Part shown: positions 1 to 64,000 of the stretch, piece by piece
How the letters are laid out: every line of letters starts with the position of its first letter
How positions within the stretch are numbered: position 1 is the first letter of the stretch
Position numbers and translations under genes: made by a program
The notes under the pieces: model-generated
The model's database searches: none
Told to the model about the DNA's origin: nothing
Seen by the model: only the letters and a program-made list of their open reading frames with translations
DNA from: Terriglobia bacterium
GTDB lineage: Bacteria > Acidobacteriota > Terriglobia > Terriglobales > Acidobacteriaceae
Reading direction: 5' to 3'
DNA length: 64,000 nucleotides
NCBI GenBank assembly: GCA_020073495.1
Contig: JAIQFD010000001.1
Coordinates: 496,001 to 560,000, forward strand

Positions 1-37
1 CTTCGAGAACATTCAGTGAGGAGTTAAGCGAGGAACC

Positions 38-1833
<1,796 letters not shown>

Positions 1834-1834
<1 letters not shown>

Positions 1835-1963
1835 GGTGGAGCAGGCCTTTAGGCCTGCATTAATAGAGAGAGAGACAACCGGCTTTAGCCGCTGAGGTAC
1901 CTCGGCGGCTGAAGCCGTCGCTTTTGTTGGCCTGATCCGCAGGGCTAAAGCCCTGCTCCACCC
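1834..1963. repeat. REP pair (family A), compact inverted form
   Basis: The left half has a hairpin GCAGGCC-TTTA-GGCCTGC (1841-1858) followed by GGCTTTAGCCGCTGAGG. The right half mirrors it with CCTCGGCGGCTGAAGCCG and then GCAGGGC-TAAA-GCCCTGC, ending CTCCACCC. The outer ends GGGTGGAGCAGG and CCTGCTCCACCC are inverted copies. The ends match those flanking the RAYT gene near 31 kb, so this looks like a short non-autonomous, REPIN-type element. It occupies almost the whole gap between two convergent genes. Confidence 0.8.
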
Positions 1964-1986
1964 AGCCTCCCGATAAGAATCTGCGG

Positions 1987-2238
1987 CTATTTCTTCTTCA
2001 GTTCTTCCATGACGCTGCTCACCAGACTCTTGGAATCGTTCAGCAGCTTCATCATCAATTCGATATCCATCGCCGGACGGTTGGGATACCGGTTGCTCTG
2101 GCAATATACGCCGTGCTGCCCCACCAGGCTCAGCGCATCGGTCAGCAGGTCGAGCGTGACCGCTAGCCGCCCCCGCGGCACTCCCATCATGAACTCGTGC
2201 CGTTCCAGCTCTTCCTGTCGTTCGTCGAACACGGACAT
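1987..2238 (-). CDS. Conserved-looking small protein, unknown function
   Basis: An 83-residue, mostly helical, soluble protein with no signal peptide or membrane segment. It has a charged start (DERQEELERHEF) and a lysine-rich C-terminus (MEELKKK). I do not recognise the family. It is divergent from the FmdB-like gene. A TAGAAT hexamer on the minus strand (2251 to 2246) ends 7 nt before the ATG and no Shine-Dalgarno is visible, so the mRNA may be leaderless. A coding origin is supported by this promoter placement and by composition like its neighbours. Confidence 0.6.
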   Translation of the reverse strand: MSVFDERQEELERHEFMMGVPRGRLAVTLDLLTDALSLVGQHGVYCQSNRYPNRPAMDIELMMKLLNDSKSLVSSVMEELKKK

Positions 2239-2245
2239 GGGTACG

Positions 2246-2251
2246 ATTCTA
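2246..2251 (-). promoter_or_regulatory. Putative -10 hexamer TAGAAT of the 83-aa gene
   Basis: TAGAAT on the minus strand ends 7 nt before the ATG at 2238, the spacing expected for a leaderless transcript. No clear -35 box is seen. Confidence 0.4.
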
Positions 2252-2289
2252 CGTGACCGGCATCACTTCTTTCTGCCGGGAACCGGGGT

Positions 2290-2295
2290 TAGAAT
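2290..2295 (+). promoter_or_regulatory. Putative -10 hexamer TAGAAT of the fmdB-like gene
   Basis: TAGAAT lies 35 nt before the ATG at 2331, giving a short leader that contains the GGGGGGAGG ribosome site. Together with 2246-2251 it forms a back-to-back promoter pair. Confidence 0.35.
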
Positions 2296-2330
2296 GTGTT
2301 TGCCCAAATGTCCTTCAGGGGGGAGGCCCT

Positions 2331-2495
2331 ATGCCCCGTTACGAGTACATTTGCCACGCCTGCGAAAAGTCCTTCGAGAAGATCCTCACCCTCCACGAGT
2401 ACGAGAAAGGCGAGGTCACCTGCCCTTATTGCGGCAGCGACAAGGTGGAACAGGAGGCCGCCGCCTTTTTCGCAGTGACCTCGAAGAAGAGCTGA
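2331..2495 (+). CDS. FmdB-family zinc ribbon protein
   Basis: A 54-residue zinc ribbon of the FmdB (putative regulatory protein) family, with the typical start MPRYEYICHACEKSFE and two CxxC knuckles (CHAC near residue 8, CPYC near residue 31). The metal ligands are intact. The family's role is poorly known; regulation of amidase or formamidase genes was proposed for the founding member. The ATG at 2331 is chosen because it starts the conserved domain and follows a strong GGGGGGAGG site; an upstream in-frame start at 2253 would add residues unlike the family. Confidence 0.85.
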   Translation: MPRYEYICHACEKSFEKILTLHEYEKGEVTCPYCGSDKVEQEAAAFFAVTSKKS

Positions 2496-2714
2496 CTCAC
2501 AGACCAGGCCGCACTAGGACACGCATCCCATCGCAGCATTGGTGCGTTCTTATTACGCTCACCAATCCGCGGCACGCGAGTCTAACTGAGCAGTTCTCCC
2601 TATGCTCGTGTGCTTGGGGGACCTTCGGGTCCCCCGCTTTTTGTGGCGGGTTGCGGGCGGGCCCCGCATCTTCGATAATGCCGTTCGCCAACAATCTCGT
2701 TTGACGAGGTAACC
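2496..2714 (+). other. Non-coding gap ending in a terminator; possible small RNA
   Basis: A 219-nt gap between the FmdB-like gene and the DUF2911 gene. No ORF fits. It contains the strong terminator listed separately, and a GATAAT-like box around 2671-2676 that could drive the DUF2911 gene. The roughly 115 nt before the terminator could be a 3' UTR or a small RNA. Confidence 0.35.
2616..2643 (+). terminator. Rho-independent terminator with UUCG loop
   Basis: A perfect 8-bp stem GGGGGACC/GGTCCCCC closes a TTCG tetraloop (2616-2635) and is followed by GCTTTTTG. It ends the transcript coming from the FmdB-like gene or from an RNA in this gap. Confidence 0.75.
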
Positions 2715-3260
2715 ATGCGCAAGCTATCCATCGCATTATTCGTTCTGCTCGCGTTCACCTTGGCTGCTGCCCAGCAGGACAAGAGCAAGCGGCCCAGCCC
2801 TCCGGGGACCGCCGAGGTCACGCTCAGCGGCAAGAAGATCACCGTGGACTACAGCCGGCCAAAGATCGCCGACCCCAAGACCGGAACGCCGCGCAAGATC
2901 TTCGGCGGGCTCGTGCCCTATGGTCAAGTCTGGCGGACGGGCGCCAATGATGCCACGTCGCTCAAGACCGATGCCGACCTCGACATCGGCGGCACCAAGG
3001 TCCCCGCCGGCAGCTACACCGTCTTCACTCTTCCGTCCGAGAGCGGCTGGAAGTTGATCATCAATAAGCAGACGGGAGAGTGGGGCACGAAGTACGACGA
3101 GAAGCAGGACTTCGCGCGTATTCCGATGAAAGCAGAAAAGACCTCAAAGACAGTGGACCCCTTCACCATCTCCTTCGACAAGAAGAGCGAAACCGAGGCC
3201 GCTCTGCACCTGGCCTGGGAGAACACCGACGCGTCGGTTTCGGTCAGACTGAAAAAGTAA
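2715..3260 (+). CDS. DUF2911 domain secreted protein
   Basis: A 181-residue exported protein. Residues 1-19 form a signal peptide ending LAAAQQ. The rest is one DUF2911 domain, recognisable from VTLSGKKITVDYSRPK, the KIFGGLVPYGQVWRTGAND core and LIINKQTGEWGTKYDE. The domain is predicted to be a beta-sandwich of unknown function, common in Bacteroidota and Acidobacteriota. GAGGT before the ATG serves as the ribosome site. It stands alone and converges on the glycine-cleavage operon through a shared terminator. Confidence 0.85.
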   Translation: MRKLSIALFVLLAFTLAAAQQDKSKRPSPPGTAEVTLSGKKITVDYSRPKIADPKTGTPRKIFGGLVPYGQVWRTGANDATSLKTDADLDIGGTKVPAGSYTVFTLPSESGWKLIINKQTGEWGTKYDEKQDFARIPMKAEKTSKTVDPFTISFDKKSETEAALHLAWENTDASVSVRLKK

Positions 3261-3270
3261 TCTCCAAACA

Positions 3271-3300
3271 AAACCGGCACGGATATCTCCGTGCCGGTTT
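3271..3300. terminator. Bidirectional terminator between DUF2911 gene and gcvPB
   Basis: A perfect 13-bp inverted repeat AAACCGGCACGGA/TCCGTGCCGGTTT around TATC, with an A-rich flank on one side and a T run on the other. It can end transcription from both converging genes. Confidence 0.75.
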
Positions 3301-3315
3301 CGTGTCTCTGGCCGA

Positions 3316-4824
3316 TTAGTCCGCTGCGGTCTTGGCCGGCTGCGGCTTCCAGCGCAGGATCGGGTTCCTCGCCGCCCGGACCTCGTCCAGCCGGCGGACG
3401 CGTGTAGTGTGCGGCGCCTCCAGCACCAGGTTGGGATCCTCCTCGACCTCCTTCGCGATCGCCCTCATGGCGTCCACGAATAGGTCGATCTCTTCCTTCG
3501 ACTCGCTCTCTGTCGGCTCGATCATGAGCGCCCCGTGCGCGATGATCGGGAACGACACCGTGTACGGATGGAAACCGTAATCGATCAGCCGTTTGGCGAT
3601 GTCGCCGGTCTTCACGCCTTTGGCAGTCTGCAGGTGGTCGCTGAATACGACCTCGTGCATGCTGGGCGTCTTATACGGCAGGTCGTATACACCCTCGAGC
3701 TTCTTGCGGATGTAATTGGCGTTGAGCACGGCGTCCTCGGTGGTTTGCCGCAGCCCGTCCGGCCCGTTGGCCATGATGTACGCCAGAGCGCGGACCAGCA
3801 TCCCGAAGTTCCCGTAGAACGCGCGCACCCGGCCGATCGACTGCGGGCGGTTGTAGTCGAAGCCCAGCGTTCCATCCGGCTTCGTCACAACCACCGGCAC
3901 CGGCAGGAAAGGCTCCAGGTGTTTCTTGCACACGACCGGTCCCGAACCCGGACCGCCGCCGCCATGGGGCGTCGAGCACGTCTTGTGCAGGTTCAGGTGC
4001 ATGACGTCCACGCCGAACTCGCCGGGACGCGCTTTGCCTACCAGCGCGTTCATGTTCGCGCCATCCATGTAGAGCAGGCCGCCCTTCTGGTGCATGATCT
4101 CGGCGACCTTATGGATCTCCTGCTCGAACACGCCGAGCGTATTCGGATTGGTGACCATCAGCGCCGCGACGTCCTCGTTCATCTGCGCTACCAGCGACGG
4201 GATGTCCACCATGCCGGCCGCGTTCGACTTCAGGTTCTCGACCGCGTAGCCGCAGATGGCCGCCGTCGCGGGATTCGTCCCGTGCGCCGAATCCGGGATC
4301 AGGACCTTCTTGCGCGGGTTCCCCTTGCTCTCCAGGTATGCCCGGCACAGCATGATCCCGGTCATCTCGCCGTGGGCGCCTGCCGCCGGTTGCAGCGTGA
4401 TCGCATCCATGCCGCAGATCTCCGTCAGGCACTTCGACAGCACCTTCAGGATCAGCAGCGCGCCCTGCGAGATTTTCTCCGGCTGATAGGGATGCGAGTT
4501 CGCCATCCCTTCCAGCCGCGCCACGTACTCGTTGACCCGCGGGTTGTACTTCATCGTGCACGAGCCCAGCGGGTACAGGCCCGTGTCCACTCCGTAGTTC
4601 CAGGTGGAGAGCCGCGTGAAGTGGCGGATGATCTCGATCTCGCTCACCTCGGGCATGTTCCCCAGGTCGCGCCGCGCCGCCGCGCCCAGCTCCTTCTCCG
4701 GATCCACTCCTGGCACGTCGAGCGGCGGCAGCCTGTAGGCGAACTTGCCGGGCGACGACTTCTCGAAGATCAGCCCTTCGTTCTGGTTTACGTGCTCGGT
4801 CGCTTTGCGGATGCGGTCCTTCAT
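3316..4824 (-). CDS. gcvPB: Glycine dehydrogenase (decarboxylating) subunit 2
   Basis: C-terminal half of the two-subunit P-protein of the glycine cleavage system. It is the PLP-dependent subunit that decarboxylates glycine and passes aminomethyl to lipoyl-GcvH. The PLP-lysine motif [20 protein letters not shown] is intact. The ATG at 4824 is preferred because it begins the conserved region ([14 protein letters not shown]) and overlaps the gcvPA stop as ATGA (4824-4821), a sign of translational coupling; a longer in-frame start at 4884 would lie inside gcvPA. The length of 502 residues is normal. It is the last gene of the gcvT-gcvH-gcvPA-gcvPB operon. Confidence 0.95.
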
Positions 4825-6203
4825 CGCGCCACCGCCTTTACCGCTGCGTCGATCGCCTGCTTGGTCAGCAGCTCCGTGCAGCACCAGAGCGCGGCGTTGC
4901 CCAGCTCGGGGTAGAACTTCCTCAGCGGGAAGCCGCCGATGATCTTCTCCTGGAGCAGGCGGTCGTTCACCGCGTGCGGGTCTTCGTCCGTGACCACCAC
5001 GAACTCATTGAATCGAGGCGCGCCGTGGAACAGAACGCGGGCCTTCTTGCCGAACTCGCTCGCCGCGTACTTCGCCTTGGCCAGGTTCTGGATGGCCAGC
5101 TCCCTCAGGCCCTCGCGTCCGTGGATGGTCATGAAGATGTTGGCCATCAGCGCGACCAGCGCCTGGTTGGTGCAGATGTTCGAGGTCGCCTTCTCCCGCC
5201 GGATGTGCTGCTCGCGGGTGGAGAGCGTCAGGCAGAAGCCGCGCTTGCCGTCGCGGTCCACCGTCTGGCCCACCAGTCGGCCCGGGATCTGGCGCACGAA
5301 TTTCTCTTTCGTCCCGATCACCCCGCAGTACGGCCCGCCGAAACCCATGGGGATGCCGAACGCCTGCGCTTCCATGCACACGATGTCGGCCTCCACCGGC
5401 GGCTTCACGATGCCCAGCGAGAGCGCCTCGGCGATGGAAACGATCAGCAGCGCGCCTTTCTTTTGGGCGATGTCCGCTACCGCCGCAACGTCCTCGATGG
5501 TTCCGAAGAAGTTGGGCGACTGGATCAGCACGCAGGCCGTTTCGCTGCTGACCGCGGCGTCGAGCGCCTTCAGGTCCACGCGCCCGTTCTGCCCGAAGCC
5601 CACGGTCGTGATGGGCAGCCCCTGGTAGTGCGCGTAGGTGGTGAGCACGTCGCGATACTCGGGGTGCACGCTCTTGGCTACCACCGCGCCGCGACGCCCG
5701 GTCACCCGCACTGCCATCATCACCGACTCCGGTACCGCGGTGGAGCCGTCGTACATGGAGGCGTTCGCCACTTCCATGCCCGTCAGCTCGCACACCATGG
5801 TCTGGAATTCGAAGATGGCTTGCAGCGTGCCTTGCGAGATCTCCGGCTGGTAGGGCGTGTACGCGGTGAAGAATTCGCCACGCGAGATCAGCATGTCGAT
5901 CACCACTGGCCGGTAGTGGTTGTAGGCGCCGGCGCCGAGAAAGATCTTGAACCCCGCCGCGTTCTCCGCCGAGCGCTGCTGGAAGTACTCCACGATCTCC
6001 GCTTCCGAGAACGCCGGCGCGATGTTGAGGTCGCCCTTGACCCGGAACTCCGCCGGGATGGGCGCGAACAGCTCGTCGATCGAGCTGATGCCGATCTCCC
6101 GCAGCATGGCCTCTCGGTCCGCCGGCGATTTCGGCAGGTAACGCATCACGGTTTCGAGCCGGGACGGCGCTTGCCGCTCCGGCTCATCAATGACAGTTTT
6201 CAT
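4821..6203 (-). CDS. gcvPA: Glycine dehydrogenase (decarboxylating) subunit 1
   Basis: N-terminal half of the split P-protein, 460 residues. It shows the family start [19 protein letters not shown] and the motifs [18 protein letters not shown] and [20 protein letters not shown]. It lacks the PLP lysine, as expected for this subunit, and works as a heterotetramer with GcvPB. AGGAG lies 10 nt before the ATG. Its stop overlaps the gcvPB start (ATGA), and gcvH lies 30 nt upstream. Confidence 0.95.
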
Positions 6204-6233
6204 GGATGAAGACTCCTGTGTGCTGGCGGGCGG

Positions 6234-6611
6234 TTAGCCGCGCTCCGAGGCGTATTTCTCGTAATCCCCAGCCGACATGAGCCCATCGGCTTGCTTCGTC
6301 AGTTTGACCTTGATCATCCACGCGCCGTAGGGGTCGGTGTTGACCTTCTCCGGCGCATTGGCCAGGTCCTCGTTCACGGCGGTGACGGTGCCGGACACCG
6401 GCGAGTACAGCTCGCTCACCGCCTTCACCGACTCCACCGTTCCGAAACTCTTGCCGGCTTCCACCGTGGCGCCCGGCTTGGGCAACTCCACGAACACGAT
6501 GTCACCCAGCGCGTTCTGTGCGTAGTCGGTGATCCCCACCGTGCCCTGATCACCTTCCACTTTCAGCCACTCATCTTCCTTGGTGTACTTCAGTTCTTTC
6601 GGATAGTTCAT
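6234..6611 (-). CDS. gcvH: Glycine cleavage system H protein
   Basis: Lipoyl carrier of the glycine cleavage complex, 125 residues. It carries the aminomethyl group between the P and T proteins. The lipoylation motif ESVKAVSEL places the modified lysine at residue 63, inside the usual hammerhead fold, with the conserved start [12 protein letters not shown] and [19 protein letters not shown]. The ATG at 6611 begins the conserved protein; longer frames upstream run into gcvT. It lies 35 nt after gcvT and 30 nt before gcvPA. Confidence 0.96.
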
Positions 6612-6646
6612 CGGGTGCTCTCTTGTATGTGTGACGTTTTGATTGC

Positions 6647-7789
6647 CTACAATTTCTTCGGCCGCTTGTAGAACGGCGTCGGTACGACCTTGGCCTTCAC
6701 TTTCTGGTTGCGGATCTCGACGTTCACCACGCCATCCACCGCCGCCTTCCCCGGCGGCACGTACGCCAGCGCGATGTTCTTCTTGAGATAGGGAGCGTAT
6801 GACCCGCTGGTCACGTAGCCGATCTCGCCTCCGGCGTCGTCCACCACCTTGTAGCCGTCGCGCGCGATGCCCCGCTCGATCATCTCCAGCCCCACCAGCG
6901 TGCGCCTCACCCCGTCGGCCTTGGCCTTCTCCAGCGCTGCCTTGCCGATGAACTTCGGCTTCTCCATCTTGCACCAGCGATCGAGCCCCGCCTCCCAGAC
7001 GTTGATCTTCTCGCTGATCTCGTGGCCGTAGAGCGCCATCTTGCCTTCCAGGCGCAGCGTGTTGCGCGCGCCCAGGCCGCAGGGCAGGATCCCGAACTCC
7101 TTGCCCGCCTCCAGCACCTCGTACCACACGCGCGCGCTCGTCTTCTCGTCCGATGGGATGTAGATCTCGAAGCCGTCTTCGGCGGTGTAGCCGGTGCGCG
7201 CGATCATCCGGTCCTTGAGCCCGCACACCGTCCCGTAGGTGAACCAGTAGTTCTTGATCTTCGACAGGTCCACGTCGGTCAGCTTCTGCAACACGTCCAC
7301 GCCCCGCGGCCCCTGGATGGCGATCTGGGTGTAATCGTTGCCGACGTCCTCCGCCTTGCAATTGAAGCCCTGGACCGCTTCCCGCACCCAGCCCCAGTCT
7401 TTCTCGCGCGTGCCGGCGTTGATGACAAAGTAATATTCCTGGTCGCTGACCTTGTGCACGATCACGTCATCGACGAACGTGCCCTGCGGGTAGAGCAGCG
7501 CGGAATAGTGCGCCTGGCCGATCTGCAACTTCGAGGCGTCGTTCATGGAGATGTGCTGCACGGCCTCCAGCGCCTGCGGGCCGGAGATGCGGATGTCGCC
7601 CATGTGGCTGACGTCGAAGGCCCCCACCCCCGTGCGCACCGCCAGGTGCTCGTTGATCAGCCCCGCCGGCGCGGGGTACTCGACCGGCATGTGCCAGCCG
7701 CCGAAATCCACCATCTTCGCGCCCATCTGGCAATGGACCGGGTTGAGTGCAGTCTTGCGGAGAGCGGCGGCCTCGACCGAGGAAGACAA
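6647..7789 (-). CDS. gcvT: Aminomethyltransferase (glycine cleavage T protein)
   Basis: Transfers the methylene group from aminomethyl-lipoyl-GcvH to tetrahydrofolate, releasing ammonia. Family motifs are [41 protein letters not shown] and [14 protein letters not shown] choose the TTG at 7789 because a perfect AGGAG lies 6 nt upstream and the family usually starts just before LRKT; this gives 380 residues. A GTG at 7873 would add 28 low-complexity residues without a ribosome site. First gene of the operon. A family-B repeat lies upstream, and no glycine-riboswitch pattern was recognised in the leader. Confidence 0.93.
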
Positions 7790-7885
7790 GGGCGACTCCT
7801 GTTTGGGACGGCGCTGGTTCGAAGAACCCCGTACGTTAACACGCGGGTTTTCAAGGGTCAATGCAGCACTCACGGCAATCTCGCT

Positions 7886-7966
7886 GGTGTCATCCTGAGC
7901 GCGGGTCGCGCCCTGTGCGACCCGAGTCGAAGAGCCTGCCCTGAGCGAAGCGAACGGGACCCCTAC
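7886..7966 (-). repeat. REP-type hairpin repeat, family B
   Basis: Edges GTGTCATCCTGAGCG and GGGACCCCTAC enclose a variable hairpin region (GGGTCGCGCCC, then CCCGAGTCGAAGAG) and a second CCTGAGCGAAGCGAA unit. This copy is longer than the others and appears to be two fused units. Confidence 0.6.
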
Positions 7967-8024
7967 TCATTTGCTGTCTTCTCGACTCTCGCAGAAGTCC
8001 TTGTCGAGACCCCCTCCCCCGCGC

Positions 8025-8030
8025 TACATT
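8025..8030 (+). promoter_or_regulatory. Putative -10 hexamer TACATT
   Basis: TACATT ends 6 nt before the ATG at 8037 with no Shine-Dalgarno between them, consistent with a leaderless transcript. Confidence 0.35.
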
Positions 8031-8036
8031 CCGCCC

Positions 8037-8204
8037 ATGGCCGAACCGTTCATCTGCCTGCTCTGCGACAAGCCGGAAGCCGATTGCAAGTGCGAGCGCT
8101 TTTGCGCTCTCTGCCAGGGCGAGCACGACGTCCGCCTCGTCCAGGACGGCCAATACTATTGCCGGGACTGCCGCGAGGCCTGCGACTTCCAGGCGCAGTA
8201 CTGA
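8037..8204 (+). CDS. Small cysteine-rich (zinc-binding) protein
   Basis: A 55-residue protein with cysteine pairs at residues 7/10, 17/19, 23/26 and 42/45 plus Cys49 (LLCDKPEADCKCERFCALC and YYCRDCREACD), suggesting one or two zinc knuckles. No named family was recognised. The ATG at 8037 is chosen because it sits 6 nt after a TACATT box and starts just before the cysteines; the longer frame from 7971 would begin in repeat DNA. Function unknown; possibly an adaptor or nucleic-acid-binding ribbon. Confidence 0.6.
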   Translation: MAEPFICLLCDKPEADCKCERFCALCQGEHDVRLVQDGQYYCRDCREACDFQAQY

Positions 8205-8266
8205 CGACGCTCGCGTAGGGACGGGCGTCTGACTCGTCCTGGCCGCACACAGCGCGGCAACAAAAG

Positions 8267-8833
8267 ATGCCGATCACCAAGCTCACCTTCCACCCCGCCA
8301 CTCCCGCCCGCTGGCCAGACGTCGAAGAGCTGTTTGGCGAGCGCGGCGCCTGCGGCGGATGCTGGTGCATGACCTGGCGCCTGCCCCGTGCGAAGTTCCT
8401 GGCGAATCAGGGCCCTACCAACAAGCGCTCCTTTCGCAAGATCGTCCGCTCCGGGGCCCAACCCGGCGTCCTGGCATACGCGGATGGAAAGCCGGTTGGA
8501 TGGTGCGCTGTCGCCCCGCGCAGCGAGTTCTCCTTCTTAGATCGCTCGCGGGTGCTGGCGCCGGTGGACGACCAGCCGGTCTGGTCGGTGACTTGTTTCT
8601 TTGTCGCCAAGGAATGGCGCCGCCGTGGCTTGTCCGTGAAATTACTGAAGGCTGCCGTCGCGTTTGCCGGCAAGCGCGGCGCCAAGATCGTGGAAGGCTA
8701 CCCGCAAGAGCCCCGGATGAAGCTGCCCGGGGCATTCGTCTGGACCGGCCTGGCCTCGGCCTTCCGCAAAGCCGGCTTCACCGTCGCCGCCCGCCGCTCG
8801 AAGCTCCGGCCCATCATGCGGCTCGAGCTTTAG
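8267..8833 (+). CDS. GNAT-family N-acetyltransferase
   Basis: A 188-residue acetyltransferase-fold protein that should transfer an acetyl group from acetyl-CoA to an unidentified substrate. The subgroup motif GACGGCWCMTWR near residue 27, the VTCFFVAKEWRRRGLSVKLL acetyl-CoA loop (RRxGL) near 105-125 and the AFRKAGF motif near the C-terminus support the call. Its 3' end overlaps the convergent methyltransferase gene by 20 nt. Confidence 0.85.
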   Translation: MPITKLTFHPATPARWPDVEELFGERGACGGCWCMTWRLPRAKFLANQGPTNKRSFRKIVRSGAQPGVLAYADGKPVGWCAVAPRSEFSFLDRSRVLAPVDDQPVWSVTCFFVAKEWRRRGLSVKLLKAAVAFAGKRGAKIVEGYPQEPRMKLPGAFVWTGLASAFRKAGFTVAARRSKLRPIMRLEL

Positions 8834-9314
8834 TCCCTGCATCCGTCTTCGGGCGAAATCTGGGCCACCAACGCGGCACCTGCCGGCAATATTCGCGATA
8901 CTCTTCCCCGAACCGCCGTTCCATATCGCGTTCCTCGTACGCGGGGACAAAAATCATCACGAACGCGATGAACATCGCGAAGCCGAACCACAGTCCCACG
9001 GATCCGAACCACAGCGCCGTCCCCGTCACGATCGCGCCCACTCCCCACATCATGGGATTGCGGACGTACTTGTAGGGGCCGCTCACCACCAGCCGCTGGG
9101 TCTTGGCGACGAAGGGCAGCGGCGTCCCGTGCCCGAGAACCCGGAACAGGCCGATGCACCACGCCACCAGTGCCGTCCCGGCCAGGAGAAGGGGTGCAGC
9201 GAGCCAGCGCACGCGAGGCCCGTGCCAGCCCATCGCGGCATCCAGCCGCACCCAGAAAATGAAGATCAGCACGACAAAGGTAGGGAATATGGCAGCCCGG
9301 ATGATCGTAACCAT
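8814..9314 (-). CDS. Isoprenylcysteine/phospholipid methyltransferase-like membrane protein
   Basis: A 166-residue membrane protein with about four transmembrane helices and the C-terminal SAM-binding signature GPYKYVRNPMMWG followed by YEERDMERRFGEEYREYC. This is the PEMT/ICMT fold, whose members methylate phospholipids, isoprenoid thiols or other membrane substrates. The bacterial substrate is unknown. GGAGG precedes the ATG. It lies 33 nt downstream of the mutase gene and may be co-transcribed with it. Confidence 0.8.
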   Translation of the reverse strand: MVTIIRAAIFPTFVVLIFIFWVRLDAAMGWHGPRVRWLAAPLLLAGTALVAWCIGLFRVLGHGTPLPFVAKTQRLVVSGPYKYVRNPMMWGVGAIVTGTALWFGSVGLWFGFAMFIAFVMIFVPAYEERDMERRFGEEYREYCRQVPRWWPRFRPKTDAGTKARAA

Positions 9315-9347
9315 ACGTCCTCCGGCGCGGACGCAGAAGCCCGCGGA

Positions 9348-10964
<1,617 letters not shown>

Positions 10965-10967
10965 GAA

Positions 10968-11312
10968 TCACGGCTTTCGGCGCGAACGCCAGAATGAAGT
11001 GACTGCGAAGTATGAGAACAGGAGAGTAAAGGATACCGCCAGAACCACCTTCCCGGGCCCGATTTTTCCCTCCGACCAGGCCCCGTACGTGCGCCACGTC
11101 GCCCCCGCCCCGACCAGCACGAACAGCACGAAGAACACGCCCGTGACTTCCAGCAACAGGCCATGCGCCGCTTTCCGGAAGTGCTGCAACGCGCCCCGAG
11201 CTCCGGCGCCAAGCGCTCCGAGCACACGGCTCTGCCCCGCCATGCGCGACGTCACTCGCGCCAGCGCCGCCGCTCCCCGCCCCCAACGCGCTACCCTGGA
11301 CACTTGGCTCAC
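10968..11312 (-). CDS. Small membrane protein, unknown
   Basis: A 114-residue protein with a basic N-terminus and two predicted membrane segments (about residues 51-69, LLLEVTGVFFVLFVLVGAGA, and 88-105, VVLAVSFTLLFSYFAVTSFW), ending in WRSRRKP. It starts with GTG. Its stop lies 3 nt before the mutase start, so the two are probably one transcript. No family recognised. Confidence 0.6.
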   Translation of the reverse strand: MSQVSRVARWGRGAAALARVTSRMAGQSRVLGALGAGARGALQHFRKAAHGLLLEVTGVFFVLFVLVGAGATWRTYGAWSEGKIGPGKVVLAVSFTLLFSYFAVTSFWRSRRKP

Positions 11313-11540
11313 ACCCGCATTCTACAAGGCCCGCACGTAGTACCCAGTAATCAGTACTCGGTACTCAGATGAAACCGGAAGAATAAGCCGCGGGCCTCGC
11401 AACCAGCGACGTCCGAGGCGGGGAGTCCGACAGCCTGAGAAGAGACTTGGCGCTTGCTGCACTTCAATGAGTACCGAGTACTGAGTACTGCTCTTCCGCG
11501 TGATAACATTTCCACTTTCCAGAGGGCGAGTGGACGCGCG
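11313..11540. other. Divergent promoter region upstream of glgC with inverted repeats
   Basis: A 228-nt gap. It contains stuttering AGTACT words at both ends and a GC-rich centre. A TAACAT box near 11502-11507 could be the glgC -10, leaving a leader of about 30 nt. No ORF is convincing. Confidence 0.4.
11352..11483. repeat. 16-bp inverted repeat pair of AGTACT words
   Basis: CAGTACTCGGTACTCA at 11352-11367 is repeated as its exact reverse complement at 11468-11483, bracketing 100 bp. Both arms extend into further AGTACT-type words. Confidence 0.7.
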
Positions 11541-12794
11541 ATGAAAGACACCCTTGGAGTCCTGCTGGCAGGAGGCGCTGGGGAGCGCCTGTATCCCCTC
11601 ACGCGCGATCGCGCCAAGCCGGCGGTGACCTTCGGCGGCATCTACCGCATCATCGACGTCACGCTCTCCAACTGCATCAACTCCGACCTGCGCCGCGTGC
11701 ACATCCTCACCCAGTACAAGGCGCTGTCGCTGAACCGTCACATCCGCGAGGGCTGGGGCAACACCGTGGCCCGTGAGCTGGGCGAGTTCATCGAGATCCT
11801 GCCGCCCATGAAGCGGGTCAGCGAGAACTGGTACCTGGGCACCGCCGACGCCGTCTACCAGAACATCTACAGCATCGGCTCCGAGCAGCCCAAGCACGTG
11901 CTCATTCTCTCCGGCGATCACATCTACAAGATGAACTACGGGCTGATGCTGGAGCAGCACCTGCAGTCCGGAGCCGACGTGACTCTGGCCACCATCCTCA
12001 GCGATCCGGAAGAGACCCATCGCTTCGGCATAGTGGACATCGACCGCGAGGGACGCATCGTCGGCTTCGAAGAGAAGCCCAAGCAGACCGACATCCGCTC
12101 GCCCTACAACCCGCGCATGGTGTCGGGCTCCATGGGCGTCTACCTGTTCAACACCGACGTCCTCATCCCCGTCCTGCTCAAGGACGCCGAAGACTCCAAC
12201 TCCACCCACGACTTCGGGCACGACATCCTGCCCAAGATGATGGAGGAATACAAGGTTTACTCCTTCAACTTCATCGACGAGAACCGCAAGGAAGCGCTCT
12301 ACTGGCGTGATGTCGGCACCCTCGAGGCCTATTACGAAGCCAACATGGACCTGGTCGCGGTGTCCCCGGTCTTCAACCTCTACGACAAGGCCTGGCCCCT
12401 CCGCACCCACCAGCGCCAGTATCCCCCGGCCAAGTTCGTCTTCGCCGATCCGGGGCGCATGGGCGCGGCCATCGACTCCATCGTCTCCGCCGGCTGCATC
12501 GTCTCCGGCGGCGTGGTGCGCAATTCCATCCTCTCCCCCGACGTGCGCGTGAACTCCTACTCCGAGGTCGACTCCAGCATCATCTTTTCCCACGTCAATA
12601 TCGGACGCCACTGCCGCATCCGCCACGCCATCATTGATCGCGACGTCCACATCCCCGAGGGCACCGTCATCGGCTACGACCAGGAGGCCGACCGCGAGCG
12701 CTACTTCGTCACCGAGACCGGCATCACCGTCGTCACCCGCGACTACTCTCTCTTCGAAAGCCCGGTCACGGTCGATTACTTCACCTCGGAATAG
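11541..12794 (+). CDS. glgC: Glucose-1-phosphate adenylyltransferase (ADP-glucose pyrophosphorylase)
   Basis: Makes ADP-glucose from ATP and glucose-1-phosphate, the first committed step of glycogen synthesis. The 417-residue protein has the nucleotide-binding start LLAGGAGERLYPLTRDRAKP, the lysine-containing KPAVTFGG segment, SGDHIYKMNY and GSMGVYLFNTDVL, then a C-terminal left-handed beta-helix with hexapeptide-like repeats (about residue 295 on). The ATG at 11541 starts the conserved domain; a longer frame from 11454 runs through AGTACT repeat DNA. No other glycogen genes are adjacent. Confidence 0.95.
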   Translation: MKDTLGVLLAGGAGERLYPLTRDRAKPAVTFGGIYRIIDVTLSNCINSDLRRVHILTQYKALSLNRHIREGWGNTVARELGEFIEILPPMKRVSENWYLGTADAVYQNIYSIGSEQPKHVLILSGDHIYKMNYGLMLEQHLQSGADVTLATILSDPEETHRFGIVDIDREGRIVGFEEKPKQTDIRSPYNPRMVSGSMGVYLFNTDVLIPVLLKDAEDSNSTHDFGHDILPKMMEEYKVYSFNFIDENRKEALYWRDVGTLEAYYEANMDLVAVSPVFNLYDKAWPLRTHQRQYPPAKFVFADPGRMGAAIDSIVSAGCIVSGGVVRNSILSPDVRVNSYSEVDSSIIFSHVNIGRHCRIRHAIIDRDVHIPEGTVIGYDQEADRERYFVTETGITVVTRDYSLFESPVTVDYFTSE

Positions 12795-12997
12795 CTCTCA
12801 TGTTGTCGCCTGGTTTTCAAACGTCTCCTGGCCGCCCCTAGAGACCGCTGACTTTGCGGCTGACGGTCGTTGCCATCCCGGCGATCACGGCGATTCCTCC
12901 GCTCCGCTGCTACAATCTCACGTTTCCCATCGCAGGCGAACTTCTGGCTGGTAACTGCCGTATTCCCAACTAGCTGGAAGTTCCCACGGAGTCTTGG
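12795..12997 (+). other. Leader region of the ECF sigma operon
   Basis: A 203-nt gap with a TACAAT box at 12911-12916 and a CGGCGATCACGGCGATTCC word near 12876-12894. An autoregulatory ECF-type promoter was looked for but could not be assigned. Confidence 0.3.
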
Positions 12998-13597
12998 TTG
13001 GAAGATACCCAGGCCGTATCTCTTCTGGTCCGCCGCTGCGTGGCCGGCGACGCCGCCGCCTGGGAGGAAATCGTCCGCTCCTACAATCGCCGTATCTATA
13101 ACATTTGTTACAGGTTTAGCGGTTCCCCGGACGACGCCGAAGACCTCACCCAGGAGGTTTTCATCAAGCTCTACCGCACCCTGGGCACCTGGGACCAGTC
13201 CAAGGGGGCATTCGCCACCTGGCTCACCAGCGTCACCCGCAACCTGCTGGTGGACCACTTCCGCAAAACCAAGCAGGACCGGGCCACCGACTCCCTCGAC
13301 GCCACCCCCGCCGGCGACCAGGAGGCCAAACCGCTGGCCGAACAGCTCCCCGACACCGCTCCCCCGGCTGACGCCCGGGTGCAGACCCAACAGGCCCAAC
13401 GCATGGTCCACGACGCCCTCCAGAAGCTCTCCCCCGAGCTGCGCGAGGCCGTCATCCTCCGCGACTTGCAGGACATGGATTACCGCGAGATAGCCCTGGT
13501 CCTGAAGGTCCCGGAGGGCACCGTAAAGTCCCGGATTAACCGCGGTAGGACGGAACTAGCACGCCTCTTATCGCGTACCTATAGGCAGGTGACCTGA
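12998..13597 (+). CDS. ECF RNA polymerase sigma factor
   Basis: A 199-residue group 4 sigma factor that directs RNA polymerase to a stress regulon. Region 2 is clear (YNICYRFSGSPDDAEDLTQE, then VFIKLYRTL and TRNLLVDHFRK) and region 4 ends with LSPELREAVILRDLQDMDYR and VPEGTVKSRINRGR, with a proline/alanine-rich linker between. The start is a TTG at 12998 with GGAG 6 nt upstream. Its stop shares one base with the anti-sigma start, so the two are tightly coupled. Confidence 0.93.
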   Translation: MEDTQAVSLLVRRCVAGDAAAWEEIVRSYNRRIYNICYRFSGSPDDAEDLTQEVFIKLYRTLGTWDQSKGAFATWLTSVTRNLLVDHFRKTKQDRATDSLDATPAGDQEAKPLAEQLPDTAPPADARVQTQQAQRMVHDALQKLSPELREAVILRDLQDMDYREIALVLKVPEGTVKSRINRGRTELARLLSRTYRQVT

Positions 13598-14418
13598 TGG
13601 ACGGCAAGACCCAAAACGGAATGCAGTGCATCGAGTTCGAAGCCCTGCTCGCCGACGCCCTTGACGGCACGCTCGAGGCCCCCCGCATGGCCGCTTTCCA
13701 GGCCCATGCGCACGGATGCCTCGATTGCGGGCCGCTGTTGGCGCAGGCCAGGGCTGGGCTCGCCTGGATGAAGTCCCTCCAGGAGATCGAGCCTCCGCGC
13801 AACCTCGTGCACAACATCCTCGCTGCCACGACGGGCCGCGAGGCTGCCGAGGAACGCGCCGCCGCCCGCAGGAGCTGGAAGCAGTGGTTCAGCGATTGGA
13901 TCCGCCCCGTGCTGGTCCCCGCCTGGACGACTGTCCGCCAGCCTCGGTTCGCCATGAGCTTTGGCATGGCGTTCTTTTCCCTGTCTTTGGTCCTGAACGT
14001 CACCGGCCTCAAGCTGCGCGATCTGCGCTATCTGGATCTGCGCCCCAGCGCCATCCAGAGTTCCGCTACCCGCGGCTACTACGAGACCCAGGCGAGGGTG
14101 GTCAAGTACTACGAGAACATGCGGCTCGTTTATGAGTTGCAGTCCCGCGTGCGCGACCTCCGCAACGCCACCCGGTCCGACGATCAGCAGCAACAACAGC
14201 AGCAGCCACCACAGCAGCGAAAAGAAAAGAACCGCGACAACGACACCAGCGGCCAGCCCGAGCGGCGCAACCAGTACTACAGCGCCGATCAGCCGGGCGT
14301 GTTGCTGGCAGTCCTGCGGGATCCGGATTCGAATCAGCTTTTCCCGGCGCTGGAAGTCCGGGAGCTGCGTCCAGGGAGTTCCGCCCTCGACGCGCACGAC
14401 GATAGGAGGGGTGCATGA
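13597..14418 (+). CDS. Transmembrane anti-sigma factor with zinc finger
   Basis: A 273-residue partner of the preceding sigma. The N-terminal domain (residues 1-60) has the zinc-binding anti-sigma pattern ending HAHGCLDC. One membrane segment lies near residues 126-146 (FAMSFGMAFFSLSLVLNVTG). The outer or periplasmic part has a glutamine-rich stretch encoded by a CAG/CAA run (14185-14217) and is otherwise disordered-looking. Likely role: hold the sigma at the membrane until an envelope signal arrives. It is coupled to the sigma (TGATG) and to the next gene (ATGA). Confidence 0.85.
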   Translation: MDGKTQNGMQCIEFEALLADALDGTLEAPRMAAFQAHAHGCLDCGPLLAQARAGLAWMKSLQEIEPPRNLVHNILAATTGREAAEERAAARRSWKQWFSDWIRPVLVPAWTTVRQPRFAMSFGMAFFSLSLVLNVTGLKLRDLRYLDLRPSAIQSSATRGYYETQARVVKYYENMRLVYELQSRVRDLRNATRSDDQQQQQQQPPQQRKEKNRDNDTSGQPERRNQYYSADQPGVLLAVLRDPDSNQLFPALEVRELRPGSSALDAHDDRRGA

Positions 14419-15074
14419 ACTGCGCCGTCCATAACGATCAGCCCGCAACCGCTTACTGCCGCACCTGCGGCAAGGCGCTGTGCGACAACTGCAAGCGCGA
14501 CGTCCGCGGGGTCGTCTATTGCGAGGACTGCATCGCCGCCCGCGTGCAGGGCACCTTTCCCGCCTCCGCGCCCGGCGCCCCGGGGACTGTTCCCCACGCC
14601 GTTGCGCCCGCTACGGGCCCCAACCCGGCCCTGGCCACCATCCTCGCTGTGTTCTTCCCCTTTGGCGTGGCCTCGGTCTACCTCGGCCAGTACGCCAAGG
14701 GCCTGGTGCATCTGGTGATCTTCGCCTTCCTGGTGATGGGCGCAAATCACGGACGCGGCGCTGAAGCTTTCTTCGGGATTGCCATCGCCTTCTTCTACAT
14801 TTACCAGATCGTGGATGCGCACCGATCCGCGCACGCCATCGCCAGGGGGGAGTCCGCGCCGGACCCCTTCGGCCTTGGCCGTGCGCTCGGCACCGAGCAC
14901 CTTTCGCCACAGAACGTGCCCATCGGCGCCATCATCTTGATCGCGGTCGGCGCCATATTCCTGCTCCAGAACATCGGGCTGTTCCACTTCCACTGGATCG
15001 GCAAGCTGTGGCCGCTGATCTTGATCGCGCTCGGCATCCGCATCTTCCTGCGCGCGCAAGGACCGAGGGGCTGA
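14415..15074 (+). CDS. B-box zinc finger plus multi-pass membrane protein
   Basis: A 219-residue protein. Residues 1-45 are a B-box-type zinc finger (CAVHNDQPATAYCRTCGKAL, CDNC, CEDC). A hydrophobic region follows with two or three segments around residues 72-135 that include a TM2-like VYLGQYAKGLVH turn. The C-terminal half has two membrane segments of the LiaI/LiaF-like type (IGAIILIAVGAIFLLQNIG and WPLILIALGIRIFL). It overlaps the anti-sigma stop by ATGA. It may sense or transmit an envelope signal; the exact role is unknown. Confidence 0.7.
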   Translation: MNCAVHNDQPATAYCRTCGKALCDNCKRDVRGVVYCEDCIAARVQGTFPASAPGAPGTVPHAVAPATGPNPALATILAVFFPFGVASVYLGQYAKGLVHLVIFAFLVMGANHGRGAEAFFGIAIAFFYIYQIVDAHRSAHAIARGESAPDPFGLGRALGTEHLSPQNVPIGAIILIAVGAIFLLQNIGLFHFHWIGKLWPLILIALGIRIFLRAQGPRG

Positions 15075-15078
15075 CGCC

Positions 15079-15354
15079 ATGGAAAACTACCAGCGAAATT
15101 GTGATTGCGTCTGCCAGCGTTGTAGCCGCGCGCGCGTGATGGGCGGCGCCGTCCTGGTCACCCTTGGAGGGCTGTTTCTCGCCAACGAATTCACCGACTT
15201 CGGATTCCAGTGGCCGGTGCTGCTGATCGTCATCGGCGTGGTGCTGGTGTGGCAGCACGCGGGTTCCACCGCCGGACACCTCCCCCCGGGCGCGTCCCCG
15301 GCGCAAGCGCCTCCGCCTCCGGCTTCCGATTCATCGCAGGTGCCCCATGTCTAG
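15079..15354 (+). CDS. Small LiaI/LiaF-like membrane protein
   Basis: A 91-residue protein with an N-terminal cysteine cluster (CDCVCQRC), two membrane segments (VMGGAVLVTLGGLFLANEF and WPVLLIVIGVVLVWQH, the DUF5668-type pair) and a proline-rich tail. It lies 4 nt after the previous gene and overlaps the next one by 8 nt. It resembles the membrane part of the downstream protein. Confidence 0.65.
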   Translation: MENYQRNCDCVCQRCSRARVMGGAVLVTLGGLFLANEFTDFGFQWPVLLIVIGVVLVWQHAGSTAGHLPPGASPAQAPPPPASDSSQVPHV

Positions 15355-16744
15355 TCCTGGTTCCACCCCGACCGTTCCGCCGGTGTACCCACGCCGCCCC
15401 CGCTCGCTGTTCGGGCCCATCCTGCTGATCGCCATCGGCGTCGTCTTCACGCTGCGCAACTTCGGCTATCTCAGGTCCGTGACCATCTTCCACTGGTTCG
15501 CGCTCTACTGGCCCGTCCTCATCATCATCTGGGGTCTCCTCAAGCTCCTCGACCACCAGCGGGCGCAGCGCGCCGGCTACCCCACGCGCGGCATCGGCGG
15601 CGGCGGGGTCGTGCTGCTCATTTTCCTCATCCTGTGCGGCCTGGCGGTCTCCGAGAGCGAGAAAGTCAACTGGGGCCAGCTCGGCAACGAGATGGACATC
15701 GACGAAGACGTCTTCTCTGCCTTCGGCAACACCTACAATTACACTGCCGACCTCGACCAGGCCATCCCAGCCGGGGTGACCACTCTGCGCGTCGTTTCCG
15801 ACCGCGGCGATGTCACCGTGAATCCCTCGGACGACAACAAGATCAAAGTTACGGTGCGCAAGTCGGTCACGGCTTCGAGCGAAGCCGACTCCAAGCAGTA
15901 CGACAATCAGACCAAGCCCCAGATCTCCGTCTCCGGTGACGCCCTCGTGGTCAACGCCAACACCGGCGGCGCCGGCGACAAGACCATCAAGAGCAACCTG
16001 GAGATCTTCGTGCCCCGGAAGCTCGCCCTCGACATCGCCACCAAGCGCGGCGATGTCGCCGTCCGCCAGCGCCAGGCCGACGTCAAGGCTTCCACCGCCC
16101 ACGGCGACGTTTCCACAGACGACATCACCGGCAACGTTTCCCTCTCGGTCCGTCGCGGCAACATCACCGCCAGCAAGGTCACCGGCGATCTCACCGTTGA
16201 CGGCCGCATCGACAACACCACCGTCTCCGAGGTTGGTGGCTCCGTCCGCTTCAGCGGCGATTTCTTTGGCGACATGAACCTTTCCGGGATCGGCAAGTCC
16301 GTCAGCTTCAAGTCGTCCCGTACGGACCTCGAGTTTGCCCGTCTCCAGGGCGTGATGGTCATGCAGAGCGGCGACCTGCGCGCCACTGGTGCGATCGGCC
16401 CCGTGCGCGTCGTCACCAAGGCCAAGGACATCCACCTTGAGGACATCACCGGCGACGTCCGCATCGAGGACAGCAACGGCGAGGTCGAGATCCACGCCAG
16501 CAAGACGCCGCTGGGCAATATCCAGGTGGACAACCGCCACGGCCGCGTCGCGCTCACCGTCCCCGCCCGGGCCGGTTTCCAGCTCGACGCCCGCACCATG
16601 CGGGGCGAGGTCCAGTCCGACTTCGACATCAAGATCGAGAGCAGCGGCCGCGAGTCGCATGGCTCCGGTTCGGTGGGCGGCGGCGGCTCCAGCGTACGCC
16701 TCAACACCGACCACGCCGACATCGAGATCCGCAAAGCCAGCTAA
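15347..16744 (+). CDS. DUF5668/DUF4097 envelope protein
   Basis: A 465-residue protein. The N-terminal 100 residues hold LiaI/LiaF-like membrane segments (FGPILLIAIGVVFTLRNFGY, WPVLIIIWGLLKLLD and GVVLLIFLILCGLAVSE). From about residue 140 to the end there is a DUF4097-type beta-helix with repeating strand-turn units (SDRGDVTVNPS, TKRGDVAVRQ, TAHGDVSTDD). Such domains often sit in envelope-stress loci. It is the last gene of the sigma operon and its strongest effector candidate. A glycine/serine-rich loop lies near the C-terminus. Confidence 0.75.
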   Translation: MSSPGSTPTVPPVYPRRPRSLFGPILLIAIGVVFTLRNFGYLRSVTIFHWFALYWPVLIIIWGLLKLLDHQRAQRAGYPTRGIGGGGVVLLIFLILCGLAVSESEKVNWGQLGNEMDIDEDVFSAFGNTYNYTADLDQAIPAGVTTLRVVSDRGDVTVNPSDDNKIKVTVRKSVTASSEADSKQYDNQTKPQISVSGDALVVNANTGGAGDKTIKSNLEIFVPRKLALDIATKRGDVAVRQRQADVKASTAHGDVSTDDITGNVSLSVRRGNITASKVTGDLTVDGRIDNTTVSEVGGSVRFSGDFFGDMNLSGIGKSVSFKSSRTDLEFARLQGVMVMQSGDLRATGAIGPVRVVTKAKDIHLEDITGDVRIEDSNGEVEIHASKTPLGNIQVDNRHGRVALTVPARAGFQLDARTMRGEVQSDFDIKIESSGRESHGSGSVGGGGSSVRLNTDHADIEIRKAS

Positions 16745-16836
16745 ACCCGATTCTCCCCACAGGGACGCGGAAAGCACACGGGGTTCGTATTCCTGATTCC
16801 TCTGTGCACTCTGTGTCTCTGGATTTCTTGCCTGGA
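16745..16836. other. Convergent gap with CTCTGTG-type words
   Basis: A 92-nt gap between the DUF4097 gene and the convergent beta-barrel gene. It holds word-like repeats (CCTCTGTGCACTCTGTGTCT) and no obvious U-tract terminator. Confidence 0.35.
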
Positions 16837-18327
16837 TTAGAAACGAGTGCTGATGCCTGCACCGACCGCGTGCACCCAGTAGTTGGCCGGTGCCGTCGCC
16901 GCCGCTGCCGTTTGCGCCGACGAGTACCCGTACGCCACGAACGGCTCCACCCGCCCCAGCTTTAGCGTGACCTTCGCGTCGAGGTTTCCGGTCAGGCTGA
17001 AGCCGTGCGCGCCGCTCGTGTCAAAGAGGAAGAACCGTTGTCTCCCCAGCAGCCCTGACACATCCACCTCCACCCGCGTGTGCGGACGCCACCACGCGTG
17101 CCCCGTCCCACCGTATCTCTGGTAGCTGCGCGGGGTGAAGAACCCCGGGGCCGGGATCGCCGCCGCGCTGGCCTCGAAACCGTAGGCCTCATATCGCGCT
17201 CCCGCCTCGAGCAGCAGCCGCTCGCCGCGATACAGCACCGGCGTCACGAACGCCGCGCCACCATCCGCCGACGTCTTCCATTCACGGGGTCCGCTTGTGT
17301 CCGGCGACTCCAGGCCGTACCCGGCGTGCCAGTACTCCCCTCCGGCCTTCAGCCTCCGCCAGGCGTAGCTCGCGGCCACCGTCTCCCGCTGCTCGATCAC
17401 GTTGTTATGGATGGCCAGCGGTGTGTAATCTCCCAGTCCTCTTGACGCCGCGAAGTCCAGCCGCAGCCCGCGCCACCGCACCACCGGATGGATCGCGTAC
17501 AGGAAGTGCTCGTGCCGCGCCCGCTCGATCCCCGGCCCTCCCGCCGCCGCACCCGTCGACCCCTCGCCCACGCCCAGGTTCAGCGCCAGCCAGTGCTCCG
17601 GACGGAATCTGACTTCCGCCATGGTCGCCACCGCCAGCGCGTTCGCCCCATATAGCGACGCTCCCGCGCTGCTGGTCGAGCCCCGCGTCACGACGCTGCT
17701 CAACTTGACGCGCACGTCGGGGTGGACGTTGAACTCCATCGCCACTGTGTACCGCGCCGCCCGGACCGTACTCCCTGCTCCGATCTCCGGCAGCTCGCGG
17801 TCATCCTCCAGCGCGTAGCCGAACCGCAGCACGGGACGCAGTTCCTGCCGGATGCTCTCTCTGAGCTTCGCGCCTGGCGGACCCAGCGGATTCAACACCG
17901 CCAGCGCGCGATCGTTGTGCCCGCGTGCCCGCTCCACTTCCGCCAGCAGCAGCCGCCCTTCCGGGCTGTTCACTCCGTGGAGAGCAGCCGCAGCCGCATT
18001 CAGCCGGCCACTCCAATACAGCACTCTTGCCCGGCCGACGATCGCTTCCTCATTGTTGGCATCCAGGACCAGCACGGCCTGGTAGGCGCGCAGCGCATCG
18101 TCGTACCGTCCGGCCCACGACAGCACCCGCGCATACTCCATCCGCGCCTCGATGTTCCCGGACTCGCGCTCCAGCACCCGCTCGATGGCCGCCAGTGCCT
18201 GCGAATGCTTTCCTTCCCGCGCTGCCCGGCGCGCCTCCGCCAGCTCATCCTGCTGCGCCATTGCCGGCGCTGCAGCGCAGCAGAGCAGCACAATCACGAG
18301 CATCCGCGCTGTGTCACGCCACCACAT
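16837..18327 (-). CDS. TPR plus outer-membrane beta-barrel protein
   Basis: A 496-residue exported protein. The signal peptide ends near residue 24 (APAMAQ). Residues 25-150 contain three or four TPR units (ARRAAREGKHSQALAAIERV, YARVLSWAGRYDDALRAYQA). The remaining 330 residues alternate in beta-strands and end in the C-terminal phenylalanine of outer-membrane barrels (GAGISTRF). The architecture resembles polysaccharide-export proteins such as PgaA, BcsC or YaiO. Its place behind a processive glycosyltransferase suggests it exports or modifies the polymer. Confidence 0.7.
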   Translation of the reverse strand: MWWRDTARMLVIVLLCCAAAPAMAQQDELAEARRAAREGKHSQALAAIERVLERESGNIEARMEYARVLSWAGRYDDALRAYQAVLVLDANNEEAIVGRARVLYWSGRLNAAAAALHGVNSPEGRLLLAEVERARGHNDRALAVLNPLGPPGAKLRESIRQELRPVLRFGYALEDDRELPEIGAGSTVRAARYTVAMEFNVHPDVRVKLSSVVTRGSTSSAGASLYGANALAVATMAEVRFRPEHWLALNLGVGEGSTGAAAGGPGIERARHEHFLYAIHPVVRWRGLRLDFAASRGLGDYTPLAIHNNVIEQRETVAASYAWRRLKAGGEYWHAGYGLESPDTSGPREWKTSADGGAAFVTPVLYRGERLLLEAGARYEAYGFEASAAAIPAPGFFTPRSYQRYGGTGHAWWRPHTRVEVDVSGLLGRQRFFLFDTSGAHGFSLTGNLDAKVTLKLGRVEPFVAYGYSSAQTAAAATAPANYWVHAVGAGISTRF

Positions 18328-18354
18328 GATTTCCTTTCCGTTAACAGACTTGAG

Positions 18355-18414
18355 GGTGTCATCCTGAGCGAGCGCTCGCCGCTTTTGCGAGTGCGAGTCG
18401 AAGGACCACTACCC
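18355..18414 (-). repeat. REP-type hairpin repeat, family B
   Basis: GTGTCATCCTGAGCG at one edge and GAGTCGAAGGACCACTACC at the other, around a GCGAGCGCTCGC palindrome. It separates the TPR and barrel genes of the polysaccharide operon. Confidence 0.65.
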
Positions 18415-18435
18415 TGTCGCCACGGCTCGTGCCGT

Positions 18436-18885
18436 TCAGTCACTCTGCTGTCTCTGCGCCTTCGCTGCCGCCACCAGCGCCCGTACGTCTGCATCGTCCG
18501 CGTACCGCCCCCCTAGCTTCTCGATCTTCTTCACGTCCAGCCGCTGCCCGCCGTGCCAGGCGACGAAAGCTCCTCCCAGTTGTGCCTCGTCATTCCGCGG
18601 ATCGAGCCGCTGCGCCCGCTGGAAATAGAACCCCGCCTCTTCGTATCGCCGCAGTTTCAGGTTGCTCCACCCCATCATCACGATCACCTCCACCGCGTTG
18701 GGCGCAACCTGGTACGCCCGATCGAACTCCCGCAGCGCCTCTTCGTACCGTCCGTGCTGGTAAAGCACGATTCCCCGCTCATACATCGGCCGGAACTGCG
18801 GCTTCAGCCGGAACTCCCACACCGCCATGGCGGCGAAGAACACCACCAGCCCCACTACCACCCGGTTTTTCGCCCAGCTAGGCAT
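18436..18885 (-). CDS. Membrane-anchored TPR protein
   Basis: A 149-residue protein with one N-terminal membrane anchor (residues 9-23, VVVGLVVFFAAMAVW) and two to three TPR units (YERGIVLYQHGRYEEALREF, GWSNLKLRRYEEAGFYFQRA). It overlaps the 3' end of the glycosyltransferase gene by 8 nt, so it is translated from the same message. It is probably a scaffold that links synthase and exporter. Confidence 0.75.
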   Translation of the reverse strand: MPSWAKNRVVVGLVVFFAAMAVWEFRLKPQFRPMYERGIVLYQHGRYEEALREFDRAYQVAPNAVEVIVMMGWSNLKLRRYEEAGFYFQRAQRLDPRNDEAQLGGAFVAWHGGQRLDVKKIEKLGGRYADDADVRALVAAAKAQRQQSD

Positions 18886-20341
18886 GCGACGACGCCTCCC
18901 CCGCTCCGCTCGGCCGCAACCCCGCCGGTCGGATTGATTCCAGGCCCGTCTTCTGCACCACTTCCCATCCCCGCTTGCCCAACAGGTACTGGATCACTCC
19001 CTGGGCGCGGAAGAAGGCCATCAGTTGGCGGTATCCCAGGTTCTCCACCACCGCATACGCCATCAGCACCATCAGGTGCTTCACCTTGGGATAGCGCCGG
19101 ACCGTGGTCTCCTCCATCAGCACTGACCCGGTGGAAAGCAGCGTCCCGTAACCCACCGCCAGGAACAGCAGCAGCAGGAACAGCCAAAGCGGCATCGCTC
19201 CCACCAGAAAAGAGAACGGGATCAGCACCGTGCCCAGCGCCTCCACCACGCAACCCACTGCCTCGATGTAGGTGTGGAAGGGCATGCTCAGCATTCCCAG
19301 CGCACCGTAGCGCCGGTTGAAGATCATGTCGTTGTGCTTCATCACCGTCTGCAGCAGTCCGAGCTGCCACCGCCGCCGCTGCCGCGCCAGCATGCGCAAG
19401 TCTTTCGGGGCCTCCGTCCAGCAGATGGGGTCGGTGGAAAACACCATGCGGTACGGCCGTCCCTCCGCCCGCTGCGTGCGGTGTAGCGACGCGATCACGT
19501 CGATGTCCTCGGTCACCGTGTCCGTGTGGTAGCCGCCGGCCGCGATTACCGACTCCCGGTGCAACAGGCACAACGCCCCCGACGCGATGAAGGTCGCGTT
19601 CAGGAAATTCCATCCCGGCCGCCCGAACATGAAGCTGCGGATGTACTCCACCACCTGGCAGCGCTCCAGCCAGCTCTTGGGCAGGTCGATGCGCGCGATC
19701 TTGCCCTGCTCCAGCGTGCACCCGTTGGCGATGCGCACCACGCCCCCGCTGACGATCGTCGGCGTGTGGGAGTGCAGCACTGGCGCCATCAGCCGCAGCA
19801 GCGCCTGCTTCTCGATGATCGAATCCGCGTCCACCGTGCAGAAGTACGGGCTGCGCGCCAGGTTGATGCCCACGTTCAGCGCGTCCGGCTTGCCCCCGTT
19901 CTCCTTCGCGATCAGCAGCAGCTCCGGCTGTTCCGAGTTGTAGTAGAAGGCCCGCGGCGTCTTGGCCTCCAGCCGCGGCCGGTAGATGAAGTCCACGCGC
20001 TTCAGCCCGAAATGTTCGATCAGCCGCTCCGCCGTCCGGTCGGTCGAGCCGTCGTCCACCACGATCAGCTCCTTCTCCGGATAGCTCAGCTCCAGCAGCG
20101 ACAGCACGGTCTGCACGATGCCCTCTTCCTCGTTGTGCGCCGGCACGATCAGCGCCACCGGCGGCGTCACCGGCGATGTCAGCAAGTCCTCGTGCGTCAT
20201 CCGCGCCGCGTACTTCGAGTGCAGCGACACCGCGTACAGCGACAGGAACATGAGCACCGTGTAGGTCACGTTGGTGACCACGAAGTACACCAGGATCACC
20301 GAGTTGGCGAAGTCGAGCAGTGGCAGCACCAGGTCGCGCAT
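18878..20341 (-). CDS. Processive family-2 glycosyltransferase
   Basis: A 487-residue membrane glycosyltransferase of the NodC/IcaA/hyaluronan-synthase type. The cytosolic GT-A domain has VALIVPAHNEEEGIVQ, VVDDGSTDRT, the metal site VDADS, the catalytic VTEDID and the processivity motif RQRRRWQLG (QxxRW). Membrane segments lie at residues 10-40 and in the C-terminal third. The ATG at 20341 overlaps the stop of the HEAT gene (ATGA). It likely makes a beta-linked exopolysaccharide; sugar identity unknown. Confidence 0.88.
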   Translation of the reverse strand: MRDLVLPLLDFANSVILVYFVVTNVTYTVLMFLSLYAVSLHSKYAARMTHEDLLTSPVTPPVALIVPAHNEEEGIVQTVLSLLELSYPEKELIVVDDGSTDRTAERLIEHFGLKRVDFIYRPRLEAKTPRAFYYNSEQPELLLIAKENGGKPDALNVGINLARSPYFCTVDADSIIEKQALLRLMAPVLHSHTPTIVSGGVVRIANGCTLEQGKIARIDLPKSWLERCQVVEYIRSFMFGRPGWNFLNATFIASGALCLLHRESVIAAGGYHTDTVTEDIDVIASLHRTQRAEGRPYRMVFSTDPICWTEAPKDLRMLARQRRRWQLGLLQTVMKHNDMIFNRRYGALGMLSMPFHTYIEAVGCVVEALGTVLIPFSFLVGAMPLWLFLLLLFLAVGYGTLLSTGSVLMEETTVRRYPKVKHLMVLMAYAVVENLGYRQLMAFFRAQGVIQYLLGKRGWEVVQKTGLESIRPAGLRPSGAGEASSHA

Positions 20342-21849
20342 CACGCTGCTCCTGTCGCCAGCGGGCGGCCGCGCATCTCCCCCAGCAACACCGCCGCTCG
20401 CGCCGCGATTTCGTTCTCGCCGCTGAGCGCCACTTCCTGAAGAAGCTCCGCGGTTTCCGCGTTCGGACGCGAAGCGAAGGCTTCCAGCAGCATCACTCGG
20501 GCCTCCGGGTTCTCTTCCCCGAGCAGTTCGACCCGCAGCCGGGCGGTCTTGCCCACCGCCACCATGCGCCGGCACACTGCCAGCGCCAGCTCCGCCGTTG
20601 CTCCGCCCGCGCCCAGGTCGGCCAGCAACTGCTCCACCAGCCCGCTGCGCTGGAGCTCTTCCGTCATCTGCTCGCTCTCGTAGCGGTCGAGGCTGGCGGC
20701 GAACTCGCGGAACAGCATCTGCTGTGCCTCGTGCCCCAGCCGCGCCAGCGCCCGCACCGACGCCTCCCGCACCCGCCACCGCCGCTCCGTCATGCGCTCC
20801 ACCAGCGCCGGCAGCAGCTCCGGATACGCCGGGTCCGCCGCCGCTCGCACCGCGTGCAGGCGCACGAACTCGTTCTCGTCCGTCAGCAGGTGGCGCAGCG
20901 CCATCGAGGCCCGGAGATCGTGGAAATGTCCCACCACGGGCGCGCTCCGGGCGCGCACGTCCGCCGACTCGTCCCGCACCAGCGCATCCAGGAATTCCGC
21001 GTACAGCTCTCCGGGAAAATCCCGTCGCCCCAGTTTGCGTTCCCGCGATTCCCGCGCGCAGATCTCGCGGACGATGTCCACCACGTAGAAGCGGAACTCG
21101 TCGTCGCGATGGCGCAGGTAGGGGACGAACCTCCGCAGGTGTTTCAGCCCATAGCACACCAGCGCCGACTTCGCCGAGCGCGCGGAGATCCCCGCCTGTT
21201 CTGTCAGCGCCTCGCGCAGTTCCCCGAAAATGGGCGCGATCCCCGCCGCACGCTGGTTCCGCCCCAGCGAGACGATCGCTACCCGCCGCACTTCCCCCGC
21301 CGGGTCTTCCAGCGCTGCTAGCGCGAAGACTTCCGCGAAGTCTGGCGCCAGCCGCCCCAGCGCGTCCACCGCCAGCAGGCGCGGCACGTACAGCAGCCGC
21401 GTCCGCGCCAGCGCGTCTCGCACCCGCCTCCGTTTCCGCTCCGGGAACGGGATGTGCCCCACCGACAGCGCGCTCACCAGCACCGCCGCCGAACGGTTCC
21501 CGTACGCCGCATGCGCCCACCGGTCCACCGCTCCCAGCGCGAAGAAAAGCGCCGTGATGCGGTCCGCCGTGCCTCGCGTCACCCGGGCCAGCAGCAACTC
21601 GCGCACCGCGTCCTCCGCTGCCCGCGACCGCGCCGGCATCAATGCTTCTGCCGCCTCGGTCTGCGTCAGCTCCCAGCGGATGAACTTCTCCACCACCGGC
21701 TGGAAGCGCGCCCGCGCCTCGTCCTTCTTCTTGAAGTAGCGGCCGCGCGCCAGCCGTCGGAACAGCACCGAACACAGGAACACCAGGTTGATCGCCACTA
21801 CTGCCACGACCAGCCACACCACCAGCGCCGCGATGTCCTCCAGCAACAA
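20341..21849 (-). CDS. Membrane-anchored HEAT-repeat protein
   Basis: A 502-residue protein with an N-terminal membrane segment (residues 8-30) and a long alpha-solenoid of HEAT-like repeats (ALEDPAGEVRRVAIVSLGRN, LLTDENEFVRLHAVRAAADP, MTERRWRVREASVRALARLG). It is the first gene of the polysaccharide operon and is coupled to the glycosyltransferase by ATGA. It probably acts as a protein-protein scaffold at the membrane. The start is a TTG with a weak ribosome site, so the exact N-terminus is uncertain. Confidence 0.75.
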   Translation of the reverse strand: MLLEDIAALVVWLVVAVVAINLVFLCSVLFRRLARGRYFKKKDEARARFQPVVEKFIRWELTQTEAAEALMPARSRAAEDAVRELLLARVTRGTADRITALFFALGAVDRWAHAAYGNRSAAVLVSALSVGHIPFPERKRRRVRDALARTRLLYVPRLLAVDALGRLAPDFAEVFALAALEDPAGEVRRVAIVSLGRNQRAAGIAPIFGELREALTEQAGISARSAKSALVCYGLKHLRRFVPYLRHRDDEFRFYVVDIVREICARESRERKLGRRDFPGELYAEFLDALVRDESADVRARSAPVVGHFHDLRASMALRHLLTDENEFVRLHAVRAAADPAYPELLPALVERMTERRWRVREASVRALARLGHEAQQMLFREFAASLDRYESEQMTEELQRSGLVEQLLADLGAGGATAELALAVCRRMVAVGKTARLRVELLGEENPEARVMLLEAFASRPNAETAELLQEVALSGENEIAARAAVLLGEMRGRPLATGAA

Positions 21850-22139
21850 GGGGACGGACCTCGTCTACGGTCTATCCCCCTGCACGACCCTGACCGCCAG
21901 CGCGTCCGTGTTTTCAGTGGATTAGCTGAGAGAAAACTGCAATTCGGTCCGAAACAGGAATCGTAGGGATGAATGGTTCAAAATCGGCACAGATCGGACC
22001 TCCTCCTAGGACAGCGCCCCTGGCGCGGCGGCAAAATCACTGACCGGTGTGACCGTGGTCACTGAAGGAACGCGAGGTTGGGCGTAAGAAGTTCACAACA
22101 CGCGGATCAACCCGGGGGAATGCTCGGAGAGGAGCTGGT
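21850..22139. other. Divergent promoter region
   Basis: A 290-nt gap between the HEAT gene (minus) and the STAS gene (plus). It includes the palindrome at 22049-22062 and a strong GGAGAGGAG ribosome site for the STAS gene. No ORF is convincing. Confidence 0.4.
22049..22062. promoter_or_regulatory. Palindrome GTGACC-GT-GGTCAC, candidate operator
   Basis: A perfect 6-bp inverted repeat with a 2-nt centre, set in a run of TGACC half-sites (22041-22065), about 80 nt upstream of the STAS start. It looks like a regulator-binding site; the regulator is unknown. Confidence 0.35.
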
Positions 22140-22499
22140 ATGGAACTCACACTCCAAATCGGCCGAGCCCACAACGTCATTGTCGTTTCCTGCTGCGGGC
22201 GCATCGTGTTCGGTGAGGAAACGACCGAGCTGTGCAGGTCGGTGCGAAATCTGCTTCCGGAGAATCCTCGCGTCGTCTTGAACCTTCGCGCCGTCCAATA
22301 TGTCGATAGCGGTGGGCTAGGAGCTGTGGTTGGGCTAGTGCTTTCCGCCCGGAGCCTCGGTGGGGACGTTAAGATCTGCGATCCATCGAGCAGGGTTCAC
22401 AACCTGCTCCAGATCACCCGGCTGATGTCCGTCGTCGACGTTCTCGCTACAGAAGAGGAAGCCGTAGCGGGCTTCCGCTGTAGCCCTGTGGCCGCTTGA
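22140..22499 (+). CDS. STAS-domain anti-anti-sigma-like protein
   Basis: A 119-residue single STAS domain. The signature VLNLRAVQYVDSGGLGAVVG places the phosphorylatable serine at residue 57. Such proteins bind anti-sigma kinases of the RsbW/SpoIIAB type in a partner switch. No RsbW-type kinase is adjacent; a Ser/Thr kinase follows 227 nt downstream. GGAGAGGAG precedes the ATG. The target is unknown. Confidence 0.85.
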   Translation: MELTLQIGRAHNVIVVSCCGRIVFGEETTELCRSVRNLLPENPRVVLNLRAVQYVDSGGLGAVVGLVLSARSLGGDVKICDPSSRVHNLLQITRLMSVVDVLATEEEAVAGFRCSPVAA

Positions 22500-22726
22500 G
22501 GCGTGCGCGCTGCGACTGAAACCTCATCGCAGCTCGTTGCCGACCACAGACTTCTCCGATTCTGGCCTCCTCGGCGATCCCGGCGATCCCCCGATCCCGA
22601 CGATCCCCCGATCTGAGCCCCAATCACGCCTCCCCGTGACTCCAGTCACAGCGCCGCCACCTCTGCGGGTGTATCCATCGGGTACAAGGCCGCACCTCGG
22701 GATCACCCAAGCACAGAGGAGATCCA
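22500..22726 (+). other. Gap with CGGCGATC-type words
   Basis: A 227-nt gap. Between 22569 and 22618 the word CGATCCC recurs in several variants. The end holds the GAGGAG ribosome site of the kinase gene. No ORF is convincing. Confidence 0.4.
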
Positions 22727-25057
22727 TTGCAGGCCACGCTCTCTCATTACCGCATCCTGGAAGAGATCGGCGCTGGCGGGATGGGTGTGGTCTACCGCGC
22801 TCACGACGACCGCCTCGACCGCGATGTCGCGCTCAAGGTCCTTCCCCCTGGCACCTTGTCCGACGAAGCCGCCCGCAGGCGCTTCCATAAAGAAGCGCTA
22901 ACCCTTTCCAGGCTCAGCCACCCCAACATCGCCACTGTCTTCGACTTCGACACCCAGGAGGGAACGGATTTCCTGGTCACCGAGTTCATCCCCGGCCTGA
23001 CGCTCGACAGCATGCTCGCCGCGGGCCCGCTGGCGGAGAAGGAGATCGTGCGCCTGGGGAGTCAGTTGGCGGAGGGGCTCGAGGCTGCGCACCAGCACGG
23101 CGTCATCCACCGCGACCTCAAGCCGGGGAATGTGCGGATCACCGCCGACGCGCGCGTGAAGATCCTCGACTTCGGCCTGGCCAGGATCGTGCACGGCGAG
23201 GCCGGGCCCGCTGCCGTCACCGAGAGTCTCACCGAGACCGGATTGGTCGCCGGCACCCTGCCCTACATGGCGCCGGAGCAACTGCTGGGCAGCTCGTTGG
23301 ACCCGCGCACCGACATCTGGGCCGCCGGCTGCGTCCTCTACGAGATGGCCTCCGGCCGCCGCCCCTTCCTGGGCTCCGGGACGGCTCTCACGGACGCCAT
23401 CCTGCACCAAGCGCCGGCGCCGCCTTTGAAACTCAATCCCTTGCTGCCGTGGGCGTTGGAAGCGGTCATCCTGAAGTGTCTCGAGAAGGATCCCGAGAAC
23501 CGCTATCAGTCGGCGCGCGAGCTCGCCGTGGACCTCCGCCGCCTGACCTCCGCCTCCGCCACGGTCCGTGCGGCGCAACCAACGCGGCTGCGCAGACGTA
23601 CTGTCGTGATCGCCGTCGCCCTGCCGGTGTTGCTCGCCCTCGCCGTGATTGCGGCATTGCGCTTCGGACGCGGCCGCAATGCTTCATCGCCCCCGCCCAC
23701 CGCGCCCTCCATCGCGGTGCTTCCCTTCGTGGACATGAGTCCGCAGAAAGACCAGGAGTACTTTGCCGATGGCCTGGCCGAAGAACTGCTCAACAGCTTG
23801 GCCAGGACCCCGGGTGTGCGGGTCGTGGCTCGCACCTCCTCGTTCCAGTTCAAGGGGAAGAACGCGAAGCTGGCGGACATCGGACGCGAGTTGAACGTGG
23901 CTACGATCCTGGAGGGGAGCGTCCGCAAACAAGCCAACCGCGTCCGCATCACGGCACAATTGATCAACGCCTCCGACGGCTTCCACCTCTGGTCGGAGAC
24001 CTACGATCGCGAACTGAACGACATCTTCATCGTGCAGGAGGACATTGCGCAATCGGTGGCTGCATCGCTGAAAGTGACGCTGCTGGGAGGAAAAACACCT
24101 TTCTCGCGCGGGACGAACGAAGAGGCCTACAACGCCTACCTGCAGGGGCGGTACTTCTACCAGCGGAGCAGCAAGGAGAACTTGGAAAAGGCCATCGGCT
24201 ACTACGAGCGCGCCATCAAGCTGGATCCGAAGTATGCCCTTGCATTTGTGGGTCTGGCTGAGGCGCACGGCCGTCAAGCGGATTGGGGTTACCTGCCTGT
24301 AGTGGAGAGCTACCAGAAGGCACGGGAAGCGGCACGTCGGGCGCTGGAGTTGAATCCGAATCTCGCAGAGGCCCACGCGGCCATGGGGTTGATCAAGACG
24401 ATCCACGACTGGGATTGGGTGGCAGCGGATGCGTCCTATCAGCGGGCGCTGGCCCTGGAGCCGGGAAATGCCACGGTTGCCTTTGGGGCTGCAGTGCTGG
24501 CACTCGCCCTGGGCCGCGTTGAGGAAGCTACGGCGCTGGACCGCAAGGCAGTAGAGCTGGATCCACTCAACACCCAGACTCACGTCAATCTCGGGGTTGC
24601 TACCTACTACGCGGGTCGCCAGGAGGAGGCCGTAGCGGCCCTCAGGAAGGCGCTGGAGCTCGACCCGGAGCGCCCGTATGCACACGCCGTGCTCGGCCAG
24701 GTCTATCTGGCGCAGTCACATCCTCAGGAGGCTCTGGCCGAGATGGAGCGGGAGCCGGACCTTAACTGGCGCCTGTACGGGCTAGCGCTGGCGAATCACG
24801 CTCTGGGCCGCGCGAGGGAGTCGGATGCCGCCTTGGCGGAGTTGACCGCCAAGTACGACACGACCAATGCCTTCCAGGTCGCCGAGGTGTATGCCTTCCG
24901 CGGCGAGGTTGACCGGGCGTTCGAGTGGCTGGAGCGGGCCTATGCCCAACGCGACGGCGGGCTCACTTGGATCAAAGGCGATCCTTTACTCAAGAGTCTT
25001 CAGCGCGACCCGCGCTACGCGGCGTTCCTCAAGAAGATGCGTCTGCCGGCAAACTGA
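22727..25057 (+). CDS. Ser/Thr protein kinase with TolB-like and TPR domains
   Basis: A 776-residue receptor-like kinase. Residues 8-270 are a Hanks-type kinase with all key residues: IGAGGMGVVYRA, Lys37 in VALKVL, HRDLKPGN (Asp130), DFG at 148-150 and MAPEQ. One membrane segment lies near 291-312. Residues about 325-450 form a TolB-like/FlgO-like domain (IAVLPFVDMSPQKDQEYFAD, RVVARTSSFQFKG, LEGSVRKQANRVRITAQL) common in adenylate-cyclase-type and kinase sensors. The rest is TPR repeats. The start is TTG with GAGGAG upstream. Signal and substrates unknown. Confidence 0.92.
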   Translation: MQATLSHYRILEEIGAGGMGVVYRAHDDRLDRDVALKVLPPGTLSDEAARRRFHKEALTLSRLSHPNIATVFDFDTQEGTDFLVTEFIPGLTLDSMLAAGPLAEKEIVRLGSQLAEGLEAAHQHGVIHRDLKPGNVRITADARVKILDFGLARIVHGEAGPAAVTESLTETGLVAGTLPYMAPEQLLGSSLDPRTDIWAAGCVLYEMASGRRPFLGSGTALTDAILHQAPAPPLKLNPLLPWALEAVILKCLEKDPENRYQSARELAVDLRRLTSASATVRAAQPTRLRRRTVVIAVALPVLLALAVIAALRFGRGRNASSPPPTAPSIAVLPFVDMSPQKDQEYFADGLAEELLNSLARTPGVRVVARTSSFQFKGKNAKLADIGRELNVATILEGSVRKQANRVRITAQLINASDGFHLWSETYDRELNDIFIVQEDIAQSVAASLKVTLLGGKTPFSRGTNEEAYNAYLQGRYFYQRSSKENLEKAIGYYERAIKLDPKYALAFVGLAEAHGRQADWGYLPVVESYQKAREAARRALELNPNLAEAHAAMGLIKTIHDWDWVAADASYQRALALEPGNATVAFGAAVLALALGRVEEATALDRKAVELDPLNTQTHVNLGVATYYAGRQEEAVAALRKALELDPERPYAHAVLGQVYLAQSHPQEALAEMEREPDLNWRLYGLALANHALGRARESDAALAELTAKYDTTNAFQVAEVYAFRGEVDRAFEWLERAYAQRDGGLTWIKGDPLLKSLQRDPRYAAFLKKMRLPAN

Positions 25058-25066
25058 CATCCATTC

Positions 25067-25195
25067 CGGCGATCCCGGCGATTTCTTCGTGCCCTTCGTG
25101 CTTGCCTTTGTGCCCTTCGTGGTGAGCTTTTGAATTCCGGCGATTATGGCAATTCCGGCGATTCCGGCGATCCCACGCTCTCCCGCTCCCCCGCT
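25067..25195. repeat. Stuttering words CGGCGATC, CCTTCGTG and CTCCCGCTC
   Basis: Several period-8 to period-10 words follow each other: ATTCCGGCGATCCCGGCGAT, then GTGCCCTTCGTG variants, then ATTCCGGCGAT variants, then CTCCCGCTCCCCCGCTCTCC. The last ones are inside the cmk reading frame. Confidence 0.7.
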
Positions 25196-25866
25196 CTCCC
25201 GATCTTCTTCCGGATGATCTCTTCCGCCCGCGCCACCACTTCCTCGATCCTCATGTCGGTCGAATCGATCACCACTGCATCCGCCGCCGGCGCCAGCGGC
25301 GACGCCGCCCGCGTCCGGTCCCGCCGGTCGCGCTCGCGCAACTCCTTCAGCACCGACTCCGGCTGCTTCTCTCCCACCCCGACCGGGTCCTGCTTGAATC
25401 GCCGGTCGCCCCGCACCTCCGGCGCCGCGTCCAGGAAGATCTTCACCTCCGCGTCGGGAAACACCTTGGTCCCGATGTCGCGGCCTTCCATCACGATCCC
25501 GCCTTGCGTTCCCATCTTCTGCTGCCGTGCCACCATCCACTCCCGCACCTGGGGATGCACGCTCACCTTCGATGCCGCCTCGGTCACGTCCTGCTCCCGC
25601 ACCCGGGATGAGACGTCCTCACCATCCAGCAGCACGCGGTTGCCGTCTCGCATCGGCTCCAGGTCGATGTGCGAGTTGTGCGCCAGCTCCACCAGCGCCG
25701 CCTCGTCGTTGACCGACACATCCGACCGGATCGCCTTCAGCCCCAGCGCCCGGTACATGGCTCCGCTCTCGATGTTGACGTAACCCAGCTTGCGGGCCAG
25801 GCGCGACGCCAGCGTGCTCTTGCCCGATCCCGCCGGGCCATCGATGGCTATCACGATCTTCTTCAT
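25144..25866 (-). CDS. cmk: Cytidylate kinase
   Basis: Phosphorylates CMP/dCMP with ATP. The 240-residue protein has the P-loop IAIDGPAGSGKSTLA at residues 5-19, the substrate segment YVNIESGAMYRALGL and the lid-region GIVMEGRDIGTKVFP. The ATG at 25866 overlaps the stop of the upstream gene (ATGA). The last 20 or so residues (RAGERESVGSPESPELP) are translated repeat DNA and lie beyond the usual C-terminus (family about 220-230 residues). Confidence 0.95.
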   Translation of the reverse strand: MKKIVIAIDGPAGSGKSTLASRLARKLGYVNIESGAMYRALGLKAIRSDVSVNDEAALVELAHNSHIDLEPMRDGNRVLLDGEDVSSRVREQDVTEAASKVSVHPQVREWMVARQQKMGTQGGIVMEGRDIGTKVFPDAEVKIFLDAAPEVRGDRRFKQDPVGVGEKQPESVLKELRERDRRDRTRAASPLAPAADAVVIDSTDMRIEEVVARAEEIIRKKIGRAGERESVGSPESPELP

Positions 25867-26750
25867 GCTTTCTTGATCTGCGGACGCCGCGCGATCGGCT
25901 GCCGCCGGCTGGCTGCCGCCTTGGGCGGCGTGACCTGCACCATGGACCGCGCTCCCACCTGCACGAAACTCAGCTCGCGCGCTCCCAGCAACGCGTTCAG
26001 CGCCTCTCGCACCTTCGACCGCGGCACCAGGTTCCCGAAGAATTCCTCGACTTCTTTCTGCTCCGCCGCGATCACCGCGTCCAGGTACTTCGACACCAGC
26101 GCTGACATCGCTTCCCCCACCGACAGGTGCACGCCCTCGTTCACTGCCTCCGGCGCCCATCGATACAGCACGTCCCACGACGCGCCCTCCTCCGGGCAGT
26201 AGTCCACGCGGATGATCTTCAGCCGCGACCACAGCTCGTCCAGCGCTCGCTCCATGGCCGCGTCCGACAGCGCACCTCCCAGCCGGTCCCGCAGCCGCGA
26301 CTTCGCGATCGGTCCCTCCCGCTGGATCATCGCGAACGCGTCCCCCGCCAGCGGCGACAGCTTCGGGTCCTTCTTCTCTCCCTTGGGATTGCGATCGCCG
26401 GCCAGCCCATAAAAATAAGGAAACACCGAACCCGCGACCAGAAAATTGGTCTCCGGAAAAAGATTGGCTTCGAACGCGGATTTGTCGCGCAGCAGGCGCA
26501 CCATCAGTTCGGTCGCCGCCTGCGATTGCGGATGCCGGAACGCGTGCTGTCCCAGCGGCAGGTTTTCGTCCGACCCCAGGTACGCCCCGAAAAACGTCGG
26601 CGCCAGCACCGCCGGACGCACCGGGTACATGGTCGCGAACCCCACGCTTTCGAGAAAGCTCCGCGCCTCCTCCATCGTGCGCACCGCGCGCTCCGGCGAA
26701 TCCACCCGCCACCGTTCCCGCCTCCGCTCTTGCAGTTCCTGTTGCGTCAT
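25863..26750 (-). CDS. Winged-helix protein, possibly AlkZ/YcaQ-related
   Basis: A 295-residue soluble protein. The central part (GPIAKSRLRDRLGGALSDAA, MERALDELWSRLKIIRVDYC) reads as winged-helix repeats of the type seen in AlkZ/YcaQ DNA-crosslink glycosylases, but I do not see that family's catalytic QxQ motif. The function is therefore unassigned; DNA binding is plausible. It lies between mutL (1-nt overlap) and cmk (ATGA overlap), so it is co-translated with both. Confidence 0.5.
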   Translation of the reverse strand: MTQQELQERRRERWRVDSPERAVRTMEEARSFLESVGFATMYPVRPAVLAPTFFGAYLGSDENLPLGQHAFRHPQSQAATELMVRLLRDKSAFEANLFPETNFLVAGSVFPYFYGLAGDRNPKGEKKDPKLSPLAGDAFAMIQREGPIAKSRLRDRLGGALSDAAMERALDELWSRLKIIRVDYCPEEGASWDVLYRWAPEAVNEGVHLSVGEAMSALVSKYLDAVIAAEQKEVEEFFGNLVPRSKVREALNALLGARELSFVQVGARSMVQVTPPKAAASRRQPIARRPQIKKA

Positions 26751-28753
26751 CAGATCCGTTTGAATGCCTTCTGGATATCCTTAAGACTATATCGCAGCAC
26801 CACCGGCCTCCCGTGCGGGCACGACATCGGCGCCTCGCATTTCGCCAGTTCTTTGATCAGCCACTCCATTTTTTCTGGCGTCAGCGGCATATTCACCTTG
26901 ATCGCCGCATGGCACGAGATCGAGGCTGCGATCTTGGCGCGCACTTTCTCGAGGTTTGTGGCCTGCTGCTCGCGCTCCACCTGGTCCAGCAGCTCGTGCA
27001 GCATGTGCTCGACGTCGGAGGCCTCGACGCCCGCGGGCGAAGTCTTCACCGCCACCGTGCGCGACCCGAATGGCTCGGCGTCGAAGCCGTTGTGGCGCAG
27101 CTCGTCGGCGATCTCCGCGAACACCGCCTGCTGCCCCGGCGCCAGCTCGATGATCAGCGGCATCAGCAGGCGCTGCGTCTCCACTTTCTCCGCCGCGCGC
27201 TGCCGCAGGATCTTCTCGAACAGAACGCGCTCGTGCGCCACGTGCTGATCGATGATCCACAGCCCCGCCTCGTTCACCGCCAGGATGAAACTGTCGCGCA
27301 ACTGTCCCAACGGCTTCAGCGACGACAGCGGCGGCACGTCACCCTCCGAGACGTCGGCGATCGCGCCCGCGCATCCGTCATCGTGCCGGATCGAGTATTG
27401 CTGCGGCGGAAGCTGCGCCACCGGTACCGCCGCATTCGCGATGACGTCGATCGGCGTCTCTGCAAATTCCAGACTCTGGTTCCGAGGCGGCATCTGCGGC
27501 GCGTGCAGCGCGAAATCCTGTGTGGGCCCACCGCCCTCGGCTGATTGTGTGGGCCAGCCGCCCCCGGCTGGCCTTGCGCCCGTGCTCAGCGCCGCCCCCG
27601 CCGTCGGCGACGCCTTGATCTCTGCCGTGAACTGCGGCACCGGACGCGCCTTCATCAGCGCCGCCCGCACCGAATCCCGCACAAAATCGTGAACGAACGA
27701 CTGCTGCCGGAACCGCACTTCGACCTTCGACGGATGCACATTCGCGTCGACCTCGCCATAAGGCAGCTCGATGAACAGCAGCACCACGGGAAAGACGGCC
27801 GGCGGGATGATGTTGCGATAAGCCTCGGTCAGCGCATGTTGGATGAGCCGGTCGCGGATCAGCCTCCCGTTCACAAACACGAAGATGGAATTGCGGTTGA
27901 GCTTCTGGATCTCCGGCTTGCTGACGAACCCGTGCACCCGCATCTCCCCCGGCGCCGGCGTTTCGTAATCCTCGCCGCGCCTCCACGGCGGAGGCTGCGG
28001 CAGCCCCACGCGCTCCAGCGGCGCCTGCGCCGCCAGCGGGATCAACTGCTCGAGTGTGTCCTTGCCGAACACCTGGTAGATGCGCTCCGCCGAGGTCTTC
28101 ACCGGCGGCGCGATCAGCATGGCGTTGGTCGCGGAATGCAGCTCGAAGTGCTTGTCGGGATGCGCCAGCGCGTAGTGCGTCACCAGCGCCGCGATGTGCC
28201 CCAGCTCGGTGGACTCGCTCTTGAGGAATTTCTTGCGCGCCGGCGTGTTGAAGAACAGGTCCTTGACCGTGATCGACGTCCCCGCCGGCAGTCCCGCTTC
28301 TTCGATCTTCAGGATGCGCCCGCCCGCGATCTCAACGATGGTCCCCGCCACTTTCGCTGTGTCATCCCGAGTGGCTTTAGCCGCGAGGGACCTGCTGTCG
28401 TCTTCCCGCGCGCACGTCTCCATCCTCAACCGCGATACTGCACCGATCGAGGGCAGCGCCTCCCCCCGGAATCCCAGGGTATGGATGTTCAGCAAGTCCT
28501 CGGCATCCTTGATCTTGGAGGTGGCGTGCCGCTCGAAGGCCAGCATGGCATCGTCGTGCACCATTCCGCTGCCGTCGTCTTGAACCTGGATCAGCTTCTT
28601 GCCGCCCGCCTCCACCTGCACGCGTATGCGATGCGCCCCCGCGTCCAGCGAATTCTCCAGCAGCTCTTTCACTACCGACGCAGGCCGCTCCACCACCTCG
28701 CCGGCGGCGATCTTATTCGCGACATGTTCCGGCAGCACATGGATCCTAGCCAC
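26750..28753 (-). CDS. mutL: DNA mismatch repair protein MutL
   Basis: A 667-residue mismatch-repair ATPase/endonuclease. The GHKL ATPase domain shows IAAGEVVERPASVVKELLEN, DDGSGM, and HATSKI followed by THTLGFRGEAL-like segments. The C-terminal nuclease motif DQHVAHERVLFE and the zinc site CPHGRP are intact, so it should nick DNA itself. The start is GTG. Two stretches look like translated REP elements: about residues 116-134 in the ATPase domain, and GARPAGGGWPTQSAEGGGPT in the linker. The next gene overlaps its stop by one base. Confidence 0.96.
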   Translation of the reverse strand: MARIHVLPEHVANKIAAGEVVERPASVVKELLENSLDAGAHRIRVQVEAGGKKLIQVQDDGSGMVHDDAMLAFERHATSKIKDAEDLLNIHTLGFRGEALPSIGAVSRLRMETCAREDDSRSLAAKATRDDTAKVAGTIVEIAGGRILKIEEAGLPAGTSITVKDLFFNTPARKKFLKSESTELGHIAALVTHYALAHPDKHFELHSATNAMLIAPPVKTSAERIYQVFGKDTLEQLIPLAAQAPLERVGLPQPPPWRRGEDYETPAPGEMRVHGFVSKPEIQKLNRNSIFVFVNGRLIRDRLIQHALTEAYRNIIPPAVFPVVLLFIELPYGEVDANVHPSKVEVRFRQQSFVHDFVRDSVRAALMKARPVPQFTAEIKASPTAGAALSTGARPAGGGWPTQSAEGGGPTQDFALHAPQMPPRNQSLEFAETPIDVIANAAVPVAQLPPQQYSIRHDDGCAGAIADVSEGDVPPLSSLKPLGQLRDSFILAVNEAGLWIIDQHVAHERVLFEKILRQRAAEKVETQRLLMPLIIELAPGQQAVFAEIADELRHNGFDAEPFGSRTVAVKTSPAGVEASDVEHMLHELLDQVEREQQATNLEKVRAKIAASISCHAAIKVNMPLTPEKMEWLIKELAKCEAPMSCPHGRPVVLRYSLKDIQKAFKRI
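27525..27573 (-). repeat. Family-C palindromic repeat inside mutL linker
   Basis: GTGTGGG precedes a perfect palindrome GGCCAGCCG-CCCC-CGGCTGGCC (27552-27573); a partly decayed second unit (TGTGTGGGCCCACCGCCCTC) lies beside it. The reading frame of mutL stays open through both. Confidence 0.7.
28358..28396 (-). repeat. REP element in frame inside the MutL ATPase domain
   Basis: A family-B edge TGTGTCATCCCGAG joins a family-A core GGCTTTAGCCGCGAGGGA. It is translated within MutL as part of DDSRSLAAKATRDDTAK. Confidence 0.65.
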
Positions 28754-28847
28754 GAGAGATCCTTCGCGGGGCTGGCGCCCCGCTCAGGACGACCCTGCGG
28801 GTCGTCTTGTTGGCGACATGTTCGGGAAGGACGTGAATGCGGGCCAT
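28746..28847 (-). other. Upstream ORF repeating the MutL N-terminus
   Basis: An ATG at 28847 opens a 33-codon frame whose first 14 residues, MARIHVLPEHVANK, are identical to MutL residues 1-14, although most codons differ synonymously. It then reads through a REP hairpin and stops at TAG (28748-28746), 8 nt inside the start region of mutL and in another frame. No ribosome site is seen. It could be a decayed old start of mutL or a leader ORF. Confidence 0.7.
28759..28805. repeat. Family-B hairpins in the mutL leader
   Basis: GATCCTTCG, the hairpin GCGGGGC-TGGC-GCCCCGC (28766-28783), CTCAGGACGAC and a second hairpin ACGACCC-TGC-GGGTCGT (28789-28805). Confidence 0.65.
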
Positions 28848-28852
28848 GGCAG

Positions 28853-28949
28853 TCGTCAGTCGCCAGTCGTCAGCGACCGTCCGCAGAGTAACGCAGATGT
28901 CCACGGTTGGAAATGGCTAGCAGCTAGGAGCTGGGAGCTAGTAGCTTCG
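28853..28949. repeat. CAGTCGTC and TAGCTGG stuttering words
   Basis: CAGTCGTCAGTCGCCAGTCG near 28853 and AGCTAGGAGCTGGGAGCTAG near 28922 fill the gap between mutL and the next gene. Confidence 0.6.
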
Positions 28950-28982
28950 GAACGGGTTAGAATGCGCGTGGGGGAAGCCGCC

Positions 28983-29489
28983 ATGCGCCTGCTCGCTGTC
29001 GTACTGTTCTTGTCCGCCGTCGCCTTTGCCCAGGGCGACGTCGCCGCGGCCGCCCGCGCCAACAAGGATCAGAAGGAGAACCAGCCTCCGCCCAAGAAGG
29101 TCTATACCAACGACGACCTCGGGTACGGCAACCCCTCGGACAACAAGCCCGACCGCGCCATCGACGTCTCCAAGGTTCCGCGCGATAAGCAGGACAAAGC
29201 CCGCCTGGCCGCCCGGCAGATCCTCCAGCAGAAACAGCAGATCGCCCGCCTGCAGGAACATTTCGACAAGCTGCAGAAGATCCAGTCCGAGCGCGCCAAC
29301 CTGCAAACTCCTCCGCAGTTGACCCGCGCCGAGTGCAGCAAGGAACCGGAGCGCTGCGAGGGCCGCCGCGCCTTCGCCTCTGACCTTGACCGCACCCAGA
29401 AACAGCTCGACGCGGCCAAGAAGAAGCTCGACGACCTCCAGGATGCCGCCCGCAAACAGAGCTTCCCCCGCTCGGTCTACGATCCGTAG
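28983..29489 (+). CDS. Secreted coiled-coil protein, unknown
   Basis: A 168-residue exported protein. The signal peptide is residues 1-16 (LLAVVLFLSAVAFAQG). The mature part has a proline/asparagine-rich stretch, then helices rich in Q, R, K and E (about residues 72-100 and 130-155, KQQIARLQEHFDKLQKIQSE) that should form coiled coils, and two cysteines (ECSKEPERCEG). The ATG at 28983 has GGGGAAG 5 nt upstream. No family recognised. Confidence 0.65.
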   Translation: MRLLAVVLFLSAVAFAQGDVAAAARANKDQKENQPPPKKVYTNDDLGYGNPSDNKPDRAIDVSKVPRDKQDKARLAARQILQQKQQIARLQEHFDKLQKIQSERANLQTPPQLTRAECSKEPERCEGRRAFASDLDRTQKQLDAAKKKLDDLQDAARKQSFPRSVYDP

Positions 29490-29531
29490 CCAGTCGGCAG
29501 TCGGCGGTCGTTAGTCGTCGGTCGTCGGCTC
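29489..29531. repeat. CAGTCGGCAGTCGGCGGTCG-type words
   Basis: Variants of GTCGGC/GTCGTC recur every 7-8 nt directly after the stop codon of the secreted coiled-coil gene. Confidence 0.6.
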
Positions 29532-29554
29532 CGAAGCGAATCATCCCCGTCATG

Positions 29555-29604
29555 GGTGTCATCCTGAGCGAGGCGCCCAGCGCCGAGTCGAAGGACCCCT
29601 ATCG
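29555..29604 (-). repeat. REP-type hairpin repeat, family B
   Basis: GTGTCATCCTGAGCG, a GGCGCC-type hairpin, and GAGTCGAAGGACCCCTAT. Confidence 0.7.
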
Positions 29605-29624
29605 CCTCGCCCAATGTCTACCCC

Positions 29625-29683
29625 TGTCATCCTGAGGGCCTGGTAGCCTCGGGCTTTAGCCCGAGGTCTCCCCGAAGGTTTCT
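29625..29683 (-). repeat. Hybrid repeat: family-B edge with family-A hairpin
   Basis: TGTCATCCTGAGGG followed by the perfect hairpin CCTCGGGC-TTTA-GCCCGAGG (29648-29667) and CCCCGAAGG. Confidence 0.65.
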
Positions 29684-29736
29684 CGGACGTGCCGGCACCG
29701 CGACGTCCGTTTGGATGGATTTCAGCAAGAATAGCG

Positions 29737-30147
29737 TTACGGCATGGTTTGGGCAGTGCGATTCCGCAGCAGGTGCCAGGCTTCCATGTAGCGGAAATAC
29801 TTGTTGGTAGTCCGGCGCGGCTCCAGCGTAACCCCCAGATACCCTTCCACTTCACCGATCGGGATCACGTACCAGATCTCTTCCGGAATGATAAAAGCTA
29901 CGACGAATTCGATGTCTTTCTTGGAATACACACCACTCCCGGTGAGGAATTTGCATTGGTAACCGCCTCGCCTATAAAAGTACGTTGATTTCACCTGCAC
30001 ACGGACACAGCGTCCCTTGTGCTCGACGATAAAGTCGTAGCGAGCGGAATCGCCCCAGGGCTTGGAAACGGTAAGGCCGTGGTGGGCGGCGCGGGACATG
30101 AATTGCAATTCGACCCATTCCCCGCGGCGTTTGGGATGCTTGATCAT
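29737..30147 (-). CDS. PD-(D/E)XK endonuclease-like protein
   Basis: A 136-residue protein resembling the PD-(D/E)XK group found in group I intron endonucleases (I-Ssp6803I-like). It opens with RRGEWVELQFMSRAAHHGL, then SKPWGDSARYDFIVE with the candidate catalytic aspartate, then RCVRVQVKSTYFYRRGGY with the QVKS motif, and ends NKYFRYMEAWHLL. All three motif blocks are intact. A fragment of a relative lies on the other strand at 30.5 kb. Its position in a repeat island suggests a mobile or repeat-linked role; cleavage activity is not shown. Confidence 0.75.
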   Translation of the reverse strand: MIKHPKRRGEWVELQFMSRAAHHGLTVSKPWGDSARYDFIVEHKGRCVRVQVKSTYFYRRGGYQCKFLTGSGVYSKKDIEFVVAFIIPEEIWYVIPIGEVEGYLGVTLEPRRTTNKYFRYMEAWHLLRNRTAQTMP

Positions 30148-30150
30148 AGG

Positions 30151-30178
30151 ACTCCAGTACCCGGTACTCAGTACTCAA
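30151..30178. repeat. AGTACT words
   Basis: CCAGTACCCGGTACTCAGTA; the same words occur at 11.3, 11.5, 53.2 and 56.4 kb. Confidence 0.65.
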
Positions 30179-30187
30179 CAAAGGAAC

Positions 30188-30276
30188 GAGCGCGGCGGAG
30201 GCCGCGCTCGTGTCAGGGCACGCCTTCAGGCGTGCCGCTCAGTTGCGAGATGGATACGGCTTTAGCCGCTGAGGGA
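30188..30276 (+). repeat. Family-A REP cluster
   Basis: Three hairpins: GAGCGCGGC-GGAG-GCCGCGCTC (30188-30209), GGCACGCC-TTCA-GGCGTGCC (30217-30236), and the constant block GGCTTTAGCCGCTGAGGGA (30258-30276). Confidence 0.75.
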
Positions 30277-30482
30277 TTAGCGGCGCTGGCGCGCCGCCGA
30301 CGGGGCCTGCCGAGGGCGGCCGGCGTACAAAGGAATGCAAAGAAAAAACGCGGCCGGAAGGGCCGCGTTTTCTTGTCTTACTCTCTAACTTCAGTATAGC
30401 ACATTTTAATAGCCAAAAGTGACATATTCCACAAAAATATATTCTATTTGCAATCAGTAGATTACGACGAATCGTGTAGTTT

Positions 30483-30660
30483 TTGCCTATTGACCACAAT
30501 CTGGAGCGGCTCCAGATTTCCTGTGGAAATCCGCCCGCCCGCTTCGCCGTCCAACTCAACCCCTACCGCCCCGACAACAAATACTTCGGCTACCTCGAGG
30601 CCTGGCACCTGCTGCGACGAAAAGGAGCAGACGAGAAACCGTCGCGCCAGCGACGGCGGG
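30483..30660 (+). pseudogene. 3' remnant of a PD-(D/E)XK nuclease gene
   Basis: The translated frame contains NPYRPDNKYFGYLEAWHLLR, which matches the C-terminal end of the intact nuclease at 29.7 kb (NKYFRYMEAWHLLR) on the opposite strand. The N-terminal two-thirds, including the catalytic blocks, are missing and a stop codon lies just upstream (30477-30479). It is a broken, diverged copy. Confidence 0.65.
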
Positions 30661-30751
30661 TTTTCAGCCCGGGACACGACTCCCGGGAACACACGACGTG
30701 CGACCCCGAGCCGCGCCAAGGCGGCCGGCAGAACCCAGCCCGTCTGAAAAA

Positions 30752-30817
30752 GGGTGGGGCAGGCCTTTAGGCCTGCGTTAAAGGTTCCAAACCAAGGCGG
30801 CTTTAGCCGCTGAGGGA
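30752..30817 (+). repeat. Left REP of the RAYT element (family A)
   Basis: GGGTGGGGCAGG leads into the hairpin GCAGGCC-TTTA-GGCCTGC (30759-30776). After a 22-nt spacer comes GGCTTTAGCCGCTGAGGGA (30799-30817). Confidence 0.8.
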
Positions 30818-30851
30818 CATCGCGCCCATCACAGACAACTGCTGGCTTCGC

Positions 30852-31322
30852 ATGTTAGATGGCGCAGCTATGACCATTCCCTACCGCGGCGTGACCGGGC
30901 ATGGCGCCTACTTCCTAAGTGCTTCCACTTTTATGAAACAATGCCTGCTCCAGTCGGAGCGCATGGCCATGCTTTTCATCGATGTCCTCTACAGCTACCG
31001 CAAGCAGAAGAAGTACTTGCTCCACGGATTTGTTGTCATGCCGGACCATATCCATCTGCTGATCACGCCGACCATCACGCTGGAGCGGAGCGCGCAATTG
31101 ATCAAGGGTGGGTTCTCATTCAGAGCAAAGCGAGACGTCGGAATCGAGAGTGAGATTTGGCAGACCAGCTTCCACGATCACCGTATCCGCGATGCCGACG
31201 ACTACGCCCGCTGCCGGGAATACATCCATCAGAACCCGGTCAAGCGAGGCCTTGCCCTCCGGCCAGAAGATTTTCCTTATAGCTCTGCCAATCCCCGCTT
31301 CGAACTGGACGACGTCCCTTAG
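30852..31322 (+). CDS. REP-associated tyrosine transposase (RAYT, Y1 family)
   Basis: A 156-residue Y1 HUH transposase-like protein. The metal-binding HUH motif is VVMPDHIHLLITP (near residue 64), and the C-terminal helix DDYARCREYIHQNPVKRGL carries the candidate catalytic tyrosine and the NP.KRGL signature of RAYTs. RAYTs nick REP-type hairpins and are thought to spread them. The stop codon TAG is part of the right-hand REP. The ATG at 30852 or 30870 may be the start; neither has a clear ribosome site. It looks intact. Confidence 0.88.
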   Translation: MLDGAAMTIPYRGVTGHGAYFLSASTFMKQCLLQSERMAMLFIDVLYSYRKQKKYLLHGFVVMPDHIHLLITPTITLERSAQLIKGGFSFRAKRDVGIESEIWQTSFHDHRIRDADDYARCREYIHQNPVKRGLALRPEDFPYSSANPRFELDDVP

Positions 31323-31384
31323 TGGCTAAAGCCGAATCCTCTGATGGTTCCCTGAGCCGCAGGCCTAAAGGCCTGCTCCACCCT
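31321..31384 (-). repeat. Right REP of the RAYT element (family A, inverted)
   Basis: GGCTAAAGCC (31324-31333), a spacer, then GCAGGCC-TAAA-GGCCTGC (31359-31376) and CTCCACCCT. It is the inverted counterpart of 30752-30817. Confidence 0.8.
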
Positions 31385-31434
31385 GACCGCGTTGACGGCG
31401 GCCTCTTACCCTGCAACACCGTCCGGATCCAGGA

Positions 31435-31830
31435 TCACTTCTTCGCAGGCTTGGCGGCAGCCGGCGATTTCGCGCCTTTCAATTCGACAAGGATCGCGTC
31501 GAAAGCAGCGTTGCCCGTGTTTTCGGGCTTATGGACACCGGCTGGTGTGAAGAGCGTTTGTCCCGTCTTTCCCGTAAAGTCTTGCGTCTTCCCGTCAGGC
31601 GTGGTCATACGGATCGTGCCATCGCTCAAATACACCACTACCGAATCCGGGTGGCTGTGCATCACCGATTTCTCGTGAGCTCCGTAATGGATCCTGAGGA
31701 TGCGCACCTGCGCGTTCTCGCTTTCGACCTTGTAGTGTTTGGGATCGACTTTTACAGGGTCTTGAGCCAGGCAAATGGTGGCGGCAAACAGACAAACCGC
31801 CGAGCACGACAATAGGAATCGCAGCCTCAT
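31435..31830 (-). CDS. Secreted cupin-domain protein
   Basis: A 131-residue exported protein. The signal peptide ends near residue 22 (AATICLAQ). The rest is a single cupin beta-barrel with the metal-binding motif HSHPDSVVVYLSDG and a second motif ending PAGVHKPEN. An alanine/lysine-rich tail follows (SPAAAKPAKK). Substrate unknown; similar proteins are often annotated as cytoplasmic or periplasmic cupins. It stands alone. Confidence 0.8.
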   Translation of the reverse strand: MRLRFLLSCSAVCLFAATICLAQDPVKVDPKHYKVESENAQVRILRIHYGAHEKSVMHSHPDSVVVYLSDGTIRMTTPDGKTQDFTGKTGQTLFTPAGVHKPENTGNAAFDAILVELKGAKSPAAAKPAKK

Positions 31831-32011
31831 GTCTCTCCTTTTGCAGAATGGTGGGATGGGGCGGGAGCCTACGCGTCATCAGTAGCGCTGTCAAACATCT
31901 TGTGCCTGCTTCGCCCCAGGGGCGGGTGGCCCATCGTTCAGCGTAAGACGGTTCTCGTCAGCAGTGACAGAAATGTGGGTGCCCCATCCAACGATGATGG
32001 CCACTCGCCAC
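31831..32011. other. Gap with GGGTGGCCCAT/GGGTGCCCCATCC words
   Basis: A 181-nt gap between two minus-strand genes. It contains GGCGGGTGGCCCATCGTTCA near 31921 and GTGGGTGCCCCATCCAACGA near 31976. No ORF or clear promoter is seen. Confidence 0.4.
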
Positions 32012-33475
32012 CTAAAATGACGGCGGCTCGAATCGGCCCCAAAAATAGGTCTTATTAATGGGTATCCCACATTCCGGGGGAACCATCTCAGGATCTAAGC
32101 GTTTCGCCTCTGCAAACTGCTGTGCTGCTTCCCGCTCGCGCTTCAAGAGTCGGAGTGTGAGCCCCAGCTCGCAACGTGTTGGAGGATAGTTCGGAGCTAT
32201 ACGAAATGCATCGGTGAGATACGAATATGATTCTGTATATCGCTCGTTGTAGCGCATCGCGACGCCGACATTGAACACGAGATCAGGATTATCTCGATTC
32301 CGTGCCAAGGCCGCTTCCGCCGCCTCCAGCCCCTCTTTGTACCGTCCACTCCTGAGATAACAAGCGAGGAGATGGTTGTATGGCCTCCAGTCACTCGGGT
32401 CAAGTCTAATCGCCGTACGGAGAGCAGCCTCCGCCAACTTGCACTTGTTCAAAAGGTCGTACACGAGCCCGAGAGATGTATGCAACTGCGCATCGTCAGG
32501 ATTCTTGTCGATCGATATTGAGAGCACCTTAAGGGCATCTTGATAGCGGTTCGAGAAAAGCAGGAAGTGGGCGTAATTCTCCGCAATGATGGGAGAGTTG
32601 CTGATTCTTGCCGCAGCTTCAAATGTCGCTTCGGTTTTTCGGAACTCACCTACGGTTGCATACCCAATGGCTAGAGCGTCGAGGATTGCTGGGTCGTTGC
32701 CGTCAAGAGCGGCGGCGCGCTCAAGATGCGTCACTGCCTTCTCGTATTTTCGACTACCGCCTTCCGCCAGTCCCAAACCGAAAAACGCCGCGGCACTCTT
32801 CGGTTCACGAAAAGTCCATCGTTCATAGACGTAGGCAGATTTGTCCCTAAGGCCATCGCGGAGATAGATTCTTCCGGCGATGTCGGGTGCATACAGAGTG
32901 AAAAGCTTTAGCCCGAGATCACGGCATCCCTGCTTAAGCCCGGATTCTGAAACGTCGAAAGGCGCTGATTCCCACACTCCGTCGGGTGTCGTGACGTGAA
33001 GCTTCATCTTTTCGCCGTCTAACAAGAGCTCTCCGTCAATCACGGACTGGTCTTCACGTATCCATCGCCACTCTGCTATTGCGCGATCCAGAGAAATGCC
33101 TGATATCTCGATCCCAACGCGCGTAGGCTTTTGTAGCTTGTCGAGCAGCAATTCTGAAGGCGCACCGGACTTGCGCGAGCCCAGCTTGGTCATGGCGGTC
33201 GCGTCGGCGACGAGGATTTTCAGTTCACCGAACAATAGGTTCGCGACGGAGTCGCCAGAAACGCCGATTGGATTCCGTTCTGGAACCCGAATTATTCCAA
33301 CTATCAGCGCCTTCTCAGGAAACACCCACCGAAGAAACAGACCAACGAGGAGGAGAGCGAAACCAGCGACGAGCGCGACACGCCAAAGATTGAACCAAAT
33401 TGAAGCCGCAGCACGTGCCGGCCACGCCGGGGCCGCACGCGGGTCCAGTGGGTGTCGGGCGATTTTGCGCTTCAT
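32012..33475 (-). CDS. Membrane-anchored TPR protein, lower GC
   Basis: A protein of about 487 residues. One membrane segment (VALVAGFALLLVGLFLRWVF) lies within the first 60 residues of the chosen start at 33475. A middle domain of about 150 residues without a recognised family follows, then about seven TPR units (NDPAILDALAIGYATVGEFR, AENYAHFLLFSNRYQDALKV). The alternative start at 33511 adds 12 residues. Codon use is clearly more AT-rich than in its neighbours, which suggests transfer. Function unknown. Confidence 0.65.
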   Translation of the reverse strand: MKRKIARHPLDPRAAPAWPARAAASIWFNLWRVALVAGFALLLVGLFLRWVFPEKALIVGIIRVPERNPIGVSGDSVANLLFGELKILVADATAMTKLGSRKSGAPSELLLDKLQKPTRVGIEISGISLDRAIAEWRWIREDQSVIDGELLLDGEKMKLHVTTPDGVWESAPFDVSESGLKQGCRDLGLKLFTLYAPDIAGRIYLRDGLRDKSAYVYERWTFREPKSAAAFFGLGLAEGGSRKYEKAVTHLERAAALDGNDPAILDALAIGYATVGEFRKTEATFEAAARISNSPIIAENYAHFLLFSNRYQDALKVLSISIDKNPDDAQLHTSLGLVYDLLNKCKLAEAALRTAIRLDPSDWRPYNHLLACYLRSGRYKEGLEAAEAALARNRDNPDLVFNVGVAMRYNERYTESYSYLTDAFRIAPNYPPTRCELGLTLRLLKREREAAQQFAEAKRLDPEMVPPECGIPINKTYFWGRFEPPSF

Positions 33476-33538
33476 TGTTGCAGGCCCTCTTGCGTGCGAC
33501 TGAAGAGACAATGTTGCTCACCAACCGGTGTCACGAGC

Positions 33539-35386
33539 TTACGCCTTTTCGCTCTCGGCCCGACGCTTGACCGTGATCCCCAGCTCCTTCAATTGCGCCT
33601 CGCCCACTGGCGTGGGGGCGTCCACCATCAGGTCCACGGCCTTGGCGGTCTTGGGGAAGGGGATGACTTCGCGCAGGCTGTCGGCCCCGGCCAGGATCAT
33701 CACGATGCGGTCCAGGCCGAGCGCGATCCCGCCGTGCGGCGGAGTGCCGTACTCCAGCGCCTCCAGGAAGAAGCCGAAGCGCGAGCGCGCCTCGTCATCG
33801 GTCATGCCCAGCGCTTTGAAGATGGCGCGCTGCACGTCCTGGCGGTGGATGCGGATGGACCCCGAGCCCAGTTCGGTGCCGTTGAGCACGACGTCGTAGG
33901 CGCGGGCGCGCACCGTGTCCAGGTCGCGTCCGGCGATCACCTTCTCCATGTCCTGCTCGAACGGAGATGTGAAGGGATGGTGCGCCGCGTTCCAGCGGTG
34001 CTCGTTCTCGTCCCACTCGAACATGGGGAAACCGGTCACCCAGAGGAATTCGTAGGAGTTCGGATCCTTGCGGTCGCCGGCGAAGGCGCCGTGGCGCTCG
34101 GCGTACTTGCGCGCCAGGTCCAGGCGGAACCCGCCCGCCGAGGTGTACACCGCCATGGCCGCCTTGCGCAGATAGACAGGGTCCTTCTCCCGCATGGGCG
34201 TACCGCCGACGATGACGATCAGGTCCGGAGCGACAGCCGAGGTCGGCTGTCCCACACGCTCTTTGATCTTGGCCACCGCGTCGGGCCACGATTTCTCCAG
34301 GCGCTTGAGGTCGTCGAGCAGCTTGGCGCCGCCCTTGGTGGAGAACAGCGCCTTGTTGTCGTCGCGCTCCTTGCGCGAGAGCTCGCCGACCTTGGGGATC
34401 TTGATGGCGACGATGGGCAGCTCGGGATCGAGTTGCAGCGTCTGCGCCATCTCCGCGGTGAAAATGTCGTGGACATCGGTGAAGCCGGGCAGGCGCAGGT
34501 CGGGCTTGTCGCTGCCGTAGAGCCGGATGGCCTGGTCGTACGGCATCTGGGGGAAGGTGTCGCGGATCTTCACCCCGGCGGCCAGGAACGCCGCCTTCAG
34601 GAACGCCTCGACCACCTCGAAGACCCGCTCCTGTTGCGGATACGACATCTCCAGGTCCACCTGGGTGAATTCCGGTTGCCGGTCGGCGCGCAGGTCCTCG
34701 TCGCGGAAGCAGCGCACGATCTGGAAGTAGCGGTCGAAGCCGGAGATCATCAGGATCTGCTTGAACAGTTGCGGCGACTGCGGCAGCGCATAGAACGATC
34801 CCGGATACACGCGGCTGGGCACCAGGTAGTCGCGCGCGCCTTCGGGCGTGGAGCGCGTCATGAACGGCGTCTCGATCTCGAAGAAGCCCTGCTCCGACAG
34901 GTTCTGGCGGATGGCCAGCGCCACTTTGTGCCGCAGCTCGATGTTGGCCTGCATCTGTTCGCGACGCAGGTCGATGTAGCGATACTTGAGCCGCATCTCC
35001 TCGTTGGGCAGCACGGATTCGCCGGGGAGGAAAGGCGGCGTCTTCGATTCGTTCAGGATGCGCAGCTCGTCGCAGACCACTTCGATCTCGCCCGTGGGAA
35101 TCTTGGGGTTGATGGCGTCGGCGTCGCGCTTCTTCACCCGCCCGACCACCGCAACCACATACTCCAGGCGGAGCGATTCCGCCTTGTGGTGCGCGGCCGG
35201 GTTCGCGTCCTTATCGAGCACCACCTGGGTGATGCCGGTGCGGTCGCGCACGTCGAGGAAGATCAGCTTGCCGTGGTCTCGCCGCTTGTTCACCCAGCCC
35301 ATCAGCACGGTCTTCTGGCCGGCGTCGGAAGCGCGCAGCTCGCCGCATTTGTGCGTCCGTCTTAGATCTCCGAGGAAATCGAGCAA
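33539..35386 (-). CDS. aspS: Aspartyl-tRNA synthetase
   Basis: Class II synthetase of 615 residues that charges tRNA-Asp (or both tRNA-Asp and tRNA-Asn if non-discriminating). It has the N-terminal anticodon domain (CGELRASDAGQKTVLMGWVN), motif 2 (FRDEDLRADRQPEFTQVDLE) and motif 3 (HGGIALGLDRIVMILAG), with the bacterial GAD insertion between. A family-C palindrome is translated in frame as RVGQPTSAV in the insertion region. Confidence 0.96.
   Translation of the reverse strand: MLDFLGDLRRTHKCGELRASDAGQKTVLMGWVNKRRDHGKLIFLDVRDRTGITQVVLDKDANPAAHHKAESLRLEYVVAVVGRVKKRDADAINPKIPTGEIEVVCDELRILNESKTPPFLPGESVLPNEEMRLKYRYIDLRREQMQANIELRHKVALAIRQNLSEQGFFEIETPFMTRSTPEGARDYLVPSRVYPGSFYALPQSPQLFKQILMISGFDRYFQIVRCFRDEDLRADRQPEFTQVDLEMSYPQQERVFEVVEAFLKAAFLAAGVKIRDTFPQMPYDQAIRLYGSDKPDLRLPGFTDVHDIFTAEMAQTLQLDPELPIVAIKIPKVGELSRKERDDNKALFSTKGGAKLLDDLKRLEKSWPDAVAKIKERVGQPTSAVAPDLIVIVGGTPMREKDPVYLRKAAMAVYTSAGGFRLDLARKYAERHGAFAGDRKDPNSYEFLWVTGFPMFEWDENEHRWNAAHHPFTSPFEQDMEKVIAGRDLDTVRARAYDVVLNGTELGSGSIRIHRQDVQRAIFKALGMTDDEARSRFGFFLEALEYGTPPHGGIALGLDRIVMILAGADSLREVIPFPKTAKAVDLMVDAPTPVGEAQLKELGITVKRRAESEKA
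34232..34259 (-). repeat. Family-C palindrome inside aspS
   Basis: GACAGCCGA-GG-TCGGCTGTC (34232-34251) followed by CCACAC. The reverse strand reads GTGTGGGACAGCCG. It matches the copies in mutL and before rplT. Confidence 0.75.
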
Positions 35387-35589
35387 ATGAATGCCTTCGT
35401 GTCAGGGTTCTCCGCGCCTGCGGAAACAAGGATTATAAACGCCTGCCTCTGGGAGACTACGGAAGTCGGCGCGAAACTCGGCCTCTGAAGCACACAGTCG
35501 CAGAGCGACGGCGAATGTGTAGCCCAGGACGGAAGTCCTGGGTATGCGGTTGAAAGAGCGTTCGGAGTCCCGGAGGGACGGCGCAGGGA
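35387..35589. other. Gap with a hairpin
   Basis: A 203-nt gap upstream of aspS. It contains the hairpin CCCAGGAC-GGAA-GTCCTGGG (35525-35544), which has REP-like form, and probably the aspS promoter. Confidence 0.4.
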
Positions 35590-36444
35590 CTAGCGCGTGC
35601 TCGGAGCGGCCTCCGCCTGGATCACGGTTCCCTGGTGGAATACCAGCAGCCACTTGCCGCTGCGCTCCTGCCACACGCTGCTCACGCCAAAATGGATGGG
35701 GACCGGCTTCTCCTTGTACGCGCCCTTGCCTTCCACGCGGTAGGTGACCAGCACGCCTCCGCTGCCCAGCGCGGTGGCCACCATGTCGTGGGCGGTGACC
35801 TCGTCGATGCGGACGTCGGCCAGCAGGCGCGGGATATCGGCCTTGCCGTACAGGCCGCCATCGCCGCCGATCTCACGGAAGTCGTCGGCCAGCACCGCCA
35901 TGATCGCTTCGACATTGTGGTGCAGCTCGGAATCGAGCAGCCGGCGTTCCCGCTCGATGGCGTCCGGCGGCGCTTCCACCGCCACCTGTTCCGGGATCGG
36001 GGTGGAGGTGTGGAACACCATCTGCCAGCGGTTCTTCTGCCGCCGCCAGGTCGAGCTCAGATAGTTGTGCATGGGGAACGCCTGCCCCTTGTAACTGCCG
36101 CGCACCGTGGCCTCGTAGGTGACGATGCCGAGGTCGTCGCGGACGTTCAGCACGCGGAAATTCTCCAGCGCGTAGTCTTCGATCTGGATGTCCTTCACCA
36201 CCTCCATGATCTCCGCCTTGGTGTACAGGCGGCCGTTGCCCGCGATCTCCAGGAACTCGGGCACCAGCGCCGTGTCGATGGATTGCAGGTTGTGTGATTT
36301 CTCCGCGCGGATCAGGTCCTTCTCCAGCATGACCAGCGGCGCGCCCGCCAGACTCGCCGGCGGCCCCGCGGGCTTGTCTTGCGCGCACGCGCAAGACACT
36401 GGCATAGCGATCATTATGACCAGGTTCAAGAAGGTGCGAATCAT
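35590..36444 (-). CDS. Secreted tandem NTF2-like (DUF4440/SnoaL-type) protein
   Basis: A 284-residue exported protein with a signal peptide to about residue 21 (CACAQ). Two similar NTF2-like domains follow: residues 35-150 (ALVPEFLEIAGNGRLYTKAE) and 165-280 (VLADDFREIGGDGGLYGKAD), both of DUF4440 character. The two halves look like an internal duplication. Such folds bind small molecules or are enzymes; no catalytic residues can be assigned. Confidence 0.78.
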   Translation of the reverse strand: MIRTFLNLVIMIAMPVSCACAQDKPAGPPASLAGAPLVMLEKDLIRAEKSHNLQSIDTALVPEFLEIAGNGRLYTKAEIMEVVKDIQIEDYALENFRVLNVRDDLGIVTYEATVRGSYKGQAFPMHNYLSSTWRRQKNRWQMVFHTSTPIPEQVAVEAPPDAIERERRLLDSELHHNVEAIMAVLADDFREIGGDGGLYGKADIPRLLADVRIDEVTAHDMVATALGSGGVLVTYRVEGKGAYKEKPVPIHFGVSSVWQERSGKWLLVFHQGTVIQAEAAPSTR

Positions 36445-36464
36445 CGCTGCCCCTGGACGTCACG

Positions 36465-36495
36465 AGAAACTAGAAACGAGAAACTGGAAACTCAG
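36465..36495. repeat. GAAACTAGAAACGAGAAACT words
   Basis: The word GAAACT/GAAACG recurs four times just upstream of the DUF4440-like gene and after the hisS stop. Confidence 0.55.
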
Positions 36496-36496
36496 A

Positions 36497-37789
36497 TCAG
36501 CTCCCGGCGATGGTTTTGGCCAGCTCCGCGCGCGGCACCGAGACCTGTTCGCCGCTGGCCAGGTTCTTCAGCGCGAACGCGCCCGCTTTCACCTCGTTCT
36601 CGCCCACGATGACCGCGAAGCGCGCGCCCGTCTTGCTGGCCAGCTCCAGCGAGCGCTTGAGCCGGAAACTCTCGTCGCCCAGGTCCACGATCAGCCCCGC
36701 GCGACGCAGTTCGCGTCCCAGCTTCGCCGCCTCTTTGTTCATCCCTGCGCCCAGCGGCGCGATGTACGCATCCGCCGGCCTCAGCGAAGGCTTGTGGTGC
36801 TCGCTGAGCGTGAGCACGAGCCGGTCTTCTCCGATGGCGAAGCCGATCCCCGGCGCCTTCGGCCCACCCAGCGCTTCCGACAATCCGTCGTATCTTCCTC
36901 CGCCCAGGATCGCGTTCTGCGCCCCCAGCGCCCCATGCGTGAACTCAAACGCCGTCCTGGTGTAGTAATCGAGGCCGCGGACGAGGCGGTGGTTGAGGTG
37001 GAAGGGGACGCCGACAGAAGAAAGAATCACCTGCACGTCAGAAAAATGGGCGCGGCAGGGATCGTCGAGGAAATCGAACATGCGGGGGAGCTTTTCGATG
37101 ATGGGCTGGTCGGCGGGGACCTTGCAGTCAAGGACGCGGAGAGGATTGGTCTCGGTGCGGCGCTGGCAGTCGGCGCACATCGTGTGCACCACGTCTTTGA
37201 GCGCGGCGCGCAGCGCCTCGTTGTAGCGCCGGCGGTCGTCGGCGCAGCCGACAGAATTCAGTTCCAGCGTCCAGCCGGCGATGCCGAGGCGGTCGAGGAG
37301 GGTGGCCATCATCTCCAGGACTTCGGCATCCACGATGGGCGATTCGCTGCCCGCGGTGGGCGGGCCGAGTATCTCGACGCCGATCTGGTAGAACTGGCGG
37401 TAGCGGCCCTTCTGCGGGCGTTCGCGGCGGAACTGCGGTCCGATATAGAAGAGCTTCTGCAGACCGGGGCGCTCCCACAGGCGGTTCTCAATGTAGGCGC
37501 GGACGACACCGGCGGTGTTCTCCGGGCGCAGAGCGAGCCATTGGCCTTTTTCCGACTGGGCGCGGGCGCGGTCCTCCCAGGCGAACATCTCCTTCGACAC
37601 GATGTCGGTCTCTTCACCGACGGAACGCTGGAAAAGCGCCAGGTCCTCGAGAACCGGAGTGCGGATCTCGTGGAAGTGATAAGAGCGGAAGACGTCGCGC
37701 GCCGCCGACTCGGTGAAATTCCACAGCTCGGTTTCGGGCGGGAGAAGGTCGCGGGTTCCTCGAATAGCCTTGATGACTCGATCCGGCAT
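36497..37789 (-). CDS. hisS: Histidyl-tRNA synthetase
   Basis: Class II synthetase of 430 residues that charges tRNA-His. The start AIRGTRDLLPPE, motif 2 (RRERPQKGRYRQFYQIGVE) and the histidine-binding loops LVRGLDYYTRTAFEFTH and GGGRYDGL are present. A C-terminal anticodon-binding domain is complete. The start overlaps the stop of the carbonic-anhydrase gene as TAATG, so they are co-translated. Confidence 0.96.
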   Translation of the reverse strand: MPDRVIKAIRGTRDLLPPETELWNFTESAARDVFRSYHFHEIRTPVLEDLALFQRSVGEETDIVSKEMFAWEDRARAQSEKGQWLALRPENTAGVVRAYIENRLWERPGLQKLFYIGPQFRRERPQKGRYRQFYQIGVEILGPPTAGSESPIVDAEVLEMMATLLDRLGIAGWTLELNSVGCADDRRRYNEALRAALKDVVHTMCADCQRRTETNPLRVLDCKVPADQPIIEKLPRMFDFLDDPCRAHFSDVQVILSSVGVPFHLNHRLVRGLDYYTRTAFEFTHGALGAQNAILGGGRYDGLSEALGGPKAPGIGFAIGEDRLVLTLSEHHKPSLRPADAYIAPLGAGMNKEAAKLGRELRRAGLIVDLGDESFRLKRSLELASKTGARFAVIVGENEVKAGAFALKNLASGEQVSVPRAELAKTIAGS

Positions 37790-38316
37790 TACCGCTGCTG
37801 TCCCTTCATCTCTTTCAGGTACTGCTCCTTATACCCGAGATAGTTCTGGGCGTAGCGCATGATCATTTTCTGCGCCTCGTCATCCAGTTTCTTGCGGAAC
37901 TTGCCGGGGACGCCCATCCACAGCGAGTGTGGCTCCACATGGGTGCCCTCGGGGATGACGGTGCCGGCGGCGATGATGCTGCCGTGGCCGATGCGGGCGC
38001 CGTTCAGGATCACGCAGCCCATGCCGATCAGGCAGTGGTCCTCGACCTTGCATCCGTGCAGCGTGGCCGAGTGGCCGACGGTGACCCAGTCGCCGACCTC
38101 GACCGTGTACTCGCCCAGCATGCCGTGCAGCACGGAGCAATCCTGGATGTTGGAATTCTTGCCGACGCGGATGGAATTCACGTCGCCACGGAGCACGGCG
38201 TTCATCCACACGCTGGCGTGGTCGCCCAGGACCACGTCGCCGATGATCTGGGCGGATTCGTCCACGTAGCAGGTCGCGGGAATCTGCGGAGAGATGCCTT
38301 TGTAAGAGCGGATCAT
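37789..38316 (-). CDS. Gamma carbonic anhydrase family protein
   Basis: A 175-residue left-handed beta-helix protein of the gamma carbonic anhydrase/YrdA group. Hexapeptide repeats run from about residue 20 to 140. The zinc ligands are suggested by the histidines in VTVGHSATLHGCKVEDHCLI. Whether it is an active carbonic anhydrase is not clear; many homologues are not. It is upstream of and coupled to hisS (TAATG). Confidence 0.88.
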   Translation of the reverse strand: MIRSYKGISPQIPATCYVDESAQIIGDVVLGDHASVWMNAVLRGDVNSIRVGKNSNIQDCSVLHGMLGEYTVEVGDWVTVGHSATLHGCKVEDHCLIGMGCVILNGARIGHGSIIAAGTVIPEGTHVEPHSLWMGVPGKFRKKLDDEAQKMIMRYAQNYLGYKEQYLKEMKGQQR

Positions 38317-38369
38317 TGCGTCACAAGGAAAACGTAGAAGTTAGCACGCGAGCGGAAGGAGGGGCAATG

Positions 38370-38409
38370 CGATCGCCGGGATTGCCAACATCGCCGGGAT
38401 CGCCGGGAA
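38370..38409. repeat. Stuttering CGCCGGGAT words
   Basis: GATCGCCGGGATTGCCAACA and GATCGCCGGGATCGCCGGGA. It is the reverse complement type of the words at 22.6 and 25.1 kb. It lies directly in front of the likely start of the HprK-like gene. Confidence 0.65.
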
Positions 38410-38429
38410 TGGTTACTTTGGTCCATAAG

Positions 38430-39386
38430 ATGGGGCGGGGCCGGTCGAGAGATGCTAATATCCGGGAAATCGGGGAGAGATTGGCGACCGCCTCGCAAAC
38501 GCACGACTTAATGATCGAGATCGGCGGGATGAGTGTGTGCCTGCGGACGGACAGCGACGAATTCCGGAGGATGTTGGAGGAAAGGTACGTGGGATTCGTT
38601 CCGTCGCCCGCTGCGCCGGCTGTCCGGCCGGCGGCGGCCGGGCAGCAAGAGCCCTTCGTACTCGAGATCGAGTTGTTGGCCGAGGGAGCGACGGGGCCGG
38701 ATGAAGATGTGCGTGTCCGGCGTGCGGGCGGGAGGTGGGTGTTGACGCGAGGGGATTTTCGCGCCGAGTGGGAGCCGGAGCGTCGGCGCGGGTGGGTGCG
38801 GCAGACGGCCAATCCGTATGCCATCGATTCGGTGCTGCGCATCCTGCACACTCTGCTGCTGGCGGAAGAAGGCGGGTTCCTGCTGCATGCGGCATCGGCG
38901 ATCCGGAAGGGCAAGGCGTTTCTTTTTTCCGGTAAGTCCGAGGCGGGCAAGACGACCATCTCGCGCCTGGCGCCGGGGGATGTGGTCCTCCTGACGGACG
39001 AAATCTCCTATATCCGCAAGGATCGTGCCGAAGGTAGGGCTCCTTCGACTCGCGCGCCCAAAGACGGCGCGCTCGCTCAGGATGACACCCGGAATACTTA
39101 TGTCGCCTTCGGGACGCCGTTTGCCGGGGAGCTGGCGAAGGTGGGCGAGAACGTGTGCGCGCCCATCACGGGGCTGTATTTCCTGGAGAAGGCTGCGCAG
39201 AACCGGATCGAACCGTTGGCAACGGCGGAGGCGCTGTTCCGCCTGATGCAGAACATCCTCTTCTTCGCCGAGGATGAGAGACTGGTTTCGCAGGTGTTCG
39301 AGGCGGCGGGAGAGTTTGTGTTGAACGTGCCCTCGTACCGGCTGGAGTTCGTGCCGGACGCGCGGGTCTGGGAGCTGATGGCATGA
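38430..39386 (+). CDS. HPr kinase-like (HprK-related) protein
   Basis: A protein of about 318 residues with the P-loop kinase fold of HPr kinase C-terminal domains: KAFLFSGKSEAGKTTISRLA (Walker A), LTDEISYIRK and YVAFGTPFAGELAKVGEN. HprK-related kinases of this type occur with PqqD and radical SAM genes. The start is uncertain: upstream ATGs at 38316 and 38409 lie in or before repeat DNA, and ATG at 38511 is also possible. A REP element is translated in frame after SYIRKDRA. It overlaps the pqqD-like gene by ATGA. Confidence 0.8.
   Translation: MGRGRSRDANIREIGERLATASQTHDLMIEIGGMSVCLRTDSDEFRRMLEERYVGFVPSPAAPAVRPAAAGQQEPFVLEIELLAEGATGPDEDVRVRRAGGRWVLTRGDFRAEWEPERRRGWVRQTANPYAIDSVLRILHTLLLAEEGGFLLHAASAIRKGKAFLFSGKSEAGKTTISRLAPGDVVLLTDEISYIRKDRAEGRAPSTRAPKDGALAQDDTRNTYVAFGTPFAGELAKVGENVCAPITGLYFLEKAAQNRIEPLATAEALFRLMQNILFFAEDERLVSQVFEAAGEFVLNVPSYRLEFVPDARVWELMA
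39033..39089 (+). repeat. Family-B REP in frame inside the HprK-like gene
   Basis: GGTAGGGCTCCTTCGACTCG, a GCGCGC-type hairpin and GCTCGCTCAGGATGACACC. It is nearly identical to the intergenic copy 590 bp downstream. It adds about 19 residues (GRAPSTRAPKDGALAQDDT) without breaking the frame. Confidence 0.85.
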
Positions 39387-39667
39387 AGTACTTGGCGCGG
39401 AGCACCATGGTGGCGGCCCGCATGCTGGGCGACGAGATGGTGATCATGTCGGGCAAGGACTCGACCCTGTTCACGCTCAATCCGGTGGCGACAGCGATCT
39501 GGAATGCGGCCGACGGACGGACGACGCTGGAGAGCATCGTGGAGCAGGCGGTTTGCGAAGAATTCGACGTGGACCGCTATACCGCGATGCAGGATGCGGA
39601 GGCCTTTGTGAGCGAGCTTTCGCAACACGGCATTCTGCTGGTCTCGGACCAGCCGATCGCGGGTTGA
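39383..39667 (+). CDS. PqqD-family peptide chaperone
   Basis: A 94-residue PqqD-like protein. In RiPP pathways such proteins bind the leader peptide and present it to a radical SAM enzyme. The core pattern is visible: LGDEMVIMSGKDSTLFTLNP, TAIWNAADGRTTLESIVEQA and FVSELSQHGILL. It lies between the HprK-like kinase (ATGA overlap) and a radical SAM gene 90 nt downstream. Confidence 0.88.
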   Translation: MKYLARSTMVAARMLGDEMVIMSGKDSTLFTLNPVATAIWNAADGRTTLESIVEQAVCEEFDVDRYTAMQDAEAFVSELSQHGILLVSDQPIAG

Positions 39668-39675
39668 TCCTTGAT

Positions 39676-39730
39676 GGTAGGGGTCCTTCGACTCGCGCGC
39701 CGAAGGCGGCGCACTCGCTCAGGATGACAC
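39676..39730 (+). repeat. Family-B REP between pqqD-like and radical SAM genes
   Basis: GGTAGGGGTCCTTCGACTCG, a hairpin CGCGCCGAAGGCGGCG and CTCGCTCAGGATGACAC. It is the closest relative of the copy inside the HprK-like gene. Confidence 0.8.
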
Positions 39731-39757
39731 AGTAATAGTTTGTCCCAAGGAGAAAGC

Positions 39758-40822
39758 GTGAACGGGCAGTTGATGGTGGAAGTCGGGATGCGGGCGCTGG
39801 AGCTGGGGGTACCGCTGAGCGCGCACTTCGACCTGACGTGGCGCTGCAACGAACGCTGCGTCCACTGCTATCTCGACCATGACGACCACGGCGAAGTGAC
39901 TACCGCCGAGGTCAAAGACATCCTCGACCAACTGGCCGCCGCGGGCACCTTCTTCCTCATCCTGAGCGGCGGCGAGCCGGTGATGCGCAAGGACTTTTTC
40001 GAGATCGTGGAATACGCGCGCCAGCTGATGTTCTCGGTGAAGGTCAAGACCAACGGCATCCTGATCGGGGAGCGCGAGGCGGCGCGGCTTCGCGAACTGG
40101 CGGTGGAAGTGGTACAGATCAGCGTCTACTCCCACCGCAGCGAGGTGCACGACGCCATCACCAAGGCGCCGGGATCGCTGCAGCGCACCCTCCGCGCCAT
40201 CCGCTTCCTGCGCGACCAGGGGCTGAAGGTGATCATCGCCGGGGTGATGATGCGGCAGAACATGAGCGACTACAAGGAAGTGCAGCGCATGGCCGAGGAG
40301 CTGGGCGTCACCTTCCAGCTCGACCCCACCATCACGCCGAAGCTGGACGGAGATACCTCCATCCTCGATCTTCGCATCCCCAACACCATGTTGCCCGAGC
40401 TGTTCCGCGACGCGACCCTGGTGGACGACGTGGACGAGTTCTGCGCCACGGCAGAGGTGGATACCAGCGCGCTGGAGGCGCTGCCGTGCAGCGCCGGACA
40501 CACCGCCTGCTACATCTCGCCCTATGCCGATGTCTTCCCCTGCGTGCAGTTCCCCCTGCCCACGGGGAACCTTCGCCGGCAGAAGTTTCTCGACATCTGG
40601 CGCGGGTCGCCGCAAATGCAGGAGGTGCGCGGCATCCGAGTCAGCGACCTGCACACCTGCACTTCGTGCGGCAACGTGGCTTCGTGCAGCCGGTGCCCCG
40701 GACTGGCGTACATGGAGGGCGACATGCGGGGGCCGTCGGCAGCCGATTGCGACAAGTCGTTTGCGCGGACTGGGATCCTGTCGCCGCGCAAGCAACAGCA
40801 GTTGGTGCAGATCGCGGACTGA
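39758..40822 (+). CDS. Radical SAM/SPASM peptide-maturase-like protein
   Basis: A 354-residue radical SAM protein. The [4Fe-4S] motif is CNERCVHC (CX3CX2C, near residue 31) in LTWRCNERCVHCYLDHDDHG, with LSGGEPVMRKDF after it. The C-terminal SPASM domain has clustered cysteines (LPCSAGHTACYISPYADVFPC, CTSCGNVASCSRCPGL). It should modify a peptide substrate. The GTG at 39758 is chosen because AAGGAG lies 5 nt upstream. No precursor peptide was found nearby. Confidence 0.9.
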   Translation: MNGQLMVEVGMRALELGVPLSAHFDLTWRCNERCVHCYLDHDDHGEVTTAEVKDILDQLAAAGTFFLILSGGEPVMRKDFFEIVEYARQLMFSVKVKTNGILIGEREAARLRELAVEVVQISVYSHRSEVHDAITKAPGSLQRTLRAIRFLRDQGLKVIIAGVMMRQNMSDYKEVQRMAEELGVTFQLDPTITPKLDGDTSILDLRIPNTMLPELFRDATLVDDVDEFCATAEVDTSALEALPCSAGHTACYISPYADVFPCVQFPLPTGNLRRQKFLDIWRGSPQMQEVRGIRVSDLHTCTSCGNVASCSRCPGLAYMEGDMRGPSAADCDKSFARTGILSPRKQQQLVQIAD

Positions 40823-41007
40823 TTTGTAATTTGAAATTGGAAATTTGTAATTTTTGGCGCGGACAATCCGCGCCTTTCCCGTTTTGGGAAAGCCCAGTGC
40901 GCAATCTGGAGTTCTGATTTCAGAACAGCGGTGCGCAAGTCACAGACGCAAGGCTTGGGGCAGGGATATATGAGCGGGTTCGCAGATTCATTCCGCGGAG
41001 GCATCGT
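40823..41007 (+). other. Gap with AATTTG words and hairpins
   Basis: A 185-nt gap. It holds TTTGTAATTTGAAATTGGAA (40823-40855), then the hairpin GGCGCGGA-CAA-TCCGCGCC (40856-40874) and TTTCCCGTTTTGGGAAA, which together may act as a terminator. No small peptide ORF with a credible ribosome site was seen. Confidence 0.45.
40856..40891 (+). terminator. Double hairpin after the radical SAM gene
   Basis: A perfect 8-bp stem with a 3-nt loop is followed at once by TTTCCC/GGGAAA. There is no long U tract, so terminator function is only probable. Confidence 0.45.
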
Positions 41008-44000
41008 ATGTCCCACGGGCCGCGGCCATGCTGTCTTCATATCCTTCTTCTCTTTCTCCTGACCTTCTTCTCCGAATCCACCTACAGCCAGGACGCGGCA
41101 CTGGGAACGTTGCGCGGGACGGTCTCGGATGCGAGCGGCGCTCGCGTCCCGCAGGCGACGGTGACCGCAGTGAACAGCGGCACCGCGGTGCAGCGCGCGG
41201 TGACCACGGGCGACGACGGCGGATTTGCCATCCAGTTCCTGCCCCCGGGCCAGTACGAAGTGCGGATCGAGGCCGCGGGAATGGCTCCCGAGGTGCGCAA
41301 GGGCGTGCGCGTCGAAGTCGGCGCAGTAGTGGAGCTGCACGCGCGGCTGCACGTGGCCGGGCCGCGCGAGGCGGTCACCATCTCGGGCGAGCCCGGGGCG
41401 GTGGAAACGCAGGCCAGCGCGGTGTCCTCGGTGATCGATTCGCGCGCCATTTCCGAGCTGCCGCTCAACGGCCGCCGGTTCACCGACCTGGTGCTGCTGA
41501 CGCCGGGCGTGACCCAGGACCCTCGCGGGCTGACCTCGACCTCGGTAGGAGACCTGTCGTTCGGCGGAGTGCGCGGCTACAACTCCAGCTTCCTGGTGGA
41601 CGGGCTGGACAACAACAACGCCTTCTTCACACAGGCGCGCGGGCGTTACCGCGCGCCCTACCAGTTCAGCAACGAGGTGGTGCAGGAGTTCCGCGTCTCG
41701 TCGAACACCTACGGGGCGGAGCTGGGACGCTCGGGCGGCGCCGTGGTGAACGTGGTCACCAAATCGGGGACCAACAACTATCACGGAACCGCATTCTGGT
41801 ACCTGCGCGACGGGAGTTTGAGCGCGCAGCATCCGTTCAGCGACATCAAGCCGCCCAGCCGGCAAAATCAGTTCGGAGTCACGGTGGGCGGCCCCATCCG
41901 CAAGAACGGCGTGTTCTTCTACGCCGGCTTCGACCAGCACATCTATCACGTGCCCACGGTGGTGTACTTCTGGAACGGGAAGGCGACGGTGACGCCAACG
42001 CCCGACGATTACGAGGCCAGCGACCGGGACCTGGTATTCGCCACCGCCGGCCAACTCTCGCAGATGGGCGGCCCGTGGGCGGCGGCCATGGTGGGGAACA
42101 CGGGGTTCATGAAGGTGGACTGGGCGCTGTCGCCGCGGAATTACCTGGTAGCGCGGCTGAGCACCTCACGCTACTGGGGCCAGAACAACGTGTTCCTGGA
42201 TGGGAGCAGCCCCATCACGCACTACGCGACCAGCGAGAACGGTGAGGAGCGGGTGAGCACGGAGAGCGCGTCGTTGAGCCTGACCAGCGCGCTTTCGTTC
42301 CACCTCACCAGCAACCTGAAGGCGCAGTTCTCGCGCGACCTGCAGACGAGCGACCCCAACTCCAGCGATGTGCGCACCAGCATCTACGACGTGATCGAGG
42401 CCTTCGGGCGATCGTCCATCCTGCCGCGCAATACGCGCGAGCACCGGATCCACCTGGTGGAGACCCTGACGCTGGACGGGCGGCGGCACGCGTGGAAATT
42501 CGGCGCCGATTTCAGCCAGGCCTGGGTGGAGAATTTCTTTCCCCTGATGTCGGGCGGGGAGTACCTGTTCGACAACACCCGGGTGAACCCGTTCACCTTC
42601 AAGCCCATGACGCTGGGGATGGAGATCACGCCGCTGCGGGCCTACGCGCACGGCGTGCCGCGCTACTACATCCAGGATTTTGGGGACGCGGTGACGCACC
42701 CGGACACGCGCGAGTATGCCCTCTTCGCGCAGGACACGATCCGGGTCACCGACCACCTGGCGCTGACCCTGGGCGTGCGCTACGACCTGCAGACGTTCCG
42801 CAGCAGCGGCCTGGTGGCGAACCCGCTGTGGCCGGGCTCGGGCCAGGTGCCCACCGACAGCAACAACGTGGCGCCGAGGGTGGGCTTTGCGTATTCCATC
42901 GGAGACCAGAAGCCAGTGGTAATCCGTGGGGGATTCGGGTTGTTCTACACGCGCATCCCACAGATCTACAACTCAGCGGTCGAACTCTACAACGGGCTGG
43001 AGAGACAGCACCTGTTCCTGCGGAACACGCCCAACGGCGAGGCTGCGGTGTTCCCCAGCTATCCGACCCCGGTGAGCGTGTGTGCGGCGGCGGCGACATC
43101 GTGCCCGGCGCCGGACAACATGGCCGCCTATCTGACGTCGGAGATCTCGGCCTTCGCGCAGGATTTCCGGACTCCCGTGGTCCAGCAGGGCAGCCTGACG
43201 GTGGAGAAGGAGATCTGGCGGCGTTTCGCGATCGGCGCAGCCTACCTCTACGTCAGCGGAAGGAACCTGATCCGGGCGCGGGACATGAACCTACCCGAGC
43301 CGATGGTCGTCCAGTATCCGGTGTTCGACGAGAGCACCGCTTTCACCGGCGACTACTATCCGGTGGCTTCCTTCGCGACCTGGCAGATGACGCCCAGCTT
43401 CGACTGCAAGTGGCCACCGTGCCTGAACGACGTGGTGCGGCCGGTCCCCAGCCTGGCGGCAATCAACGTCTTCGAGAGCGCGGCCACCAGCATCTACCAC
43501 GGGCTGACCATCTCGGCCAGGCGGCGCATGACCAGCGGCTTCTACTTTCGCCTGGCGTACACTTGGGCGCGGGCCAGCGACAACGGCCAGGACGCGCTGC
43601 TGGTGGGACGGCCACCCGCAGTCCAGAATACCTACCAGCCCCAGGCGGAGTGGGGACCGAGCGTCACCGACCAGCGGAACCGCCTGGCGGTGTCGTGGGT
43701 GTGGGAGCCGAAGCCCTTCCACCGGGACCAGCCCTTCTTGAAGTCGCTGTTCAACGACTGGAGGGTCTCGGGGGTGCTGAGCCTTGGCAGCGGGCGGCCA
43801 GTGAATGCACAGGTGGTGGGGGACGCCAACGGGGACCAGAACACCGCCAATGACCGCCTGCCGGGATACGGGCGGAACGCCTTTACCGGCCCCGATTACG
43901 CCACCACCGACTTGCGGCTGGCGCGCCGCTTCTTTCTGGGGAGCCGGTTGAAGCTGGAGGCGCTGGCAGAAGCTTTCAACGTCTTCAACCGTACGAATAA

Positions 44001-44178
44001 CCGGGTAACGGTGACGGATGATGGATTTCTCAACTCAGCCGCCGAATTTGTCCCCTTCGACACAGCGGCTGGGGGCAGCCACTACCCCGGTTACTACGTG
44101 AAATCGTCGACCTTCCTTCAGCCGACGGATGCGTACGCACCCAGGCAGGTGCAGTTTGCCGTGAAGCTGATCTTTTGA
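41008..44178 (+). CDS. TonB-dependent receptor, Oar-like
   Basis: A 1056-residue outer-membrane protein. The signal peptide ends near residue 28. An N-terminal carboxypeptidase-regulatory-like domain (LRGTVSDASGARVPQATVTA, residues 34-115) precedes a plug domain (LPLNGRRFTDLVLLTPGV, SSFLVDGLDNNNAFF) and a large beta-barrel, ending PRQVQFAVKLIF with terminal phenylalanine. Such Oar-like proteins are numerous in acidobacteria; they import carbohydrates or other large ligands or serve in adhesion. It is just downstream of the radical SAM cassette, but a functional link is not proven. Confidence 0.93.
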   Translation: MSHGPRPCCLHILLLFLLTFFSESTYSQDAALGTLRGTVSDASGARVPQATVTAVNSGTAVQRAVTTGDDGGFAIQFLPPGQYEVRIEAAGMAPEVRKGVRVEVGAVVELHARLHVAGPREAVTISGEPGAVETQASAVSSVIDSRAISELPLNGRRFTDLVLLTPGVTQDPRGLTSTSVGDLSFGGVRGYNSSFLVDGLDNNNAFFTQARGRYRAPYQFSNEVVQEFRVSSNTYGAELGRSGGAVVNVVTKSGTNNYHGTAFWYLRDGSLSAQHPFSDIKPPSRQNQFGVTVGGPIRKNGVFFYAGFDQHIYHVPTVVYFWNGKATVTPTPDDYEASDRDLVFATAGQLSQMGGPWAAAMVGNTGFMKVDWALSPRNYLVARLSTSRYWGQNNVFLDGSSPITHYATSENGEERVSTESASLSLTSALSFHLTSNLKAQFSRDLQTSDPNSSDVRTSIYDVIEAFGRSSILPRNTREHRIHLVETLTLDGRRHAWKFGADFSQAWVENFFPLMSGGEYLFDNTRVNPFTFKPMTLGMEITPLRAYAHGVPRYYIQDFGDAVTHPDTREYALFAQDTIRVTDHLALTLGVRYDLQTFRSSGLVANPLWPGSGQVPTDSNNVAPRVGFAYSIGDQKPVVIRGGFGLFYTRIPQIYNSAVELYNGLERQHLFLRNTPNGEAAVFPSYPTPVSVCAAAATSCPAPDNMAAYLTSEISAFAQDFRTPVVQQGSLTVEKEIWRRFAIGAAYLYVSGRNLIRARDMNLPEPMVVQYPVFDESTAFTGDYYPVASFATWQMTPSFDCKWPPCLNDVVRPVPSLAAINVFESAATSIYHGLTISARRRMTSGFYFRLAYTWARASDNGQDALLVGRPPAVQNTYQPQAEWGPSVTDQRNRLAVSWVWEPKPFHRDQPFLKSLFNDWRVSGVLSLGSGRPVNAQVVGDANGDQNTANDRLPGYGRNAFTGPDYATTDLRLARRFFLGSRLKLEALAEAFNVFNRTNNRVTVTDDGFLNSAAEFVPFDTAAGGSHYPGYYVKSSTFLQPTDAYAPRQVQFAVKLIF

Positions 44179-44245
44179 GAGGTTAATCAGATAACCAATA
44201 TAGCTGAGGAAATGCGCAAGAAATGTAGCCTATCGAACATATCTC

Positions 44246-44275
44246 TTGACTTGGGTGATAGATATTGCAATAACT
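44246..44275 (+). promoter_or_regulatory. Putative promoter upstream of rpsU
   Basis: TTGACT at 44246-44251 and ATAACT at 44270-44275 are spaced by 18 nt in AT-rich DNA, followed by a short leader with GAGGGGG before the TTG start. Confidence 0.4.
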
Positions 44276-44311
44276 TAGCTGACCAAACGGGTATGTGAGG
44301 GGGTGTTTTTT

Positions 44312-44509
44312 TTGGCCGAAGTCAGGCTCCAAGAGGGCGAATCGCTAGAGAACGCCCTCCGTCGCTTCAAGCGCAAAGTCCAGCAAGAGGACATTATCAA
44401 GGAGGTCAAGCGGCACTCCTTTTATCTGAAGCCGGGCGAGAAGCGTCGAGTGAAGGAAGCCCTGGCGCGCAAACGGAATCGGAAGAAGGCGCGCAAGGAG
44501 CAAGAGTAG
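44312..44509 (+). CDS. rpsU: 30S ribosomal protein S21
   Basis: A 65-residue basic ribosomal protein of the small subunit that helps initiation. The family start AEVRLQEGESLENALRRFKR and the lysine/arginine-rich C-terminus (RKRNRKKARKEQE) are clear. The TTG at 44312 is chosen because it begins exactly at the conserved (M)AEVRL and follows GAGGGGG; a GTG at 44303 would add three residues. Confidence 0.95.
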   Translation: MAEVRLQEGESLENALRRFKRKVQQEDIIKEVKRHSFYLKPGEKRRVKEALARKRNRKKARKEQE

Positions 44510-44517
44510 ATCTTCCT

Positions 44518-44549
44518 AAAGGGGCCGCTCCACAAGGAGGCGGCCCTTT
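44518..44549 (+). terminator. Terminator after rpsU
   Basis: AAAGGGGCCGCTCC and GGAGGCGGCCCTTT form a long stem with small bulges and an ACAA loop, followed by TTGT. Confidence 0.6.
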
Positions 44550-44758
44550 GTATTGGCGGTCGCGCAGTCATAGTCCGCAGTCCTACCGTGGTAGGTGGGC
44601 GAGAGTTTTGAGGTGGCAGGACCCGCGTGGGAGCGCGGGCGGGTTGAACCAGGGGGAGTAGGCATCCTGCGCCGTGCCGGAGCTGGGGCATATCTGGCCT
44701 GAGGTGCGGCTCCAGCAGCGTGGACGGCGGGGGAACACGGGCACAAGGAAGGTTTCCC

Positions 44759-45079
44759 ATGGAATTCCAGGACAAGATTCTGAAATGCGTGGACTGCGGC
44801 GCCGAATTCGTCTTTACAGCCGGGGAACAACTCTTCTTCCACGACAAACAATTCAAAAACGAACCTAAGCGGTGCAAACCGTGTAAGGCGAAACGGGCCT
44901 CGACGCTGGGCAGTCAGGTCAGCGCCGGCGGCGGCAATTCGTTCAACAAGGTGGAGACCCGCACAACCTGTTCACAGTGCGGGAAAGACACGACCGTCCC
45001 GTTCAAGCCCACCCAGGGACGGCCGGTGTTCTGCCGCGAGTGCTTCCAGTCGCGGCGTGCGTCGCCGGCCAGCGCGTAA
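44759..45079 (+). CDS. Zinc-ribbon protein (zf-trcl/CxxC-type)
   Basis: A 106-residue protein with two zinc ribbons: CVDCGAEFVFTAGEQLFF and CKPC near residues 10-42, and CSQCGKDTTVPF with CREC near residues 75-100. The N-terminal part matches the probable zinc-binding domain zf-trcl. AAGGAAGG precedes the ATG. Likely a small nucleic-acid or protein-binding factor; role unknown. Confidence 0.8.
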   Translation: MEFQDKILKCVDCGAEFVFTAGEQLFFHDKQFKNEPKRCKPCKAKRASTLGSQVSAGGGNSFNKVETRTTCSQCGKDTTVPFKPTQGRPVFCRECFQSRRASPASA

Positions 45080-45265
45080 GCGCCTCGCCCGGATCACAGA
45101 CCCCCGAAACAAAGTGGATGTGTGTCCCCTCGCACGCGGAGGTGCGGGAGCGGTTTCCGTCAGGACAGGAACGGCATGGGCGACCCCGCCGCGGGACGAA
45201 AATCGTGCGCCGACGCAGCCGGTGGCGCGTCTGTCGTCCCGAATGAACCCCGATCCCGCGGTTGT

Positions 45266-45271
45266 TATAAT
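45266..45271 (+). promoter_or_regulatory. TATAAT -10 box at the mtaB start
   Basis: A consensus TATAAT ends 6 nt before the GTG at 45278, the position expected for a leaderless start. No good -35 is visible. Confidence 0.45.
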
Positions 45272-45277
45272 GCGGTG

Positions 45278-46606
45278 GTGGCGACGTTCTATGTGGAGAA
45301 TTTCGGCTGCCGGGCGACCCAGGCCGATGGCGCGGCCATCGCGCAGCAATTGGTCCAGCGCGGGCTGAGACGGGCGGAAAATCCCCAGGACGCCCAAGTG
45401 GTCGTGCTGAACACCTGCACCGTGACGTCGGCGGCCGATCACGACGCGCGGGCGGCCATCCGGCGGATCCACCGGCAGAACCCGGAGTGCAAGATCCTGG
45501 TCACAGGTTGCTACGCGCAGCGCGCGCCCGAGGAGATCGTTTCCCTGCCCGGAGTGGCCTGGGTGGTGGGAAACTCGCACAAACATCAGGTAGCGGAGAT
45601 TGCGGCGCAGCAGCCGGCGGAGTTTGTCCCCGTGGAGACGCTGGCCGCACCAGAGGCGGTGCAGGTCGTGGGCGACATCTTCGCCCACACCGAGCTGATG
45701 GCGGCGCCGGTGTTCGAGGTGAACAGCGCCTCGGAAAAAACCCGGCCCAACCTCAAGGTCCAGGACGGCTGCGACAACCGGTGCTCGTTCTGCATCATCC
45801 CTTTCGTGCGCGGGCAGAGCCGCTCGCTCCAGCTGGACGAAGTGCTGCGCGAGATGAATGGGCTGGTGGCGGCGGGATTCCGCGAGGTGGTGATCTCGGG
45901 CATCAATCTGGGACGATGGGGGCGGGACCTCGACCGGCCACAGCGTTTCGAGCAACTGGTGCGGGCGCTCGTGGAGAAGACCGGCATCGAGCGTCTGCGG
46001 ATCAGCTCGGTGGAGCCCATGGATTGGAGCGACGAGCTGATCGAGCTGGTGGCCGGCTCGCCGCGCATCGCCAAGCACGCGCACGTGCCCCTGCAATCGG
46101 GATCGGACCGGATCCTGCGGCTGATGCACCGCAAGTACCGGCCGTGGCATTACGCGGCGAAGATCCGAAAGATCCGGCGGGCCATGCCGACGGCGGCGAT
46201 CGGGGCCGACGTGATGGTCGGATTCCCGGGCGAGACGGACGCGGACTTCGAAGAGAACCGCCGCTTTATCGCTTCCCTGCCCTTCACCTACCTGCACGTC
46301 TTCACTTACTCGGCGCGGCCGGGGACGCCGTCGGCGAAGATGCCGGAGCGGGTGCTGAACACGGTCAAGCGGGAGCGCAACCGCATACTGCGCGAGCTGG
46401 CAGCGGAGAAGAAGAGAGTCTTCATGGAGGGGTTCGTCGGTAAGACGCTGTCCACTATCACGCTGAACCTGTACGACGGCGATTATACGGAGACGCTGAG
46501 CGACAACTACCTGAAGCTGATGCTGCGCGGACGGCACGGGGCCAACCAGATGGTGGAAGCAAGGGTCGAAAGTTTGCGCAACGACCACCTGATCGGCGCG
46601 GTGTAG
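45278..46606 (+). CDS. mtaB: tRNA threonylcarbamoyladenosine methylthiotransferase, MtaB-like
   Basis: A radical SAM methylthiotransferase of 442 residues that adds a methylthio group to t6A37 of tRNA. It has the N-terminal UPF0004 domain with three cysteines (ENFGCRATQ, LNTCTVTS, VTGCYAQR), the radical SAM motif CDNRCSFCIIPF and the GFPGETDADFEE segment. MtaB rather than MiaB is preferred from the GCRATQADG start and lack of a long TRAM tail. The GTG at 45278 sits right behind a TATAAT box; a longer frame from 45122 has no conserved residues. Confidence 0.88.
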   Translation: MATFYVENFGCRATQADGAAIAQQLVQRGLRRAENPQDAQVVVLNTCTVTSAADHDARAAIRRIHRQNPECKILVTGCYAQRAPEEIVSLPGVAWVVGNSHKHQVAEIAAQQPAEFVPVETLAAPEAVQVVGDIFAHTELMAAPVFEVNSASEKTRPNLKVQDGCDNRCSFCIIPFVRGQSRSLQLDEVLREMNGLVAAGFREVVISGINLGRWGRDLDRPQRFEQLVRALVEKTGIERLRISSVEPMDWSDELIELVAGSPRIAKHAHVPLQSGSDRILRLMHRKYRPWHYAAKIRKIRRAMPTAAIGADVMVGFPGETDADFEENRRFIASLPFTYLHVFTYSARPGTPSAKMPERVLNTVKRERNRILRELAAEKKRVFMEGFVGKTLSTITLNLYDGDYTETLSDNYLKLMLRGRHGANQMVEARVESLRNDHLIGAV

Positions 46607-46734
46607 GCTTTTGCCAGGTGCTGTCGCACCCTGGATCACGGACCTGCGCTCGCGCCGCGGCTGTGTCGCGCCCGCTTCCTAGGTTATAATCTCTGGGCCG
46701 CTGGGCACTTTTCTGAATTCCCGGGGAGGATCGT

Positions 46735-47250
46735 ATCGACAAACGTTTTATCCGCACCAACGAGCGCATCCGCGCGAAAGAGATCCGCGTGATCGACGCA
46801 GAAGGCCAACAACTCGGCATCATGCCGCCTTTCGAAGCGCTCAAGAAAGCCCGGGAACAAAACCTAGACCTGGTAGAGATCTCGCCGACGGCGCAGCCGC
46901 CGGTGTGCCGCATCATGGACTACGGCAAGTTTCTCTACGAGCAGGAGAAGAAAGAGCGCGCGGCCAAGAAGCACCAGAAGGTGATCACGGTCAAGGAAGT
47001 GAAGTTCCGCATCAACGTGGATGAGCACGACTACGAGTTCAAGAAAAACCACGTGCTGCGATTCCTGGACGACGGCGACAAGGTGAAGGCCACCATCTTC
47101 TTCCGCGGGCGGGAGATGACGCACACCAACCTGGGCCGCCAAATCCTGGACCGGCTGATCAAGGACATCGGCGACAAGGGGATCGTGGAGTTCCGGCCGC
47201 GCATGGAAGGCAACACGCTGCACGCCATCCTGGCGCCGAAGAAGACTTAG
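46735..47250 (+). CDS. infC: Translation initiation factor IF-3, ATC start
   Basis: IF-3 keeps the 30S subunit free and checks the start codon. The 171-residue protein begins IDKRFIRTNERIRAKEIRVI, the normal family start, but the first codon is ATC with GGGGAGGA only 4 nt upstream. No ATG or GTG exists between the ribosome site and this point; the first GTG (46789) would remove 18 conserved residues. E. coli infC starts with AUU, which lets IF-3 limit its own synthesis. First gene of infC-rpmI-rplT. Confidence 0.93.
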   Translation: MDKRFIRTNERIRAKEIRVIDAEGQQLGIMPPFEALKKAREQNLDLVEISPTAQPPVCRIMDYGKFLYEQEKKERAAKKHQKVITVKEVKFRINVDEHDYEFKKNHVLRFLDDGDKVKATIFFRGREMTHTNLGRQILDRLIKDIGDKGIVEFRPRMEGNTLHAILAPKKT

Positions 47251-47386
47251 TCCCTCGCCGAAAACCCGAGTGACAAGGTAAAATAAGAGATTCGTCCCGA
47301 GCTGCGGAAGTGTGCCGGGGTGAAGGTCTGCGGAAAAGCAGGTCCCTCACGGTTGAAACCGTTCGGGATGACACTGGAATAGAAAA
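47251..47386 (+). other. infC-rpmI gap with degenerate repeat
   Basis: A 136-nt gap within the operon. It contains ACGGTTGAAACCGT and GGGATGACAC, which looks like a worn family-B repeat. An L20-type leader was looked for but not recognised. Confidence 0.35.
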
Positions 47387-47581
47387 ATGCCGAAACTGAA
47401 GACACACAGCGGAGCCGCCAAGCGGTTCAAGAAGACGGGGACGGGGAAGATCAAGCGCGGACACGCTTTCAAGCGCCACATCCTGACCTCGAAAGGCACC
47501 AAGCGCAAGCGCCAGCTCGACACCGACACCCTGGTCGATCCGGCCGATGCGCGCAAGATCAAGCGGATGATCCCGTACTAG
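47387..47581 (+). CDS. rpmI: 50S ribosomal protein L35
   Basis: A 64-residue, very basic large-subunit protein. The start [20 protein letters not shown] and the [14 protein letters not shown] block are typical. It lies between infC and rplT, its usual place. Confidence 0.97.
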
Positions 47582-47603
47582 TAGCTGGTAGCTGGTAGCT
47601 GGG
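47581..47603. repeat. TAGCTGGTAGCTGG words
   Basis: AGTAGCTGGTAGCTGGTAGC directly follows the rpmI stop codon. Confidence 0.6.
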
Positions 47604-47657
47604 AAGAACGCGTGTGAAGAGGCTGCAACTCCTGCCTCCAGCCGCGAGAACGAAGAG

Positions 47658-47684
47658 GACAGCCGAGGGCAGCTGTCCCACACA
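47658..47684 (+). repeat. Family-C palindrome between rpmI and rplT
   Basis: GGACAGC-CGAGGGCA-GCTGTCC followed by CACAC. The same unit is found inside aspS and mutL. Confidence 0.7.
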
Positions 47685-47703
47685 GACAAAAAAGGAGAAG
47701 CAG

Positions 47704-48063
47704 ATGCCTCGCGTCAAACGTGGGACCAAGCGGCGCGCCAAGCGGAAAAAGATATTGGAGCGCGCGTCCGGATATTTCCTGACAAAATCGAAACTCTACC
47801 GCTCCGCCAAAGAGAGCGTGGAGCGGGCGCTGAAGTTCGCCTATTCAGGGCGGAAGCAGAAGAAGCGCCAGTACCGGTCCATCTGGATCGTGCGCATCGG
47901 CGCCGCCGCCAAGCAGAACGGGATGAGCTATTCGCAGTTCATCAACGGGCTGAAGAAGAGCGGCGTGGAGCTGGACCGCAAGATCCTGGCCGACATCGCG
48001 ACCAGGGACGCCGCGGCGTTCAAGAGCCTGACCGAGCAGGCGAAGGCAGCGTTGGCGTCGTAG
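47704..48063 (+). CDS. rplT: 50S ribosomal protein L20
   Basis: A 119-residue large-subunit protein needed for 50S assembly. The family start [20 protein letters not shown] and the block [20 protein letters not shown] are clear. GGAG lies 9 nt before the ATG at 47704. The gap from rpmI (122 nt) carries two types of repeats. Confidence 0.97.
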
Positions 48064-48065
48064 CC

Positions 48066-48133
48066 GCCAGCTTCTAGCTGCTAGCCTCTAGCTTCTAGCT
48101 TTCACAATCAGCACTTGGCAGTTAGCATTTGGC
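48066..48133. repeat. TAGCT words after rplT
   Basis: CTTCTAGCTGCTAGCCTCTA and related TAGCTTC words, then GCACTTGGCAGTTAGCATTT. The AGCT core makes the run self-complementary. Confidence 0.6.
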
Positions 48134-48141
48134 CGGGGGAT

Positions 48142-48232
48142 GGCGTGGCCTAAAGCCCGCGCTTCCCTCAGCGGCTAAAGCCGGTTTCGTTCTTGGCTTG
48201 TACGGCACGGCTGAAGCCGTGCCCCTTCCCGA
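48142..48232 (-). repeat. Family-A REP between rplT and pheS
   Basis: On the minus strand: hairpin GGCACGGC-TTCA-GCCGTGCC (plus-strand 48204-48223), a spacer, GGCTTTAGCCGCTGAGGGA and then GCGGGCTTTAGGCC. CCCGATAAG follows as it does after the element at 1.8 kb. Confidence 0.75.
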
Positions 48233-48265
48233 TAAGTTTCTGACGTAAGCCGCCGGAAAGGCGCA

Positions 48266-49381
48266 GTGGACAGGGACTTGTACACTGTTCAAAAACTCGC
48301 GGATTTCTCGCCCACCGCGCTGGAGAAGGCGGTGCGGGAGCTGCTCGCGGCGCTGGAGAGCGAGGCGGCGCAGGTTACGTCCGAGGCGGCCTGGAAAGAA
48401 TTCCGTGACCGCTGGATGGCGCGCAAGAACGGCATCCTCACCCAGGTCAACGACCTGTGGCTGAAGGCCGCGCCGGGGCCGCAGAAGCGCGATGTCGGGC
48501 AGAGAGTCAACGAACTGAAGACGAAGGTCGAGGCCTCGGTCGAGGCGGCGCAGGCGCGTGCCTCGGGCGCGGGCAGCGCGTCACGGCTGCAGCAGGAGCG
48601 TGTGGACGTCACGCTGCCCGGCATCCGACGGCCGCTGGGGGCCGAGCACCCGGTCATCAAGACCATGCACGAGATCGTGCAAGTCTTCAAGAACCTGGGC
48701 TACTCCATCGGCGAAGGCCCAGAGATCGAGACCGATTACTACAACTTCGAGTCGCTGAACTTTCCGCCCAACCATCCGGCGCGCGACACGCAGGACACGG
48801 TGTTCATCGCCGGGCAGGAGCAGAAGCCGCAGCGCGACCGCCTGCTGCTGCGCACCCACACCTCGCCGGTGCAGGTGCGGTACATGGAGAAGAACCCGCC
48901 GCCGATCCGCGTGGTCATCCCCGGCAAGGTGCACCGCAGCGACACGCCCGACGCAACGCACTACCCGATCTTCCACCAGGTCGAGGGGCTGGCGGTGGAC
49001 ACCAACATCACCTTCGGCGACTTGAAGGGCACGCTTGACCACGCCATGAAGGCGCTGTTCGGCTCGGCGATGAAGACGCGCTTCTTCCCCTCGTTCTTCC
49101 CCTTCACCGAGCCCAGCGCGGACGTGGCGGTCACCTGCTTCGTCTGCGGCGGCAAGGGCTGCCGGGTGTGCAAGATGAGCGGATGGATCGAGCTGCTGGG
49201 CTGCGGCATGGTAGACCCCAACGTCTTCGAGTTCGTGAAATCGAACGGCTACCACCCGAAGAAAGTCTCCGGCTTCGCCTTCGGCATGGGTGTGGAGCGC
49301 ATCGCGATGGCAAAGTACGGGATCGGGGATATCCAGTTGCTGTTCAGCGGAGACGTGCGGTTTTTGGAGCAGTTCGCGTGA
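48266..49381 (+). CDS. pheS: Phenylalanyl-tRNA synthetase alpha subunit
   Basis: Catalytic alpha subunit (371 residues) of the alpha2-beta2 enzyme that charges tRNA-Phe. It has an N-terminal coiled coil, then HPVIKTMHEIVQVFKNLGYS, motif 2 (HRSDTPDATHYPIFHQVEGL) and motif 3 (GFAFGMGVERIAMAKYGI). A CFVCGGKGCRVCKMSGWIEL stretch, seen in many bacterial PheS, may bind zinc. The start is GTG with GGAAAGG upstream. pheT follows. Confidence 0.96.
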   Translation: MDRDLYTVQKLADFSPTALEKAVRELLAALESEAAQVTSEAAWKEFRDRWMARKNGILTQVNDLWLKAAPGPQKRDVGQRVNELKTKVEASVEAAQARASGAGSASRLQQERVDVTLPGIRRPLGAEHPVIKTMHEIVQVFKNLGYSIGEGPEIETDYYNFESLNFPPNHPARDTQDTVFIAGQEQKPQRDRLLLRTHTSPVQVRYMEKNPPPIRVVIPGKVHRSDTPDATHYPIFHQVEGLAVDTNITFGDLKGTLDHAMKALFGSAMKTRFFPSFFPFTEPSADVAVTCFVCGGKGCRVCKMSGWIELLGCGMVDPNVFEFVKSNGYHPKKVSGFAFGMGVERIAMAKYGIGDIQLLFSGDVRFLEQFA

Positions 49382-49387
49382 TTTCTT

Positions 49388-49457
49388 ACCGCAGAGATCG
49401 CAGAGACCGCGGAGGTTTTGAATTGTTTTTCTCTGCGACCTCGGCGTTCTCTGCGGT
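49388..49457. repeat. Nested inverted repeat of CGCAGAGA words between pheS and pheT
   Basis: Outer arms ACCGCAGAGA (49388-49397) and TCTCTGCGGT (49448-49457); inner arms CGCAGAGA (49399-49406) and TCTCTGCG (49430-49437). The loop contains GTTTTT. It could fold into a large hairpin in the pheST message. Confidence 0.75.
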
Positions 49458-49469
49458 GGAACGGTTGTC

Positions 49470-51494
49470 GTGAAGATCTCGCCCAAATGGCTGCGCGAGT
49501 CCGTTGACCTGAAGAAGGTCGATCTGCGCACGCTTGCCACCGACCTCACGATGGCGGGAACGTCGGTGGAGTCGGTTTCGGGTGAGGGTGATGCGATCAT
49601 CTTCGAAATGGAGATCACCACCAATCGCCCCGACTGCATGAACCACTATGGTGTGGCGCGGGAGTGCTCGGCCATCTACGACCTGGACCTGAAGCCGCTC
49701 GAGGCCAAGCTCCCGGCGGCGAAGGGCAGCGCGGAGTTCAAGATCGAGATCGAGGACCCGCAGGGCTGCGCGCGGTACACGGCGCGCGTGATCCGGAATG
49801 TCACGATCAAAGCTTCGCCGGCTCACATCCAGCGGCGGCTGGAATCCATGGACGCGCGGCCCATCAACAACGCCGCCGATGCCACCAACTACAACCTGAT
49901 CGAGATGGGCCACCCCACGCACGCCTTCGACCTCGACCTGCTGGAGGGCGGCAAGATCGTGATCCGGCGGGCTCGCGACGGCGAATTCCTGAAAACGCTG
50001 GACGGGGTCGGCCGCACGCTGACCAAAGATGACGTGGTGATCGCCGACGCCAAGAAGGCGGTCGCGCTGGCCGGCGTGATGGGCGGCGCCGACACCATGA
50101 TCACGGAGAAGACCAAAAACGTGCTGATCGAGTCAGCGTGGTTCGATCCGGCGTCGATCCGGGCGACCGCCAAGCGCCACGGCATGCACACCGACGCCTC
50201 GCACCGCTTCGAGCGCGGCGCCGACTGGGGCGCGACGCCGCTGGCCTGTTCGCTGGTGGCGCAGCACATCCTGGAGTGGGGCGGCGGCGAATTGGAGGGC
50301 GGCGAGATCGACGCAGCGGCGCGCAGCCTGGCGCGCCAGCCCATCCAGGAGGACCGCAGCGAGGTGCGCCGCATCCTCGGGCAGGACGTCCCCGACATCG
50401 AGCGCATCCTGAGCCGACTGGGATTCGGTGTGATGCCCGCGGGCGACGGCTTCGCGGTCACCATCCCCACCTGGCGGCTGGACGTGGAGCGCGAGATCGA
50501 CGTCATCGAGGAGATCGCGCGCATCCACGGCTACGACAAATTTCCCAACACGCTGCCCTCGTTCTCCGGCGGGGTGATCGAGTTGCCCGAGGCGGCGCGC
50601 GACGGTGCTACTCGCACGGCGCTGCTTGCCCTTGGTTACAACGAAGCTCTTTCAGTCACATTCATCTCGCATGCGGACGCGAAGGCGTTCTCGCCGGCCA
50701 GCGCGGTCGAGCTGAAGAATCCGCTGAACGAAGAGATGTCGGTCATGCGGACATCGCTGGCGCCCAGCATGCTCAACATGCTGGCCTATAACCTCAACCA
50801 CGGCAGCGATAATGTGCGCCTGTTCGAGGCCGGCTTTGTGTACGAGATGGCCAGCGGCAAGACCGAGGAGCGCAAGCAGATCTCCATGGGCGCAACCGGG
50901 ATGGCCGAGCCGCCGAACGTGCATGAGAAGGCGCGTCCGTACTCCTTCTTCGACCTCAAGGGCGACGTGGAGACACTGCTGTCGGAGTTCCAGCACAACA
51001 ATCTTTACTTCGACGCCGGCACGACCGACTACTACCATCCGGGGCGCTCGGCGCGTGCGGTGATGGACGGCGCCACCGTGGCGCGCTTTGGGCAGATCCA
51101 TCCCGAGGTAGCCGCGGCACGCAAGATCAAGCAGGATGTGTTTCTGGCGGAGATCTATCTCGACCGGCTCTACGCGCACCCGCTGCGCGAGGCGCGCTAC
51201 CAGCCGCTGTCGAAGTTTCCGGCTGTCGAACGCGATTTCTCCTTCCTGATGGACGACACGGTGAAGTGGGAGAATATCCGCGGCGCGGTCGAGGCGTTGA
51301 AGCTGGGCGACCTGCGCAGCTTCGCGCCGGCAGAGATCTTCCGCGGGGGCGCGGTGCCAGCGGGCAAGTATTCCATCCTGATGCGGGCGACCTTCCAGTC
51401 CACGGAGCGCACCCTGCGCGACGACGAGGTCGCGGCCTGGTCGCAGAAGATCATCAAGGTGCTGCAAGGTCAAGGCGGAACGCTGAGAGCGTAG
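49470..51494 (+). CDS. pheT: Phenylalanyl-tRNA synthetase beta subunit
   Basis: The 674-residue beta subunit, which carries the tRNA-binding and editing modules. The start MKISPKWLRESVDL, ITTNRPDCMNHYGVARE, the B3/B4 editing region (about residues 190-370) and the C-terminal anticodon-binding-like domain (YQPLSKFPAVERDFSFLMDD) are present. The N-terminal EMAP-like tRNA-binding domain is missing, as in the shorter class of PheT. The start is GTG, right after a large hairpin. Confidence 0.95.
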   Translation: MKISPKWLRESVDLKKVDLRTLATDLTMAGTSVESVSGEGDAIIFEMEITTNRPDCMNHYGVARECSAIYDLDLKPLEAKLPAAKGSAEFKIEIEDPQGCARYTARVIRNVTIKASPAHIQRRLESMDARPINNAADATNYNLIEMGHPTHAFDLDLLEGGKIVIRRARDGEFLKTLDGVGRTLTKDDVVIADAKKAVALAGVMGGADTMITEKTKNVLIESAWFDPASIRATAKRHGMHTDASHRFERGADWGATPLACSLVAQHILEWGGGELEGGEIDAAARSLARQPIQEDRSEVRRILGQDVPDIERILSRLGFGVMPAGDGFAVTIPTWRLDVEREIDVIEEIARIHGYDKFPNTLPSFSGGVIELPEAARDGATRTALLALGYNEALSVTFISHADAKAFSPASAVELKNPLNEEMSVMRTSLAPSMLNMLAYNLNHGSDNVRLFEAGFVYEMASGKTEERKQISMGATGMAEPPNVHEKARPYSFFDLKGDVETLLSEFQHNNLYFDAGTTDYYHPGRSARAVMDGATVARFGQIHPEVAAARKIKQDVFLAEIYLDRLYAHPLREARYQPLSKFPAVERDFSFLMDDTVKWENIRGAVEALKLGDLRSFAPAEIFRGGAVPAGKYSILMRATFQSTERTLRDDEVAAWSQKIIKVLQGQGGTLRA

Positions 51495-51511
51495 GCGTCG
51501 GCAAGAAACTC

Positions 51512-52159
51512 ATGTTCATCGGACATTTTGGCGTAGCGCTGGCGGCGAAGAAGTTCGCGCCGCGCACATCGCTCGGGACGCTGATTGTGGCCGCCGAATT
51601 TCTCGACGTGCTGTGGCCGGTGTTCCTGGTGGCCGGGGTGGAGCATGTACGTATTGCGCCGGGGATCACCAAGGTCAATCCGTTGGACTTCTACGATTAC
51701 CCGGTCAGCCACAGCTTGGTCGCGACGTCGGGCTGGGCGGCGGTCTTCGCCTTACTCTATTTCGCGCTGCGAAAGTACAAAGCGGGAGCGCTGGTCTGCG
51801 GCGCGCTGGTGCTCAGCCATTGGTTCCTCGACGCGCTGGTGCACCGGCCGGACTTGCCGGTTGGGCCGCGCGGGCCGTACGTCGGGCTGGGATTGTGGAA
51901 CTCGGTGGCGGCGAGCGTGGCGGCAGAGCTTGCACTTTTTGTGATCGGGCTGGCGCTCTATCTGGGCGTGAGCAAACCAATGGACGCAGCCGGAAGATGG
52001 GGATTCGGGTCGCTGTTCATCCTGTTGCTCGCCATCTGGGGCAACAGCCTCAACGGCACCCCGCCTCCGAATCTCAAGGTGCTGGAAATCATGACCTTTT
52101 CCCTGTGGCTCACTTTCGTGTGGGCATGGTGGGCGGACAAGCACCGAGTGATTGAGTAA
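51512..52159 (+). CDS. Integral membrane protein, possibly YdjM/DUF457-like
   Basis: A 215-residue protein with about six membrane helices. The start MFIGHFGVALAAKKFAPRTS with an early histidine and the SHWFLDALVHRPDLP segment look like the membrane-bound metal-dependent hydrolase group (YdjM/DUF457), but not all motifs are clear. It starts 18 nt after pheT. Function unknown. Confidence 0.6.
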   Translation: MFIGHFGVALAAKKFAPRTSLGTLIVAAEFLDVLWPVFLVAGVEHVRIAPGITKVNPLDFYDYPVSHSLVATSGWAAVFALLYFALRKYKAGALVCGALVLSHWFLDALVHRPDLPVGPRGPYVGLGLWNSVAASVAAELALFVIGLALYLGVSKPMDAAGRWGFGSLFILLLAIWGNSLNGTPPPNLKVLEIMTFSLWLTFVWAWWADKHRVIE

Positions 52160-52275
52160 TCGGGTGCTTGGGCGATTGGTCGGGGAGCTTTGTCGGAGTT
52201 GTGGATTTCCCGAGTGGCCGGATGCGCTATACTTTCGCTGCGCCAGCCGAAAATCCCAGAGGAGTCCCCGAAAGT

Positions 52276-52572
52276 ATGTCCGTCAAGGCGTTGCAGGAAG
52301 AAGCCCCACACGTCTCCGCCGATGATTTCCATGCCCTGGAAGAGAAGGTGTTCCGCACCATCGAACTGCTGAAGTCGGCGCGGGAGGCCAAGGCGGCGGT
52401 GGAGCGCGATGCGGACCGGTTGCGCCAGCAACTGGAAGACCGCGAGGAGCAGCTCGAAGCGCTGCGCAGCGAGGCCGTCGCTCTGCGCAAGGAGCGCGAA
52501 GAGGTACGTACCCGGGTAGAAAAGATGCTCCGCCAAATTGATGCATTGACGACGGACGATTCCGGGAGATAA
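52276..52572 (+). CDS. Coiled-coil protein, ZapB-like
   Basis: A 98-residue protein, nearly all coiled coil (residues 17-90, rich in E, R, K, L: LEEKVFRTIELLKSAREAKA, RLRQQLEDREEQLEALRSEA). It lies 77 nt upstream of zapA. The arrangement suggests a cell-division partner like ZapB, though sequence alone cannot prove it. The ATG at 52276 is preceded by AGAGGAG. Confidence 0.65.
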   Translation: MSVKALQEEAPHVSADDFHALEEKVFRTIELLKSAREAKAAVERDADRLRQQLEDREEQLEALRSEAVALRKEREEVRTRVEKMLRQIDALTTDDSGR

Positions 52573-52649
52573 TCAGCCCAAAGCCAGCCGAAGAAAGACC
52601 GGAAGGGGGCGGGAAACGCCTGTCCGGGATCAGGGTGAAAGGAGATTCG

Positions 52650-52961
52650 GTGAGCACAAAGCCGAATGGCGACGCAATCCGAGTTGAGATCTACGACCAA
52701 CCCTACAACCTGCGCGGTTCCGATCAGGAATACATCTTCAAGCTCGCCGAGTACGTGGACGGGAAGATGCGCGCGGTGGCGGGACAGACGCAGACCGTGG
52801 ACTCCCTGAGGCTGGCGGTCCTGGCGGCGCTGAATATCGCCGACGAATATCACATCCTGAAGCGCAAGTACGACGCCATCGCCAGCGAGTTCAACCAGCG
52901 GGCGCACAACCTGACCGACGCCCTGGACGAGGTCTTGCAGGACGGACGGCGGGCCGGCTAG
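52650..52961 (+). CDS. zapA: Cell division protein ZapA
   Basis: A 103-residue protein that cross-links FtsZ filaments at the division ring. The family block VRVEIYDQPYNLRGSDQEYI (seen here as IRVEIYDQPYNLRG) and AEYVDGKMRAVAGQTQTVDS with LRLAVLAALNIADEY are clear, followed by a coiled coil. The GTG at 52650 has AAAGGAG at good spacing; a GTG at 52635 would lie before it. Confidence 0.9.
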   Translation: MSTKPNGDAIRVEIYDQPYNLRGSDQEYIFKLAEYVDGKMRAVAGQTQTVDSLRLAVLAALNIADEYHILKRKYDAIASEFNQRAHNLTDALDEVLQDGRRAG

Positions 52962-53061
52962 TAGCACCTTGATTGCCAAGTTTTTACGCTGGGGCTCTTG
53001 CCAGCGGCCTGGGTTCTTCTCTAGCATCCAGGGTGAGGCCGGCCTGCAAAGTTTGTGTTTG

Positions 53062-53210
53062 CGGAAGCCGTTTTTTTGAACCAACACTTGGTGAACTGGG
53101 GGCTCGACTCGTAAAACGGTCCGGTGTGCGAAGCTCCGCCAGACGGAGATGCCTAAAGGATCGCGGCGGGTTCCCACCGTCGTAGACGGGTTCATCAAAC
53201 GGTGACGCAC
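53062..53210 (+). ncRNA. ssrS: Probable 6S RNA
   Basis: The RNA lies just downstream of zapA, the common place for 6S RNA. The ends pair: CCGTTT (53068-53073) with AAACGG (53197-53202) and TGAACC (53077-53082) with GGTTCA (53189-53194). The middle has ACCAACACTTGGTGAACTGG and the GC-rich hairpins needed for the central bubble (GCTCCGCC-AGACGGAG near 53133). 6S RNA binds RNA polymerase sigma-70 holoenzyme in stationary phase. The exact ends are estimates. Confidence 0.55.
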
Positions 53211-53237
53211 ACGGCCAAGCGGGTCGGCTGTTTGTGC
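53206..53237 (+). terminator. Possible hairpin after the 6S candidate
   Basis: GCACACGGCC pairs with GGCTGTTTGTGC around AAGCGGGTC. There is no U tract, so this is a weak call. Confidence 0.3.
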
Positions 53238-53264
53238 GTACTCGGTACTCAGTGCTCAGTGAGG
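53238..53264. repeat. AGTACT words upstream of lgt
   Basis: GTACTCGGTACTCAGTGCTC, the same word family as at 11.3, 30.2 and 56.4 kb. Confidence 0.6.
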
Positions 53265-53333
53265 TTTCGGAAAACCGTAACAGAACTTCCCGCCTGGAAC
53301 TTCAAACCAAGCGCTCTCATCTAAACTAGAGAA

Positions 53334-54143
53334 GTGTTTCCCCAGCTTTTTCATTACGGACGGTTCAGCCTGGCGACGTACGGGGTAATGGCGGCCCTGG
53401 GGCTGATCGTCGGCCTCGTGGTCATCGTGCATTGCGCCAAGCGCCGCGGCTTCGATCCGGACAAGACGTGGAACCTGGGGATCCTGGCCATCCTGTCGGC
53501 GATCGTCGGGGCCAAAGTGCTGCTGATCGTGATGGACTGGGGATACTACGCGGCGAATCCGCGGGAGATCTTCAGCCTGGGGACGCTGCAAGCCGGCGGG
53601 GTGTTCCAGGGCGGGCTGGTGGCGGCCATCGTGATGTCGTACTGGTACATCCGGCGGAACCACCTGCCGGTGCTGGCGACCTGCGACGTGTTCGCGCCCG
53701 GCATCGCGCTGGGACACGGCATCGGGCGCCTGGGGTGCTTTGCCGCGGGCTGCTGCTACGGCAAGCCGACCGACCTGCCCTGGGGCGTGACCTTCACCAA
53801 TCCGCTGGCGAAGCTCATCTCGGAAACACCGCTGGGCATTCCTCTGCATCCCACGCAGATCTACGAAATGATGGTGGAGTTCGTGAATTTTTCCATCCTG
53901 ATGTGGCTGCTGGGGCACAAGAAATTCGACGGGCAGGTGATCGGCGCGTACCTGTTCCTGTACGGACTGGCGCGCTACTTCCTGGAGTTCCTGCGCGACG
54001 ATCCGGGGCGGGGCAGCGTCTTCGGCGGAATGATGACAGGGACGCAGCTCATCGCCATCCTGCTGGTGATCGCGGGGGGAGTGATATGGATGGTGCGCAA
54101 GCAGCCGGAAGCGAAGGCGGCGGTAGCAGCGTCGAGCAATTAG
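53334..54143 (+). CDS. lgt: Prolipoprotein diacylglyceryl transferase
   Basis: A 269-residue inner-membrane enzyme that attaches diacylglycerol from phosphatidylglycerol to the lipobox cysteine of prolipoproteins. It has about seven membrane helices, the conserved YGVMAALG start and the signature HGIGRLGCFAAGCCYGKPTD with its catalytic-region arginine, then FLYGLARYFLEFLRDD. The start is GTG without a clear ribosome site. Confidence 0.94.
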   Translation: MFPQLFHYGRFSLATYGVMAALGLIVGLVVIVHCAKRRGFDPDKTWNLGILAILSAIVGAKVLLIVMDWGYYAANPREIFSLGTLQAGGVFQGGLVAAIVMSYWYIRRNHLPVLATCDVFAPGIALGHGIGRLGCFAAGCCYGKPTDLPWGVTFTNPLAKLISETPLGIPLHPTQIYEMMVEFVNFSILMWLLGHKKFDGQVIGAYLFLYGLARYFLEFLRDDPGRGSVFGGMMTGTQLIAILLVIAGGVIWMVRKQPEAKAAVAASSN

Positions 54144-54209
54144 CTATTAGCGTTTGGCCAGTGAAGTTCGTCGTAACTGGATAAACGCTAATCGCTAATC
54201 GCCAACCGC
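54139..54209. repeat. Hairpin of TTAGCG words between lgt and the pseudouridine synthase gene
   Basis: ATTAGCGTTT (54146-54155) pairs with AAACGCTAAT (54183-54192), and CCAGT (54158-54162) with ACTGG (54176-54180). Further CGCTAATCGCTAATCGCC words follow. Confidence 0.75.
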
Positions 54210-54214
54210 TCTTC

Positions 54215-54220
54215 TAGAAT
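54215..54220 (+). promoter_or_regulatory. Putative -10 hexamer TAGAAT
   Basis: TAGAAT ends 8 nt before the ATG at 54229 with no ribosome site, suggesting a leaderless or near-leaderless mRNA. Confidence 0.4.
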
Positions 54221-54228
54221 CCTACCGA

Positions 54229-55206
54229 ATGTCCCAGTCGACAAAATCCTTCACGACTACCTCCGAAGAGGCAGGCAAGCGCCTTGACCAGTTTCTGGTG
54301 GCGCAGTTGCCGGAGGTCAGCCGGGCGCGGGTGCAGCAGCTCATCGAACAGGACAAGGTGCGGGTGGAGGGCAGAGCGGCCAAGGCATCATTGCGCTTGC
54401 GCGGCGGGGAGCGCATCGAGGTGTTGGGCGAGGCCCAGGCGCCGCCGCTGCGCGCCCTCGCGGAAGATATCCCGCTCGACATCGTGTACGAGGACGAGTC
54501 GCTGGCGATCGTCAACAAACCGGCGGGGATGATGGTGCATGCGGGTTCGGGAGCGACGGAAGACGCACGCAACCGCGGCACGCTGGTCAATGCGCTGCTG
54601 CACCATTTCGGTAGCCTGAGCGGGGTGGGCGGCGCATTGCGGCCGGGGATCGTGCACCGGCTGGACAAAGCCACCAGCGGGCTGATGGTGGTGGCCAAGG
54701 ACGATGTCGCGCACCGCAAGCTGGGGAAGCAGTTCGCCGGGCGCACGGTGAAGAAGACGTATATCGCGCTGGTGCATGGCTGGCCCAAGCAGGACAGGGG
54801 GACGATCGAGAGCGCCATCAGCCGCGACCGGGTGAGGCGCACGCGCATGACCACCCGACGAAGCGGCGGGCGCGAGGCTGTGTCGCACTACAAGGTCCTC
54901 CGCAAGATGCAGAGCGGCTACGGGAAGTTTGCGCTGCTGGAGGTGAAGATCGACACCGGGCGGACGCACCAGATCCGGGTGCACATGGCGTCGATCGGGC
55001 ATCCGGTGGTGGGGGACACACTGTATGGAGCTCCACGGGAGATGCGTGACATCAAGAAAAAGCTACCCGCCATAAGCCTGGGAAGAAACTTCCTGCACGC
55101 CGGCGCCATCGAATTCGCGCATCCCAAGACAGGTGCACCAGTCGCCTTTTCCCGGCCCTTGCCGCCGGAGTTGGAGGAATTTCTGGTCAAAATAGAGACC
55201 GTATAG
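54229..55206 (+). CDS. RluA-family pseudouridine synthase (RluD-like)
   Basis: A 325-residue enzyme that converts uridine to pseudouridine in 23S rRNA. An N-terminal S4 RNA-binding domain (RLDQFLVAQLPEVSRARVQQ, residues 17-75) precedes the catalytic domain with the RLDKATSGLMVVAKD motif (catalytic Asp), the KTYIALVHGWP strand and GRTHQIRVHMASIGHPVVGD. The domain order matches RluD. Target position is inferred only from family. Confidence 0.9.
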   Translation: MSQSTKSFTTTSEEAGKRLDQFLVAQLPEVSRARVQQLIEQDKVRVEGRAAKASLRLRGGERIEVLGEAQAPPLRALAEDIPLDIVYEDESLAIVNKPAGMMVHAGSGATEDARNRGTLVNALLHHFGSLSGVGGALRPGIVHRLDKATSGLMVVAKDDVAHRKLGKQFAGRTVKKTYIALVHGWPKQDRGTIESAISRDRVRRTRMTTRRSGGREAVSHYKVLRKMQSGYGKFALLEVKIDTGRTHQIRVHMASIGHPVVGDTLYGAPREMRDIKKKLPAISLGRNFLHAGAIEFAHPKTGAPVAFSRPLPPELEEFLVKIETV

Positions 55207-55260
55207 GCGTCGGGACCGGTGTCCCTCCGCTGCACTGAATCTATGCTGCGCGCATCGCGA

Positions 55261-55300
55261 AGGTCCTTCGGTCGTGCCTACGCCACTCCCTCAGGATGAC
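55261..55300 (+). repeat. Family-B REP, worn copy
   Basis: AGGTCCTTCGGTCGTGCC and CTCCCTCAGGATGACAAA, with a degenerate hairpin between. Confidence 0.55.
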
Positions 55301-55390
55301 AAATCACTATGGCAAAGATGGATGACAAAAGTGGAGCGGTTACGAAAGGTCTGTGCCGAGCTTCACGGTCAAGGGCATAACGTAAGCAGC

Positions 55391-55396
55391 TATAAT
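55391..55396 (+). promoter_or_regulatory. TATAAT -10 box of the first VWFA gene
   Basis: Consensus TATAAT ends 12 nt before the ATG at 55409, so the leader is only a few nucleotides long. No -35 was assigned. Confidence 0.45.
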
Positions 55397-55408
55397 GAAA
55401 AATATCCG

Positions 55409-56389
55409 ATGAAGAAGCCGCATCCGCTCCTCTTAGTCGTCCTGCTAGTGGTCCTAGCCGCGCCCGTATGGGCGCAAGCGCCTGGCACCGCGAAACAACC
55501 GCCGGCGACGGCCCAGCAAGCTGCGGCGGAACCCAGCGTCGAAGACTCCGATCTCACCATCCGCAAAAAGGTGGAAGAGGTCAACGTCATCTTCACGGTG
55601 ACGGACAAGCGCGGCAAGTTCATCAAGGACCTGAAGCAGCAGGATTTCCGCTTCCTCGACGACAAGAGGCCTCCGGAAGCGATAAAGGACTTCCACAGTG
55701 AGACCGACTTGCCGCTGCGGGTGGGACTGCTGATCGATTCCAGCAATTCCATCGCAATGCGATTCCGCTTCGAGCAGGAAGCAGCGGTGGAGTTCCTGAA
55801 CCAGATCGTGAGGCCGAGGTCGGACCTGGCGTTCGTGATCGGGTTCGATACGTCGGCCGAGGTGACGCAGGACTTCACCGACGACGTGGAGAAACTCTCG
55901 AAGGGAATCCGCATGCTGCGGCCCGGCGGAGGAACCGCGCTGTACGACGCGGTCTATTACGCGTGCCGGGACAAGCTGGCGAAGGCGCCAGCCAATGGCC
56001 CGGTGCGAAGGGCCATCATCCTGCTCAGCGACGGCGACGACAACCAGAGCCGGGTGACGCGCGAGGAAACCATCGACATGGCGCAGCGCGCGGAGGTGAT
56101 CATCTACGCCATCAGCACCAACACCGCCGACATGAAGGGCCTGCCGGGAGACAAAGTGCTGGAGCGGATGTCGGAGGCGACCGGGGGGCGGGCGTTCTTC
56201 CCCTTCAAGATCCAAGACGTCTCCAACGCCTTTACCGAGATCCAGGAAGAGCTGCGCAGCCAGTACCAGGTGGCGTACAAGCCGGCGCAGTTGCTGCCCA
56301 ACGGAAAGTTTCGCAGCATCGAGATCCTGGCCGCGGACAAGAAGTACAAGGTGAGGGCAAGGAAGGGATATTTCGCGCCGAGGCAGTAG
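55409..56389 (+). CDS. Secreted VWFA-related domain protein
   Basis: A 326-residue exported protein of the acidobacterial VWFA-related family. The signal peptide ends near residue 23 (APVWAQA). The von Willebrand A domain has a MIDAS-like start VGLLIDSSNSIAMRF (DxSxS), FVIGFDTSAEVTQDF, GGGTALYDAVYY and ILLSDGDDNQSRVT. The C-terminus has the family's QYQVAYKP and KVRARKGYFAPRQ. It is the first of three such genes. It may bind ligands or assemble on the cell surface; role unknown. Confidence 0.87.
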   Translation: MKKPHPLLLVVLLVVLAAPVWAQAPGTAKQPPATAQQAAAEPSVEDSDLTIRKKVEEVNVIFTVTDKRGKFIKDLKQQDFRFLDDKRPPEAIKDFHSETDLPLRVGLLIDSSNSIAMRFRFEQEAAVEFLNQIVRPRSDLAFVIGFDTSAEVTQDFTDDVEKLSKGIRMLRPGGGTALYDAVYYACRDKLAKAPANGPVRRAIILLSDGDDNQSRVTREETIDMAQRAEVIIYAISTNTADMKGLPGDKVLERMSEATGGRAFFPFKIQDVSNAFTEIQEELRSQYQVAYKPAQLLPNGKFRSIEILAADKKYKVRARKGYFAPRQ

Positions 56390-56424
56390 TACCCAGTACT
56401 CGGTACTCAGTACTCAGTACTCAG
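56390..56424. repeat. AGTACT words after the first VWFA gene
   Basis: TACCCAGTACTCGGTACTCA and AGTACTCAGTACTCAG. It is the longest run of this word in the window. Confidence 0.7.
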
Positions 56425-56479
56425 TTGAAGAAGAGCCCCTGGGAAACCGGGGGCTTTTTCTTGCTGGCAGATCAAGATC

Positions 56480-56617
56480 TCAACACAAAGGACACGAAGG
56501 AAAACACGAAGGATACAAAGAACGGGAATAGGGGTCCTTCGACTCGGCGCGAAGCGCGCCTCGCTCAGGATGACACCAGATCACGAAAGCTGGCGGCCTC
56601 GCTCAAGGATGACACCA
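56480..56617. repeat. ACACGAAGGA words and two family-B REPs
   Basis: ACACAAAGGACACGAAGGAA (56482-56501) is followed by TAGGGGTCCTTCGACTCGGC...CTCGCTCAGGATGACACC (56529-56577) and a partial second copy CTCGCTCAAGGATGACACC (56598-56616). Confidence 0.7.
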
Positions 56618-56639
56618 ACCGCGATCCGGTCCCTGCGGA

Positions 56640-57665
56640 CTAACGGGTGGGAGCGTAGTAACCCTTACGGGTCTGGATGTGGTAGCCCTGCTTGCTGCGA
56701 ATCTCGACGCGGCGGAAGGCGCCGTCGTGGGCGGCATTGCTGGGGGTGTAGCCGAGGCTGTACTGGCTGCGGAGCTCGGCGGCGATCTGGTCAAACGCTT
56801 CCTTCACTTTCTGGTACTTGTTGCCGACTTCGATGAGGCGACCGCCGGTCTGCTCCGCCACCTGCTTCATGTCGCGATCGCCGGAATATCCCAACATGCC
56901 GTAGTAGAAACCGCGGTCGGCGATGAGCAGGACGTAGACGATAGTGTCGGCTTTCTGCGCCGCTTCGACCGCGCGCTTGAGGGTCATCATGCTGCCCTGG
57001 TCCTCGCCGTCGGTGAGTATGATCATGGCCTTGCGGCCGACTTCGTTCTTAAGCTTCTCATCCGCCGCGAGGAAGATGGCGTCATAGAGCAGCGTCCCCT
57101 TGGGCGTGCCGTGCTGCGGAACTGGCCCGCCGCCGACGCCGGGAATGCCGGTGGCCTGCGGACTGCCGGAGTTGATCTTTACCCGGTAGAGGGCGTCTCG
57201 CAGGTCGCGGGACGAGTTGGTAAAGTCCTGCTGGAGCTCGACGTTCACGTCAAAGTTGATGACGAACGCGAGGTCCTTCGGGTTGAGAACTTCGCGGAGA
57301 AAAGCGGCGCCAACCTCCTGTTCCATGGGGAGAACGCGCATCTGGCTGGCGCTGGTGTCAATCAGGATGCCGAGGGTCAGGGGCTGGTTGGTCTCGGCGG
57401 AGAAGTACTTGATGGCTTCCGTCTTGCCGTCCTCGAAGACTTCGAAGTCGCCCTTGGCCAGGTTGGGGATGAGCCCACCCTTCTTGTCCTTGACGTTGAA
57501 GAAGAGGTTGACGACATTGACGGTGGCACGAAAGGTCGGAAGCTCTTCCTGCTGATCCTTGCTCTGGTCTTTGGGCGCTTCCTGCGCCCATGCAGAAAAA
57601 GCTCCGCACAGGAGCAGGCAAAGGAACAGCGAGACACCACGCCGCGCACGATGGCCGATGGGCAT
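56640..57665 (-). CDS. Secreted VWFA-related domain protein
   Basis: A 341-residue relative of the preceding gene, on the opposite strand. The signal peptide ends near residue 27 (FSAWAQ). The A domain starts LGILIDTSASQMRVLP (DxSxS), with FVINFDVNVELQQDF, LLYDAIFLAADEKL and IILTDGEDQGSMMT. It ends SQYSLGYTP and HIQTRKGYYAPTR. It is divergent from the next VWFA gene; the 103-nt gap must hold both promoters. Confidence 0.87.
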   Translation of the reverse strand: MPIGHRARRGVSLFLCLLLCGAFSAWAQEAPKDQSKDQQEELPTFRATVNVVNLFFNVKDKKGGLIPNLAKGDFEVFEDGKTEAIKYFSAETNQPLTLGILIDTSASQMRVLPMEQEVGAAFLREVLNPKDLAFVINFDVNVELQQDFTNSSRDLRDALYRVKINSGSPQATGIPGVGGGPVPQHGTPKGTLLYDAIFLAADEKLKNEVGRKAMIILTDGEDQGSMMTLKRAVEAAQKADTIVYVLLIADRGFYYGMLGYSGDRDMKQVAEQTGGRLIEVGNKYQKVKEAFDQIAAELRSQYSLGYTPSNAAHDGAFRRVEIRSKQGYHIQTRKGYYAPTR

Positions 57666-57768
57666 ACTTTTCAGCGCCTTTTTGCTAGTCTAGACTATCT
57701 TATGATGCAGGAATTCCCCACATCGTTACTGTAAACGAAGTACGGGGCAAAACTTCGAAAAGGCACTC

Positions 57769-59010
57769 ATGATGCGATTCTCCCGCGCGGTGGCCGGTGT
57801 GGTGATGCTGGCGGCTAGCCTGGCCCTGGGCCAGCAGGAACACCCCGATGCGCCGTCGGCGGCGAAGCAGCAGGCGGGGCAGAGCGGCAGCCAATTGCCG
57901 GACACGCCGCAGCCGCAGCAGCAACCGACGTTTCCCAAGCCGGGACAAGCCCCGCCCGCAGAACCGGCTCCACGCACCAGCGCTCCGCCGTCGAACATCA
58001 TGCCGGCAGTCCCCCACGCGCCGAACTCGGGCGTGGACTCGCGCGACGAGATGTTCAAAATCATCATTAACGTCAGCCAGGTCTTCCTCCCGGTTACTGT
58101 GCGGGACGACAACGGGCACCTGGTGGAGGGGCTGTTGCGGAGGGATTTCAGCGTCTTTGAGGACGGAGTAGAGCAGAACATCAACTTCTTCACCAGCGAT
58201 CCCTTCCCGCTGAGCGCTGCGGTGGTGCTGGACCTGAACCTCTCCGACGGCGAAATGAGGAAGATCAACGAGACGCTGGGAGCGCTGGTGGGCGCGTTCA
58301 GCGAATTCGACGAGGTCGGGTTCTACACCTACGGGAGTTCGGTGAAGAGGGAGCTGGACTTCAGCGCCATGACCGACCGATTCGCGACAGCGCTGCGGCG
58401 CATCAAGCCGAAGGGCCAGACCGGCGGAGTCCCGGTAACTTCGGGGCCGATGGCGGGCGGCCCTTCGATCAACGGGCGGCCCGTGGACCCGGGAGCGCCG
58501 ATGGTCAATTACCCCGGGCGGGAGTCGGCGGTGCTCAACGACGCCATCCTGCTGGCGGCCCGCGACCTTTCCAAGCGAGAGCGCGCGCGGCGCAAGATCA
58601 TCTTCGTGATCAGCGACGGCAAGGAGTGGGGCAGCCATGCCGGCTACGACGAGGTCCGCAAGGTCTTGCTCTCCAGCGAGATCGCGGTGTACGGCGTGGC
58701 GGTGGAGGAGGGGGCGCTGCCGGTGTATCGAACTGCGCAAAAGGTCCACATTCCCGGCGGGGCGTACGGCAACATCCTCGACAGGTACGTGAAAGACACG
58801 GGCGGCGAGGTGTTTGCGGAGATGGACCGGAGCGCGATCGAAGCGGCGTATGCGCGGGTGACGGGAACGGCGCGCAACCAGTACACGATCGGGTACAAGG
58901 CGAAAGTCACGGTGTCCGGGACCTACCGGAACATCGAGGTCGTCATCCATCGCGGCGGCTTGAACGTGAAGGCCAAACCGGGATACTTCCCGCTGCCGCC
59001 GGGCAGCTGA
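57769..59010 (+). CDS. Secreted VWFA-related domain protein with proline-rich linker
   Basis: A 413-residue member of the same family. The signal peptide ends near residue 22, followed by a Pro/Gln/Ala-rich stretch to about residue 75 that may span the periplasm or peptidoglycan. The A-like domain begins SAAVVLDLNLSDGEMRK, where the DxSxS motif is degraded (DLNLS), so metal binding may be lost. FVISDGKEWGSHAGY and the ending QYTIGYKA and VKAKPGYFPLP are typical. The start is ATG at 57769 or 57772. Confidence 0.85.
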   Translation: MMRFSRAVAGVVMLAASLALGQQEHPDAPSAAKQQAGQSGSQLPDTPQPQQQPTFPKPGQAPPAEPAPRTSAPPSNIMPAVPHAPNSGVDSRDEMFKIIINVSQVFLPVTVRDDNGHLVEGLLRRDFSVFEDGVEQNINFFTSDPFPLSAAVVLDLNLSDGEMRKINETLGALVGAFSEFDEVGFYTYGSSVKRELDFSAMTDRFATALRRIKPKGQTGGVPVTSGPMAGGPSINGRPVDPGAPMVNYPGRESAVLNDAILLAARDLSKRERARRKIIFVISDGKEWGSHAGYDEVRKVLLSSEIAVYGVAVEEGALPVYRTAQKVHIPGGAYGNILDRYVKDTGGEVFAEMDRSAIEAAYARVTGTARNQYTIGYKAKVTVSGTYRNIEVVIHRGGLNVKAKPGYFPLPPGS

Positions 59011-59172
59011 AATCATGCGGCTTCGCGCGAACGGTAACCCTCGGAGGGCAGAAAACTGGGCCGCAGCCCCGAGGCGATGTGGTATAAGAACCGAGCAGCA
59101 CGGACAAGCTGGACAATCAAGCGCGCGCGCTGAGGTGTGCTGCGGCCGTGCGCGCCGACTGAGGCAAGGGCC

Positions 59173-59757
59173 TTGAGTTTCATCAACTTCGCTGCTCGCG
59201 AGATCAACTGCAAAATCGTCTATTACGGACCCGGCTTGGGCGGGAAGACGACCAATCTCCAGGTCGTGTTCGACAAGACCGCCGACAAGCAGAAGGGCAA
59301 GATGATCTCGCTGGCCACGGAAACCGACCGCACGCTGTTCTTCGATTTCCTGCCGCTGGACCTGGGCACGGTGCGCGGATTCAAGACTCGCTTCCACCTG
59401 TACACCGTCCCCGGACAGGTGTTCTACGACGCCAGCCGAAAGCTGATCCTGCGCGGGGTGGATGGGGTGGTGTTCGTGGCCGACTCGCAGGAAGAGCGCA
59501 TGGACGCCAACGTTGAAGCGCTGGAGAACCTCCACGACAACCTGAAGGAACACGGATACGACTTCAACAAGATCCCCTACGTGCTCCAGCTGAATAAGCG
59601 CGACCTGCCCAACGTGCTTTCGGTGGATGCATTGAAGAAGGATCTGACAAAAAAAGGCGAGCCGGTGTTCGAAGCGGTGGCGTTCCAGGGTGTGGGAGTG
59701 TTCGAGACGCTGAAGGAAGTGGCGCGGCAGGTGCTGATCGAGCTGAAGAAGGGCTAG
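59173..59757 (+). CDS. MglA-like small Ras-type GTPase
   Basis: A 194-residue small GTPase of the MglA group, which sets cell polarity and controls motility in other bacteria. G1 is [15 protein letters not shown]3 is TVPGQ (with the Thr/Pro typical of MglA rather than DxxG), and G4 is NKRD. The TTG at 59173 is chosen because it starts at [19 protein letters not shown], the family start. No MglB (roadblock) gene is adjacent. Confidence 0.9.
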
Positions 59758-59943
59758 TTCCAGGTTTCGAGTTTCAAGCCGGCGCGGCGAGAGCTGCGCC
59801 AATCGTGTTTTTGGGAGCAACGTCGGAAGCACGGAGGAAGGCGAACTGCAAGTTAGATCGCAGAAGTCAGATTGCAGAAGTCCGAGAGGAGTCCACTTCT
59901 GCAATGTTCGTATTTACTTCTTCGCTGCTGTTTCTTCGACCCC
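59758..59943. other. Convergent gap with GCAGAAGTC words
   Basis: A 186-nt gap between the GTPase and DUF72 genes. It holds GTTTCGAGTTTC, the hairpin-like GGCGCGGCGAGAGCTGCGCC and ATCGCAGAAGTC/ATTGCAGAAGTC words ending in their complement ACTTCTGCAAT. The last can pair with the first to form a hairpin that may stop both transcripts. Confidence 0.45.
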
Positions 59944-60864
59944 TCAGCCGCGAAGGGCGAAATCGCCGGCGGAGCGGTCTACGATCTGCTTGAGCTGGGG
60001 ATAGTGGTGGACCAGGGGATCCGGCGCGCGGACCTTTTCGCCGGTGAGCATGTGGCGCAATTGCAGGCTGTTCACCGCGGCCTTGCCTTCGAAATGATTG
60101 TTGGCCACAACGAAGGTGACCTCGGCTTTCTTCGCGATGTTCTCCACCTTGGTCTTCCAGCGGGCAAGCTCGGCCTCCGAATAAAGGTAGTTGTAGCGGT
60201 CGTGCGGATGCTCGTGCTCGAACCACTGGTCGTAGTTGCGGCCGTGGAGGCGCACATAGGCGATGCGCGAGGTGACGTGCTCGGTGGGGCGCAGCGACTG
60301 TCCGAGCGCGGGCTGGTCGATGTTGCAGAAGCTGACGCCCTTCTCCATGAAGTAGCGGATGATGCCCTCGTTGTTCCAGCTGGCGTGGCGGACCTCGACG
60401 GCCAGCGGATAGTCGGGGAAGCGGCGGATCAGGGACTCCAGGTAGTCGCGGTTCTCCAGCGTGTTGCGAAAGGAGATGGGAAACTGAGCGAGCACGGCGC
60501 CGAGCTTGCCCTCGGCGGCGATGACGTCAAAGCCCTCGCGCACCTGGCGTTCGTCTTCGCCGGTGGGGTCGAGTGTGGCGGCGGAGGTGGGCTGCACCAC
60601 GCCGCCCGGCGCGTGGGTGAACGACTTGTAGAGTTTGGCCGTAAAACGAAAATCCGGGTTCACCGACCCGACCTTGTGGCACCACAGCTTGGCGTGCTCC
60701 GGCTTGATGGGCCCGTAGAACGAGGTGTTGATCTCGATGAGGTCGAAGAATTGGGCGAGATACTCGGCGGGATGTTGCGAGCGCTGGAGGCCCGGCGGGT
60801 ACACGATGCCGTCCCAGTCCTTGTAGGCCCAGCCGGCGGGGCCGATGAGAACTCTGCCGTCCAT
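59944..60864 (-). CDS. DUF72 domain protein
   Basis: A 306-residue TIM-barrel-like protein of the DUF72/YecE family. It opens with LIGPAGWAYKDWDGIVYPPG, then LIEINTSFYGPIKPEHAKLW and the block LAVEVRHASWN, and ends YLYSEAELARWKTKVENIAK with FVVANNHFEGKAAVNSLQL. The family's function is unknown. The ATG at 60864 begins the conserved part; an upstream start at 60939 adds 25 unrelated residues and overlaps the next gene. Confidence 0.88.
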   Translation of the reverse strand: MDGRVLIGPAGWAYKDWDGIVYPPGLQRSQHPAEYLAQFFDLIEINTSFYGPIKPEHAKLWCHKVGSVNPDFRFTAKLYKSFTHAPGGVVQPTSAATLDPTGEDERQVREGFDVIAAEGKLGAVLAQFPISFRNTLENRDYLESLIRRFPDYPLAVEVRHASWNNEGIIRYFMEKGVSFCNIDQPALGQSLRPTEHVTSRIAYVRLHGRNYDQWFEHEHPHDRYNYLYSEAELARWKTKVENIAKKAEVTFVVANNHFEGKAAVNSLQLRHMLTGEKVRAPDPLVHHYPQLKQIVDRSAGDFALRG

Positions 60865-60925
60865 CAGGGCGAGGGTAGCACAGGAGGAATCGGGCCATCG
60901 GGTGATCGGAACATCAGAAGCAAGA

Positions 60926-61711
60926 TCAGTAGAAGGCAACCACGACCCAGTTCGTGCCTTCGGGATATCTGTCGGTCTTGCCGAAGCAGGAGCCGACCGC
61001 GAAGGAGGGCGCGGCAGGCGCGGCCCGGGCCAGGGCGTGGGGGAGCTCTTGCGGCTCCGCGGCGGTGAAGGTGAAGACGGCGCGCACGTGGCTGAGCTTG
61101 GAGACGAGGGCAGAAGCCTCCATATGTCCGTCGCGGGCCATGCCGCAGGCGGCCGCGTGGACGTCGGGGGCGTTCACGAGTCGGATGCCGCCAAGGCCAG
61201 CCTGGGCGCGAGCGCGGATGAATTGGGTGGCGACGATGGTCTCGACCTCCTTGTCGCTGTAGGCGGCGAGACGGTGGGCGAAGTCCTGCACCGCATACAG
61301 GGTGCGCCCGCGGCGGACAACGGCGATGCCGACGGCGTTGTAATTCGGGTTGAGAAGGTTGCGGCGATGTCCGGCGGATTCCGTCCAGCCGTTGTGAATC
61401 TCTTCGGGCGTCTCAGCGGAACCGATGTTCTCGGCGGAGGCGTCGTTACGCAGGCCGGTGTCGATGATGCGCTGGCGCGGTGACGGCTCGCCGGGGAACT
61501 GGTGGGAAAGCTGTTTCCGGTTTGCCATCTCCTGCGCATGCTGCGCGCCGGCCGCAGCCAGCTTGTCGTCCCATTGCAGTTCGGGAACGCCGGCCTTCGA
61601 GCGCTCGTGGTTGAGACGGTCAAAGAGATGGCGCGCGGCCTCTTCGTCCAGTTGGGCGAAGGCGCCGCAGGAGAGCACTAGAAGGAACAGGACGATCGAG
61701 CGTCTCACCAT
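60926..61711 (-). CDS. Secreted CAP (SCP/PR1) domain protein
   Basis: A 261-residue exported protein. The signal peptide ends near residue 19 (GAFAQ). Residues 25-150 form a CAP domain (FDRLNHERSKAGVPELQWDD, HAQEM, SAENIG, NGWTESAGHRRNLLNPNYNA) with the conserved histidines. The C-terminal 100 residues are a second, less clear domain. Bacterial CAP proteins are extracellular and of mostly unknown function. Confidence 0.87.
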   Translation of the reverse strand: MVRRSIVLFLLVLSCGAFAQLDEEAARHLFDRLNHERSKAGVPELQWDDKLAAAGAQHAQEMANRKQLSHQFPGEPSPRQRIIDTGLRNDASAENIGSAETPEEIHNGWTESAGHRRNLLNPNYNAVGIAVVRRGRTLYAVQDFAHRLAAYSDKEVETIVATQFIRARAQAGLGGIRLVNAPDVHAAACGMARDGHMEASALVSKLSHVRAVFTFTAAEPQELPHALARAAPAAPSFAVGSCFGKTDRYPEGTNWVVVAFY

Positions 61712-61770
61712 GAGTGGGATGCGTAACCCCGCAGAACCATCGTACCCGATGGATTGTGCGAAGGCGCAGG

Positions 61771-61795
61771 CCGGGCGGAGACGCCCGGCCTACGC
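61771..61795. repeat. REP-like hairpin between CAP and pspA-like genes
   Basis: GGCCGGGCG-GAGA-CGCCCGGCC with CTACG after it. It sits right behind the stop codon of the PspA-like gene and could act as its terminator. Confidence 0.5.
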
Positions 61796-61797
61796 AG

Positions 61798-62463
61798 CTA
61801 CGCCGTCTTGCCGCGGCGAGACTTGACCTCGGCCAGCAGCTTGTCAATCTCGTCCTCGCGCTCCAGCTTGGAGAGGCGCGCCTCGATGTCGTCGCCCAGC
61901 AGCTCGTGCTTGGCCTGGCTGATGGCTTCGTTGCGCGCCACCTTGGTCTTCATGCGGTCGAAGGCTGCAACGTTGGAACCGTCGCCCATGGCGGCCTGGG
62001 CGTCGGCAGCGCGTGTGGCGGCGCGGGCGCGGCGCTGCTTGGAGATCAGCAGCTCGCTCTTCGACTCCGCCTCGGCCATCTTCTGCTCCAGCTTGTTGAG
62101 CGCCGACTTCAGGCTCTCGACCTGCGCGTGCTGGTCGGCGATCTGTTCGGTGAAACTGTCGGCCATCTGGGAGCAGCTCTTGTGGCGCTCGAGAGCGGCG
62201 CGCGCCAGGTCGTCCTGCTTCTTGTCCACCGCCAGCTCGGCCTTGCGCATCCACTCGACCGCCTTCTCCTGCTGCTCTTTCTGGCGCTTCTCCAGAAGAT
62301 GCTGGTCGGCGATGGAGATGGCCACCTGCGTCTTCACCTGGAGAAGCTGGTTCTGCATGTCGAGGATAACCTGCTTGATCATCTTCTCCGGGTCCTCTGC
62401 CTTGTCGATCAGGTCGTTGAGGTTGGCCCGGACCAGGGTTGCGACTCGCTCCAGTAATGCCAT
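61798..62463 (-). CDS. PspA/IM30 family protein
   Basis: A 221-residue coiled-coil protein of the PspA/Vipp1 family, which binds the inner face of stressed membranes. The start MALLERVATLVRANLNDLID and EDPEKMIKQVILDMQNQL is typical, followed by long coiled coils and the C-terminal AFDRMKTKVARNEAISQAKH. It is next to a flotillin gene (with a small membrane protein between), a pairing known from other bacteria (PspA with flotillin-like FloT/YuaG). Confidence 0.92.
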   Translation of the reverse strand: MALLERVATLVRANLNDLIDKAEDPEKMIKQVILDMQNQLLQVKTQVAISIADQHLLEKRQKEQQEKAVEWMRKAELAVDKKQDDLARAALERHKSCSQMADSFTEQIADQHAQVESLKSALNKLEQKMAEAESKSELLISKQRRARAATRAADAQAAMGDGSNVAAFDRMKTKVARNEAISQAKHELLGDDIEARLSKLEREDEIDKLLAEVKSRRGKTA

Positions 62464-62488
62464 GATGACTACTCCTTCCTCAGCCTCT

Positions 62489-62516
62489 AGCTGCTAGCTC
62501 TTAGCTCCTAGCTTTT
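62489..62516. repeat. TAGCTGCTAGCTCTTAGCTC words
   Basis: The TAGCT word family again, here overlapping the end of the 70-aa membrane protein gene. Confidence 0.6.
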
Positions 62517-62706
62517 CGTGATCGGCTCGCGGATCTTTTCCGTCTGAATCCCTGACCAGGTTGTTCATCGCGGCGGCCAGCACCAGGCCGACAACCGCGC
62601 CAGCCGCCAGCCACATGGCGATGGACGCGCTGGTCAGGGCAAACGCGGCGCCAGCCCCGATCACTACCGCTGCCGCCACACTCGCGTGTTTGTGATTGCG
62701 TTGCAT
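62494..62706 (-). CDS. Small membrane protein
   Basis: A 70-residue protein with two hydrophobic segments (SVAAAVVIGAGAAFALTSA and MWLAAGAVVGLVLAAAMNNL) and a charged tail. Its last few codons (KLGAKS) come from the TAGCT word. It sits between the flotillin and PspA-like genes and is probably co-transcribed with them. A family-like hairpin (GCGGCCGAGGTCGGCCGC, 62728-62745) lies just upstream. No family recognised. Confidence 0.6.
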   Translation of the reverse strand: MQRNHKHASVAAAVVIGAGAAFALTSASIAMWLAAGAVVGLVLAAAMNNLVRDSDGKDPRADHEKLGAKS

Positions 62707-62727
62707 CTCTTCACTCCCGAAGCGGGC

Positions 62728-62745
62728 GGCCGAGGTCGGCCGCCG
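62728..62745. repeat. REP-like palindrome GGCGGCC-type between flotillin and small membrane gene
   Basis: GCGGCCGA-GG-TCGGCCGC is a perfect palindrome of the same form as family C (GACAGCCGA-GG-TCGGCTGTC). It lies just after the flotillin stop codon. Confidence 0.5.
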
Positions 62746-62757
62746 TACGGAATCGCG

Positions 62758-64000
62758 CTACTTCCCTGCACCCTTGGCCGGGGCTGACGCCGTGTCGTCG
62801 CCCGGCTTGGGGGCCTTGTCTCCGATCAGACGGATCTTCGACATCAGGTCCGTCATCTTCATGCCGCTCAGCGCCTCGAATAGCGCGGGCACCTGCGCGG
62901 CCATCTGGGTCACGTCGCCGGTGATCTTGTGCACGCCGGCGCTGGAACCGTTGCCGGTGGAGACGATCGTGATCTTGTCCACCTTCGACAGCGGCTCCGA
63001 CAGCGCGCGCACCACTTCGGGCAGGCTGGAGAAAAGCTTGTCCACGACCGCGGCCTGGTTGTACTCCTGGAAAGCGGCGGCCTTGACGTTCATGGCGCGA
63101 GCTTCGGCATCCCCCTTCTTGAAGATGATGTCGGCTTCCGCTTCGCCCTGCTGCCGGATGGACGACGCCTTGCCTTCTGCCTCGGTCGTCAGGCGCATGC
63201 GCTCGGCTTCGGCGAGGGTGGAGATGCGCTGCTTCTCGATCTCCGCCTGCTTGAGCACGGTGGCGATGAGCTCTTTCTCGACGCGCAGGATCTCGGCCTC
63301 CTGCACCTTGACCTGCTGCTCCTTCTCGATCTGCTGCACCTTCACCTGCTCGGCGGTGAGTTGCTGCTGCATGATCTGGGTCTGGATCTCGTAGGACTTG
63401 TCGGCCTGGGCCTGCTGGCGCTTGGTGGTTTCCAGGTACTGGGCTTTCTTGACCTCCAGGTCGCGGGTGGATTCGGCCTGTTTGGCTTGCGACAGGGTCT
63501 CGGCCAACACGCGCTCCTGGTCGGCCTGGGCGCGGGCGACCGCGGCTTCGCGCTGCGCCACCGCGCGCTTGATGGCAGTGTCGCGCTCGGCTTCGGCCGT
63601 GGCCACGTCGGCGTCGCGCTTGATGCGGGCGACGTCCGGCCGGCCCATGTTGGCGATGTAATCGTTCTTGTCCTTCACCTCCTTGATGGTGAATGAGACC
63701 ACCGCCAGGCCCATCTTGTTCATGTCGTCGGCGCAGGTGGAACGCATGCGGTCGGCGACCATCTCCGGCTGCTTCACGATCTCTTCCACCGTGAGCTGGC
63801 CGATGATGCCGCGCAGGTGGCCTTCCATCACCAGGCGGATCAGCCCTTCCCGCTGCGGCGGGGTCTTGGTCAGGAACTGCTCGGCGGCAGTGCGGATGGA
63901 CTCAGGATCCGATTTCACCTTGATCTGGGCCACCGCTTCGACCATCACTGCGACGCCCTGCTTGGTGTAGAGGTCCTGCTGGGGGGCGACGTCGAACGAC
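62758..64000 (-). CDS. Flotillin-like SPFH/band 7 protein (5' end outside window)
   Basis: The 3' part of a flotillin-type gene; the reading frame continues past base 64000 (preceding codons read SFDVAPQQDLYTKQGVAVMV). The visible 414 residues contain the end of the SPFH domain (EGHLRGIIGQLTVEEIVKQP), a long glutamate/alanine/lysine-rich coiled coil with EAE and QAE repeats, and the C-terminal region (ALFEALSGMKMTDLMSKIRL). Flotillins organise membrane microdomains. The PspA-like gene and a small membrane protein follow in the same direction. Confidence 0.92.
   Translation of the reverse strand, partial: SFDVAPQQDLYTKQGVAVMVEAVAQIKVKSDPESIRTAAEQFLTKTPPQREGLIRLVMEGHLRGIIGQLTVEEIVKQPEMVADRMRSTCADDMNKMGLAVVSFTIKEVKDKNDYIANMGRPDVARIKRDADVATAEAERDTAIKRAVAQREAAVARAQADQERVLAETLSQAKQAESTRDLEVKKAQYLETTKRQQAQADKSYEIQTQIMQQQLTAEQVKVQQIEKEQQVKVQEAEILRVEKELIATVLKQAEIEKQRISTLAEAERMRLTTEAEGKASSIRQQGEAEADIIFKKGDAEARAMNVKAAAFQEYNQAAVVDKLFSSLPEVVRALSEPLSKVDKITIVSTGNGSSAGVHKITGDVTQMAAQVPALFEALSGMKMTDLMSKIRLIGDKAPKPGDDTASAPAKGAGK

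Follow-up and report, generated by a model that had tools for sequence, protein, structure and literature searches.

In Escherichia coli, the stop codon of a proven upstream open reading frame (ORF) overlaps the start of iraD (PMC5574718). Across prokaryotes, 8 nt is among the three commonest gene overlaps, and reinitiation is almost nil when stop and start lie about 20 nt apart (PMC10666635). A survey of CGTC repeats describes small, dispersed palindromes, some of them CGTC-tagged at one end, and names five phyla that have such repeats, Acidobacteria not among them (PMC3733652). We analysed a window of 64,000 nt from a Terriglobia bacterium (genome G000; contig JAIQFD010000001.1, positions 496,001–560,000) in which mutL is preceded by a REP-made leader ORF that copies the gene's own start. 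This structure, which occurs in a few soil acidobacteria, is real, rare and recurrent, and the leader is most likely coupled to mutL translation. Searches of the open-access literature returned nothing relevant on leaders of mutL or on duplicated starts.

A recoded copy of the mutL start in front of mutL

The leader ORF reads MARIHVLPEHVANK-TTRRVVLSGAPAPRRISRG (full translation MARIHVLPEHVANKTTRRVVLSGAPAPRRISRG). Its first copy of the mutL start (c1) and mutL's own first codons (c2) specify the same 14 residues but differ in 10 of 14 codons (11 of 42 nt), every change being silent when GTG is counted as a start (Table 1). The two starts are 94 nt apart, the 52 nt between c1 and the mutL GTG contain a REP, and the leader runs in the +1 frame, the last base of its TAG being nt 8 of mutL. 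The preliminary description had reported the repeated residues, the silent recoding, the passage through the REP and the position of the stop, and every one of these details is right.

Table 1. Features of the mutL start region, in window coordinates.
Feature	Position	Strand	Remarks
Leader ORF, ATG at 28847, 33 codons plus stop TAG	28746..28847	-	102 nt; stop position and frame the same in G001, G099 and SRVP_7
c1, first copy of mutL codons 1-14, ATG start	28806..28847	-	more conserved copy
Hairpin GACGACCC-GCA-GGGTCGTC	28788..28806	-	single-copy in each carrier genome (G000, G001, G099)
REP unit GTCGTCCTGAGCG..GCGAAGGATCTC	28754..28793	-	inner stem GCGGGGC/GCCCCGC at 28783-28766
AAGGAT, Shine-Dalgarno-like, REP-derived	28759..28764	-	5 nt before mutL GTG; seen in the sequence, putative function
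8-nt overlap GTGGCTAG, mutL start / leader stop	28746..28753	-	TAA/TAG here in 4/4 carriers, 8/105 others
mutL, GTG start at 28753, 667 codons	26750..28753	-	
c2, mutL's own codons 1-14	28753-28712	-	

The assignment of this REP to a family B can be refined. The element is of the local GTCATCCTGAGCG..GCGAAGGATCTC type, and this palindrome type is dispersed: other GTCATCCTGAGCG..GAAGGA units occur in the window and in two related genomes, G001 and G099. Its exact form is the 26-mer GACGACCCGCAGGGTCGTCCTGAGCG, whose left arm forms an 8-bp hairpin; it is identical in G000, G001 and G099, and no extra copy was found in any of the three with up to 3 mismatches allowed. The remaining REPs of the window have GTCATCC and no left arm. 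The AAGGAT motif lies inside the leader ORF, past two hairpins. An SD-like core precedes mutL in just 7 of 105 relatives, mutL mostly starting without an SD, and in G099 AAGGAT is 29 nt from the mutL start, where only a weak GAGG is left.

Two further repeats were seen nearby. A second REP lies in frame within the mutL coding sequence (window 28361-28392, about residues 118-134, DDSRSLAAKATRDDTA), with a counterpart in G001 (ENSRSLTPEGVRDDNA) and none in G099 or G004. Immediately 5′ of the leader ATG (28848-28875), the stretch GACGACTGGCGACTGACGACTGCC is similar to a dispersed repeat, to which G001 has many near matches.

Carriers, origins and rarity

Comparison of the mutL 5′ region across relatives (about 110 distinct mutL start regions) found the layout of G000 again in G001 and G099, and an independent version in a Terriglobia MAG, SRVP_7 (L116); no relative was found to have the duplicated segment without a REP. 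G001, the single congener compared, has the same arrangement in a sequence of its own (ATGGGCCGC..AACAAG-ACGACCCGCAGGGTCGTC..GAAGGATCTCGC-GTGGGTAAG), with TAA at the position of the G000 stop. G099 belongs to another genus and ends its leader with TAA across ATGGGTAAG; its REP tail is 22 nt longer and its REP loop 1 nt shorter, changes that sum to +21 and thus keep the leader frame. These three leaders descend from one event, by inheritance or transfer, because GACGACCCGCAGGGTCGTCCTGAGCG is identical in all three and single-copy in each and the other REPs read GTCATCC. The MutL tree does not group G000, G001 and G099, an AU test does not reject their clade (p 0.256), and the tree thus leaves room for both inheritance and transfer; the leader may have spread horizontally between G000/G001 and G099.

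Within a genome, codons 2 and 3 tend to agree between leader and mutL, yet they vary between genomes (A,R/A,R in G000; G,R/G,K in G001; G,K/G,K in G099). Two mutL alleles are present in the G099 bin, L051/L091 (G099:C370) and L080/L092 (G099:C318), which are 93% identical over 401 nt with silent differences only; C370 has the leader and C318 does not. The C318 allele may be an empty site or a product of deletion between the copies.

In SRVP_7, about 20 codons are duplicated around a different REP, with 133 nt from start to start. The leader is again in the +1 frame, with its TAA across ATGGGTAA, and the two copies are identical at 55 of 59 positions, the differences being silent. Because its MutL nests (98/84 support) among mutL genes with plain starts, the SRVP_7 duplication is independent of the event shared by the other carriers, giving at least two origins. 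Its leader stop is older than the duplication, because the stop-making GGTAAG start is present in c1 too.

The doubled start is rare. A doubled-mutL-start pattern matched in exactly 4 of 398 family genomes, namely G000, G001, G099 and G146; the sequence matched in the last of these is the SRVP_7 one. A narrower pattern run on 397 family genomes matched at mutL only in G001, its gap range and codon limits leaving out the others, and a pattern for the junction of c1 with the REP had no match in a search of genome contigs. A scan of about 1.05 Mb of partly redundant loci for genes that repeat their own start turned up no out-of-frame cases other than the four at mutL, the remaining high matches being in-frame protein repeats. 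In the 864 kb of this genome that were scanned, on which gene specificity within the genome rests (most of the comparison being centred on mutL), an out-of-frame match of 12/12 residues occurred at mutL only, the next best being 7/12.

Related arrangements were seen elsewhere. In L126 and L142, a REP end adjoins the mutL ATG without any c1, a plausible precursor of the doubled start. L149 has two REP-like units upstream of mutL, both with ATGGGT after them; the first of these opens an ORF of 38 codons, which ends 6 nt short of mutL. The doubling of this REP-plus-ATGGGT region is clear (score 23, reached by 0 of 2000 shuffles); we rejected its reading as a decayed leader (REP-ATGGGTAAGA..-REP-mutL), as the likeness between the REPs explains much of the signal and the coding part is not significant. 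A weak out-of-frame start repeat in L211 (MVGATGFELEALSGR / MVGATGFEPVTPCAQ, 109 nt apart; minus strand, offset 9247 of the reverse complement) is possibly doubled tRNA-like DNA read as protein.

Leader conservation and its explanations

From the leader ATG to mutL, G000 and G001 differ at 7 of 94 nt, against 32% at the fourfold sites of mutL (binomial 8e-9). Within this stretch, c1 differs at 2 of 42 nt (binomial 2e-5 against the same fourfold rate), and in c2 the count is 9 of 42. The 8-nt overlap is exact and the leader is in +1 in all four carriers, within the roughly 10 nt expected of a coupled leader. That the frame is kept in G099 despite its -1 and +22 nt, together with the low divergence of the leader, indicates that position and frame are kept by selection. 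The stop itself is built from base 3 of mutL codon 2 and bases 1-2 of codon 3. The excess of TAA/TAG at this site in carriers (Table 1) gives a Fisher value of 9e-5 with kinship ignored, and since G000, G001 and G099 share one origin, carrier counts are not four independent tests. In G000, the codons GCT AGG change TAA to TAG and so retain the stop: codon 3 is AGG, which makes up 6 of the 42 Arg codons downstream in this mutL, instead of the family's usual CGC. If the present stop were absent, the next leader-frame stops would lie 38, 374, 182 and 1070 nt inside mutL.

What does the leader do? On balance, we favour translational coupling, which had already been raised as one explanation and which the comparison strengthens through a frame, an 8-nt overlap and a stop shared by four genomes of two origins and through the conservation of the leader. 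A REP-associated duplication of the mutL 5′ end would have made a short upstream ORF out of the old start and codons 1-14, with the REP now between the old and new starts and bringing the SD-like AAGGAT to the new one. Ribosomes would load at the old, SD-less start, translate the leader, open the REP hairpins, terminate across the mutL GTG and initiate a second time at that codon. Against this mechanism, AAGGAT could load ribosomes without the leader and is far from the start in G099, the SRVP_7 stop is older than its duplication, and no clear -10 box was found 5′ of c1 in the carriers.

The leader could instead be an inert relic of REP activity, with c1 kept for promoter-proximal or 5′-mRNA elements and mutL translated independently from the REP-borne SD, an explanation we hold to be rather unlikely. 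Only 1 of the 14 third bases of c1 has changed between G000 and G001, so silent positions are conserved as well, and a constraint at the RNA or DNA level would fit this as well as coding. The close C318 allele of G099 manages without a leader, and REPs adjoin mutL starts that lack c1 in L126 and L142. Speaking against an inert relic are the frame and overlap kept in all carriers through length changes, the stop retained in G000, and the differences between c1 and c2, which are silent in three of four genomes and in the other amount to a single R/K exchange at codon 3. The idea of a conserved -10 positioned for leaderless mRNA is suggestive only, TANAAT lying 3-12 nt before the ATG in only 8 of 105 relatives.

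The preliminary description had also proposed that a REP insertion cut off an older start and that recombination with a diverged mutL supplied a new one. All four carriers do have the REP; a diverged donor is not needed, because the SRVP_7 copies are 55/59 identical and because c2 changed most between G000 and G001 (9 against 2 nt), as would be expected of silent divergence after duplication. In its strict form, a diverged REP-bearing mutL was joined illegitimately into the resident gene, c1 being the resident start and c2 the donor's. This is unlikely in our judgement. It would explain why c1 looks native and is continuous with the upstream sequence, why silent change in c2 exceeds that in the rest of mutL (p 0.03-0.05), and how a single crossover yields a layout without a REP before c1. 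The near identity of the SRVP_7 copies speaks against it, as does the confinement of the raised divergence to the first 42 nt, the next 32 nt being identical between the two G099 alleles, and no donor was found among the about 110 mutL start regions. An assembly artefact or chance, for which only the draft and MAG status of the assemblies speaks, is practically negligible and is refuted by the relatives: four assemblies carry different sequences with diverged copies that no assembler would produce, and 864 kb of the genome contain no comparable out-of-frame match.

How did the duplication arise? It is not a simple target-site duplication, because REPs elsewhere lack such flanking duplications. 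General target-site duplication by REPs was rejected: of 64 REPs in the loci, none but those at mutL and in a single REP array had long flanking repeats, and the 34 REPs of this genome gave one shared 12-mer. In both origins, the duplicated stretch starts at the start codon or within a few nt of it. The layout might stem from tandem duplication where a REP adjoined the start, the first REP being lost later, or from a single illegitimate crossover that joined an allele bearing a REP to one lacking it. Quite improbably, the locus could form a recurrent, reversible mismatch-repair switch, in which REP-driven duplication ties MutL to a coupled leader and recombination between the copies removes it. 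Populations would then vary their MutL dosage and with it their mutation rate, c2 would have been silently recoded under selection to slow leader loss, and the G099 allele that lacks the leader might be a product of such removal.

Comparison with known systems

On the reading that we favour, the locus shows a specific path, taken more than once, along which a small mobile palindrome turns a gene's own start into a new leader ORF and unites the components of a coupled leader: SD, hairpins and overlapping stop. With mutL as the gene concerned, a change in its dosage would affect mutation rate and recombination. The question can be put to the test in natural alleles with and without the leader (C370 and C318 of the G099 bin; SRVP_7 and its sisters).

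Some REPs and CGTC-tagged palindromes, among them the Rickettsia palindromic elements, are located within genes, like the one in this mutL; the passages of the survey drawn on here do not describe an insertion that duplicates a gene start (PMC3733652). The 8-nt overlap is shared with coupled overlapping gene pairs (PMC6728339, PMC10666635), whereas the upstream partner here is a leader of 33-46 codons and not a gene of known function. The mutL leader resembles that of iraD (PMC5574718), which is likewise a short ORF whose stop overlaps the gene start, with RNA structure around the gene's SD. In contrast to iraD, the mutL leader, whose translation is putative and any regulator of which would be hypothetical, copies the first codons of the gene that it precedes and was made together with the REP.

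Follow-up and report, generated by a model that had tools for sequence, protein, structure and literature searches.

Whether a RAYT gene and the REP sequences around it can travel together as one mobile unit is a question on which the literature leans toward no. One reason for regarding RAYTs as the first domesticated bacterial transposases has been that no case of the gene moving was on record (PMC8266576, PMC6006769, PMC8049555). They are called single-copy genes that are inherited vertically (PMC8049555); one paper states that the REPtron does not transpose as a whole (PMC6006769), and another describes these structures as single-copy and sees no evidence that tnpA-REP is mobile (PMC8266576). 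For pseudomonads, an earlier study already suspected that RAYTs had been duplicated or acquired horizontally into novel sites (PMC3686654). Here, the question was raised by a locus in a 64,000-nucleotide stretch of an acidobacterial genome (the window), for which a preliminary description had proposed that a RAYT gene and its two flanking REPs form one unit that moved recently or could still move.

The RAYT gene was bracketed by matched, inverted two-hairpin REPs, and the whole occupied positions 30752-31383 in the order GGGTGG-H1-22 nt-H2 ... H2'-25 nt-H1'-CCACCC (Table 1). The left H1, GCAGGCC-TTTA-GGCCTGC (30759-30776), folded at -8.2 kcal/mol, and the core of the right inner hairpin H2' was GGCTAAAGCC (31324-31333). 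This anatomy was observed directly, and every element of the preliminary description, from GGGTGG, H1, and the 22-nt spacer to the mirrored right end with CCACCC, was found as described. The stop codon of the gene had been placed within the right REP, and the TAG at 31320-31322 indeed fell inside the H2' tail. The view that family-A REPs stand inverted around the gene was borne out by an alignment score of 60 for the left against the right arm, compared with at most 23 in 60 shuffles. Chance hairpins were ruled out by these shuffles and by a control with a reversed arm pattern.

Table 1. Positions in the window of the parts of the RAYT unit and of a stand-alone REPIN of the same class
Feature	Positions	Strand	Basis
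Left outer REP: GGGTGG guide (30752-30757), one base, H1	30752..30776	+	Sequence; H1 fold
Left spacer, 22 nt	30777..30798	+	Arm comparison
Left inner hairpin H2 with tail, GGCTTTAGCCGCTGAGGGA = GGCTTTAGCC-GCTGAGGGA	30799..30817	+	Sequence
RAYT gene, stop TAG 31320-31322	30870..31322	+	Profile, structure, homology
Right inner hairpin H2' with tail, including the stop codon	31320..31333	-	Sequence
Right spacer, 25 nt	31334..31358	-	Sequence, arm pattern
Right outer REP: H1' GCAGGCC-TAAA-GGCCTGC (31359-31376), T, CCACCC to 31383	31359..31383	-	Second-unit homology ends here
Stand-alone REPIN, window unit's class, two arms without gene	1832..1961	.	Same window

In the genome that carries the window, searches and extracted stretches yielded 17 arms with the strict arm pattern, 4 of them in two RAYT units and 13 elsewhere. 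Among the relatives, 34 such arms were counted in G004 and no more than two in each other genome, including one in the sister species (G001); the pattern read backwards gave 0 matches. H1 kept its GCAG foot, its apex varied in a paired fashion (GCC, GGC, CGC), and all 23 distinct arms in the compared loci paired at both free positions. GTGG stood one base from H1. The spacer measured 22 to 26 nt across arms at an ungapped identity of about 0.31; its length is nearly fixed and its sequence is free. The stand-alone copies were mostly REPINs, in which two arms face each other in inverted orientation and a short sequence separates the inner hairpins, and one of them folded as a single long hairpin (z of -7.7). 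Stand-alone REPINs and RAYT units had the same outer edges. Three REPINs were checked between conserved genes in the sister species, and all three were absent there; the REPIN in the window (1832-1961) has no counterpart at the orthologous site of that species.

Other repeats were seen alongside this class. At 30217-30276, a single arm of another REP class reads GGCACGCC-TTCA-GGCGTGCC followed by GGCTTTAGCCGCTGAGGGA, and its outer end matches the REP of a RAYT of the sister species (G001:C117, L025). A tandem, BIME-like cluster of REP-like arms at C4:204040-204480 (L133, 3040-3480) combines the H1 core GCAGGCC with a different foot, GGTAGT. In G004, the genome richest in the window's REP class, the matched stretch of the RAYT (G004:C94; L020, 272-739) contains an internal TAA stop; many REPs therefore coexist there with a possibly broken RAYT.

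Bracketing by repeats is the usual architecture of this clade and is not special to the window gene: nearly every RAYT of the clade, in this genome and in its relatives, had a matched inverted pair of arms with hairpins specific to that RAYT. Because nearly all related RAYTs of the family are built alike, the arrangement in the window is the REPtron, a known kind, in its local form. When three REP foot classes, labelled by hand from arm comparisons, were placed on the RAYT tree, 3 changes were required compared with 15.4 after shuffling, and none of 200 shuffles was as low. The window's class, GTGGnGCAG, formed one clade with a support of 98/99. RAYT and REP are coinherited. A Granulicella mallensis locus (L065) with 47% amino acid identity also had matched ends. 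In the second unit of this genome, described below, the RAYT frame stays open across inner hairpin and spacer and ends within H1' (L129, about 3105-3170), so that the repeat appears to encode the C terminus of the protein. In another RAYT-like subgroup, a distant RAYT-like gene with one flank occurs in G016 in two copies that are 98.7% identical (L225 and L226, positions 1-609), sit at contig starts, and diverge at one point, which points to a recent multiplication.

The preliminary description had proposed searching for a second copy and for empty sites. A second unit with the window's REP class (class A) was present in the same genome at C3:140588-141181, with 66% amino acid identity, and homology between the two was confined to the stretch from AAnGGGTGG to CCACCC, that is, to the outer REP edges. 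Because the proteins are only 66% alike, neither unit was recently copied from the other. Closer pairs were found elsewhere. Two RAYTs of G028, in the same orientation and 2.3 kb apart, were 82% identical exactly between the outer edges TTTGTATCAGGGC and GCCCTGATACAA, and their flanks were unrelated. A RAYT pair near groL on contig C2 of the window's genome was 97.8% identical over 279 bp until just past the REP and unrelated thereafter; only one edge is visible in this pair because a contig end cuts the near-identical copy, whose missing 5' half was not found on another contig. For L040/L059, homology spanned GTGGAAG to CTTCCAC. In other comparisons, homology extended past the left REP (G007/L058), some tens of bases beyond the REPs (G028 C17/C12), or 1.8 kb past the right REP in a region syntenic on the right (G026/L049), and the last case indicates that some units were inherited in place. 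A plasmid search returned distant RAYTs only, all below 60% identity.

The copies could also have arisen if RAYT mobilises REPINs only and the gene is relocated by horizontal transfer with recombination at REPs or flanks, or by segmental duplication, with REP-edged copies as a by-product. The 17 dispersed arms of the same class offer possible crossover points, and in each of the two close pairs the copies lie within 2-3 kb, where a segmental duplication could account for them. However, arms of about 70 bp with a similarity of only about 75-80% are poorly suited to recombination. In U1/U2, the G028 pair, and L040/L059, homology stops at the outer edge and not within the arm, and the sister species, with a single strict arm, has hardly any of these REPs and none at the sites that were checked. 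We consider relocation by recombination or transfer the main rival, a possible but somewhat doubtful explanation.

The sites of both units were then compared among relatives. The second-unit site was RAYT-free in all 11 relatives with conserved neighbours, the sister species included. In 8 of the 11, the spacing was that expected without the unit, and in the other 3 the gap was larger; no RAYT was found in these three larger-gap relatives, and two of the gaps, read directly, held other coding-looking sequence. The sister species had 149 bp of unrelated intergenic DNA at this site. The window site had mutL and aspS as neighbours, without a RAYT, in eight relatives (G008, G015, G002, G007, G006, G022, G012, and G040), with mutL inverted in G007. 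In the sister species, the left flank (30560-30688) and aspS were both found, without a RAYT of the window clade between them. No RAYT remnants were detected at aspS in the relatives at an E value of 1e-6. The cupin and TPR genes neighbouring the window unit were also missing from relatives at this site, and the cupin gene was dropped as the right flank for the comparison, as it was not syntenic there. The search proposed in the preliminary description thus returned both another unit of this REP class and RAYT-free sites; a single copy fixed in the same arrangement in all relatives was not what we found.

An ancestral RAYT at aspS, vertically inherited and lost by most relatives, is the reading suggested by the more distant G010, which has a RAYT of the window clade with class A REPs beside aspS (58% amino acid identity). 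The closer relatives G001, G008, G015, and G002 are nevertheless without a RAYT there, so that this reading needs repeated losses; the RAYT tree did not group the window and G010 proteins as sisters with support, and the second-unit site was RAYT-free throughout. We therefore regard ancestral presence as improbable. In the sister species, the region downstream of aspS is filled by a different Y1 transposase gene (G001:C52; L204, 7281-7784), and Y1 elements seem to have landed in this region repeatedly. Genes of another kind also lie near these repeats: an intact PDDEXK_5 endonuclease gene at 29737-30147 (-) near the RAYT unit, a C-terminal remnant of another copy at 30517-30641 (+), opposite to the intact gene and adjoining the unit, and a third PDDEXK_5-like gene adjoining a stand-alone REPIN at C1:763 kb.

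The protein was then assigned. The open reading frame comprises 156 amino acids if read from 30852 and 150 from the ATG at 30870, and the latter is the likely start, since homology to related units begins there. The HUH motif and C-terminal tyrosine helix of the preliminary description were recovered as H66-I67-H68 and Y124 (156-amino-acid numbering). The protein matched Pfam Y1_Tnp at 30.8 bits and the NCBIfam REP-associated tyrosine transposase profile NF047646 at 107.8 bits (cut-off of 80). The nearest solved structure by sequence was Escherichia coli TnpA-REP (4er8; 5e-10), with HUH and tyrosine aligned and Y124 on Y115, and 4er8 was also the best fold match (7.8e-10) of a predicted model with a pLDDT of 94.9. 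In that model, the last helix (109-125) bears the tyrosine and is followed by coil. The tyrosine context Y124-IHQ-NP is of the class 2 type, Y---NP, with N and P invariant or nearly so in 35 relatives. By motif, profile, and fold, the protein is a RAYT (TnpA-REP, class 2 Y1). A classical IS200/IS605 insertion sequence, which has the same fold and whose IS200 profile matched weakly (22 bits; cut-off of 55), is highly improbable and was dropped on the tyrosine motif, which is not the Y---Q of class 1; in addition, the ends are inverted and matched instead of differing from left to right, and the RAYT profile score is far above its cut-off.

Given that a second unit exists and that RAYT is missing at both sites in relatives, it is well supported that a unit running from REP edge to REP edge was what was gained or duplicated, and at the window site the comparison suggests that gene and repeats arrived as one package. 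This part of the preliminary description stood. A base-exact empty site was not found at the second unit, the REPINs, or the window site, and no target duplication was found at the unit. In relatives, the intergenic DNA next to the second unit and to the REPINs was diverged or replaced. Apparent junction-spanning matches reaching 20-odd bases past the joins (U1, U2, U3, and REPINs R1-R3) were not confirmed, as the aligned loci showed REPIN absence and no exact junction. Because no base-exact empty site was obtained, we hold it at about an even chance that an acidobacterial REPtron spreads, rarely, as a whole unit by means of its RAYT.

Under this mechanism, RAYT, as a single-tyrosine HUH endonuclease, would recognise the GTGG guide and H1 on single-stranded DNA, for example at a replication fork, and H2, at its fixed distance, would probably join H1 in recognition. 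The enzyme would cut at the outer REP edges, whether of a short, gene-less REPIN of two inverted arms or of the same two arms enclosing the RAYT gene, and the cut strand would be joined elsewhere, usually in intergenic DNA near gene ends. Since both forms would be substrates, REPINs would be the non-autonomous and the window unit the autonomous form of one element. That RAYT itself cuts and moves the unit, at these positions and by this strand chemistry, we infer with confidence that is evenly divided.

Among known systems, the nearest are the TIRtrons of 2013, acidobacterial RAYT-like genes flanked by terminal inverted repeats, of which some are double palindromes (PMC3733652). This TIRYT group includes Koribacter versatilis, Granulicella mallensis, Acidobacterium capsulatum, and Terriglobus saanensis, one K. 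versatilis repeat forms a repeated family, and movement as a unit was not claimed (PMC3733652). The window unit has the same make-up, a RAYT-like gene in an acidobacterium with terminal inverted repeats that include double palindromes. Its ends differ in bearing a GTGG guide shared with dispersed REPINs, the protein comparison being with the G. mallensis locus L065. The C-terminal helix-turn-helix domain of TIRYT subclass 2.1 is absent from the predicted model of the 150-amino-acid protein. With the REPtrons of E. coli and Stenotrophomonas, the unit shares an HUH-Y1 protein, GT[AG]G plus hairpin, inverted flanking REPs, and cognate REPs across the genome, whereas the window clade has two-hairpin arms with a spacer of fixed length. 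Published REPtrons are described as single-copy and showing no sign of movement, which is reported behaviour rather than strict definition, in contrast to the two same-class units and the RAYT site turnover between close relatives seen here. REPINs are likewise two inverted REPs forming one long hairpin and are non-autonomous (PMC3116915, PMC8049555); the window unit is built as a REPIN with a transposase gene between its arms. IS200/IS605 elements such as IS608 and ISDra2 share the nuclease fold and are autonomous elements bounded by hairpins, and differ in the tyrosine motif (Y---Q, compared with Y-IHQ-NP) and in the organisation of the ends. The window unit is thus a REPtron that overlaps the acidobacterial TIRtrons.

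The anatomy is of a known kind, and the turnover of unit sites is the interesting part. We place slightly short of even the likelihood that REPtrons of this family are still autonomous transposable elements, in which RAYT mobilises the gene that encodes it, as a giant REPIN bounded by the outer REP edges. A clade with REP-bounded RAYT units at new loci between close relatives provides material with which movement of a RAYT gene can be tested directly, and it suggests a simple model in which REPINs would be the gene-less form of the RAYT-unit element. If they do move autonomously, the REPtrons of this family would be a living intermediate between insertion sequences of the IS200 type and domesticated RAYTs.
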